DNA from: Methanobacteriota archaeon
GTDB taxonomy: Archaea > Thermoplasmatota > Poseidoniia > Poseidoniales > Thalassarchaeaceae
Direction of reading: 5' to 3'
Length of the DNA: 45,876 nt
Assembly (NCBI GenBank): GCA_002730095.1
Contig: PBZE01000047.1
Location: forward strand, 1 to 45,876
Part shown: positions 1-45,876 of the stretch, piece by piece
Numbering within the stretch: position 1 is the stretch's first letter
Layout: each line of letters starts with the position of its first letter
Notes under the pieces: generated by a model
Databases searched by the model: none
What the model was told of the DNA's origin: nothing
Seen by the model: only the letters and a program-made list of their open reading frames with translations
Made by a program: the position numbers and the translations under genes

Positions 1-651
1 TATGTCGGTACAGGAATCGCTACCTTGATTGGAAACTCCCAGGTTATTATAGTGACACTGGTAAGCTGGAAGCTCCTAGGGGAGCGACCAAATAGATCCA
101 TTCTACTATCGTTGCCTGTTGTAATATTGGGACTTGCCTTGATTTCAGGAATATGGGATGGGGAGCCTTATGGTGAAGATCCAACAAGAGGGGTGATAGC
201 AGCAGTTTTGGCAGCTTTCTTCTACTCATCATTCCTGATTCTCTACAGGTATTCTAACAGGCAGATGGCTCCTGCTGCCAATGCCCAGCTCGATGCAACA
301 ATAGGCGCAACCATAGGACTTCTTTTACTCAATCTGATGCCACTGGAACCTCTGGGAGTCCAACAGATAGACTTCGAGATAACATGGCCAAGTCACGCTT
401 GGCTCCTAATCCTAGCCTTCACCTGTCAGGTAGCGGGTTGGATAGCAATCACATACGCGCTTCCGCGACTCCCCGGAGCCCATACCTCTTTTGCAGTTCT
501 TATTCAGCCCGTATTGACTATAATTTGGGGTATTTTCCTTCTTGATGAGTCTCCTTCTGCACAGCAGTCAGCTGGTATGATTCTAATTTTTGTAGCAATA
601 ATCGCAGTTACAATGTTTGGTGATGCTAAGGCGAAGCCTGAACCAGTTTAG
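1..651 (+). CDS. EamA/DMT-family permease, C-terminal part (truncated by the window edge)
   Basis: Frame open from base 1; hydrophobic repeats; TSFAVLIQPVLTIIWGIFLLDESPSAQQSAGMILI is typical of the EamA C-terminal end. Confidence 0.8.
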   Translation, partial: YVGTGIATLIGNSQVIIVTLVSWKLLGERPNRSILLSLPVVILGLALISGIWDGEPYGEDPTRGVIAAVLAAFFYSSFLILYRYSNRQMAPAANAQLDATIGATIGLLLLNLMPLEPLGVQQIDFEITWPSHAWLLILAFTCQVAGWIAITYALPRLPGAHTSFAVLIQPVLTIIWGIFLLDESPSAQQSAGMILIFVAIIAVTMFGDAKAKPEPV

Positions 652-796
652 GTGTACAGGGCGAGAGATAATTGCGAAGGGATGGGATGCACTCAGCGAG
701 AACCTATCGGCCCCGTACATAGAGTACTGGAGGTAGGGGATAGATAATCGTTGTCAGGAATAGAGGCAAAAAGCGAGTTTTCTCGGCTTTTTCCAA

Positions 797-1810
797 TTAA
801 GATACAGATAGGATTTCTGCTCCGCCTTCCGCGACATATACAGTGTGCTCAAATTGCCCCACATTGCCCCCGTCTTGATCTTTCAACGCAGAATATACCT
901 CTAGGAACCTTATGGATGTCAACTTCTTCACAAGTTGCCCCCATTTCCTTCTTAGCGACTCTTCGTCTTCTTCAGGGAAAGGCTTCTCCAATAGGGGGAA
1001 AGCCCATCTCTCTGCGAAAGGTAGTGTGCTATAACGCTCCTCGATGTAATGAGCCAATCTCGCTCCTAATGGCTTCAGCTTTTTCTTTTCCAATGCGCGT
1101 CTAATCTTCACGTTACCAGTCACCCTAAGGATGTTAGAGGAATTGTGAGGGCTTACATTTTCTACCATTCCACTGCTACCTGTAGTATTGAATGGCTCTA
1201 CAGCGTATATGCCCCCCTCTTCTACTGAGCCCTTGAAACTGGGGTTATTCGCACCACAGGCATACATGGGAATGGACACTCCATCGTGAAGACTCCACCT
1301 CTCCATTTTGTGACCACATAGATTTGAAATTGGCATGAATCCGTAGTCCTTCGATACTTGTTCTGCGGCAGCCCCAACTACATGCCATGGAGTTCCAGGG
1401 TGCATCTTCTCAATCGCGGCATCTCTCGCTTCTCTGGCAGCCTTAATCTGATCAGTATGATTTCCCCCATTCCCCACTTCCAGAGTCATTGCGTTATCTC
1501 CCAATGCGCCTTTGATATGTACTCCAACATCCAGCTTAACCAAATCTCCCTTCTCGAAGACCATTTCTCTTTCCCATCCTTCCGGGGGGCTCAGTTGGGA
1601 ATTGGTTGTGTAATGTGCGGCGAAATCGTTTACTGATATGGTAACGGGAAATGCGGCTTGGCCTCCGTGCCTCCGTATGAACCTCTCAGCTGAATCAATT
1701 ACATCATTCCAGCTCTTTCCAGCCACAATCTCTCCCTTGATCCCCTCAAGGGTTCTTCTGGCCACATGCCCTGCATCCCTCCATTGCTTCAAATCCGATT
1801 CTTCGACCAA
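797..1810 (-). CDS. map: Methionine aminopeptidase, type II (archaeal/eukaryotic)
   Basis: Pita-bread fold motifs: DLVKLDVGVHIKGALGDNAMTL, NLCGHKMERWSLHDGVSIP, GGIYAVEPFNTTG. Confidence 0.92.
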   Translation of the reverse strand: MVEESDLKQWRDAGHVARRTLEGIKGEIVAGKSWNDVIDSAERFIRRHGGQAAFPVTISVNDFAAHYTTNSQLSPPEGWEREMVFEKGDLVKLDVGVHIKGALGDNAMTLEVGNGGNHTDQIKAAREARDAAIEKMHPGTPWHVVGAAAEQVSKDYGFMPISNLCGHKMERWSLHDGVSIPMYACGANNPSFKGSVEEGGIYAVEPFNTTGSSGMVENVSPHNSSNILRVTGNVKIRRALEKKKLKPLGARLAHYIEERYSTLPFAERWAFPLLEKPFPEEDEESLRRKWGQLVKKLTSIRFLEVYSALKDQDGGNVGQFEHTVYVAEGGAEILSVS

Positions 1811-2391
1811 TCAAAAACCTCCCTTTCTTTGACTAAACCTTCTCTGAGCACCTTCATTCCTGTGGCATCGGGTGTGCCAGTGGAGGATTGCCAAGATATC
1901 AAGGTACTGGGTATGCCGCCCCCACAAATACCGCTAACATAAGGGACACTAATATTCGAAGTAGAAAGAGAACGAGCAGCTTTGGATGTATCTAGGTAGG
2001 GGGCGCTACCAGATAAATTGGCACTGGTTGCTGTCAGAGGTCCAACCCTTTCGATAAGACTCACCGCCACTTCGTGAGACACCACTCTCAATGCCACTCT
2101 ATCTCCGCCAAGCCGACTATCAAGACTGCTCTTGGAGTCCAAGACTACGGTGATGGATCCCTTTGGAAAGAAATCCAATAAATCCTCCACTCCTTTGGGA
2201 ACGTAAGCAATTTCACGTGCCTGCTCTACACTAGAAACTCCCAGACTCACCGGTTGGTCCCTTCCTCTGCCCTTCAATGAATAAAGCAGATCAAGTGCAG
2301 AGCTCTCTGGTATACAACCAAGTGCGGGCTGGGTTGAGGTTGGATAGACTGCACAACCTCCTTGACTCAGGACAGATATTGCTTCTTCCAT
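1789..2391 (-). CDS. Sua5/YciO/YrdC-family threonylcarbamoyl-AMP synthase
   Basis: GGCAVYPTSTQPALGC, SLKGRGRDQPVSL, RVGPLTATSANLSGSAP; overlaps the map start on the same strand. Confidence 0.88.
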   Translation of the reverse strand: MEEAISVLSQGGCAVYPTSTQPALGCIPESSALDLLYSLKGRGRDQPVSLGVSSVEQAREIAYVPKGVEDLLDFFPKGSITVVLDSKSSLDSRLGGDRVALRVVSHEVAVSLIERVGPLTATSANLSGSAPYLDTSKAARSLSTSNISVPYVSGICGGGIPSTLISWQSSTGTPDATGMKVLREGLVKEREVFDWSKNRI

Positions 2392-2396
2392 GGAAT

Positions 2397-2972
2397 CTAC
2401 CTGATATGACGTCTGTTGGCAGGCGGCAGCGAATAGGCGTGTGCCACGATCGAACCCACACTTAGATCTGTATTAGTCTGGTGGGTATGTCTCTGAAAAA
2501 TTCTAGCAACTTCATAGGCTCCGACGTAGATATTGACAACCGGGACTAGAAAAATAAGCTTTCTAAAAGCCCTTTTGTCCCACATCTCACTGGTCATCTC
2601 ACTCCCATCTTCAGCAACCACGGCCAGACCCATAGCCCTCTGTCCAAGAGATCTAGAGAACTTAATCCCCGTCAGCCTCCAATAGAGCCAATGTGATGCT
2701 AGTAAAACGAAACTGTACGCTAGCGAATGATGCGTCGATGATGTCCAAGTCTCCAGAATCCATACGTTCATCAGCTGAAAATTTGTAACTAGCATCAAAA
2801 TAGTAGATACTATCACTACATCTATTGCGTAAGAGGTCCCCCTCCTAGTAGCAGAAGCAAGTATTGTCCCCTCAGGAAGATTCCAGTGTTCAGAATTCTT
2901 CTCAGCTACTATTGCCCTTGCAATTGAGCCCCCTGAAGGGGATAGAGAAATTGGTGAATCGTGCTCTACCAT
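2397..2972 (-). CDS. RDD-family membrane protein
   Basis: ATRRGTSYAIDVVIVS, then a hydrophobic segment, then SLGQRAMGLAVV: the RDD pattern. Confidence 0.75.
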   Translation of the reverse strand: MVEHDSPISLSPSGGSIARAIVAEKNSEHWNLPEGTILASATRRGTSYAIDVVIVSTILMLVTNFQLMNVWILETWTSSTHHSLAYSFVLLASHWLYWRLTGIKFSRSLGQRAMGLAVVAEDGSEMTSEMWDKRAFRKLIFLVPVVNIYVGAYEVARIFQRHTHQTNTDLSVGSIVAHAYSLPPANRRHIR

Positions 2973-2981
2973 TGCACTCCC

Positions 2982-4910
2982 TCATCCCATCCCGATGATG
3001 TGCCACGCCTCAAGGTTGTGTTTCCTAGCATGTTCAAGCCAAGCCGACCAATTATCATCTTCTCTCAATGTTGAAGGGTCTCCGATTACTATCAACCCTC
3101 TCTTTGCTCTGGTAAGTGCAACATTCAATCTTCTGGGATCAGAAAGGAATCCTACCCTGCCTTCCGAATTGGACCTCACACATGAGAAAATAATCACCTC
3201 CTTCTCCCTTCCTTGGTAACCGTCAACCGTCTTTACTTCCAAATTTGAGAGGGACTCTGGGAGAACGTCCCGAATCGCCCTAACCTGTGCAGCATATGGA
3301 GTAATGATGCCTATTTCATCCATACCAACCTCTCCGGCATTGATGATGTCTTCAACGATTTTAGCGACCCATGATGCCTCCGTTCTGTTTTCCTTGGAAG
3401 CACCGTCAGGCCCTGCCATCTCCCCTCCCTCTATGGGTAAGAATGCAATCGGCCTCTCCCAGTCAGGCCAAAGAATACCCGCAGGGGCGCTCCTCTCAGA
3501 TTCAGAAACTCCATCCTCCAACTTTCCCGAGTAGAATTGCTGGTTTGGAAATTCAGATATTCCCGGGTGCATACGGTACTGCTTAGACAACAAATGGGGA
3601 ATTACTCCCATGTCCATTACTCGTTCGAAAAGAGATCTCGACAACCCTCCCTCTGAAGACCTTCTTGAGATTACTGTGGGAGAGAGCTGCCTATGATCTC
3701 CGACTAGGACCACCTGTCTCGCTCCCCGTACTATTGGAACTAAGGTGGATGGCTCTGTAGCCTGAGTGGCCTCATCAATCAAAACCTGACTAAATCTTCT
3801 TCCATCCAAGATTTCGTGTCCAGAACCTATGCACGTGCAACAAAGAACCTGGGCCCTATCGAGGATATCATCTCTCATCTGCCCCTCGATTTTCCTCACT
3901 TCCTTCCACCCCCTACTCAGGTCTCTATGGGCGAGCCCCTTCTCCTTGCCACCTCTCATTCCCTTTATTTTCCGACCTAGTTTCTCATTAAGTTCTAGGT
4001 GATCAATCAGATCTTTCCTCAGAGGGTGTTTCTCCATAAGTGCGTCCATAGTCGCTTCCCTCAATCCCTCCCTCACCTTTACTGGCTGACCAAGCCTGAC
4101 TGCCCTCACCCCAAGTTGCAGTAAACCCTCGAGCAAATTATCAACTGCAACATTGGAGTCAGCAACCGCTAAAACTGTTCCAAAATCCTGCTGAGACCAC
4201 GCTTCGATTATTCTAACCGCTGTGTGTGTCTTCCCCGTTCCCGGAGGCCCCTGTATCAGTGTAAGCCTTTGCTGGACTGCTGCCATGGCCGCTTCTTTCT
4301 GCGAATTATTCATCGATGAGTCTAGAGTGAATCTTCTGCCCCTGGAGTTGCCGAGTTGGGGAGGAAGTGATGCAGTTCCCGGAGGATCATGAATAGAGCC
4401 AAGAATCAGGTCCCTAAGGGGAACTCCGCCCTCCTCTTGGAAAATCGAATTTAGAGCGTCTCTCATTCTGTCATATGCAACTCTATTTGCTCCTCTATCC
4501 ATTCTCCAAGAGTCCTTCCTCAGATCAGATGGGGTTTCATTAATTACAATCCTAATCGAATCCCTCCTCCTGTCACTGACTATTGCCTCAATCGGCTTTT
4601 CGGATAGTGGATCGCCCCTGCTAAGCATAACAATATCTCCCTGTCTGAACCTATGTTGTCCTAGATCAGACCTACTCCTCTTCCTTAGTTTCACTATCCT
4701 CTGATCAAAGAGCCATCCGTCTGGTTTCGCGACCAAGTCAAAAAGAGCTAATCCGTTGGAAACAAGCCTCTCCTTAGGCCAATCTCGAAGCCTTTTTTCA
4801 GTAGCAGAGAGCTCGTCGTCAAGCTCCCATCGAATTAATTTCTGATACAGCTCGTGATGATCCTGACTCCTCTTGAAGCGGGCCCTGCGCTCGTCGTCAT
4901 CCGTCTCCAC
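2982..4910 (-). CDS. Superfamily I DNA/RNA helicase (UPF1/IGHMBP2/DNA2-like)
   Basis: LIQGPPGTGKTHTAVRII, LIDEATQATEPSTLVPI, VLVGDHRQLSPTV, KQYRMHPGISEFPN, VKTVDGYQGREKEVIIFS, LNVALTRAKRGLIVIGD. Confidence 0.95.
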   Translation of the reverse strand: METDDDERRARFKRSQDHHELYQKLIRWELDDELSATEKRLRDWPKERLVSNGLALFDLVAKPDGWLFDQRIVKLRKRSRSDLGQHRFRQGDIVMLSRGDPLSEKPIEAIVSDRRRDSIRIVINETPSDLRKDSWRMDRGANRVAYDRMRDALNSIFQEEGGVPLRDLILGSIHDPPGTASLPPQLGNSRGRRFTLDSSMNNSQKEAAMAAVQQRLTLIQGPPGTGKTHTAVRIIEAWSQQDFGTVLAVADSNVAVDNLLEGLLQLGVRAVRLGQPVKVREGLREATMDALMEKHPLRKDLIDHLELNEKLGRKIKGMRGGKEKGLAHRDLSRGWKEVRKIEGQMRDDILDRAQVLCCTCIGSGHEILDGRRFSQVLIDEATQATEPSTLVPIVRGARQVVLVGDHRQLSPTVISRRSSEGGLSRSLFERVMDMGVIPHLLSKQYRMHPGISEFPNQQFYSGKLEDGVSESERSAPAGILWPDWERPIAFLPIEGGEMAGPDGASKENRTEASWVAKIVEDIINAGEVGMDEIGIITPYAAQVRAIRDVLPESLSNLEVKTVDGYQGREKEVIIFSCVRSNSEGRVGFLSDPRRLNVALTRAKRGLIVIGDPSTLREDDNWSAWLEHARKHNLEAWHIIGMG

Positions 4911-5047
4911 GCCATGTCGTATGAGAGCCCCCTCATCACCATTCCCTGAGATTTATCTCAATACTAGTGACAGACGGACTACTCATATCCCCGTGAGGAT
5001 TATACGATGTGTTTAGTGGAGGTGGATACTAGGGGGGGGATGCGTAG

Positions 5048-6121
5048 GTGTTTGATAGATTCAAATTTAATCGTAAGCCAGTGGAAAATACCATTGAATG
5101 CCCTCTTTGCCAAGAGAAGAATCCGGAAGGATCTGAAATTTGTTCTAGATGTTCTTACCAACTCAACCTAGCCTCTCATCAACAGGCCAGTAATGTCAAC
5201 AAAGAAGAGGCCACAGAACTATTCGACGAACTCCTCTCAGATTTTGAAGAGGATGAAGATGAGGAAGTAGTCGACTGGTCAAGAACAACATTCACCATGG
5301 ACGATGTAACTATCGATGTCAAACAGTATGGGAAAGACGAATCCGTGGTTACCAAGCAGAAGCCAAGCTTCGCTATGACAGTTGATGCCCCCGAACCAGT
5401 AGCAGAAGGAGAAGAAGATGAGGAGTACGAACTAACTCCTGATGATGCTCCAGAGTTCGTAACTAAGTTCGAAGTTCCCGAAGCAGAGGAGGAAAGATTG
5501 GAAGAGATATCAGTACAACAGGTGAATCTGGTTCTACCGACCTCAGAGCCACTTGAGGAAGTTGATGTAGTACCAGCAGAGCAGATACCAGAACCGATTC
5601 AAACGGAGCCTGTAGGGGAGAAAGAGGAAGAAGTTCCAGAGTCCCCTCTCGAGGGAATGGGAGACCTCCCGGAGCCCCAAGATTTACCCAGTCCACCAAT
5701 GGACCTCCCTCCCTTGATGGATGTCGAGATAGCCCCCCCAGAAGTCGATGAAGATCAAGAACCCATGCCAATACCTCCTCCTCCAGATTTATCGATGTTA
5801 GATTCAATCCCTGTCAGTGAGAAGAAAATCGAGAATTTCTGGCCATGGGCCCAACAGGAAGAATGGTCCGGACGAGACGTCGCCCGAAAGGTCAAGTCTG
5901 CTATGGAAGCGGCGAAATCAAAGAATATCGCTCAGGCTACCGTGATGTTAGACGAAGTCGGACCACATCTTGGGGATAGAACGAAGCTAGTATATCCTAT
6001 TGGAGCACTATTACAGAGGATGGGCAGGCCCCAAGCCGTTGACAGATTACTGGATGCTGCCATTCGGGTTCATCCAGAAGATGAATCAATATTGGCTGCA
6101 AAATCGAAGTTGAGGCCTTAA
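5048..6121 (+). CDS. Zinc-ribbon / acidic linker / TPR-like C-terminal hypothetical protein
   Basis: N-terminal CPLCQEKNPEGSEICSRC zinc ribbon, long Glu/Pro-rich middle, helical C-terminus; GTG start behind a G-rich SD-like run. Confidence 0.75.
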   Translation: MFDRFKFNRKPVENTIECPLCQEKNPEGSEICSRCSYQLNLASHQQASNVNKEEATELFDELLSDFEEDEDEEVVDWSRTTFTMDDVTIDVKQYGKDESVVTKQKPSFAMTVDAPEPVAEGEEDEEYELTPDDAPEFVTKFEVPEAEEERLEEISVQQVNLVLPTSEPLEEVDVVPAEQIPEPIQTEPVGEKEEEVPESPLEGMGDLPEPQDLPSPPMDLPPLMDVEIAPPEVDEDQEPMPIPPPPDLSMLDSIPVSEKKIENFWPWAQQEEWSGRDVARKVKSAMEAAKSKNIAQATVMLDEVGPHLGDRTKLVYPIGALLQRMGRPQAVDRLLDAAIRVHPEDESILAAKSKLRP

Positions 6122-6154
6122 TCATAATCCGTAGGTATCATTCGATAGACTCCC

Positions 6155-6748
6155 GTGCGGAGCACCATGAGGCGAGCCACCAGTTCAATCAGGGTGGATG
6201 ATGACCTAGTCCTGAGACCGGCAACGAAATTACGTTCCGATGACATTGTCGAGGCCTTCGAGGAGACATGGCCCGAGGTAAATAGGGCGATGCCATGGAT
6301 TAATCCAGACAATAACCTATCCAATCAGATGTCCGAGTTTCTTTCTGAAACCGAGAGGATGGGCAGGGCCGGGCTACTACATCACTGGGTCATGATTAGG
6401 CCATGGGATAATTCCATCTTGGGACTCATTGGCTTCGATCGTGTAACCAGATCAGGCCAGGCAGATTGGAATCTGGGCTACTGGGTTAGAAGCTCAGAAC
6501 AGAATCATGGTATCGCCAGCAAGTCAATAGAGGCAGTACTAAGATGGATGGGAGAAATTGAGGAGGTTAGTATCGAGCTAAAGGTCGACCCGCTTAACAT
6601 ACCTGGAAAGAGTACTGTAGCAAAGATCGTCAATAAGTGGTCTGGAAGGAGATGCATAGAAGGCGACTCATCGATTACGGTAGCAGGGGCGCGTACCGTG
6701 CATGAATGCCACGTCGTTACTGTCGGCCCAAAAGGTCCGGTTAATTGA
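6155..6748 (+). CDS. GNAT-family N-acetyltransferase (RimJ/RimL-like)
   Basis: GLIGFDRVTRSGQADWNLGYWVRSSEQNHGIASKSIEAVLRWM resembles the GNAT acetyl-CoA-binding region. Confidence 0.75.
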   Translation: MRSTMRRATSSIRVDDDLVLRPATKLRSDDIVEAFEETWPEVNRAMPWINPDNNLSNQMSEFLSETERMGRAGLLHHWVMIRPWDNSILGLIGFDRVTRSGQADWNLGYWVRSSEQNHGIASKSIEAVLRWMGEIEEVSIELKVDPLNIPGKSTVAKIVNKWSGRRCIEGDSSITVAGARTVHECHVVTVGPKGPVN

Positions 6749-6818
6749 GCACTATACAATCGAACATTGAATAAACAACCGCTACTCGGAAGTTTGCCCC
6801 AAAGGGGCAGGTGATAGC

Positions 6819-9479
6819 ATGACAGGCCCGAAACCGAGGCAACGGTTACCTGACATTGACCCTGAAGAGACAGATGAGTGGCTAGAGTCATTGAGGTCGG
6901 TGGTCGATTCCCACGGGGTAGAGAGGGCTAGGATGCTCCTCCATGAATTGATGATAGAGGCTAGTGATTTATCGATCCCGATAAGGCCTCCTTCCAGAAC
7001 CCCATATCTGAATACTATTTCTCTGGATCAGCAACCACCGTATCCGGGCGATTTGACTGTTGAGAGAAAGATTCAGAATACAATTCTGTGGAATGCAGCG
7101 GTTGTAGTATCAGACTCCAATCGAAGAATAGACGGATTAGGGGGGCATATTTCGACATACGCTTCAAGCTCCACTCTATACGAGGTGGGATTCAACCACA
7201 TTTTCAGAGGCAAGGAGTACAACGGGATTGGCGATGCCATATACATCCAAGGACATGGAAGCCCAGGAATATATGCGAGGGCATTTCTAGAAGGAAGAAT
7301 ATCTCGTGATCAGATGCTTAATTTCAGACAGGAGGCATTCAAAGATGGACTTTCCTCGTACCCCCATCCAAGATTAATGCCCGAATTCTGGGAATACACT
7401 ACCGTTTCTATGGGACTAGGTCCATTGGGCGCCGTTATGCAAGCAAGGTTCTGGAAGTACCTTCACCAGAGAGGACTTGCAGATACTTCAGAGAGCAGAG
7501 TCTTCGCTTTCCTCGGTGATGGAGAGATGGACGAGCCAGAAGCAATCGCTTCGATCGCAATAGCTGGTAGGGAGAATCTCGATAATCTCATAGTAGTAGT
7601 AAATTGCAATCTTCAGCGTCTCGACGGTCCTGTTCGTGGTAATTCCAAGATAATTCAGGAGTTAGAAGGACTCTACAGAGGTGCTGGTTGGACCGTAATC
7701 AAGGTACTATGGTCTTCAGGGTGGGACCGCATAATGAACGAGGACTCTCTGGGGGTTGTGCTTTCTAGAATCGAAGGAATAAATGATGGCGACTGGCAAA
7801 GGATGAGCACCCTTCCTCCTTCTGAATTTAGAAAGGAATTCTTCTCTGGTGATGAGAAGCTATTCAGTTTGGGAGAGGCATTGTCCGACGATGACATAGA
7901 GAATCTAAGAAGAGGCGGGCACGATCCTCGCAAAGTATACGCTGCATACAAGGCTGCAGAAGCTGCCGAAGGCCCTGCTGTAATACTTTCTCACACAGTC
8001 AAAGGATGGGGAATAGACTCGTTCGAGGGAAGAAACTCAACCCATCAAAAAAAGAAGATGTCAATGGAGGATCTAATTGCCTACCGTGACTCTTTGGAGC
8101 TCCCAATAGAGAATGAGGATCTAGAAGAGAGTCCCTTATTCCATCCAGGAGAAGACTCGGAAGAAATCGAGTACATAGTGAAAAGAAGAGAGCATCTAGG
8201 GGGTTATCTGCCTTCAAGAAAATCCCCAATTATAGGCATAGAGGTGCCGGACGAATCCACCTTTTCTGAATTTGATGAGGGTACCAGAGAAGGGCAACTA
8301 GTCTCAACTACGATGGTATTCGTAAGACTGCTGAGAAAACTCCTCAAGTCTGAGATCGGATCTAGAGTAGTCCCTATTATTCCCGATGAAGGAAGGACAT
8401 TTGGTATGGACCCACTTTTCAGCGAGTTCGGAATTTTCTCACAACATGGGCAGAAATATACCCCTGTCGACCACAAGATGCTAATGAATTACAAAGAATC
8501 TGAATCAGGACAAATAATTCAGGAGGGTATCGCTGAAGCAACATCCATGGCAACATGGACAGCTTCAGCCACCTCCTACTCTCACTCCTCTTCCCCCACT
8601 CTCCCATTCTATACCTTCTACTCTATGTTCGGGTTCCAGAGAACCGCGGATCAAGTATGGGCTGCAGCCGACTCAAGAGCTAGGGGGTTCTTGATGGGGG
8701 CAACAGCAGGTAGAACGACACTCAATGGAGAAGGGCTCCAGCATCAAGACGGGCACAGTCTTCTTTTCGCTTCAACAGTTCCCGGCTGTCGTGCTTGGGA
8801 CCCTGCCTATGCATACGAGCTTGCTACAATAATAAGGCATGGAATTGATGAAATGTGGGGGATGAACAAGGATGTTATCCACTACGTGATGTTGTATAAT
8901 GAGAATCAACAGCAACCCGCTAAGCCAGACGGATCTGATGAGGGGATAATCAAAGGCGCCTACAAAGTTCAAGGATCCAAAAATCCAAATTCTCGTCATG
9001 TGAGAATCTTGGGCTCTGGGCCCATATTGCAATATGCTAGAGATGCAGCATCGATGCTAGAATCCGAGTATGGCATCTCCTCCGATGTTTGGTCGGTCAC
9101 TTCATACGGAGAGCTCAGGAGGGATGGATTGGAGACGGAGCGTCATAACAGGCTAAACCCCCAATCGCAAGAATCTCCATATGTCTCAGATTGTTTTGGA
9201 GATGATACACCAACAATCGCTGTATCAGACTACATCGCAGCGGTTCCTGAGATGATACAGAGATGGGTCGGAGGCAGGTTCACTGTCCTTGGGACTGATG
9301 GCTTTGGAAGGTCAGATACTAGAGAGGAACTCAGAAGATTCTTCGAGATTGATACTAGGAGTATAGTTCTAGCAGCACTTTCAACACTCGAGAGAGAGGG
9401 AGAATTACCTCAAGGAACAGTAAAGGAAGAATCCAAGAAGATGGGAATTGATACTCACAGGGACGACAAGGCGGCCTAA
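6819..9479 (+). CDS. aceE: Pyruvate dehydrogenase E1 component, homodimeric type
   Basis: FLGDGEMDEPEAIASIAIAGRENLDNLIVVVNCNLQRLDGPVRGNSKIIQELEGLYRGAGW, GRTTLNGEGLQHQDGHS, TDGFGRSDTREELRRFFEID; GGTGAT SD upstream. Confidence 0.95.
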   Translation: MTGPKPRQRLPDIDPEETDEWLESLRSVVDSHGVERARMLLHELMIEASDLSIPIRPPSRTPYLNTISLDQQPPYPGDLTVERKIQNTILWNAAVVVSDSNRRIDGLGGHISTYASSSTLYEVGFNHIFRGKEYNGIGDAIYIQGHGSPGIYARAFLEGRISRDQMLNFRQEAFKDGLSSYPHPRLMPEFWEYTTVSMGLGPLGAVMQARFWKYLHQRGLADTSESRVFAFLGDGEMDEPEAIASIAIAGRENLDNLIVVVNCNLQRLDGPVRGNSKIIQELEGLYRGAGWTVIKVLWSSGWDRIMNEDSLGVVLSRIEGINDGDWQRMSTLPPSEFRKEFFSGDEKLFSLGEALSDDDIENLRRGGHDPRKVYAAYKAAEAAEGPAVILSHTVKGWGIDSFEGRNSTHQKKKMSMEDLIAYRDSLELPIENEDLEESPLFHPGEDSEEIEYIVKRREHLGGYLPSRKSPIIGIEVPDESTFSEFDEGTREGQLVSTTMVFVRLLRKLLKSEIGSRVVPIIPDEGRTFGMDPLFSEFGIFSQHGQKYTPVDHKMLMNYKESESGQIIQEGIAEATSMATWTASATSYSHSSSPTLPFYTFYSMFGFQRTADQVWAAADSRARGFLMGATAGRTTLNGEGLQHQDGHSLLFASTVPGCRAWDPAYAYELATIIRHGIDEMWGMNKDVIHYVMLYNENQQQPAKPDGSDEGIIKGAYKVQGSKNPNSRHVRILGSGPILQYARDAASMLESEYGISSDVWSVTSYGELRRDGLETERHNRLNPQSQESPYVSDCFGDDTPTIAVSDYIAAVPEMIQRWVGGRFTVLGTDGFGRSDTREELRRFFEIDTRSIVLAALSTLEREGELPQGTVKEESKKMGIDTHRDDKAA

Positions 9480-9481
9480 CT

Positions 9482-9586
9482 ATGAGTAAAGCCAAGAGAG
9501 CTGTAAAATTAATTTCATGGATTTGGAGAAATAAGATCTTTCTTGCTACCATTGGATCTATAATTTCCAAATTTAGACGTAAATAA
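9482..9586 (+). CDS. Candidate 34-aa basic amphipathic small protein
   Basis: ATG two bases after the aceE stop; translation MSKAKRAVKLISWIWRNKIFLATIGSIISKFRRK; absent from the supplied ORF track. Confidence 0.4.
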   Translation: MSKAKRAVKLISWIWRNKIFLATIGSIISKFRRK

Positions 9587-9607
9587 TGAAATTATCTTAC
9601 TATCTGT

Positions 9608-10375
9608 TTAGCCCAGAGAAGGATCATTCAGGGCGTAATTATACGATAGAGCATCCCCGATTCTAACCCAATCAGGTGTAGTGCCATCAATCCAATCATA
9701 TCTGTGACCAGGTATAAGCCTCCAATCTTCGGGAAGGCTCTTCAGAATATTTTTTGCATGTCGAATGCTACTCCATTGATCTCTCGGGCTGCTTCCAGGC
9801 AGATCTACTCTCCCCATTCCATTAGTGAATAGCAGGTCACCTGCATGATATACCCCATGGCCATGGATAGTGACGTGACCGGGGGCATGTCCCGGAGAAT
9901 GAGTCACCATCAGGGAAATCGATCCAGCTTCCCATTCTACTGATGTATTAGGAGCATTTTTCCAAGTCCTATCGAAGTCAACATTTTCGAATACTACATG
10001 ATTTATCAGATCCGGAACTCGAGCATCTTCATGCCCCCAAACTTCCACATCAGGATTTAGTTCAATCATCGATGAGTATCCAGCTACATGATCTCTATGG
10101 GTGTGAGTGTACAAGAGATGGGTGGGATTGAGGCCCTCTTGAGCTAGTGCGTCAGTCCATCTGACCGAATCGAACGGGTCGACAATTACCACGATTTCAT
10201 TTTCTCTGTCTATGAATGCAGTATTCATATTCATGTACGCTCCCATCTGAGTGACCCAGACCTCTATCCCATCCCCTACTAGTGCTTTGTCGAACTCCCC
10301 GTCTGCTAGCATGTTCTGTCGCAACCCGCCATATCCAATAGCTATGGCGGAAGTGTCTATGGGGGCAGGGTTCAA
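9608..10375 (-). CDS. Metallo-beta-lactamase-fold hydrolase (glyoxalase II-like)
   Basis: THTHRDHVAGYSSMIE, HSPGHAPGHVTIHG, HAGDLLFTNGMGRVDLPGS, IPGHRYDW; TTG start with a GAGGTG SD 8 nt upstream. Confidence 0.9.
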   Translation of the reverse strand: MNPAPIDTSAIAIGYGGLRQNMLADGEFDKALVGDGIEVWVTQMGAYMNMNTAFIDRENEIVVIVDPFDSVRWTDALAQEGLNPTHLLYTHTHRDHVAGYSSMIELNPDVEVWGHEDARVPDLINHVVFENVDFDRTWKNAPNTSVEWEAGSISLMVTHSPGHAPGHVTIHGHGVYHAGDLLFTNGMGRVDLPGSSPRDQWSSIRHAKNILKSLPEDWRLIPGHRYDWIDGTTPDWVRIGDALSYNYALNDPSLG

Positions 10376-10500
10376 AATCGCCCCACCTCTAGGAGGTGCG
10401 TGGCAAGAATATCCCTAACGAAGCTCTATCCGGAGAGATGGTCGGCGTTGCTGACTCTTCAGCAAGGCGCCTAGTTCCCCTAGGAGTCGAGGTGAGAAAG

Positions 10501-13359
10501 ATGTCGTATGATGCTCATGAAGTCGAGAATAAATGGCAGCGCATATGGGCGGAAGACAGAGTTTTTGAAGTCGAAGTCGATATTTCAAAGCCCAAGTTCT
10601 ACTGCCTTGAAATGTTTCCATACCCCTCAGGTAATATGCACATGGGGCATGTTAGAAACTACTCAATAGGGGATGCGATGGCTAGATTTCAGAGAATGAT
10701 GGGAAAGAATGTGCTCTACCCCATGGGATACGACTCCTTTGGGATGCCAGCAGAAAATGCCGCAAAGAAGGAATCTGGACATCCTCACACAGTCACAGAG
10801 AGAAACATCTCCATGATAAGAGCCGATCAAGAGAGAATGGGATATTCATATGATTGGAGGAGGATGTTCGCAACCTCTACCCCGGAGTATTATCGATGGA
10901 ATCAAGAGATATTTCTGAAATTCTATGAGGCAGGTCTTGTTGAGAGAAGATTTGCCCCTGTAAACTGGTGCAATGATTGTGACACAGTCTTGGCAAATGA
11001 GCAAGTCAAGAATAATCGATGTTGGAGATGCGGCCTTGAGGTAGTGCAGAAAGATATGGCTCAGTGGTTCCTCAAGATGACTATGTATGCCGATGAGCTC
11101 TTAGAAGAGCTTGACGAGATAGAATTCCCAGAGAACGTGAAAACCATGCAAAGAAACTGGATTGGACGTTCACAAGGTGCTCACATCAATTTCGAGATAG
11201 TCGACTCTGGGTCGGTAATCGGTGCCTTCACTACACGACCAGACACAATTTTTGGAGTAACTTTTGTAACACTTTCTCCCGAACATCCCCTATGTCAAGA
11301 GTTAGTATCCGGAACAGAGTATGAAGAAGCATGGACTGAGTTGAGGGATGAATGCTCGAGGATGACCGAATTCGAGAGAATAAACATGCTGAAGGAGAAG
11401 AAAGGAGTGCCACTAGGGAAGTTTGCCATCAATCCTCTCAGCGGGGAAGAAGTTCCAATTTATGCTGGAAATTTCGTTGTTGCAAGCTACGGTACCGGAG
11501 CAGTAATGGGAGTTCCGGGGCATGATCAGAGGGACTATGACTTCGCGAAGAAGTATGGAATCCCAATTAAGCCGGTCCTCGTAAGAAATAAGGGAGATGT
11601 GGCAGAGGAAGAAAATCCAGTATTCGACGGATTGGGTTGGATGGTCAACTCAACCAGGGAAACCTTCGACGGATTGTTTGGCAACGAGGCGAAGGAAGCC
11701 GTCATTTCATCCTTGGAGAACGAGGGATCGGGGCATGGCACTATCCAGTATAGGCTCAAGGACTGGCTCTTGAGCCGCCAGAGATTCTGGGGGACCCCAA
11801 TACCCATGATTCATTGTGATGATTGCGGTGTCGTTCCAGTCAATTCTTCTGACTTGCCAGTTGAGCTTCCTCTTGATGTCAAATTCAGCTGGGAAGACAG
11901 TGGAAACCCTCTAGCCTCAAACAACAAATTCCTAGAGGCGACATGTCCAAATTGCGGCAACCAAGCAACCCGTGAAACAGATACAATGGATACCTTTTAC
12001 GACTCATCTTGGTATTTCATGAGATTTGCAGATTCAAACAATGATTCAGAGCCATTTGCATCACAGAACGTGAATTATTGGTTGGAAGGCGGAGTCGATC
12101 TATACATAGGAGGCATAGAGCATGCGGTGATGCATCTCCTTTATGCCCGATTCTTCACTAAGGCCACACGAGATTTGGGAATGAATTTGGTAGGCGAACC
12201 CTTTGGCCGCCTTGTATGCCAAGGAATGCTAAACGCCCCCGCGCCTTTCTGTGTCAGTTGTAATTCTGAATATCATGTAGACTATTTTGGCGGGAAGTGC
12301 CCCAATTGTGGAAATACACTCAGTACTAGATCAGTAAAAATGGGCAAGTCACTAGGAAATACGATTAGTCCAGGAGATATGGTTGAGAAGTTCGGTGCAG
12401 ACACCGTACGACTATTCATCCTCTTTGGAGCAAACCCAGAGGCCGGAATGGATTGGTCCGACAGCGCGTTGGAAGCAAATAGTCGTCAAATGAATCAGAT
12501 CATTGAGGCTTTCAGAAATGCTTCAGATATCGAATCTAAGAGCTGTGAAATGGATGATTGGTTACTTGGTCGTTTACTTGACAATCGCACAAGATGGGTA
12601 GACGCGATGAATGATGTAAGCCTTCGAGAAGGTGTTATGATTAGCCACTTTGAAATGCTCTCAGACTGGCAGTGGTACCGAAGAAGAGGTGGATCCGACA
12701 AATCCACAATACAACGCTATCTTACAAATTGGGCAGAGATGCTAGCTCCAGCCACTCCCCATATAGCGGAGGAATTCTGGAATTGGCTGGGCGGAGAGGG
12801 CTTACTCGCTTCCAATACCCTTTCGAATATTTCCGATCTTTCATCGAGGAACTGGTCGAATATTCTAGCGAGGGAAGAATATTTACGAGATCTGATAGAC
12901 TCTGCCAGGAATATCAAATCTCTCGCACAGAAGCACTCTGAGACCCCATTAACAAAGATGGTTATACAAACATCACCATCATGGAAATCCGAATTAGCTT
13001 GTAATGCTGTTGAGATGTCAATATTGGATTTCGATTTCAAGGAAAAGGGACAGGACTATCTCAAGAATCTACCAATCTTTGAAAATGAAAATCTCAGAGG
13101 CGAAATTTTCCAAACTTGGATGTCCCTGACTTCAGGAACAAAGAAGAAGAGGGGCAAGATAAACACATGGTCAGAAGGACAGAAGACTCTAGTGAAGAAC
13201 CGTTTTGATGAATCATCCACAATAAACAAAAACTCAGATTTTATCGCCAATTCCCTAGGAATAGAAAGTGTGACATCATACAGGGTAGGTGATGGCATGG
13301 ATGTGGCTGGAAAGGCAAAGGTCTCTTTCCCATTGGAGCCCGGAATCGCATTTATCTGA
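10501..13359 (+). CDS. leuS: Leucyl-tRNA synthetase (bacterial/haloarchaeal-like type)
   Basis: MFPYPSGNMHMGHVRNYSIGDAMARFQRM, GYDSFGMPAENAAKKE, KMGKSLGNTISPGDMVEKFGADTVRLF; start moved from 10396 to the ATG at 10501, preceded by GAGGTG. Confidence 0.95.
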   Translation: MSYDAHEVENKWQRIWAEDRVFEVEVDISKPKFYCLEMFPYPSGNMHMGHVRNYSIGDAMARFQRMMGKNVLYPMGYDSFGMPAENAAKKESGHPHTVTERNISMIRADQERMGYSYDWRRMFATSTPEYYRWNQEIFLKFYEAGLVERRFAPVNWCNDCDTVLANEQVKNNRCWRCGLEVVQKDMAQWFLKMTMYADELLEELDEIEFPENVKTMQRNWIGRSQGAHINFEIVDSGSVIGAFTTRPDTIFGVTFVTLSPEHPLCQELVSGTEYEEAWTELRDECSRMTEFERINMLKEKKGVPLGKFAINPLSGEEVPIYAGNFVVASYGTGAVMGVPGHDQRDYDFAKKYGIPIKPVLVRNKGDVAEEENPVFDGLGWMVNSTRETFDGLFGNEAKEAVISSLENEGSGHGTIQYRLKDWLLSRQRFWGTPIPMIHCDDCGVVPVNSSDLPVELPLDVKFSWEDSGNPLASNNKFLEATCPNCGNQATRETDTMDTFYDSSWYFMRFADSNNDSEPFASQNVNYWLEGGVDLYIGGIEHAVMHLLYARFFTKATRDLGMNLVGEPFGRLVCQGMLNAPAPFCVSCNSEYHVDYFGGKCPNCGNTLSTRSVKMGKSLGNTISPGDMVEKFGADTVRLFILFGANPEAGMDWSDSALEANSRQMNQIIEAFRNASDIESKSCEMDDWLLGRLLDNRTRWVDAMNDVSLREGVMISHFEMLSDWQWYRRRGGSDKSTIQRYLTNWAEMLAPATPHIAEEFWNWLGGEGLLASNTLSNISDLSSRNWSNILAREEYLRDLIDSARNIKSLAQKHSETPLTKMVIQTSPSWKSELACNAVEMSILDFDFKEKGQDYLKNLPIFENENLRGEIFQTWMSLTSGTKKKRGKINTWSEGQKTLVKNRFDESSTINKNSDFIANSLGIESVTSYRVGDGMDVAGKAKVSFPLEPGIAFI

Positions 13360-13406
13360 ATCTAGTAAAGGGAAATTTTCAATCAGCCCCCCCTCCTCAC
13401 ATTGAC

Positions 13407-16196
13407 ATGGTAGCGGAGGACTTCGGAGAAATCAGCTTCTCAGGAAAACTCAGGCCATCACAGCTTGCTTCTTCTGAAGTTATCAAGAAAGAGCTGGATC
13501 GGAACTCTAAGGAATTACTCATCGTAGCCCCTCCTGGATCCGGAAAGACTGTTTTGGGATTATATGTCTGGTCAGATTTAGTCAGACTCCCTACATTGGT
13601 TTTGAGCCCCAACTCCGCCATACAGGCCCAATGGGTCGAGAGAGCAAAGGAATTATTCTATCTGGATGGCAGGGAAGGTGATATAGGAACAGACCCAAAG
13701 AAGCCAGGCATCCTTACCTCACTTACATACCAGTCAGTCACACTCCCAAAGAGAGGTGGAGATAGCCTAGATGAATCGGCATTGGAATTGTGGATTAGTA
13801 GTCTGATGACACCGAACCAGGAAGATGGCTCCGTAGAGGCGGAAGATGAGGAGAGTGCTCAGGCATGGATAGGAGATTTGGAGGAGAAGAATCCGGAATA
13901 CTACTCTGATAGAATGGGACATTTCAGAAAGAAGGTTAGAGACTCTCTCTCTGAACATGGAAACGCTCTATGGGTCCTCCATGAGTCCTCACAGGACAAT
14001 CTGAAGAGACTCGCCGAGGTGGGAGTAGGGCTAATCATTCTCGATGAGTGCCATCACCTAATGGACCATTGGGGGAGGGTACTAGTTGAGATTAAGGAAT
14101 TTCTCGGAAATCCAATAATATTGGGGCTTACTGCCACACCTCCTGACAAAGCTAGCGAATCTTCTTCAAGTAGATATCTGGAACTATTTGGGGAGGTTGA
14201 CTATGAAGTCCCAGTTCCAGCACTTGTTAGAGATGCCAATCTCGCTCCATACCAGGACTTGGCTTACTTCGTTCGCCCCTCATCTGATGAGCTGAAATAC
14301 ATATCCAATGTTGACAAGGACTTCAACGAACTCCTCGAAGAATTAAGCAGGGGGCCTCAAGATAGAGAAGGAAGAACACCCAGACTTGATGTTTGGCTGG
14401 CAAAGGTCCTAGATGGACTAATCTTACCGGGAGGCAAAGCAAAGGATTGGAATGCATTCTATAGAAGGGATCCAAGACTAGCTGATGCGTCTAGAGCATA
14501 TCTCACAACCAGAAATCTGAGCTTGCCTCCTAATGTCCCCCCTCCTCCTCCTAATCTTGCATCAGCGGGAAGGAGTATGGACATTCTAATTACCGTACTA
14601 GATCGATACATCAGGAATGGCCTCATGAGGTCAAAAAGCTTGGATGATCATTCCCTAGCAGAGGAAGCGAAAAGAAAACTGAGGATGACAGGTGTGCAAA
14701 TTACAGGTAGCGGTCCTAGGCTATGCGCGTCCCCCGTTGGCAGGGTGATGGCATATGCCTCCGCAAAGTACGACGCACTCAGAAATATCCTGACCGCAGA
14801 GATGCAGGCACTTGGCCCCGATATCAGAGCTGTGATTGTTACCGACTTCGAGAAGACTTCTGCAACCGCATTAGTAGAGGGAGTTCTGGATGATGATGCT
14901 GGCGGAGCAGTGGCAGCTTTCCGAGCTATCCTCGGTACAGAGGATACCGATCGTCTAGATCCAGTTTTAATGACTGGTACTACAGTGCTCGTTGATGATG
15001 ATTTATTGGAGAGAATATTTCCTAGATTCGAAAAGTGGTCCTTTGAGAGAAATCTGGACATAAAATTCGACTATATTGAGCGAGGTGAGTACTTTGAGAT
15101 TCGTGGGCGAGGTAAGGATTGGCTACCAAGATATTACACAATGATGATTACGGAACTATTCCAAGAAGGGGTGACAAAATGCATTGTTGGCACAAGGGGC
15201 CTTCTTGGAGAAGGATGGGATGCTAGTAGAATAAATGTGCTTATCGACCTTACCACGGTAACAACAAGTATGAGTATCAATCAACTTAGAGGCAGGTCTT
15301 TCAGGCTCGACAAACATTGGCCTGATAAAGTAGCTAACAACTGGGATATCATATGTCTGGCTGATGAATTCACCAAGGGATTTGATGACTATCTAAGATT
15401 CAAGCGCAAGCACAAGCAACTGTATGGAGTATGTGATGATGGAGCTATCGAAAAGGGAGTTGGACACGTCCACGCGGCATTCACCGAGGCTGAGCCCGAA
15501 GGTGTGTCCGAAACAATGCAGATATTCAATGAAGAGATGTTGATGAGAGCAATGAACAGACCTAGGACCCGAGATCTTTGGGGTATCGGACAACCTTTCA
15601 ATGCAGTTCCTAAAGAGGCAATAGAGATCAAAGGTGCATTCGAGGGAGGTTTTCCAATTGCACGTAGAATCGGACTAGCTGGGTGGACCGACGAATCTCT
15701 TGTTCAGGCCATATCAAATGTTGTAGCGACTTCATTACAGGCCCTCGGGCACATAGGATATGATGCAAAGGTCGGAGGAGGGAATAGAGGAGGGGGTTGG
15801 TTAAGGGCGTACCTAGAAGACGCGACTGAGGAGGAATCGGAGATTTTTGCGGAAGCCATGCAGGAGGTACTCGGGCCTCTTGAAAATCCTAGATATGTAA
15901 TTCCAAGGGAAGTCAGAGTCATAAGCGAAACATGGTTGAGTGAGATGCTCCCTGAAGTCCTAGCCAAGTTCTTCCGCAAGAAGAGTAACACACTGGCGAT
16001 GTATCACGCAGTTCCTAAGATATTATGCAGAAACATCGAGGATGCCAAGGTGTTTGAGAAACAGTGGAACTTCAAGGTTAGTCCAGGGGAGGTAGTCTAT
16101 GGCCACAGCAGGAGCGGAAAGGAAACTGTTAGTACCATCAAGAGGGCAGGCCTGTCACCAAAAACCTCATTCCATCGAAAAAGCGTATTTTTGTGA
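13407..16196 (+). CDS. Superfamily II (DEAD/DEAH-like) helicase with a long uncharacterized C-terminal region
   Basis: IVAPPGSGKTVLGLYVW (Walker A), LIILDECHHLMD (DECH), LGLTATPP, GTRGLLGEGWDASRINVLIDLTT, NQLRGRSFRLD. Confidence 0.88.
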   Translation: MVAEDFGEISFSGKLRPSQLASSEVIKKELDRNSKELLIVAPPGSGKTVLGLYVWSDLVRLPTLVLSPNSAIQAQWVERAKELFYLDGREGDIGTDPKKPGILTSLTYQSVTLPKRGGDSLDESALELWISSLMTPNQEDGSVEAEDEESAQAWIGDLEEKNPEYYSDRMGHFRKKVRDSLSEHGNALWVLHESSQDNLKRLAEVGVGLIILDECHHLMDHWGRVLVEIKEFLGNPIILGLTATPPDKASESSSSRYLELFGEVDYEVPVPALVRDANLAPYQDLAYFVRPSSDELKYISNVDKDFNELLEELSRGPQDREGRTPRLDVWLAKVLDGLILPGGKAKDWNAFYRRDPRLADASRAYLTTRNLSLPPNVPPPPPNLASAGRSMDILITVLDRYIRNGLMRSKSLDDHSLAEEAKRKLRMTGVQITGSGPRLCASPVGRVMAYASAKYDALRNILTAEMQALGPDIRAVIVTDFEKTSATALVEGVLDDDAGGAVAAFRAILGTEDTDRLDPVLMTGTTVLVDDDLLERIFPRFEKWSFERNLDIKFDYIERGEYFEIRGRGKDWLPRYYTMMITELFQEGVTKCIVGTRGLLGEGWDASRINVLIDLTTVTTSMSINQLRGRSFRLDKHWPDKVANNWDIICLADEFTKGFDDYLRFKRKHKQLYGVCDDGAIEKGVGHVHAAFTEAEPEGVSETMQIFNEEMLMRAMNRPRTRDLWGIGQPFNAVPKEAIEIKGAFEGGFPIARRIGLAGWTDESLVQAISNVVATSLQALGHIGYDAKVGGGNRGGGWLRAYLEDATEEESEIFAEAMQEVLGPLENPRYVIPREVRVISETWLSEMLPEVLAKFFRKKSNTLAMYHAVPKILCRNIEDAKVFEKQWNFKVSPGEVVYGHSRSGKETVSTIKRAGLSPKTSFHRKSVFL

Positions 16197-16952
16197 TTAT
16201 TTTGTGCAATTATTGCAATCTATCCCAGATCCCGCATGATCTGAGCAGAACCTGTTTCGGCATGTGTAGCATCTGAAGTCGAAGGCTGTGACCTCAGCAG
16301 AGCAACCGGGGTGGCCGCAATATTCCACATTAGGAGTGGATGAAGAGCCAACATGGGTCCCAGCCTTGAAGGCGTCCGCCTTGGCTCTCGACTCCTTGTC
16401 CGAGTCATATCCCTCCTCCCACCAGTCATCACCAACCTCCTCACTAGAATCTCTGGAGTTGTTTTCCTCTTGTAGTCCAAGAATCTTGATTACATAAGGG
16501 CTGGATAAAAAACGATTCTCAATACCGTATTGTTCTAATCTACGTTGACCATCCTCTCTGGATCTAATTTCCCCCCCTTTAACCTGTAGGAAATCTATCA
16601 GCCTATCATACGAGCGGATGTATCCGGGTGAGAGACTCCGATTCAGATCCAATGGTCTGCGAATCGGATATCCGCGATAATCAGTGGGAGCAGATGTCCT
16701 CCCAATCACGGGGGTCTTTCCTTGCTGGAAGCCGACGAACAGAAGCATCACGACTATTGGACCAAATGCGGAGAGACACGCATAGAATGCAACCCCTTCC
16801 CCGATTCCACTGGATATGAAAAGAGCTAGGAGAATTGCGGGGATAAAAAAGACAAGTTTGTTGTCGGTTCTTTCATCAACATATTTTATTCCCCCCCAAA
16901 CCCCGCTAAAAAATAAAATAATGAGCATTAATGCAATTTCTAGGCCTGACAA
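16197..16952 (-). CDS. Membrane protein with a C-terminal Cys/His zinc-binding module
   Basis: Two or more N-terminal hydrophobic segments; C-terminus CGHPGCSAEVTAFDFRCYTCRNRFCSDHAGSGIDCNNC resembles an AN1-like zinc finger; TTG start. Confidence 0.7.
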   Translation of the reverse strand: MSGLEIALMLIILFFSGVWGGIKYVDERTDNKLVFFIPAILLALFISSGIGEGVAFYACLSAFGPIVVMLLFVGFQQGKTPVIGRTSAPTDYRGYPIRRPLDLNRSLSPGYIRSYDRLIDFLQVKGGEIRSREDGQRRLEQYGIENRFLSSPYVIKILGLQEENNSRDSSEEVGDDWWEEGYDSDKESRAKADAFKAGTHVGSSSTPNVEYCGHPGCSAEVTAFDFRCYTCRNRFCSDHAGSGIDCNNCTK

Positions 16953-16964
16953 AGCTATCCCTCA

Positions 16965-17058
16965 AAGGAGTAGCCAAGGCGCTGTCCCGGCGCCTTGGCC
17001 GGTGAAGTACCTGAGATTGATGCGTAGCATCTGCAGTCACTGCCCTATCGGGCTCCTT
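16965..17058 (-). ncRNA. Candidate structured RNA / cis-regulatory leader upstream of the 16952 start
   Basis: Perfect 10-bp GC-rich inverted repeat 16973-16982/16990-16999, plus GATGC-GTA-GCATC, GCCC-TATC-GGGC and a closing AAGGA/TCCTT; strand is inferred. Confidence 0.35.
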
Positions 17059-17142
17059 CTCTGGGACATTACGCTCTAGGGGCTCTGAAACATAAACTAA
17101 ATCCCTTATTCCCCTTCCCCTCGCTTAATTATGTATAAATCA

Positions 17143-18441
17143 CTAGTTTCTGACCACTATTCTCATAGACGCTTCCACACTACCTGAAACTTCCCCTTCT
17201 CCCTCCCTAATTGGGAGCCCTAGACGAGAACAGAGCTCCAGATGGGGAGCGGACCATGGGTGTGCACACCTCTCACTTGCCCCATAACCAAGTACAGTCA
17301 ACGGCTCAACTTCTCCAACCCATTCGCCCTGTGCCATACGGCCGGTGATTCTTACCCATGCATGTTCGAATTTCCGAATATCATGCTCAAATTGATTCAA
17401 ACCTGCTCCCGATAACCGACTGAGGAGGAAATCACGGGGTATCGCACGAGGCACAATAGCAAGGGCCCTGACTCCATCACTGAGAAAAGCCACAGGCCCA
17501 ATATCCATCGAATCGAAGATCCCATTTGCCTTCTCCACCGCCTTTTTCATTTCACCCCATTTTTGAGGCAGCCAAACAACAATCGCTGAGCGATCTTTAG
17601 TTCCAGAAACATGACTGCTAACCTCTATACTGGTGTATTCAGAACCCTGATCTGAGTGCTTTCCAACATCTTTAGTACTGAATTTTGGCCATTTTATTGT
17701 TGGCATCGACAGAGGAGGATTCCTCGGAATCTCAATTGCAGAGGAGTGTCTAGGAATCAAGTCAATCCATTCATCCACTGGAAGATCTAACCAATCTTCC
17801 TGCATTATGGTACATTGCCATCCAGTTGCCCCATGAAGTGTTCCTGGGACTCTGATAATCCGACGAGTATCTGCGGTTACTACGGGATCAACAGGAAATC
17901 CAGCCTCAATCACCCTCTCCAATAATTCCTTCCGACTCCTACGAACCTCCTGCTCTCTTCTTACTGGATCCGGCTCTGAAAAGAGACTACGATCAGGGTC
18001 TCTTGCGATAATGTGGAATCCCTTACTGCCCGAAAAGCAGATGTGCTTAATATCCAATTCAGTGTTCTCTAGAAGCCAATCTCTGACTCCTTGAGTCGCT
18101 GATCTGGCCTGCTCTAGCTTCGTCTTGCAAAAGGGACGGATATCAATATCGAAGACAACGAGATGATCAAGGAGTATGGGATAAGGCCTTTTTGTATCCT
18201 TCAGTCTAGGCAGATTTACTGGATTAATCCATGAAGATGTTGAGACATAAACGTCTGTTGGCATGCATCCACTGAAATCTTGTATCAGCTTCTTTCCTGT
18301 AGATATCCTACGTCGCGAAGTTATCCACGGTCCTTTCAGAGATTTCCATCTAAATTGGTGCTGAGATGGTTTTGAAAGCCAAGTGAGGTCTATCTCCCCC
18401 ATCTCTGAGTAGTGTCTTTCGAGATTTTCCTCAGTCCACAT
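17143..18441 (-). CDS. priS: DNA primase small (catalytic) subunit PriS
   Basis: LVVFDIDIRPF, IKHICFSGSKGFHIIARDPD, DTRRIIRVPGTLHGATGWQC; start shortened to MWTEENLERHYSE to avoid overlap with the divergent gene. Confidence 0.87.
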   Translation of the reverse strand: MWTEENLERHYSEMGEIDLTWLSKPSQHQFRWKSLKGPWITSRRRISTGKKLIQDFSGCMPTDVYVSTSSWINPVNLPRLKDTKRPYPILLDHLVVFDIDIRPFCKTKLEQARSATQGVRDWLLENTELDIKHICFSGSKGFHIIARDPDRSLFSEPDPVRREQEVRRSRKELLERVIEAGFPVDPVVTADTRRIIRVPGTLHGATGWQCTIMQEDWLDLPVDEWIDLIPRHSSAIEIPRNPPLSMPTIKWPKFSTKDVGKHSDQGSEYTSIEVSSHVSGTKDRSAIVVWLPQKWGEMKKAVEKANGIFDSMDIGPVAFLSDGVRALAIVPRAIPRDFLLSRLSGAGLNQFEHDIRKFEHAWVRITGRMAQGEWVGEVEPLTVLGYGASERCAHPWSAPHLELCSRLGLPIREGEGEVSGSVEASMRIVVRN

Positions 18442-18519
18442 GACAGTCCCCCTATGCCCAAGAAGGGACTCCAGACTTTGTTTTATTCCAAATATGTCGT
18501 CATTTGACTCGGTGGGTTC

Positions 18520-19593
18520 ATGGGGCTCACTACTCTCGGAGTATCGTTGAGCGAAGAAAAAGGAGCCAAGGGACGAAGAGGCCGTCGTAGGGATAGACGC
18601 CGTTCTGAAGGTATTGACGCCTCTAAACAAAGAGTCCAAGACATGGATTCAGAGTCGATAAAGAGGGCCTTGGGGAGATTCACCGCAGATCCACTTCCCA
18701 TGGGTTTCCCTCTCGAAATAGATCCTCCTCCAAGAAGAGTAGATGTGAAATGGGAGCTAAACGCAGTTTCAAGGGAGGTCCAAAATAGGACCGGAGAGAT
18801 AGTTAGCAAGAGAGGAGAATTCGGATTCCTGCCACAAGAAAGAGTAGATGAAATCGCCTCGCAAATCGAAGAACTGCCAATCTCTCTTGAGCAAGCACTC
18901 TCTCTAAGGAACGCTTTGAATCAGGAGAAGAGCGTTTACTCTCATCATAAGCTAATGCGTAGATCTAACGAATTGAATCGTAGGTATAATTCAGGAGAGG
19001 ATGTCATTTCCCTCTCAAAGAGATTTGACGCCCCTCCAGTGAACACATTCAGGGCAATCCTAACAGGAAGAGGATGGTCAAAGAACAGAATCAAGGAGTC
19101 GCTCAAGCAACCTTCGAAGATGAAGACGAGGGATAGAGAGCAATTCGAACTAGCAGAGTCAATGGATAGGGTGAGCTCAGTGAACCAGGATGAGACCCAC
19201 AAGGCATCGATGGTTTTTGAGGATGTCTTGTACCTCTTCTTTGACTCCATAGGAGTCAGATATAGAACTCAGGAGCAACTAATGGCCGAGCAAAAGAAAT
19301 CGGAGGGGAGGGCCGTAATTACTCCGGACTTACTTATGATCGACGATGTCAGAATAAATGGGGTCCCATGTGCTTGGATAGATGCAAAGCATTTCTTTGG
19401 GGCCGATCTGAAGTTTCCCAGGAAGAAAACTCAGAAGCAAGTTGATAGATACGTCGCGGAATACGGGCATGGCGCCATTGTTTACAGGCATGGTTTCTGT
19501 TCAGGGTTGAAGATAAACGGTGCTGAGCAACTAGATGCTAGTCCACTTGACCTTACCCTTCTAGACAAATTTCACGAGGAGTCCAACTCATAG
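18520..19593 (+). CDS. TPD/CDIN1(C15orf41)-like putative nuclease
   Basis: TPDLLMIDDVRINGVPCAWIDAKHFFGA and YGHGAIVYRHGFCSGL match the TPD and terminal motifs I recall for the CDIN1 family; N-terminal helical/HTH-like region; the true start may be 18643. Confidence 0.72.
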   Translation: MGLTTLGVSLSEEKGAKGRRGRRRDRRRSEGIDASKQRVQDMDSESIKRALGRFTADPLPMGFPLEIDPPPRRVDVKWELNAVSREVQNRTGEIVSKRGEFGFLPQERVDEIASQIEELPISLEQALSLRNALNQEKSVYSHHKLMRRSNELNRRYNSGEDVISLSKRFDAPPVNTFRAILTGRGWSKNRIKESLKQPSKMKTRDREQFELAESMDRVSSVNQDETHKASMVFEDVLYLFFDSIGVRYRTQEQLMAEQKKSEGRAVITPDLLMIDDVRINGVPCAWIDAKHFFGADLKFPRKKTQKQVDRYVAEYGHGAIVYRHGFCSGLKINGAEQLDASPLDLTLLDKFHEESNS

Positions 19594-20565
19594 AATATTC
19601 CCTATTCTGGTTAAAATTGTGGATAATCCCTTCTGATTCAGACTTTTCATTATTGATTCGACATTTCCTAAAGTAGAATTAATACTAGTGGGGACAATCG
19701 CAACACTAGTTCCCAACATGCAAAGTAGAGGAGTACTGTTCTCGCCCATTTCAAACTCCTGAATCGAAGCCTCGCATGTCTTCAGAACATTGGCTCTGGC
19801 AGGCTCCTCGGAAAGTCCACTGTCTAGTGAAAAGCCCTTTGAGCTACTGACTAAATCGCCCCACCTAGACTCGTCCCAAGTACCCTCAAGAAGGCGTCTC
19901 AGATTTTCATTTCCAGAACTTGTTATTGTTGACTTCCAGACCGGGTCTTCAATATACATCGAAGTGTGCTTACTGTACTCGCTATCCCATGCAAGGATAA
20001 TATCCACATCAGATTTCCAACCGACCGATTTACCGGGCCCACTTTCAAGAAGATGTCCGCTATACGGAGATCCCGGTGTCTTCCGAATAACTACGCCTCC
20101 AGCAGCCAAGGCAGTCACATCACCAAGGCCACTGGACCTTTCTCGGTCTATTAGATGAGCAACCAATAGGGATCGCCTCTTACTTTCCTCGTATGGAATT
20201 CCAACTGCTCGTTGCAAGGAATCACAGAATGCAATCGAACCAGCAGCCGACATTCCGAAACCCTGTCCAACTGGTAGGCCAAGCTTTACTGTGATGTCCC
20301 AGCTATATTCAAGAATCTCTGGAACCATTTTACCGATAACCTGGAGGGCATGGACATACATCTCTGAATCCCCATCATACCCAAGGAAGGAAACCTCGAT
20401 GCCAACACCCCCTTCGCTTCCTCTGGCTATCACCTCAACTCCGTCTTCCAGACAAATACCAGCCCCTAGGCTACCTTGATATGTTGGCTCAGGAGACTCG
20501 TCCTCTACAGTGAAGATGAGGGTGACATGGCCGCCGCTATGTCCACGACCGAGTAGGTCAGGCAT
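19588..20565 (-). CDS. Pantoate kinase (archaeal GHMP family)
   Basis: GSLGAGICLEDGVEV near the N-terminus and LGLPVGQGFGMSAAGSIAFCDSLQRAVG GHMP motif. Confidence 0.8.
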   Translation of the reverse strand: MPDLLGRGHSGGHVTLIFTVEDESPEPTYQGSLGAGICLEDGVEVIARGSEGGVGIEVSFLGYDGDSEMYVHALQVIGKMVPEILEYSWDITVKLGLPVGQGFGMSAAGSIAFCDSLQRAVGIPYEESKRRSLLVAHLIDRERSSGLGDVTALAAGGVVIRKTPGSPYSGHLLESGPGKSVGWKSDVDIILAWDSEYSKHTSMYIEDPVWKSTITSSGNENLRRLLEGTWDESRWGDLVSSSKGFSLDSGLSEEPARANVLKTCEASIQEFEMGENSTPLLCMLGTSVAIVPTSINSTLGNVESIMKSLNQKGLSTILTRIGNIL

Positions 20566-20604
20566 AGTAGGTCCCTAGCCGTGAGAGGAAATAATATATC
20601 CCGC

Positions 20605-21492
20605 TCAGAGTACTGCCTTTAGATCGCCCTCGATACCACCGAATCTACTCGAAAGCTCTGATACGGCCATCTCAAAGGCGACCTTTGGATTCATCGAGCC
20701 ATCGGTCTCGAAGGATAGAATGAACTCTTCAGGAACATCTTCCAGAACTACAGCGTCATTGAACTCTCTAGACTCTTCTGTTCCAGAGCCCACATGATTC
20801 AAGTCGTCCCTCAGTTGATCGACCTTATCGAAGTCCACCAACTTGCCATCCTTGTCGAAGTCGCTGGACTTAATTGCCAATCCTAAGTCCCATAGGATCT
20901 TGGATCTGGACTTCGTTTTGATGACACCTATTTGTCTAGGGATGAAGGACACACCACTGACAGGAGACCACTTGACGTGATCTCTTCCTCTGCCCATAAC
21001 TGCAGTGGCTGAGAATTCTATCATCTGTCCTTGAAACAGCTTAGTGATTGGGATTGATTGATACTTCTTTGAGATGAAACCATCTGCATCACCTAGGAAA
21101 TTTAAGTCTCCAGCGGTGACCCAAACTCCCTCTTTGGACCCCTTAACCTGACAGTAATAGAGCATTGTACATAGGGCGCACCCTCTGTCTTCTTCAACCA
21201 TCTCTGCACAATTTGGGCATTCATCTTGGAAGTAGAACTCATCATGCTTAGTTGGTATTGGTATCATAGCCAACCTCTGTGCGATAACCTCGTCTGGAAG
21301 AGGCCCATCGGTTTCCCATACTTCGCCATCTTCAACTTCCGTCTTCTTAACGAATCTTACAGTATCTATGGCCATCTTAGGAGTGTCTGCCATAAGCGTC
21401 CTCCTAATCGAATTCACAAAAGCCCTATCAGTTTCTTTCAATAGAATCTTTATTTTTTCTTCGTCCTCATAGAGAATCTCTGCCTTAACCAT
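20605..21492 (-). CDS. rpo3: DNA-directed RNA polymerase subunit D (Rpo3)
   Basis: FVNSIRRTLMADTPKMAIDTVRF, DEVIAQRLAMIPIPT, CPNCAEMVEEDRGCALC insert; GAGGTG SD; lies after rps11. Confidence 0.95.
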   Translation of the reverse strand: MVKAEILYEDEEKIKILLKETDRAFVNSIRRTLMADTPKMAIDTVRFVKKTEVEDGEVWETDGPLPDEVIAQRLAMIPIPTKHDEFYFQDECPNCAEMVEEDRGCALCTMLYYCQVKGSKEGVWVTAGDLNFLGDADGFISKKYQSIPITKLFQGQMIEFSATAVMGRGRDHVKWSPVSGVSFIPRQIGVIKTKSRSKILWDLGLAIKSSDFDKDGKLVDFDKVDQLRDDLNHVGSGTEESREFNDAVVLEDVPEEFILSFETDGSMNPKVAFEMAVSELSSRFGGIEGDLKAVL

Positions 21493-21502
21493 AATTCACA
21501 CC

Positions 21503-21886
21503 TCAGACTCGCCTACCCCGGCGACCTCCCTTAGACTTGGTACCATCAGTAGGTATGGGAGTTACATCTTCGATCCTCGTTATCTGCATTCCAGCCCTAG
21601 TTAGAGCTCTGATTGCAGAGGTAGCACCAGGAGCACTATGTGATTTGTTTCCACCAGCTCCTCTATACTTCACTATAACCTGATTGAAATCCTTCTCAAC
21701 GAGCATCTCAGCTATCCTTTCCGCGGCTCTCATTGAGGCAAACGAACTGGATTTCTCCGACCCTCCCTTTGTCACCATTCCTCCAGAAACCTTGCAGATA
21801 GTCTCAGATCCAGTGAGATCTGTGGCTGTCATCAACACATTGTTATGTGTTGTGAAGATATGTAGAATTGCTTTGTGAGACATCAA
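21503..21886 (-). CDS. rps11: 30S ribosomal protein S11
   Basis: [53 protein letters not shown] terminus. Confidence 0.97.
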
Positions 21887-22566
21887 TTACCACTCTCCGG
21901 GATGGTGTCCTCAACTGTAGGTGCTGTTGCTTCACCGGCCTTGATATCATCAACAAAGGTATCTGCGACCTTTACTGGCCCGCCTACTGTCTCTGCCTCT
22001 TCTTCGGATGTATCAACAGTTGCTCTCATCTTCTCTAAATCCTGCCTAAATGGATGATCAGGGTCCTCATACTTCGATCCAGATGTGTATCTCAGTAGCT
22101 CCTCTTCATCCCTCAGAACGTGATATCCGGGAACAGTCATCTTCTGCTCGCCGATCGAGATGTGGCCGTGAACAATAAGATTCCTAGCTGCCCTCATTGA
22201 GGGTGCTAGACCCTTGTAGTATACTTGTGACTGGAGCCTTCTTGCCAGCATCAGCTCGACATCTATCTGAAGAATGCTATCCAAGCTAGATCCGTCAGAG
22301 AGAAGCCCCTTCCTAGTCAGGGAGTTGACCAAATCTTCTTTCTCCCTAGCGTAGTGACCTTCCGAGGTATCGACCCTCCCAATTAGCTTCATTGCCTGGT
22401 TTCTATGCCTTCTGAGAGCTGATTTCTCTCTCCAGATCTCTCTCATTCCACCGACTTTCTTTAGTCCGTACTTGGCCTTCAAAGCATGCTCTTCCTCAAT
22501 TCTAGCTTGTTTCCAAGGATGTGTAGGTGTTTGTGTCTTAGGTCTTGCAAATTTTGGATCGCCCAT
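21883..22566 (-). CDS. rps4: 30S ribosomal protein S4
   Basis: [26 protein letters not shown]-type S4 domain and archaeal N-terminus; acidic C-terminal extension. Confidence 0.95.
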
Positions 22567-22575
22567 CTAATCACC

Positions 22576-23043
22576 TCACTTCTTCCTCTGAACTCCGAGA
22601 GCAGAGCCCTTCCTTCCATTGCTTCGTAGTCTCTGGCCCCTGACCTTATGTCCACTTCTGTGCCTCATTCCTCGATAAGTCTTGATTCCAGCCATCCTAG
22701 CTATGTCATCATCCCTGGTCATTTTGACCTCTAGTGCAACAATATGAGCATCCTCATTTGTCTCAAGATCTCTCTGTCTATTCATGAGCCACCAAGGCAT
22801 TTCAGTCGCGTATGTCCCTATTGATTCTCTGAGCTTTTCTTGCTCTTCGTCGCTTAGGTGCCCCCCAAGCTTACTGCCATCGACACCAGAAAGACGACAA
22901 ATCATCTCTGCTGTCCTCATCCCAATCCCTTTGATAGAGCACAACCCAACGGAAATCTTCCTGAGCCCGTCTACGTCTGTGTCTGCAATTCTGATGATGT
23001 AAGAGAAGTCATCTCCCAGTTGTTTCTCATCTATTCCTGTCAT
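22576..23043 (-). CDS. rps13: 30S ribosomal protein S13
   Basis: ALCSIKGIGMRTAEMICR-like region, GIKTYRGMRHRSGHKVRGQRLRSNGRKG; start set to MTGIDEK behind GGAGGACC. Confidence 0.95.
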   Translation of the reverse strand: MTGIDEKQLGDDFSYIIRIADTDVDGLRKISVGLCSIKGIGMRTAEMICRLSGVDGSKLGGHLSDEEQEKLRESIGTYATEMPWWLMNRQRDLETNEDAHIVALEVKMTRDDDIARMAGIKTYRGMRHRSGHKVRGQRLRSNGRKGSALGVQRKK

Positions 23044-23140
23044 GTACGGTCCTCCCGCGTTCACCGGTCACCCAGTGGCTGTTAAGCATCCGGGCGACCA
23101 ACCATCCCTATTTGAACCGATTGGAGGACAAAGGGCCCCC

Positions 23141-24445
23141 TCAATCCTCTCTACAGACTACAAACATGCTGTAATCACCGGTTTCTCGGGAAAGCTCGAT
23201 ATCGACCATGAACGAACGTGAGCCCTCGACCTCCCTCATCGCTTTGTGAAGCCTTCTCTGGAGTTTCGGATGCATCTCCGGATCTAGAGAACATCTCAAA
23301 GTAACACTGCCTATCTCTAGCCTAGCAAGAGATGAAGCGATCTGTGCAATTGTATGCTCTTCAGGTGGCGAAAGCCTGTGTTGTACTACCTGTCCCGTTG
23401 AGACCACGAAACCTCTGACATCGTCGTCTTCGCTAATTGGCTCAGTATGTATTAGCAGCGGCCTCCTCCCTTCTGTTCTAATCCATGAGTATCCAGAACC
23501 ATCAGGTATAGCCTTCGAAATCCAATCATCTTGCAAACCACTCTCTAGTACTACCGGGTCAACTATAGTGATCCATGACTCGAATGGAGGGGGCTCGAGT
23601 AGTCTTATCCCGATTACTTCATTTTCATCTCCTTCGATTTCGGACATGATATTCTTGGTGCCCATTCTAATACATCTTCTAGGTTGACTGGAAGATAGCG
23701 ATCCTATCCATAACGATAGCCTATCTACTCGTCCACCCCCACGACTCATCCATTCCCAGGTCCTTGAATACCCGGGAAACACCCTTTCGACTATTTCATC
23801 AACCATCGATCTTTGTCCAGAATCAAGTCTGGGGGACAAGTCAAGGAGTATACAGGGGCCTCGTGGACCGAGCTCCAAGTATTGCTTCCAAGAAGATAAG
23901 ACGGATTCTATGGAAGGCTCCATCTCATCTATGTGGTGCTTCTGAGCATCCCGGGGTCTTGCAGGATCAAGGTGCAACATAGCTACAGGGGGGTGAGCCC
24001 TAGTTCCTGATTCTCGAAGGCTCGACCAGAACTCATTCATCACTCCCTCTGAATCAGTGCTATCCCCAATAATCACTCTGTCCATGGATCTCTGGATGTC
24101 ATCAGAATCAGCAGCCGCAAACATATTTGCCGCACACAAGACAGCCACGTTACCGTCTATTTCCACTCCTAGGGAAGGTCTTTTTAGAACATTTGAATAT
24201 GCGATTAGCTGTAATCCAGAACCCACTGCTGCATCCAATATTATGCCCGGCCCCAATGATGCTGGATCTATCTGATTCGCACGAGCTAGAGCTACTCCCC
24301 AAGGTGTAGAAAGCCTGCGCATTTGCTCAGTCAGGTGGAACTCAGGCTCACCCTTTCTGGCCGACTTTGCACCTACTCTATTTTCTGCCTCATTGGCAAC
24401 CGACTTGGATGGTTTTACAGTTGCATGTGAATTCTCCTCAGACAT
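23141..24445 (-). CDS. SAM-dependent methyltransferase-like protein, possibly with a THUMP-like C-terminal domain
   Basis: GIILDAAVGSGLQLIAYSNVLKRPSLGVEIDGNVAVLCAANMFAA (motif I region), MLHLDPARPRDAQ. Confidence 0.65.
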   Translation of the reverse strand: MSEENSHATVKPSKSVANEAENRVGAKSARKGEPEFHLTEQMRRLSTPWGVALARANQIDPASLGPGIILDAAVGSGLQLIAYSNVLKRPSLGVEIDGNVAVLCAANMFAAADSDDIQRSMDRVIIGDSTDSEGVMNEFWSSLRESGTRAHPPVAMLHLDPARPRDAQKHHIDEMEPSIESVLSSWKQYLELGPRGPCILLDLSPRLDSGQRSMVDEIVERVFPGYSRTWEWMSRGGGRVDRLSLWIGSLSSSQPRRCIRMGTKNIMSEIEGDENEVIGIRLLEPPPFESWITIVDPVVLESGLQDDWISKAIPDGSGYSWIRTEGRRPLLIHTEPISEDDDVRGFVVSTGQVVQHRLSPPEEHTIAQIASSLARLEIGSVTLRCSLDPEMHPKLQRRLHKAMREVEGSRSFMVDIELSRETGDYSMFVVCRED

Positions 24446-24460
24446 TCCTCGCCCTCCAAT

Positions 24461-25450
24461 CTACCCCGAAATCGGGGCCCTATCTAGATTAACCTCGAAC
24501 CTGAGCCAAACATCTTGAAGCTCATGACCATCATTATTCCCATACGCAATTGGGGGAGGAAGGAGAGTAATGTGGGAGGTCCCCGTCTCGACGCCGGGTA
24601 TTAGTCCCCTATCATCGTCGATATCCAAGCCAATTGTAGACCATCCAAAGCCATCAATCGACCACCAAGGATCTCCAGCATTCTCTGTCCATGTACCGCT
24701 GTCTAGCTCTTCTCCAGTATCCGCATTCCAAACAGTATACTCTACTTCGACCCTGTCTCCCTCCTCAATGTGCAATGATCGGGCTTCAATTCCTTGGAAT
24801 ATGCTCACATCGAGCCTAACCTCTGCCGACATAAGTGACACATGTGAAGCGATAATTGATATTTCTCCCTCAGTAATATCCTCAGTCAACTCAATTTCCA
24901 AGATTACCGCATCACCTCCAGACATCTCATTGATTAGGTACTGTGTATCTCCCGAAGCCGAAAATAAGACATCTGGGCCCCCAATCTCCAGGAGCAGATC
25001 AAGAGTCTGATTTCCCCTATTGTAGATCACAACCGAGGCCCTGTCTCCTTGTCCTTGGTGCTCCCAGTCACATCGAAGCTCTCCGGGATACAGGAAAACC
25101 TCATCCTGGGAGGACAGATTATCAGGCCAAGTCCAATCCCCATCTCTTGAGTCACAGGTATCGAAAAGTAAGTCAACCTCCCATGCCCATCTGCCATCCA
25201 TTTCAATCATCGATTCATCTACGGACTCGAAGGACTCGTCTAACTTTTCCAAGAATCCAACTGCCGAGAAACCTATCCAAATAGACGACAACAGAATTAC
25301 TAATACTGTAGAAATAGAGAGCAATATTGCAGCTCTGGGAACAGCCATCTCATTGATGCCAAGAGGCACAGGAGGATGCTCAACTTCATCGGGTGTATCC
25401 GATATCCAAGACCGCGTCACATTCCTTTTGCCGGGCCCAACTGCCATCAA
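24461..25450 (-). CDS. Membrane-anchored protein with FKBP-type PPIase-like C-terminal domain
   Basis: One N-terminal TM; EGDRVEVEYTVWNADTGEELDSGTW ... GLIPGVETGTSHITLLPPPIAYGNNDGHELQDVWLRFEVNL resembles FKBP. Confidence 0.65.
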   Translation of the reverse strand: MMAVGPGKRNVTRSWISDTPDEVEHPPVPLGINEMAVPRAAILLSISTVLVILLSSIWIGFSAVGFLEKLDESFESVDESMIEMDGRWAWEVDLLFDTCDSRDGDWTWPDNLSSQDEVFLYPGELRCDWEHQGQGDRASVVIYNRGNQTLDLLLEIGGPDVLFSASGDTQYLINEMSGGDAVILEIELTEDITEGEISIIASHVSLMSAEVRLDVSIFQGIEARSLHIEEGDRVEVEYTVWNADTGEELDSGTWTENAGDPWWSIDGFGWSTIGLDIDDDRGLIPGVETGTSHITLLPPPIAYGNNDGHELQDVWLRFEVNLDRAPISG

Positions 25451-25492
25451 GGTTGGCCCACTTTGACCTCAATCATCAGGATTAGTCCACAA

Positions 25493-28400
25493 TCAGCTCT
25501 TGGCCAGACTATCTTCATTACTTAGTCCCAACCAAGAAATTATTCCAAGCTCGAGTGCTATAATTGACAGACCGATCAAGAATACATGCGGCTGGAAAAG
25601 TATGCCGCCGTAGAACACTGCTGAGGTTATTATTGCAACAAGTAAGTCAAACAGCCCCAGAGCCCTCAGAGACTTTCTCAGTTGTAGAATTCCGATAACC
25701 CATACTGTAGTGGACAACAAAATAAGGAAAATAGGAATCATAAACGCCAAACCAGAAGCAATAGAACCAACTATTAGGAGGAGGTGTGCGTTGGTTGAGA
25801 GCATTCCAGACCATCTATCCCCCTTAGTCAATAGAGTACTTGCCAACATTACTAGCAGGATTATTCCCATCAAGATGTATATCTCACCAGTAATTCCAGA
25901 AATGCTATCAGCCCAGCTTCCAATTGAGATCATACTCATCGCCATACCCAATATGGCTATCCCAACAGCATCTGGCAGCTTCCTCCTCCACCCATGATTT
26001 ATTGAGTATAGAATGGCCACGATTGCAGCTATTCCCGTAGATAGAAGAATCACAGTGAGACTCCTCATTCCTACAGCAATCCCATGCTCGTGCTCTCTGC
26101 CCTTATTCTCCCGCAGCTCTCCGATCCAATAGCTAACAAGCACCGCCAAAAGGAGACATAGCTCAAGCCCCAGAAGAGGAATCTCCCATTCCAGAGAATC
26201 GCCTGAGAACGGGTCGACCCTAAGCGGCCAAGGCATCGACTCGTACAATATTACTCCCAGAAATCTGTCTGCCAACAATGAGTAGATGAACCAATCTACA
26301 GCAATAGGAATCCTGTCAAGCATGTTGTCCTGTTGATATAGAGAAATCAGACACAGCTCCATTATCAGTATTGTAAGAACTCCCATACTGGAGAGGTCCA
26401 TATTACTGGCCCCTGGTCCCAAAAGAGATGAAATATGCATAGCAACTAGTCCCGAAATACCAATTGCAATGGGCATTTCCATACCGAGAAAGTGAGGCAA
26501 ATCCAACTCTAATTGCTTAGTTCTGAACCTCGCTATGGCAATCAGAACTGTGACAAAAACCCCAACTCCAAGCAGAAGTACAGGATTCGGTCCTGTTGTC
26601 AAACCCAAAACAATTCCAGAAATGAATACGAGTATCATAACTGCAATGACTATGATTGGTTTGTGAGAGATGTCAGATGTGTAAAGCTCCTCGACGTCAT
26701 CCGTCTCACTCTTTTCCCGACTCTTTCTTCTTGTGGCCATCATCTCAGCCTCTCTCGCATCATATGTTGCCAAATCAGCTCCTTCATTCCCATCATTTGC
26801 CTTCTTCAATGCCATAGCTCTTCTTTCGCTCATTTTGGTAACAGTTTTCAGCTCTCGCCGCAACTCACCCTTGGCAACAAGCCAGATCGTAGCTACCATG
26901 AACATCAGGATAGATATTGCAAGATATGTGGAATTGCCTTGAACATAAGCTACGGCTATGCAAATAGACATGAGCCAAAGCGATGAAAGTGCGGGTTTAA
27001 GCAACTCATCAGTGGAGCCAGATTTGGGAAGATATATTCCAAGTATTGCTGCAGTGGAACATATAGCAACAATAGGCGAATCTAATACTGGTAGGGATGA
27101 AAAACCCTCCAAATATGTTGAAATCTCTCTATCGGGGACCATCAGAAGCAGAGCAATCCCCATCGAGCCCATTGAAACAGTGAACATCTCCTTGTCCTGC
27201 CTGCCGATTAGGAGATTTGTGACCAATATTATGCATATTAGAATCGAGATATACTCTCCCATTCCATGCCTCCACTGTATTATCATGGCAGTGACAATGA
27301 TCGTCCCAATCATCATATCCAAACTACCCATCCTGACTCCTCTGAAATGGGCCAATGTGTGCATCCCCCAAAGGGCCCCAACCACCATCAGAAGAGTTAG
27401 GGACGTGAATGCTCCAAATTGAGCTAAAAACATGATTGAAACCATGGGAAGCCATAATCCTAAGCTCCACAGTTGCAAGGCTCCTGAGTCTCTTATAGAT
27501 GCAGAAATCTCTGAAATACCCAAAAATTTCGAAGCTAGATTCACATCTACCTTCCCCATTCTCTCATTGACCAAAATCATCATCACGGAACAGATTAGGA
27601 GATAGATTGCCAATGGACCGGGATCCATCTCGATAATGCTTCCAGGGTCTTCCAGATCGTTTGATATGAGGAGGGTTCTAACGGCCTCTTGAATAAATTG
27701 CTCCGCAATTATCCATGACCATGGAAGGAGTACAGTAACTCCTGCCAGGGAGGGGGACTTCCTCTTAATGGCCAGAGTTCCGCTACCAATATGAAGAACA
27801 GACAACATCCCCAGAAGTAAGGCCCCCCCGTCCCCTCCTGAATCAACTGAATCGGCTGGCACTAGGATTACTAGCAAAGTTAGTACTGCCACAGTACCCA
27901 TCCACAGTACTCTGTCAGTCACGCTATTTTGATCTCTGAGAATTATCGTTCCGACTGACACGGACCCCACTATCGTGAATATTGAATATTCAGAGACATT
28001 GTACAAGTCCGAAAAAGACTGCCCAAAGAGCAAGAAAAACAGAAGAATTAGCGCCACAGCCGAAAGTGGATAAAACACTCTCCCGACAGAAACCCCCCTC
28101 ACAACCAGATAAGAACCAGAAAAAGCCCCAGTCAATACAGTAACCAATCCCAATGCATATCCCAGATCTCCGCTGTTTGCTGCTACAGTCAGTAATGCGC
28201 CCATCAAACCCATTGAGACTGAGACTCCCCAGAGACCAGGACTACCAAGTCCCAGTACGTTCAATCCCTTTGAAAACCAGTTTTCTTCTTTCGCGAAGCG
28301 TGTAGCCATGGATGCATTCAGTGCCGTAATTCCTAACAGTAGAACGAATAGGAGCAATGGTCTATCTAATGCCATCACTCGCAGCTCTCCTATCTCGAAT

Positions 28401-29200
28401 CCTTTGGTTGTAGCATGCATCCCTATCCAAAGATTCGAGGATGCTATGCCAAGAGCAGCCAGATTCCCAGATTTTCTGTGAACCGCTAGTCCGTGCACTA
28501 GGATAGTGGAGATCAGAATCATCAACGCTACTCCCTCTTGGCCGTATAGGGAGCCCGCTGTGGACCCAATAGCGAGAAGCACCAATGTTGATTGAGCGGC
28601 AATAGCATCATGCTCATATCTGTAGGAGGCAGCGATATTGAGGCATACTACGACAATCAAAATAGCGCCTAATCCCTCAACTCCAACAATTCCCCACCTC
28701 TGTAATTCTAGAGATAAACCGTAAAGTACCTTCATGGAGATGATGACCCATGTTATTCCCAGAACTCTCAACCTTCGGTCACTCGACCATCTCTCTCCGA
28801 AGAAGAAACCAACTACTGCGAGAAAAACCAATGAGAAAGATGCAAGCATTGGTTCGAAAACGAAACCAATTTGAAATCCTATGGCACTGTAAACTAAAAT
28901 CATGGCTCCCATAAGAATCCAGTTAATGCCCCTCTCACCATCGACAGATATCTCAGTCACTATGTCTGATTCTGGGGCCGATTTTACAGTCCCATCCCTC
29001 TCGATAGCCCCCTTGCTCTTCTTGTCTGAGAATGGATCGAAGAGCTCTCCAATGGCCTCATCGACTTCTTCGTTGACTTCACTCCCTACATCGTCCCCGT
29101 CGAATAGGGCAGTATCGACAAGGTCCCCGATATCCAACTTGTCACTGATCCTAAATGCCCGTTCTCGGATGATTTCGTCTTCCGAGGCGTCATCCACCAT
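25493..29200 (-). CDS. Giant (1235 aa) polytopic integral membrane protein, function unknown
   Basis: Acidic soluble N-terminus followed by a very large number of hydrophobic segments; intact single ORF. Confidence 0.85.
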   Translation of the reverse strand: MVDDASEDEIIRERAFRISDKLDIGDLVDTALFDGDDVGSEVNEEVDEAIGELFDPFSDKKSKGAIERDGTVKSAPESDIVTEISVDGERGINWILMGAMILVYSAIGFQIGFVFEPMLASFSLVFLAVVGFFFGERWSSDRRLRVLGITWVIISMKVLYGLSLELQRWGIVGVEGLGAILIVVVCLNIAASYRYEHDAIAAQSTLVLLAIGSTAGSLYGQEGVALMILISTILVHGLAVHRKSGNLAALGIASSNLWIGMHATTKGFEIGELRVMALDRPLLLFVLLLGITALNASMATRFAKEENWFSKGLNVLGLGSPGLWGVSVSMGLMGALLTVAANSGDLGYALGLVTVLTGAFSGSYLVVRGVSVGRVFYPLSAVALILLFFLLFGQSFSDLYNVSEYSIFTIVGSVSVGTIILRDQNSVTDRVLWMGTVAVLTLLVILVPADSVDSGGDGGALLLGMLSVLHIGSGTLAIKRKSPSLAGVTVLLPWSWIIAEQFIQEAVRTLLISNDLEDPGSIIEMDPGPLAIYLLICSVMMILVNERMGKVDVNLASKFLGISEISASIRDSGALQLWSLGLWLPMVSIMFLAQFGAFTSLTLLMVVGALWGMHTLAHFRGVRMGSLDMMIGTIIVTAMIIQWRHGMGEYISILICIILVTNLLIGRQDKEMFTVSMGSMGIALLLMVPDREISTYLEGFSSLPVLDSPIVAICSTAAILGIYLPKSGSTDELLKPALSSLWLMSICIAVAYVQGNSTYLAISILMFMVATIWLVAKGELRRELKTVTKMSERRAMALKKANDGNEGADLATYDAREAEMMATRRKSREKSETDDVEELYTSDISHKPIIVIAVMILVFISGIVLGLTTGPNPVLLLGVGVFVTVLIAIARFRTKQLELDLPHFLGMEMPIAIGISGLVAMHISSLLGPGASNMDLSSMGVLTILIMELCLISLYQQDNMLDRIPIAVDWFIYSLLADRFLGVILYESMPWPLRVDPFSGDSLEWEIPLLGLELCLLLAVLVSYWIGELRENKGREHEHGIAVGMRSLTVILLSTGIAAIVAILYSINHGWRRKLPDAVGIAILGMAMSMISIGSWADSISGITGEIYILMGIILLVMLASTLLTKGDRWSGMLSTNAHLLLIVGSIASGLAFMIPIFLILLSTTVWVIGILQLRKSLRALGLFDLLVAIITSAVFYGGILFQPHVFLIGLSIIALELGIISWLGLSNEDSLAKS

Positions 29201-29319
29201 CGTACTGCGTAGAGCATATGAGGGATAATGACATCCCCGATTAATTCATTCTGACATCAGTTCGATTCTGATTCCATCTCTTCCGTAACCCTTGAAGCTA
29301 GATGTACTAGTCGGGACCC

Positions 29320-30942
29320 ATGGGGGACCGAGCACTTTCGGGCTCCAGCCCCATGGCACATACTCCATTGTCGGAGCACGGCCTCAATGTGAGGGGCACA
29401 GTCCATTGGAATCTAGGGTCGGAAGAATTACACGAAATGGCAGTTTCTAGGAAGGAGGCCAAGTATACATCTCACGGAGTTCTACTAGCGACAACTGGGG
29501 AGAGAACGGGAAGATCACCCAATGACCGATTTATTGTCAAAGAACCAGGGCTTGCGGACGATGTCTGGTGGGGACAAGTAAACAGACCAATATCCGCCGA
29601 AAAATTTGAGCGACTTTTGGATAAGACTAGGGAGCATCTCAATGGGTGTAGCGACCTTTTTGTGAAAGATGCATTCTGTGGAGCCGATTCTAGACACACC
29701 ATGCCAGTAAGGCTGGTTACCGAGAAAGCGTGGCACGCAGCTTTCATGCACAACATGTTCGTGAGGGCCTCTGAAGAAGATTTGAGGGAACATGCCCCGG
29801 AGTACACAATACTCCATGCCCCAAATCTGAGGGCAGTTCCAAACCAAGATGGCACGAATTCAGGGGTCTTCGTCGTCCTTGCCCTAGATAGGGGACTTGT
29901 GATAATTGGCGGGACCCATTATGCAGGTGAGATAAAAAAGGCCATTTTCACTATTATGAATCACATATTACCAGCCAAGGGGCTTCTCCCAATGCACTGC
30001 TCGGCGAATACCGACGGAATCAACTCAGCTTTGTTTTTCGGACTTTCCGGAACTGGAAAGACGACTCTTTCCGCAGATCCAGAAAGGGCCCTTGTAGGGG
30101 ACGATGAACACGGATGGTCAGATGAAGGAGTATTCAACTTCGAAGGTGGATGCTATGCCAAACTAATCAATCTATCAAAGAAGGACGAACCAGCAATTTT
30201 CGCCACTACTAGGATGAAAGGTACGATTCTGGAAAACGTAGTGCTTAATGCGGATGGTACGCCAGATTTCACGAATGACTCACTAACTCAGAATACTAGG
30301 GGCTCATATCCGATAGAATCCATCGAGAATAGGACACCTGACTCCATGGCTGGCAACCCGAAGAACGTCGTGTTTCTCACATGTGATGCATTCGGCGTCC
30401 TTCCCCCACTTTCCAGGCTCACTCCTGAGCAGGCCGCATATCACTTCATATCTGGCTATACCGCTAAAGTCGCTGGCACAGAGATTGGAATAACTGAGCC
30501 GCAGGCTACCTTCTCAACATGCTTTGGCGCTCCATTCATGCCGAGACACCCCTCAGTATACGCGGATCTATTGTCAAAGAAAATCAGAGATAACGATGCC
30601 AAGTGCTGGCTGATTAACACCGGTTGGGTTGCCGGTGGATATGGTGATAGTAGCAGAATCAAAATCAAGTGGACAAGAGCCCTCCTAAATGCTGCACTGA
30701 AGGGAGATCTGGACGACGTTGTCTTCGTTAAAGATCGAAGATTCGGATTCTCAGTTCCAACGACTTGCGAGGGAGTTCCGGACAGCATCCTTCAGCCAAG
30801 AGAGACTTGGAATGACAAGAAGAAGTTCGACAACGTGGCAGATCTTCTCGCTCAAATGTTCATCGAGAACTTCGACCAGTACAAAGATGGGTGCAGTGAA
30901 GCCGTCATGTCATCTTCTCCAATAGTCCTGGGAAGCGAGTGA
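29320..30942 (+). CDS. pckA: Phosphoenolpyruvate carboxykinase (ATP)
   Basis: TGERTGRSPNDRFIV, MHCSANTD, FFGLSGTGKTTLSADPERALVGDDEHGW, FNFEGGCYAKLINLS. Confidence 0.96.
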   Translation: MGDRALSGSSPMAHTPLSEHGLNVRGTVHWNLGSEELHEMAVSRKEAKYTSHGVLLATTGERTGRSPNDRFIVKEPGLADDVWWGQVNRPISAEKFERLLDKTREHLNGCSDLFVKDAFCGADSRHTMPVRLVTEKAWHAAFMHNMFVRASEEDLREHAPEYTILHAPNLRAVPNQDGTNSGVFVVLALDRGLVIIGGTHYAGEIKKAIFTIMNHILPAKGLLPMHCSANTDGINSALFFGLSGTGKTTLSADPERALVGDDEHGWSDEGVFNFEGGCYAKLINLSKKDEPAIFATTRMKGTILENVVLNADGTPDFTNDSLTQNTRGSYPIESIENRTPDSMAGNPKNVVFLTCDAFGVLPPLSRLTPEQAAYHFISGYTAKVAGTEIGITEPQATFSTCFGAPFMPRHPSVYADLLSKKIRDNDAKCWLINTGWVAGGYGDSSRIKIKWTRALLNAALKGDLDDVVFVKDRRFGFSVPTTCEGVPDSILQPRETWNDKKKFDNVADLLAQMFIENFDQYKDGCSEAVMSSSPIVLGSE

Positions 30943-30956
30943 GACCCATCTCTGGG

Positions 30957-31385
30957 CTAACAGCATCCCTCTTCTTTCATCGGGGCGCTGATGAAGGATA
31001 CCTTGTCCACATGGGGCGTATTCTGAAGCTGCTCATAGACCGCCCTCACATGCGATGCAGTACCCCTGACGTGAACCACGTCTACACACAAATGGCACGA
31101 ATGTCCTAGCCGACTGCTGTGATGATACGCCGCTACCTCAACAGAATCAGTGCGACTCACCATCAACTTCTGCTCACTCTTCTCCTGATAATGAACGACC
31201 AAATGCCCCTCGACAATATGGCCATCATCCATATTCATCAAATCCCCTCTCTGCTGGATCTCCGCAAAGTACATCGATGCATCCCTGAGAAAGCGACTCC
31301 GGTTCTGATAGCCCGATTTTTCGATTAGACTTTCGAATGACTCAGCGAATTCCTTGTCAGCACTGAATGAAATTATTCTACTCAT
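30957..31385 (-). CDS. NikR-like metalloregulator (ribbon-helix-helix plus ACT-like metal-binding domain)
   Basis: MSRIISFSADKEFAESFESLIEKSGYQNRSRFLRDA (RHH); YHHSSRLGHSCHLCVDVVHVRGT in the NikR metal-site position; divergent from znuA-like gene. Confidence 0.78.
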   Translation of the reverse strand: MSRIISFSADKEFAESFESLIEKSGYQNRSRFLRDASMYFAEIQQRGDLMNMDDGHIVEGHLVVHYQEKSEQKLMVSRTDSVEVAAYHHSSRLGHSCHLCVDVVHVRGTASHVRAVYEQLQNTPHVDKVSFISAPMKEEGCC

Positions 31386-31410
31386 AGAACTCCGACAAAG
31401 CAATTAGTAA

Positions 31411-31437
31411 TAATAATTTTGAATTATGTAATTATTA
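31411..31437. promoter_or_regulatory. Candidate operator between nikR-like and znuA-like genes
   Basis: Perfect inverted repeat TAATAATT-N11-AATTATTA in an AT-rich divergent spacer. Confidence 0.35.
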
Positions 31438-31473
31438 GCTTTAATTAAATATGTAATAGCTACCCGAAAGGGT

Positions 31474-33717
31474 ATGAAGAGTGTAGCATACAGGTCAATA
31501 TTGCTAAGCGTACTAATGATTACATCAAGCCTTGCAGGCTGTCTAGGGGACACTGAAGAAGATAGTACTGATGATACCAATCAAATCGAGGATCCTATCA
31601 CTGTCTTCGGCTCAGTGATGGTTTCCACATATCACGTTGGTGAGCTGGTAAAGGCAGTAGCCGGAGAACATGTAGAGATCGACTACATGAGCCAGGATAA
31701 TATCCCTGTGCACGATTACGACCCATCAGCTTCTGATCTAATCAGACTACAACAGGCCGATGTCTTCTTTTATCACGGGTTGAACCTAGAACCTTGGGTT
31801 GACTCAGCTTTGGAGTCACTGGGTTCCGATGCACCCCTCTCTTTCATGACGCACAAAATGGCATCCGGAGAAACAACTCTAGATTACCAGTCTCTCTTAG
31901 TTGCTGACCTTTGTGAGCTGTTGAACCAAGGACCATTCGAAGCCACCACTCTGGGATCGATGCCGGAAGACCACGACGACCACGACGACGACCACGACGA
32001 TGACCACGACGATGACCACGACGACGAAGGCGGTATGCAGACTGCAGCGGGCCATGGCGACCACTCAGATGACGATGACCACGATGACCACGATGACCAC
32101 GATGACCATGAAGGACATGGTCACGCTATGGCCGAGAAGGTAATCCAGAATCCAGAGGCATGCCCGGCTGATACGACCATCCAGGTATTCCACATGGAAG
32201 AAGGTGAGCACGTACTAGAGTTCGAGTCAGAGCATGGGGAGGAGTTCAACATGGCGGTTCTAAAGATGCTAGGAGGGCACGCTCATCACCATCATGACCA
32301 TGGCGACGACCACGATGATGATCACTCGGACGACGAGGATGACCATGGTGAGGGATTGTGTCACAACACCGACACCCATGAGAACTACGAGTCGACGGAG
32401 GAAGACTGCGAGGCCGCAGGCCATATGTGGATGGGCCATGAAGATCATGATCTGCCAGAAATCCACGCGGACCGAGTTGCCCACACCCTCTCTTTCCCAA
32501 TTCACATAGCTGGGGACTGGGTAGACGAGTGGGGAGGTGAACACTCCATCGACTCAGACTCATGGAATGACAACACCATCACACACTATGATAATCATGA
32601 GATGTGGGCCGTCGCTCAGAACAGTGAGGATGATCAGTATTACCCAGGGCTCTGGTCGAAGTACGACTGGACATGGGAATTAGAAGAGCTGTACTACTGC
32701 CAGTCCACATTCGGCGCTGATACAGAGGCAGACGCATTGGCTGCCGAGAGCGCTAACGCTAGTGATTTAGCGGCCGGATGTGGTGGATTCCCGTGGAGCC
32801 TAATGGAAGAAGTCGGCCATGACGACCATGACGATCACGGAGACGACCACTCAGACGACGAGGGCGACCACGATGACGACCATGACGATCACGGAGACGA
32901 CCACTCAGACCACGAGGATGACCATGACGAACACCATGAAATTGGAGCAGTAATCATCCATATTGAGGAAGAAGGTGACTATGGATTTGCCATGCCCAGC
33001 GACATTGAACTCTATGTCGTAATGGGAGAAGGAGGGCATGACGACCATGGAGACCATGACGATCACGGAGACGACCACTCAGACGACGAGGGCGACCACG
33101 ATGACGACCACTCTGACGAGGATGGAGATCACGATGACCATGACGATGAGATTGAGGCTGACCAGGATGAGGAGTCATACGACTACGATCCACACAGCTG
33201 GCTCGATCCAGTTTCGTTCAACGAGCAACTCAAATTGGTTCAGGAAAAACTGACCATGGCCTTCCCAGATGGGGCTGTTGCATTCGCAGAAAACGCTGAT
33301 GCATACTCGATCGAGTTAACTGAGCTTCATGATCGCTTCGAGCAGGTACTGGGGAATCAAGGAACCTGTGTCACAGCAGGCTTGCAAAGGGTGATTGTGG
33401 CCAATCACAACGCTTACTCGTACATCTCGGTGAGGTACAATCTAGACATACTCACCATACATGGCTTAGATCCAGAAGGAGAGCCTTCACCAGCCGAAGT
33501 AGCTGAGGTCATTGAGCACATCAAGGAAGAGGGAATTACAACCCTCTTCGTTGAGGAATACACTGACCAGACAGCCGTTCAGAGCATCGTTGAGGAGACT
33601 GGCGTGGAGGTCCAGGTCCTATACACGATGGAGATGCGACCCAGTGATTCCTCGGATGACTACTTGTCCATGATGAACAAGAACATCGAAAACATATCTA
33701 GCGGAATTGGCTGCTAG
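31474..33717 (+). CDS. znuA: ZnuA-like metal-binding lipoprotein with giant His/Asp-rich insert
   Basis: Lipobox SSLAGC; VFGSVMVSTYHVGELVKAVAGEHVEIDYM, HDYDPSASDLIRLQQADVFFYHGLNLEPW, DPHSWLDPVSFNEQLKLV, FVEEYTDQTAVQSIVEETGVEVQVL; extensive HDDHDD tracts. Confidence 0.9.
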   Translation: MKSVAYRSILLSVLMITSSLAGCLGDTEEDSTDDTNQIEDPITVFGSVMVSTYHVGELVKAVAGEHVEIDYMSQDNIPVHDYDPSASDLIRLQQADVFFYHGLNLEPWVDSALESLGSDAPLSFMTHKMASGETTLDYQSLLVADLCELLNQGPFEATTLGSMPEDHDDHDDDHDDDHDDDHDDEGGMQTAAGHGDHSDDDDHDDHDDHDDHEGHGHAMAEKVIQNPEACPADTTIQVFHMEEGEHVLEFESEHGEEFNMAVLKMLGGHAHHHHDHGDDHDDDHSDDEDDHGEGLCHNTDTHENYESTEEDCEAAGHMWMGHEDHDLPEIHADRVAHTLSFPIHIAGDWVDEWGGEHSIDSDSWNDNTITHYDNHEMWAVAQNSEDDQYYPGLWSKYDWTWELEELYYCQSTFGADTEADALAAESANASDLAAGCGGFPWSLMEEVGHDDHDDHGDDHSDDEGDHDDDHDDHGDDHSDHEDDHDEHHEIGAVIIHIEEEGDYGFAMPSDIELYVVMGEGGHDDHGDHDDHGDDHSDDEGDHDDDHSDEDGDHDDHDDEIEADQDEESYDYDPHSWLDPVSFNEQLKLVQEKLTMAFPDGAVAFAENADAYSIELTELHDRFEQVLGNQGTCVTAGLQRVIVANHNAYSYISVRYNLDILTIHGLDPEGEPSPAEVAEVIEHIKEEGITTLFVEEYTDQTAVQSIVEETGVEVQVLYTMEMRPSDSSDDYLSMMNKNIENISSGIGC

Positions 33718-33754
33718 ATCTGAACCATGTTTAACAAGAAGGAGGGGGGAATAG

Positions 33755-33856
33755 ATGTATTTGTCCGATGGACTACCCATAATTTTCGTGGGCTCTATTT
33801 TCCTCCTTCTTACATGTTGGTTAGGATACGAATACGTAAGGGCTAAGTATGCTTGA
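33755..33856 (+). CDS. Candidate 33-aa single-TM small protein
   Basis: GGAGGGGGG SD followed by ATG; MYLSDGLPIIFVGSIFLLLTCWLGYEYVRAKYA; sits between znuA-like and znuC; absent from ORF track. Confidence 0.6.
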   Translation: MYLSDGLPIIFVGSIFLLLTCWLGYEYVRAKYA

Positions 33857-33942
33857 ACCAACAAATCTCCTTTTGTCATCCCTCTGTCTTCAGAGTTGGA
33901 ACGATTCTACATGCATTCGACAGGAGCTTAGTTCGTAGGGTG

Positions 33943-34734
33943 ATGATGTTGGGAAAGCCCATACTTGACGTCTGCGATCTTTCCGTGGTGAGGTCTGGTA
34001 AGCAAATCTTGGAAGACGTCTGTCTAACGGTAAATGAGGGAGAGTTCGTTGGCATAGTGGGTCCTAACGGAAGTGGCAAGTCCACATTCCTGCTATCCGT
34101 TCTCGGGATTCTGAAGGCAGAAAGTGGCTTTGTTGAGATATACGGCCTTCCTCCGACGTCAAGAAAGCTCCATAGAAAGATTGGCTGGGTTTCTCAAGCC
34201 GCGGCAAATCTTCCCAAGGATGTCAGAATTACCGTACGCGAGCTGGTCAGACTCGGAACGATAAACTCGGCAAATATGTTTGATTGGGCTGATAACGGGC
34301 GTAGAGAGAGAGTCGACAAAGCAATCAAGATGACAGGCCTCAAGGAAGTAGAGAATACTGACATTGGTCGATTATCGGGTGGTCAGAGACAACGTGCCGT
34401 CATCGCAAGAGCGTTGGCATCAGAGGCAGACTTCATTCTGCTGGATGAGCCACTGGTGGGAGTCGATCGAGACTCCAGAAACTCTCTGCTAAGGCTGCTA
34501 GACAGACTCTGTCACGACGAAGGGAAGACGATTCTGATGGTTTCTCACGATTTGACGGCGATACGTCAGACTGCACACAGGATGGTGTTCCTCGAGGGAT
34601 CTGTAAGATTTGATGGCCCCACCAAAAGCTTCCCGGATTTTCAGAGGCTGGCCGATTTGAGAGGAATTCAGGCAGTTCATGGTGATAAGGAAGTTTACTG
34701 GGAAACCACATCAAACCATAAGGAGGAATTGTGA
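33943..34734 (+). CDS. znuC: Zinc/manganese-type ABC transporter ATP-binding protein
   Basis: GIVGPNGSGKSTFLLSVLGIL, RLSGGQRQRAVIARALASEADFILLDEPLVGVD; start moved to MMLGKP behind GGGTGATG. Confidence 0.93.
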   Translation: MMLGKPILDVCDLSVVRSGKQILEDVCLTVNEGEFVGIVGPNGSGKSTFLLSVLGILKAESGFVEIYGLPPTSRKLHRKIGWVSQAAANLPKDVRITVRELVRLGTINSANMFDWADNGRRERVDKAIKMTGLKEVENTDIGRLSGGQRQRAVIARALASEADFILLDEPLVGVDRDSRNSLLRLLDRLCHDEGKTILMVSHDLTAIRQTAHRMVFLEGSVRFDGPTKSFPDFQRLADLRGIQAVHGDKEVYWETTSNHKEEL

Positions 34735-35702
34735 TGGGCCTAGGCATAGAGATTTTAGAGATTCTCGCACCAATCATGGAGTCACTTGCACCTCACATGC
34801 CGGGAGAGGTTTTCCCCGAATTTTTCACTTTAGAAATGTTCCAGCGTTCAATGCTTGCAGCCTTAATGGTAGCTATTGTGGGAGGATTCCTAGGGTCTTT
34901 CCTTCTCGTTCGTAATCTTGCATTGATAGGAGACGGACTGGCTCATGTTTCGTTCGGTGGAGTCGCCATCGGAATCGTTCTCGGAGCAACTTCTCCCCTA
35001 TGGTACGCCCTCATGTTCAGCCTCGCTGCTTCTATTCTGATTTACGAAATGCAAGCAAGAGAAATTCTAACTGGAGATGCCTCTATTGCTATTTTTCTGA
35101 CTGGAATGTTGGCACTCGGACTCGTGGTTCTCAGATACTATGGTGTGGGAATTACAGTTGAGGTTGAAAGCTACCTATGGGGGAGCCTTTTACTCACGTC
35201 CTCCGAAGATCTAGATTTGATTGCAGCTATCAGTGTGATGTCTTTCGTCCTTCTTTACCTGATTAAAGATCCATTGCTAGCAACTACTGTTGATCCATTG
35301 GCAGCATCAGTTCAGGGAATCCCTGTTCGCTTAATCGGCCTGGTTTTCAGTGCCATAACTGCGGCGGTCGTGGTGAGCATGGTGCAAGTCGTAGGCACTC
35401 TTCTTGTCACAGCTTTGCTGGTAACTCCCGCAGCCACTGCACAACAAGTAGGAAGGAGCTTTCGTTCATGTTTGATGTTTACACAGGTCTTCGGCATAAG
35501 CTCCGTTATCTTGGGCCTTTATTTCTCTGCAGAGCTCGATACGGGAAGCGGCTCAATGATCGCACTAGTTTCCGCCGTTATTTTCACTGTAGTAGTATAT
35601 CTGGCAAATGCCGACTGGCTTGCGCGTTCCTTTGCAAGCTTCCGACTACGGATCACAGGTATCTCCATACCATGGTTCGAGAGAGTCGCCCGCAGGAAAT
35701 AA
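34731..35702 (+). CDS. znuB: Zinc/manganese-type ABC transporter permease
   Basis: ABC-3 family: FLGSFLLVRNLALIGDGLAHVSFGGVAIG, VVGTLLVTALLVTPAATA; overlaps znuC stop. Confidence 0.93.
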   Translation: MMGLGIEILEILAPIMESLAPHMPGEVFPEFFTLEMFQRSMLAALMVAIVGGFLGSFLLVRNLALIGDGLAHVSFGGVAIGIVLGATSPLWYALMFSLAASILIYEMQAREILTGDASIAIFLTGMLALGLVVLRYYGVGITVEVESYLWGSLLLTSSEDLDLIAAISVMSFVLLYLIKDPLLATTVDPLAASVQGIPVRLIGLVFSAITAAVVVSMVQVVGTLLVTALLVTPAATAQQVGRSFRSCLMFTQVFGISSVILGLYFSAELDTGSGSMIALVSAVIFTVVVYLANADWLARSFASFRLRITGISIPWFERVARRK

Positions 35703-35709
35703 TAGAATT

Positions 35710-36177
35710 TCACAGAACATTCTCTACTATGGCTTCCATAGACTGCCCCTTGCCACAGTAGTAGCACCTAATCTCAATCGGATCCCTACTGACTACCCTG
35801 AGCTTCTGCGGCAGAGGCTCCCTATCGTTCTGGGTAATGCAGTTTGAAAATGTGCATCTAGCCACATTGACAAGCTCATCAGCCAGCTCTACTACTCTCT
35901 TCTCAGCAACACCGTAGTTTCTGATTATTGCAACACTGGCGTGAGGAGAGATCAAAGCTAGCCTATCTAGCTCCTCTTGATTTAGCTCCAAATCTTCGAT
36001 CTTCAGTACGTCCTTCCTCCCCATCTTGTCACTGGGGACATTCATGACCAAGGAAACGGGATTTGATCTGTTCGTGTCTATTCTAAGCATCCTGATTACT
36101 TGCAGAGCGTGGCCTGCAGGAATATGGTCAATTACAGTTCCATTGCATATGGCAGTGACTCTCCTCATCTCGCTCAT
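35710..36177 (-). CDS. pyrI: Aspartate carbamoyltransferase regulatory subunit
   Basis: CNGTVIDHIPAGHALQVIRML, C-x-n-C plus CYYC zinc site; overlaps pyrB stop. Confidence 0.95.
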   Translation of the reverse strand: MSEMRRVTAICNGTVIDHIPAGHALQVIRMLRIDTNRSNPVSLVMNVPSDKMGRKDVLKIEDLELNQEELDRLALISPHASVAIIRNYGVAEKRVVELADELVNVARCTFSNCITQNDREPLPQKLRVVSRDPIEIRCYYCGKGQSMEAIVENVL

Positions 36178-37106
36178 GTATTCACCTCCTTTGGAATCGT
36201 AACGCCCAGACCTCTACACAGTAGTGCCATTCTAGTAGGCACCCCATTGAACGCCTGTTGGAAGTACCTAGCATTGGGAGTGGAGTCTAGGCTTGGATGC
36301 AACTCTCCAACTCTTGGAAGTGGGTGCATTACTATCATCCCATCTTTTGCCCCGTGCATGTCATTAGCATCTAGCATGTAGATTCCTGCAACTTTCGCAT
36401 ATTCGTCCTCATCAGGAAACCGCTCTTTCTGAATTCTTGTCATGTATATGACGTCCGCATCTGGAACAGCGTCGCCAAGGTCCGAGGTCTCGAAAACCTC
36501 AGCTCCAGCGCTCCGCAAGTCACTGACGATTTCATCAGGCATAGATAGTGCCTCAGGGGAAACCAAAGTCAGCTTCGCCCCGAAACGGATTAGGGCGTGA
36601 GACAAGCTATGCACGGTCCTGCCGTATCTTAGGTCGCCAACCAAAACCACATTCAATCCCTCGATTGTTCCGTGTGCCTCTCTTATGGTGAAAAGATCCA
36701 ACATGGTCTGTGTAGGATGATTTCCCGCCCCATCCCCCGCATTTAGGACCGGGATGTCTACTGCATCTGCGCTGTACTGGGCTGCACCCTGTCTCGGGTG
36801 CCTAATCACAGCGATATCAGCATAGCCTTCGACCATCTGCATTGTATCATACAAAGTCTCTCCCTTCGCCACAGATGTTCCTACGGACGTGAAGTTCAGG
36901 ACCGAACCACCTAGACGCTTCATAGCTGTCTCGAAAGACATCCTAGTCCTCGTTGAGTTCTCATAGAACATGTTAGCGAGTACTTTCCCCTGAAGAAGTG
37001 GTAGGTGAACATCACCTCTAGCCACTGGCACCAATCTCTCGGAATCATCGAGTATGGACAATATCTCTTCATTGCTAAGGTCATCCATAGTCACTACGTC
37101 GGACAT
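36174..37106 (-). CDS. pyrB: Aspartate carbamoyltransferase catalytic subunit
   Basis: FYENSTRTRMSFETAMKRLGG, DIAVIRHPRQGAA, GDLRYGRTVHSL, MHPLPRVGE. Confidence 0.96.
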   Translation of the reverse strand: MSDVVTMDDLSNEEILSILDDSERLVPVARGDVHLPLLQGKVLANMFYENSTRTRMSFETAMKRLGGSVLNFTSVGTSVAKGETLYDTMQMVEGYADIAVIRHPRQGAAQYSADAVDIPVLNAGDGAGNHPTQTMLDLFTIREAHGTIEGLNVVLVGDLRYGRTVHSLSHALIRFGAKLTLVSPEALSMPDEIVSDLRSAGAEVFETSDLGDAVPDADVIYMTRIQKERFPDEDEYAKVAGIYMLDANDMHGAKDGMIVMHPLPRVGELHPSLDSTPNARYFQQAFNGVPTRMALLCRGLGVTIPKEVNT

Positions 37107-37220
37107 CGCTCTCCTTTCGCTGCGGTGATAACTAGGTCATATGTGTTGCCATTAGGGAGATTCTAGAATATTGCCCTCAAACCGTTGTCTTGATGTGTGG
37201 TGAGCGGCCCGGGTTGGTTG

Positions 37221-38189
37221 ATGATAATCAGCCGAACACCCCTCAGGGCGTCTTTCTGTGGCGGAGGAACGGACATAGACCAGTTCTCCAAATCCCATCA
37301 AGACGGAGGCAAGGTGGTCTCACTCGCCTTGGACAAATACATCTACGTCATCGTGAACAGGAGATTCGACAATAAAGTCAGGGTTTCATACTCGGCACTT
37401 GAGATTGTTGATGATTTTGAGAACCTGAGTCATGAGCTGGTCAGGGAAGCAATGAGAGTCACGGGAGTAACCTCCGGAGTCGAGATCACGACAATAGCTG
37501 ACATCCCATCCCGAGGGACCGGGCTAGGCTCCTCTTCTACAGTCACAGTAGGTCTACTAAACGCCCTTCACAAATTCGCTGGTCACGATGCATCACCGAA
37601 GCAGTTGGCCGAAGAGGCTTGCAGGATAGAGATTGAGGTTCTAGGGCAACCAATAGGGAGGCAGGACCAGTACGCTGCAGCATTCGGAGGCATCAATTCT
37701 ATTTCTTTTGGCACTGATGGAGTAACAGTAAAGCCCCTGAGGGTATCTTGCCAATCAGAGATTTGCGAGCAGTTCACATTAGTTTTTACCGGTCTATCTA
37801 GAAGTGCCTCAGATGTGCTAAAGGAAGAACCAGAAGATCCAGAAGACAAACTCTCTAGAATGAGAAAAATCAGGATTCAAGCAGACTTAGCCGAGGAGTA
37901 TCTTGAGTCATGTAACCTGTCTGACCTAGGTCTCCTCATTGGTGAGGCCTGGGAGGAAAAAAGAGGAATATCTTCCAGTGTAACACGAGATGAGATAGAT
38001 CTACTGCATCAGGAAATAATGTCAGTAGGTGCATCAGGTGCAAAGCTATTGGGGGCAGGAGGCGGCGGATTCTTCCTTGTTCACGGAACTGTGTCACTCA
38101 GGAAAGACCTCAACCTTTTGAAACGGGGTAACAAGCTAATCCCTGTAGGCTTGGACAACAAAGGCTCCACGATTATCTATGAAGGATGA
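37221..38189 (+). CDS. GHMP kinase, HddA/sugar-kinase-like
   Basis: MIISRTPLRASFCGGGTDIDQF, IPSRGTGLGSSSTVTVGLLNALH, GQPIGRQDQYAAAFGGINSISF, GASGAKLLGAGGGGFFL. Confidence 0.85.
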   Translation: MIISRTPLRASFCGGGTDIDQFSKSHQDGGKVVSLALDKYIYVIVNRRFDNKVRVSYSALEIVDDFENLSHELVREAMRVTGVTSGVEITTIADIPSRGTGLGSSSTVTVGLLNALHKFAGHDASPKQLAEEACRIEIEVLGQPIGRQDQYAAAFGGINSISFGTDGVTVKPLRVSCQSEICEQFTLVFTGLSRSASDVLKEEPEDPEDKLSRMRKIRIQADLAEEYLESCNLSDLGLLIGEAWEEKRGISSSVTRDEIDLLHQEIMSVGASGAKLLGAGGGGFFLVHGTVSLRKDLNLLKRGNKLIPVGLDNKGSTIIYEG

Positions 38190-40327
38190 TTAGAATGAAA
38201 TCGGGAAAAACAGTCATTTGCCTCGCAATTATTCTCCTACTATCCCTATCCCCTCTCGTTCTCGCTGAGTCAGACGGTCAAGAGGAGCAGCCCGCCCAAC
38301 CACTCGAAATCATCGGTTACTCCAAACTCACTTTCCTCGGACCACTATCCTCCGACTCCATCATCAATACAACATGGGATTTACAGATATCAATTGGTGA
38401 GAACTATGGTACAGATCTACTGCCGAATCAGTCCTTAGGAATTAGAACCCAGATTGACAGATATTTGGGAGATGAAGATGGCTACCTGTCAGAGAACGAG
38501 ATTTCCTCTTTCTCGCAGATGATCTTGGCAGCAAGGTCATGGAATAATTCTGAACTGGCCGGATGTTGTATCTTCGACTATCGCCTTCTGACGCTCTCGA
38601 ATCCTGTGGTGATATCAATCTCCCCTCCCTCTGCTGGCCCAGTCGTCACTGAAAGCGAATCCAGATGGGGATGGAGCGAATCAGCAGATCTAGAGGCCAC
38701 CAGCGACCAGAGAACGACACGTCTCTTGGACCTGCCACGAACGGGTTCCCTCATTGAGGAAATCCCCCTTCTGGTGTCTTTACAGAGTCCATGGGAATTC
38801 AAGTTCAGTGCCATGCAGGAAGTCATTTCCGGAGAACCATCGAATTTCTCAATCCAGAGATCCGACTCTCCCGTGTACTCGACAATCAGAATCGCAATCG
38901 GACAGAACGACGTCCCATCAACAGACGTGAGCAGAACGCGGGGGACGTCAATCTCAGTCCCTCTCGATAGTCCTCTTAGTTTCTTCACAGAATGCAATGA
39001 CAGTGCTCTGGAGACTCCTTATTTCGAATGGGTATTCAGGAACAATGGAACCGTCGCTTACAGCACTTCAGGCAACCAATCGAAGGGCGAGAAGACGATC
39101 ATAACAGTCATTCCGGAGACATATGGATACTCATCGAAGGATGTGCTTGCTGCAGAACTGATCTGTAGGGACTCCCACGGCTCCTCGTCTAGCTGGTACG
39201 AAAACGTCATCGTTGATGGTGATGATCCAGAATATGAAATAAGGTTCACCGAGATCACCAATTCTGGGATAGTAATAGTACATAACGAATCTGAGGAAAT
39301 TATTCAGATAAGGTCGGACAGTGAGCTATTTGTTGATGTAATTGCAATGGACTCCTCAAATCTTCCTGTTTCCATAATAGTCGCCTCCAATAAGTCACAA
39401 GGGTGGAGGCAGTTCTCCAATGACGAACTCCACTTCTCCACCTCCTTCATCCAAGGGGCCCAAGTAAATGGGATGCATCTGCCTGTGGAAGAAAGGCACC
39501 TAGAGAGGCAGAACAGTCTTTGGAGACTTATCCTCAATGTTACTGATGAGGCTGGAAACACCATCATGAGAACGTGGCAAGTATTCGTGGAGGACTCGTC
39601 AGCTCCCGTCGTGATACCTTCAATATTCGTAAATTCGGATCCTATGACGCCCTCAAACCCACCACGTCTGGGAGACAATCTCTCGCTTTACCTCTCAGAC
39701 TCTTTTGACGATCTGGATAGCATCGAAGACACAATGTGGAATATTTCATTAGATGGCGAAATATACCGTCAAAATTTGAACTGGAGTGAGGCGGAAAAGA
39801 TACTACTCCCCCCTCTTGAAATAGGGGGTCATACAATAAACATACAATCCACGGATTCAAGTTCTAATTCCGGCAATCTTTCATTCCAAATCTCGATAGA
39901 GCCCCCTTTGGGCTTTTCAATAAAAGTAATTGACACCTTCTTTTCGGAGAGGCCCTCAATAGGAAACCCCGTCACAATCACCGTGTTCGCCGAGAATTCA
40001 CACTCATCCGTAGGATCGGCCAGATTGTGCTATCTGGCAGAATGTTCTGACTTTGTTCTCATGCCCGGGGCCCCATATGGTGGCTTCACACTAGAATTGG
40101 AAGTTACACCAGACAAGGCTGGTGTTTTGGATATGAGTATTGAATGGATAGGGACAGAGGATGGAGAGTCCGGGACTGTTGAATTATTAGAGGTAGTTAA
40201 TGTCATAGATACTCAAGCTGATACTTCCAATCATCAAATTCAGGCGTTCTTCTTAGTGCTCTCGATTTTACTCATTCTGACGATGGTGGCAAATCGCATT
40301 TGGGGAATCGACTCAATGAAGCCTTAG
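38186..40327 (+). CDS. Secreted/surface membrane-anchored protein, Ig-like domains, function unknown
   Basis: N-terminal signal peptide, extended beta-type sequence, C-terminal TM (AFFLVLSILLILTMVANRIW). Confidence 0.75.
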   Translation: MIRMKSGKTVICLAIILLLSLSPLVLAESDGQEEQPAQPLEIIGYSKLTFLGPLSSDSIINTTWDLQISIGENYGTDLLPNQSLGIRTQIDRYLGDEDGYLSENEISSFSQMILAARSWNNSELAGCCIFDYRLLTLSNPVVISISPPSAGPVVTESESRWGWSESADLEATSDQRTTRLLDLPRTGSLIEEIPLLVSLQSPWEFKFSAMQEVISGEPSNFSIQRSDSPVYSTIRIAIGQNDVPSTDVSRTRGTSISVPLDSPLSFFTECNDSALETPYFEWVFRNNGTVAYSTSGNQSKGEKTIITVIPETYGYSSKDVLAAELICRDSHGSSSSWYENVIVDGDDPEYEIRFTEITNSGIVIVHNESEEIIQIRSDSELFVDVIAMDSSNLPVSIIVASNKSQGWRQFSNDELHFSTSFIQGAQVNGMHLPVEERHLERQNSLWRLILNVTDEAGNTIMRTWQVFVEDSSAPVVIPSIFVNSDPMTPSNPPRLGDNLSLYLSDSFDDLDSIEDTMWNISLDGEIYRQNLNWSEAEKILLPPLEIGGHTINIQSTDSSSNSGNLSFQISIEPPLGFSIKVIDTFFSERPSIGNPVTITVFAENSHSSVGSARLCYLAECSDFVLMPGAPYGGFTLELEVTPDKAGVLDMSIEWIGTEDGESGTVELLEVVNVIDTQADTSNHQIQAFFLVLSILLILTMVANRIWGIDSMKP

Positions 40328-40343
40328 CTTAGCACATTCTTCC

Positions 40344-42089
40344 GTGAACCTCATGAGAGAGAATACTGGCTCGCATGACATGGTTCTGCTTCCCGACTAT
40401 CCCAACAGGGTGGTCAATGAGCATAGGATGAGAGTTGAGAAAGCTGCTCTGTTGGGCCTACTTACCATAATCTTCGGTGGGGCTTGGTGGCTCTGGCCGG
40501 TGGTGGACGGACAAGTCGAAATGCTCTCACGATCAGGTCACGTTTTCTTACTTTTCACCATTGCATTATTACTCTCTGACTTGATAGATTTTGGTCCCGT
40601 GGAGAGGTCAAGAATCGGCATCGCATCAAATTTATCTTGGCCCAGCCTATTTGCACTTGCTGGAACAGATCTCACATCTGTAGACGAAAAGATATCATCT
40701 GCACTGATGGTGATTATAGTGTTCTCACTGTGGATTACGACAAAATCGATTTTCGGACACTCACTTGCAACACGCAGACTTAGGGGAATGTCCAGTATCG
40801 CTTCACTAGCAATAGCATCGGCAACAATGGTAGCAATGGATTCCAATGTCTATGTATGGGTCTTGGTTTTTGTCTCAGTTTCATACACCATGATTCCAGA
40901 TTTATTATCCAAAGATGAAATGCATCAGACCAGGAAGCAGTTCTCGACGAAACTGGAGGAGGCCGAGCTTTCCATGATGAAACTAAGGTCTGAGAATACA
41001 GGACTCGAACAACCAAATTCTCTCCTGAAGAGTGCCAGGGAAATTGGATGGAAAGATCCACAGAAGGGCCTTAGGATAATCGAAGAGGCAGAGAGCGAGG
41101 CTAGGAGAATTATTGCAATATCAAACGATCTCGAAGAAATACAGAGCGACGCCCTCAATTCGGTAATCAAATCAGAGGAAATCTCGAACAGTGCGAAATC
41201 ACCTAGAAAAGCATATGATATGGGTATAAGGGAAGCAGAGCTAGGGTCCTTGAGAGAGGCAGAGACTCTGTTTAGAACCGCCAAGATAAAGGCTGAAAAC
41301 ATCATTGAAAATTGGCAAGAGGCGTACAATACCATTCTAGAAGCCGAGGAAAAAATTTCAGATTTGTCCGGTTACTCGGCGGAAAGCATAGTCAGCATGC
41401 TAGACTCCGCCAAGGAAGCTCTAGAGTCTGAAGACCCACTAGGCGCAATTCAAATCGCGTCGAACATCCCCTCGCACATAGAGAGCCTATCTGGATTGGA
41501 AGTGGAATCGACCAAGTCCTTGGAAGATGCTGAAAAGGCAGTAAAATCACTGGAGGGTGAGGCTTCACCAAGATATCTTGAGATGATTGCAAATTCTAGA
41601 AATGCATACAATGAAGGAAATTTTTCCCTTTCTAAGGGAATATCAGACAGCATCATTAGAGACGTAAGGGAATCTCTGGAATCCTCAAATGAGGTCACAA
41701 GGGCGCTCAGACAAAGGAAGAAACTAGAGTCGAGATTCCCGAAGTCCGGCAACTGGCAAGAGAGAATGAACCTCATAGCCCAACTTCATGAGTCATCTCA
41801 GTGGTCTGATGCCCACTCAGAGCTAAAATCCCTAACATCAGATCTCAGCGCATTCGAATCCGAGTTATCTGATGCTAGGGAGCTGATGGATTTCGTGAAT
41901 TCAGAGTGGGAGGGGCTAACCAAGAGGATGGATTCTAGGGGGATCAGGGGAGATAATCCGGACAGGGCTTCCTGCCTCAGATCTATAGCAAAAGCCGAGA
42001 GAAGTCTTGCAGAGGGGAGGATTCAGGATTGCTTGAAGTCACTTGGAGTGGCAGATTCTCTGATGGAGACTCTTAGGGGAAAACTCTAG
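40344..42089 (+). CDS. Membrane protein with long helical/coiled-coil cytoplasmic domain, function unknown
   Basis: Several N-terminal TM segments followed by about 380 aa of charged helical sequence. Confidence 0.75.
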   Translation: MNLMRENTGSHDMVLLPDYPNRVVNEHRMRVEKAALLGLLTIIFGGAWWLWPVVDGQVEMLSRSGHVFLLFTIALLLSDLIDFGPVERSRIGIASNLSWPSLFALAGTDLTSVDEKISSALMVIIVFSLWITTKSIFGHSLATRRLRGMSSIASLAIASATMVAMDSNVYVWVLVFVSVSYTMIPDLLSKDEMHQTRKQFSTKLEEAELSMMKLRSENTGLEQPNSLLKSAREIGWKDPQKGLRIIEEAESEARRIIAISNDLEEIQSDALNSVIKSEEISNSAKSPRKAYDMGIREAELGSLREAETLFRTAKIKAENIIENWQEAYNTILEAEEKISDLSGYSAESIVSMLDSAKEALESEDPLGAIQIASNIPSHIESLSGLEVESTKSLEDAEKAVKSLEGEASPRYLEMIANSRNAYNEGNFSLSKGISDSIIRDVRESLESSNEVTRALRQRKKLESRFPKSGNWQERMNLIAQLHESSQWSDAHSELKSLTSDLSAFESELSDARELMDFVNSEWEGLTKRMDSRGIRGDNPDRASCLRSIAKAERSLAEGRIQDCLKSLGVADSLMETLRGKL

Positions 42090-42147
42090 GGTAAGTACGC
42101 TCATTATTGCTGCTATTTCTTCCTATGTTGCCACATTCGTACCATTA

Positions 42148-44289
42148 TTGATAGTCAAGAGCCTCATGCATCATGCCATGGACCTAGTCCTCATCGGCTC
42201 CTTCATCCTCTTCATGACTGCATTCGCTGGAATCGGACTTGCCAGCATGTTGGTCAAAGAAGACACCACAGACGACTACCTAGTTGCTGGCAGGGGCATG
42301 CATCCAGCGCTAGCTGCACTATCAGCCGTCAGTACATGGAACTCTGGATACATGTTCATTGGTTACATAGGGTTTACTTTCACAATGGGCTACTCTATTG
42401 TGTGGATAGCTTTTGGATCTATGGCGGGACAGATATTGGCATGGATATGGTTGTACAAATTCATTCAGCAATCGGCCAATGAACGTGGACTCAGATCTCT
42501 ATCCTCCCTCGTCTCAGAGGCGACAGGGTCGCCCGAGGCGAAACTAGCTGCCGTTCTATCCATTCTTTTCCTATCCGTCTACGCTGCTGCTCAGCTGACT
42601 AGTGGGGGAAAGGCCCTCTACGTGATGCTGGGATGGTCCGAAGTAGTTGGAATCCTGATAGGATTTGTATTGGTCGTAGCCTATTGCTATGCCGGAGGGA
42701 TAAGGGCCTCGATTTGGACTGACGCAGCCCAATCCAGCGTCATGATCCTCGGATCCTCACTACTTTGCTGGGTGGCACTGGAACAGATAGGTGGGTTTTC
42801 TGGACTTCACTCAGGGTTGGACGGGCAGAATGCCAATCTAACCAGCATTGTGCCTGCAGATTTGGGATTCGGCGTGACCCTATGGGCATTCGCATTCTTC
42901 TTGGGTGGGCTCAGCGTAGCTGGGCAACCCCAGGTTGTCACTCGTGTTATGACACTTGGAACAGATAGAGACAGGAAGACTGCGATGCTGTGGTTCTTCG
43001 CTTGGCAGACTCCCTTCCTGCTCATCATGACAATAATCGGACTGTCCAGCCGAGTAGTTTTCTCAGGAGCAGATTTTGATCCAGAGCTGGGCCTTCCTAT
43101 GCTTGCTATGGAGACACTGGGGCCATTCTGGGTTGGCTTGATCCTAGCCTCAATTTTTGCAGCTACCATGTCAACTGCAGACAGTCAGGTTTTGGCTTGT
43201 ACCGCTGCATTTACTGATGATGTAATGCCCGAGATAAGCCAAGATCACAAGAAGACAAAGATGGTTACTCTAGTTGTGGCAGCTTTCGCCACTGCCATAT
43301 CCATCTTCGGACTCTATGTCCCGGGAGGGGATTCGGTCTTCTCCCTCGTAGTCCTAGCTGTGTACGGACTAGGATCCATCTTCGTTCCAATTCTAATTAT
43401 CAGATGGTCTGGTTACGAGCCTGATACAACTCACACCACGGCAATGATGATTGCAGCATTGACAGGGGTCATTGCGTGGAGGTTGATGGGACTCAACGAC
43501 GAGATATTCGAGTCCATACCAGGAATGGGGGCTGCATTCGTCACACATTTCGTGATGAATCAGATTCGTAGTTCTGATGTTTCTCCACTTGGTCGATTCG
43601 ACCTACCAGAAGGTCAGAAATTGAAAGTAATAGCAGCCTCAATAATCATACCATTCAGCGCGATAGAGGTAACATATTTCTTAGCTGGACCCGATAGCTA
43701 TGAGTATCAGAGGAATAATGAGTATCTGATTGACTTCGAAGAGGGGATGATTACTTGGGTGGATAACACCACAGTCGAACTAAGTGACGGTGAGGTTTTC
43801 TCCTTCTCGTTGACAGATCAGGAATTCCCAGAAGAGGCCAAAGAACGGAACATATTCTCCGTAGATTATACCGTAACAGTCCTAGATAGCTTTGATGATA
43901 ACGAGGAAACAAATGGCCCTGGGTGTGTCGTTGATCCCGGCCAAGATGAAGCCGATTCGGTATCTCTTTTCGTGAGTGCCCCCTCAAATACATCCTCTTT
44001 GGAAACCCAGTCCTCAGTATACGATTGGATTGACTTGATGGCTTTCCCTCAATTTGAAACATTTCCCTTCATAACTGGCTATACTGTAGCGGAAATAGAA
44101 ATGAGCTTCGATACTAGCGACTCGGTTGTTGGGGACTATTCATTTGAATTTACGGGGAATGTGGAATCAGGAGATTCGACATTTCAATGTGATAGACAAG
44201 ATTCTACTGTCACAATTGAATACCTAATTGAATTGTGGTGGGTCGAGCCGAATGTCTTGGAGTGGAACGATGATGACATCTTTTTTTGA
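42148..44289 (+). CDS. Sodium:solute symporter (SSS family) with an acidic C-terminal extension
   Basis: VAGRGMHPALAALSAVSTWNSGYMFIG, GGLSVAGQPQVVTRVMTLGTDRD, ASIFAATMSTADSQVLACTAAFTDDV. Confidence 0.88.
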   Translation: MIVKSLMHHAMDLVLIGSFILFMTAFAGIGLASMLVKEDTTDDYLVAGRGMHPALAALSAVSTWNSGYMFIGYIGFTFTMGYSIVWIAFGSMAGQILAWIWLYKFIQQSANERGLRSLSSLVSEATGSPEAKLAAVLSILFLSVYAAAQLTSGGKALYVMLGWSEVVGILIGFVLVVAYCYAGGIRASIWTDAAQSSVMILGSSLLCWVALEQIGGFSGLHSGLDGQNANLTSIVPADLGFGVTLWAFAFFLGGLSVAGQPQVVTRVMTLGTDRDRKTAMLWFFAWQTPFLLIMTIIGLSSRVVFSGADFDPELGLPMLAMETLGPFWVGLILASIFAATMSTADSQVLACTAAFTDDVMPEISQDHKKTKMVTLVVAAFATAISIFGLYVPGGDSVFSLVVLAVYGLGSIFVPILIIRWSGYEPDTTHTTAMMIAALTGVIAWRLMGLNDEIFESIPGMGAAFVTHFVMNQIRSSDVSPLGRFDLPEGQKLKVIAASIIIPFSAIEVTYFLAGPDSYEYQRNNEYLIDFEEGMITWVDNTTVELSDGEVFSFSLTDQEFPEEAKERNIFSVDYTVTVLDSFDDNEETNGPGCVVDPGQDEADSVSLFVSAPSNTSSLETQSSVYDWIDLMAFPQFETFPFITGYTVAEIEMSFDTSDSVVGDYSFEFTGNVESGDSTFQCDRQDSTVTIEYLIELWWVEPNVLEWNDDDIFF

Positions 44290-44377
44290 TCGATGATGAT
44301 GGTGGTGAGATGGAAAACTAAGCCATACTGTTCGATCTCTAAATAATATTAAATAATCCATGAATAGACAAAGTATC

Positions 44378-44443
44378 ATGAATTGTGACTGCTGTGATTG
44401 CAGCCCATGTGGCGCAAACTGTGGATGTAACGGTTGCTGCTAG
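44378..44443 (+). CDS. Candidate metallothionein-like cysteine-rich micropeptide
   Basis: MNCDCCDCSPCGANCGCNGCC (21 aa, 9 Cys); in-frame upstream ATG at 44360 gives a 27-aa form; AT-rich TATA-like sequence about 20-30 nt upstream; absent from ORF track. Confidence 0.6.
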   Translation: MNCDCCDCSPCGANCGCNGCC

Positions 44444-44452
44444 GCGCCAACC

Positions 44453-44758
44453 CTAATCATCCAGTCGTATCTTGCCCCGCCCCTTATTCTGTATTTTTCC
44501 GACAGACGTTGTCAAAATCCGGGGTTCTCTTCCCCTAGCTGCTAGGGAAAGAATCCACCAACCAACCGTCAGTAGGGCGGTTGAAACCATTATGACAGTT
44601 CCCACCCACATCACGATATTCCCCTCTGTGACTGGCCAAGCCCAATATGAGACACCTAGCACAACCACTACAAGCAGTATTCTAGAAGCTTCACTGGGTG
44701 TTTTCCAACCTCTGTGGTCCCTCCTCGGAGCTAGCAAGTAGTCTAGCATACACCTCAC
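44453..44758 (-). CDS. Small two-TM membrane protein, function unknown
   Basis: ILLVVVVLGVSYWAWPV and IVMWVGTVIMVSTALLTVGWWIL hydrophobic segments; basic C-terminus. Confidence 0.6.
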   Translation of the reverse strand: MRCMLDYLLAPRRDHRGWKTPSEASRILLVVVVLGVSYWAWPVTEGNIVMWVGTVIMVSTALLTVGWWILSLAARGREPRILTTSVGKIQNKGRGKIRLDD

Positions 44759-44794
44759 TAAGAGAATGTACTTTTCAACAACTGTTTCAATCCG

Positions 44795-45679
44795 TCAAAT
44801 ATCCGCAGCCTCTGCTATGCCTGCAGCAATGAGGGTGTCAGCTATGATGGAAGGACAGAACTCTATGTCTCCCGTTTTGAGAGTTATTTCTTCGCCATTT
44901 TCAGTAATTATTGGGTCATCGAGGTCCTGTAGTATCAGAATCCTCCTCATTTCGGGCTCCTCTCGAACTTCCTCCCTCGTCTCTGAGTGAGGATTTACAG
45001 CCCCTGATATCTCAGGGAAGTCATCTATCTCCCTTATCCTGTCCTCTTCATCGTACTCAGGGTCTTCCCAATGCGACCCCTGCTCCTGAGGTTCCGGGCC
45101 CTCGCTTTCCACGATGGGTGGCTCCTCCACGGCCTCGCCGGGAACGAATTCTGTAAGAGGGGTATGGACGGAAGAGAGAGGGGGCGGTGCAGGTGTATCC
45201 CAATTGTTGCTGAGCAGAGATCTCCACGAGACATCATGCTTGTATTTGTCAACCAGATGGCCAACGCCAGAGTAGAAAGCTCTCTCAGATGGATCGTGCT
45301 TCTCCCATTCAATCGGATCCGGACGCATTCCAGGAGCGAGAGCGCCCTCTTCAGGTGATTGAATCAGGCTCATCAGTACGGCATGCTGAGTGAAAGCATT
45401 GAGCCTGTTTCTCGTCAGGTCCTTCACCGCAGTCCTGACAACGCCAAGCTTTCTGGATTGTAACTGGGCCTTCGCAGTCATACCCTCCGACCTGATTGTC
45501 TCAGCCAATTCAGCCTCCAGATGCTGAACTAACTGACCTACTGCGCTCCAGAATCCTGGCATCGGCAGCTCGATTGGAATCGATGATCTTCGCTGCGTTC
45601 TAGCAAGCTCATCGAGGGCCCTGTCAACTGCCATAAGACGGCTTGGACTGAGCCTAGGCAAGCTTCCGTCGTCCATCAT
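44795..45679 (-). CDS. GINS-like replication protein (archaeal Gins51-like)
   Basis: Helical N-terminal A-domain-like region (ELARTQRRSSIPIELPMPGFWSAVGQLVQHLEAEL ... VRTAVKDLTRNRLNAFTQHA) and C-terminal B-domain-like ILQDLDDPIITENGEEITLKTGDIEFCPSIIADTLIAAGIAE. Confidence 0.6.
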   Translation of the reverse strand: MMDDGSLPRLSPSRLMAVDRALDELARTQRRSSIPIELPMPGFWSAVGQLVQHLEAELAETIRSEGMTAKAQLQSRKLGVVRTAVKDLTRNRLNAFTQHAVLMSLIQSPEEGALAPGMRPDPIEWEKHDPSERAFYSGVGHLVDKYKHDVSWRSLLSNNWDTPAPPPLSSVHTPLTEFVPGEAVEEPPIVESEGPEPQEQGSHWEDPEYDEEDRIREIDDFPEISGAVNPHSETREEVREEPEMRRILILQDLDDPIITENGEEITLKTGDIEFCPSIIADTLIAAGIAEAADI

Positions 45680-45791
45680 CCTCGGTACCCGGGCCTAGTG
45701 CGTGCAAGGAGACACTTGAACAATTCTCCTCTCAAACTGCAATCTCTCTAGAAGCGCGAGTATCAAGAGTGAGACTATCCTCGCAACCCCC

Positions 45792-45876
45792 GCAGGTGTA
45801 CCCGAGTGGTCAAAGGGGGAGGGCTCAAGATCCTCTGCGTAGTGCTTCGCAGGTTCGAATCCTGCCGCCTGCACCA
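45792..45876 (+). tRNA. tRNA-Leu (CAA), with encoded 3' CCA
   Basis: Acceptor GCAGGTG/CGCCTGC, anticodon stem-loop GAGGG-CTCAAGA-TCCTC (CAA), long variable arm, T-arm GCAGG-TTCGAAT-CCTGC, then A-CCA. Confidence 0.95.

Follow-up and report, generated by a model that had tools for sequence, protein, structure and literature searches.

A 21-residue, nine-cysteine peptide gene of Poseidoniales archaea and its likely link to a NikR-like zinc regulon

Can a frame of 21 codons, nine of them for cysteine, be a gene, and if so what might its product do? The question is raised by the end of a contig from a Thalassarchaeaceae archaeon (all 45,876 nucleotides of which we refer to as the window), where the forward-strand frame at 44360-44443 translates as MNRQSIMNCDCCDCSPCGANCGCNGCC followed by a stop codon. 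The frame is unannotated and shorter than annotation cut-offs. A sequence-only reading of the window had singled it out as an un-called micropeptide with nine cysteines in 21 residues, and the claim is borne out: the frame reads as described and has orthologues in 10 of 22 genera. We find that it is a conserved protein-coding gene, a conclusion we hold with near certainty, and that its product probably takes part in zinc handling as a thiolate peptide. The features of the window that bear on this are collected in Table 1.

Table 1. Features of the peptide locus and of the nikR-znu locus in the window.
Feature	Position	Strand	Details and basis
Micropeptide gene, nine Cys	44378..44443	+	21 aa, MNCDCCDCSPCGANCGCNGCC; ORF, homologues, start set by relatives, pN/pS
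TATA-box-like TTAAATAAT	44349..44357	+	-29..-21 relative to the 44378 ATG; a leaderless transcript is predicted
Second TAAATAAT	44340..44347	+	10 bp upstream of the first; stands where relatives have an operator arm
Perfect operator palindrome TAATAATT-N11-AATTATTA	31411..31437	.	between nikR-like and znuA; 0 mismatches
NikR-like ribbon-helix-helix/ACT regulator, 142 aa	30957..31385	-	profile against PDB NikR; predicted fold
TATA box of znuA	31445..31451	+	begins 7 nt beyond the palindrome and 29 nt upstream of the ATG
znuA-like His-rich metal ABC substrate-binding lipoprotein	31474..33717	+	PF01297 ZnuA, E=5e-39
znuC-like ABC ATPase	33853..34734	+	PF00005, E=3e-29; true start perhaps further in
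znuB-like ABC permease	34731..35702	+	PF00950 ABC-3, E=2e-56

Homologues were recovered in 45 of 319 Poseidoniales genomes, from 10 of 22 genera and both families, with a degenerate DNA pattern that tolerated three mismatches and whose reversed control gave no match. The search patterns required cysteine codons, so that the invariance of the cysteines is partly by construction, and we therefore base the argument on the codons left unconstrained and on the three-mismatch tolerance, under which the only copy recovered with an altered cysteine was that of G299 (C3R). This copy (L099; MPRQCCDCNPCDSTCSCDGCC), in which Cys3 is gone and the operator region retained, is possibly in decay. The ratio pN/pS is 0.16 in frame as against 1.6 and 1.04 in the other two frames; it is 0.47 at pattern-unconstrained codons and 0.07 at Pro10, whose codon no pattern constrains, and TGT and TGC interchange freely at all nine cysteine codons. 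The protein-like substitution pattern for which the sequence-only reading had proposed to look is thus present. As for chance composition, 60 first-order Markov simulations of the window reached maxima of 4-7 cysteines per 21 residues and never nine. The tBLASTn comparison it had suggested, run against 60 relatives, found a matching short open frame in 13 genomes, the window's own included, at E<0.005. As for its proposal to look for loss or disruption of the frame in close relatives, the frame is intact in relatives and the claim stands unrefuted, with the qualification that the gene is patchy and that a 1-nt frameshift interrupts it in one relative (G090), near a contig end. We give almost no credence to the idea that the frame is a chance ORF or a non-coding RNA element: its length, below annotation cut-offs, is what one would expect of such a frame, but homologues in 45 genomes and a frame-specific substitution pattern contradict it, as do the simulations, and a search of the region against Rfam gave no match above the gathering score. 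At 44266-44337, over the end of the neighbouring symporter gene, archaeal C/D-box sRNA families match weakly and below threshold.

Relatives begin at the codon that matches position 44378 (ATG, or GTG in 3 of the 42 distinct intact copies), and the MNRQSI extension is unconserved among them and falls within the leader. We therefore take the inner ATG as the functional start, and the longer, 27-residue version that had been offered as an alternative finds no support. Cysteine makes up 43% of the peptide, and the family consensus is M-[PNA]-C-[ED]-C-C-x-C-x-P-C-G-x-x-C-x-C-D-G-C-C-stop; besides the form in the window, another form of 21 residues is MPCECCDCDPCGPSCSCDGCC. The homologues have all nine cysteines, G12 is invariant among them, P10, D18 and G19 are nearly so, and F, W, Y and H are absent from all 42 distinct intact sequences. 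The CxC, CC and CxxC spacings are kept across the 42, the recruitment of cysteines being due in part to the search pattern. The peptide is best explained as cytosolic and devoid of a signal sequence.

The promoters of the family align without gaps, with a TATA box at -29 to -20, which ends about 20 nt before the start codon, and a second AT-rich element at -45 to -38; the TATA box of the window is offset by one base relative to that of the family. Of 44 sequences, all except one have a pyrimidine at position -1 (C in 82%, T in 16%), and in a survey of some 500 kb of Poseidoniales DNA the complete promoter element stood almost exclusively before the peptide gene. The mRNA is predicted to be leaderless. 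The sequence-only reading had placed a box 21-30 nt upstream of the 44378 ATG and suggested a leaderless transcript; the box is where it said, and the aligned position of the TATA box across the family supports the suggestion.

The two AT-rich blocks of the promoter form an inverted repeat, TAWTAATT-N11-AAWTAWTA, which we refer to as the operator. With at most one mismatch it is found in 31 of 44 peptide promoters (in 30 at exactly -45 and in one at -46), and in 0.08% of shuffled promoters. Searches of 22 carrier genomes gave few sites per genome, and the reversed-pattern control gave none in any of the 22, nor in the window's genome. A plain AT-rich promoter as the source of the palindrome was considered and is refuted by the shuffles, by the lack of reversed-pattern matches in the 22 carriers and by the fixed position. 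Nearly all sites with at most one mismatch in these carriers precede nikR/znuA, a COG0523 gene, a flavoprotein gene or the peptide gene; the AT-rich genera g6 and g19 contain chance matches and we therefore make no regulon claim from them. The palindrome thus marks a regulon consisting of a NikR-like regulator encoded divergently from znuABC, a COG0523 (ZNG1-like) metallochaperone, a flavoprotein and the peptide. The flavoprotein, an FAD/pyridine-nucleotide oxidoreductase of about 390 residues with a cysteine-rich C-terminus (SCCGQECLTC in L372), follows the operator in many genomes (L372, L367, L370, L369, L380, L384, L386 and others), and in the window's genome a one-mismatch site stands before the COG0523 gene. 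In two relatives of the window (L388, near 2352, and L389, near 2414) a one-mismatch operator-like site precedes the gene for a putative membrane protein of about 355 residues, which may be a further member of the regulon or a chance match.

COG0523 and znuABC are the usual constituents of a zinc-starvation (Zur) regulon (PMC6103462, PMC2770081), and an operator common to the two sets of genes, as would mark a regulon of this type, is what we find, though the window's own peptide promoter lacks it. The nikR-like/znuABC locus of the window (30957-35702), 9 kb from the peptide gene, is likely to represent a non-Zur zinc regulon of Poseidoniales. Zur regulons and the predicted ZntR (DtxR-like) regulon of Methanosarcina have the same targets, znuABC and COG0523 (PMC6103462, PMC2770081), whereas the Poseidoniales regulon has a NikR-like regulator and adds a metallothionein-like peptide and a flavoprotein to its targets. 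Archaea were described in 2009 as lacking recognisable Fur/Zur regulators (PMC2770081), and the regulator here belongs with NikR and not with the Fur family to which Zur belongs. A profile of ten family members matched PDB structures of NikR (best E=2e-12, 2bj1, hmmsearch) and the predicted fold (pLDDT 65) gave 31 matches at E of 0.001 or less, all of them NikR, so that both profile and fold place a ribbon-helix-helix DNA-binding domain and an ACT-type metal domain in the window's regulator; the Pfam and NCBIfam models of NikR match it below cut-off, and the NCBIfam equivalog cut-offs are not reached. The likeness to NikR extends beyond this fold to a palindromic operator of two half-sites and a divergent metal ABC transporter. 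The differences lie in the sequence of the operator, in the ZnuA type of the transporter and in the metal ligands, for the NikR nickel set (H76, H87, H89 and C95, E. coli numbering) is incomplete, the second His of H-x-H being Ser. H89, H98 and C100 of the window's regulator are invariant within its own family. The NikR-like protein is a probable zinc sensor: zinc is the likeliest effector because the targets are ZnuA-type, His-rich binding proteins and COG0523, and nickel or another metal is possible because the regulator keeps its homology to nickel sensors.

The peptide gene has no fixed operon partner; we sought one and found the gene at many intergenic sites, which mostly differ between lineages. 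Its neighbours nevertheless include genes of the regulon. COG0523 adjoins it in four genomes of three genera (G244, G251, G253 and G008), together with a DUF1636 protein, and in G293 it lies 70 bp from a whole nikR-znuA-znuC-znuB cluster. A cysteine-rich DUF1636-like protein of 112-118 residues stands beside COG0523 near the peptide in L077, L078, L079 and L087. Genes for NikR-like proteins occur in 39 of 45 carriers as against 170 of 274 non-carriers (Fisher p=6e-4, uncorrected for phylogeny). Copies that lack the palindrome, that of the window included, are often physically near regulon genes. Eight copies, among them the window's, have N or D at position 2, and none of these carries the palindrome; five others lack it as well. 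In the window the best operator match in the peptide promoter has four mismatches; the copy follows a sodium:solute symporter gene, a site it shares with those of G002, G003 and G005, where the operators show partial decay. The 10-bp repeat of TAAATAAT in the window's promoter is an apparent duplication or decay of the operator, and this copy no longer has a recognisable operator; it may be regulated and expressed in a different way. The regulatory argument therefore applies to the peptide family, and for the window's own copy it is not proven.

Is the peptide, then, a metallothionein? At 21 residues and 43% cysteine it agrees in size and composition with the functional class (small, at least 20-30% Cys), and it shares with that class conserved CxC, CC and CxxC spacings and the lack of aromatic residues. 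Searches of Pfam and NCBIfam with the peptide gave no family at E of 10 or less and a search of PDB sequences matched no chain, so that these searches lend no support to placing the peptide in a known metallothionein family, and it would be metallothionein-like by composition and context. The beta domain of vertebrate metallothioneins has nine cysteines and binds metal with M3Cys9 stoichiometry. Like this domain and the copper metallothionein of Neurospora crassa (PDB 1t2y, 25 residues, seven Cys), the peptide is tiny, cysteine-dense and free of aromatic residues and His, and a C-x3-C-x-C-x2-C run is common to all three; unlike them, it is archaeal, starts with CxCC, ends with CC and belongs to a zinc-type regulon, and no sequence homology to them is detectable. 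The bacterial metallothioneins SmtA and BmtA have about 50-60 residues, His ligands and a zinc-finger fold. The peptide resembles these (Pfam Metallothio_Pro) in being rich in cysteine, and differs in having no Pfam match and a NikR-like regulator in place of Fur/Zur or SmtB; in Synechococcus WH8102 one regulator serves both BmtA and znuABC (PMC9337993). Our literature search for 'archaeal metallothionein' found no report.

We suggest that the peptide would fold around a metal-thiolate cluster, perhaps of the M3Cys9 type, and would serve as a buffer, store or donor of zinc in zinc homeostasis, with the NikR-like regulator governing its transcription in most relatives along with that of znuABC, the COG0523 GTPase and the regulator itself. 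A shared operator and the gene neighbourhood connect it with zinc-uptake genes, and we take it as a probable archaeal counterpart, though a very small one, of the metallothioneins. A metal role is indirectly supported by the zinc-type regulon and the gene neighbourhood; we infer metal binding, zinc as the metal, expression and the sign of regulation. The last turns on two operator geometries. In every znuA (17 of 17) and COG0523 (10 of 10) promoter the palindrome stands upstream of the TATA box, which begins exactly 7 nt after it, an arrangement that would fit activation or repression, whereas in peptide promoters (24 of 27) the TATA box lies inside the right arm, where the regulator, once bound, would be expected to keep TBP/TFB out. 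Control of the peptide may accordingly run in parallel with zinc uptake or opposite to it. It is possible, if short of an even prospect, that control is reciprocal and the peptide a classical store, the sensor turning on uptake at low zinc and freeing the peptide promoter at high zinc. The two geometries are rigid, as this would have it, and in archaea sites upstream of the BRE commonly activate while those that overlap the promoter or lie downstream of it repress (TrmBL1, PMC4706686; CopR, PMC7830388); in Synechococcus WH8102, moreover, Zur controls znuABC and the metallothionein gene bmtA in opposite directions (PMC9337993). The operator before nikR, however, also reaches the promoter region, as in simple autorepression, and all operator sites could instead be repressed together.

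Co-induction with znuABC is what one would expect if the peptide were a metallochaperone that passes zinc to or from the COG0523 GTPase or apo-enzymes during zinc starvation. NikR proteins usually repress in their metal-bound form, which would suit such co-induction; COG0523 adjoins the peptide in the genomes named above and shares its operator, and the CxCC at the N-terminus of the peptide resembles the CICC motif of that GTPase, a CxCC metal-site protein. No docking motif was identified in the peptide, however, and many genomes with both the regulator and the regulon lack the peptide; we regard this role as rather unlikely. Less likely still is that the peptide detoxifies copper, cadmium or another soft metal outside zinc physiology. 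Nine cysteines with neither His nor aromatic residues would suit Cu(I) or Cd(II), and the Neurospora copper metallothionein provides a precedent in size, but uptake genes of the zinc type carry the same operator, and the operator sites showed no efflux genes for copper or cadmium. A frame so short and cysteine-dense might also suggest a leader peptide for cysteine-dependent attenuation or a RiPP precursor; this we consider very improbable, as the gene is leaderless and self-standing, carriers share no conserved downstream gene or maturase, and the non-cysteine residues P10, G12, D18 and G19 are conserved.

We tentatively propose, at well below even confidence, that a NikR-like zinc sensor of Poseidoniales, and not Zur, switches uptake and a 21-residue metallothionein in opposite directions through the two geometries. 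If true, archaea would have arrived independently at a parallel to the Zur-bmtA circuit of Synechococcus, which inhabits the same oligotrophic surface ocean, and the peptide would be among the smallest gene-encoded metallothioneins known. Zinc uptake has already been noted as a surface-water trait of Poseidoniales (PMC6461757), and the peptide system would give these abundant surface-ocean archaea a testable zinc-buffering system and a testable regulator.

Lastly, we turn to the distribution of the gene. Scanned with the exact pattern, 84,980 prokaryote genomes yielded 44 matches, all in MGII/Poseidoniales or marine bins labelled 'Euryarchaeota', several of them single-cell genomes. A peptide-specific pattern found no match in 2.9 million viral contigs; a pattern of cysteine codons only, which we discarded, matched low-complexity repeats alone. 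The gene is accessory, being absent from many genomes with the regulator, including the single-contig genome G037. On contigs longer than 20 kb it is found within 2.5 kb of an end in 8 cases, against 2.5 expected. Such a position is seen in the window (44443-45876) and in G077, G090, G096, G097, G110, G244, G255, G307 and others, and the contig of G009 terminates just past the operator. The surroundings of the gene are thus likely to vary between strains, and assembly gaps account for some of the absences. In the window, a tRNA-Leu gene stands at the contig end.
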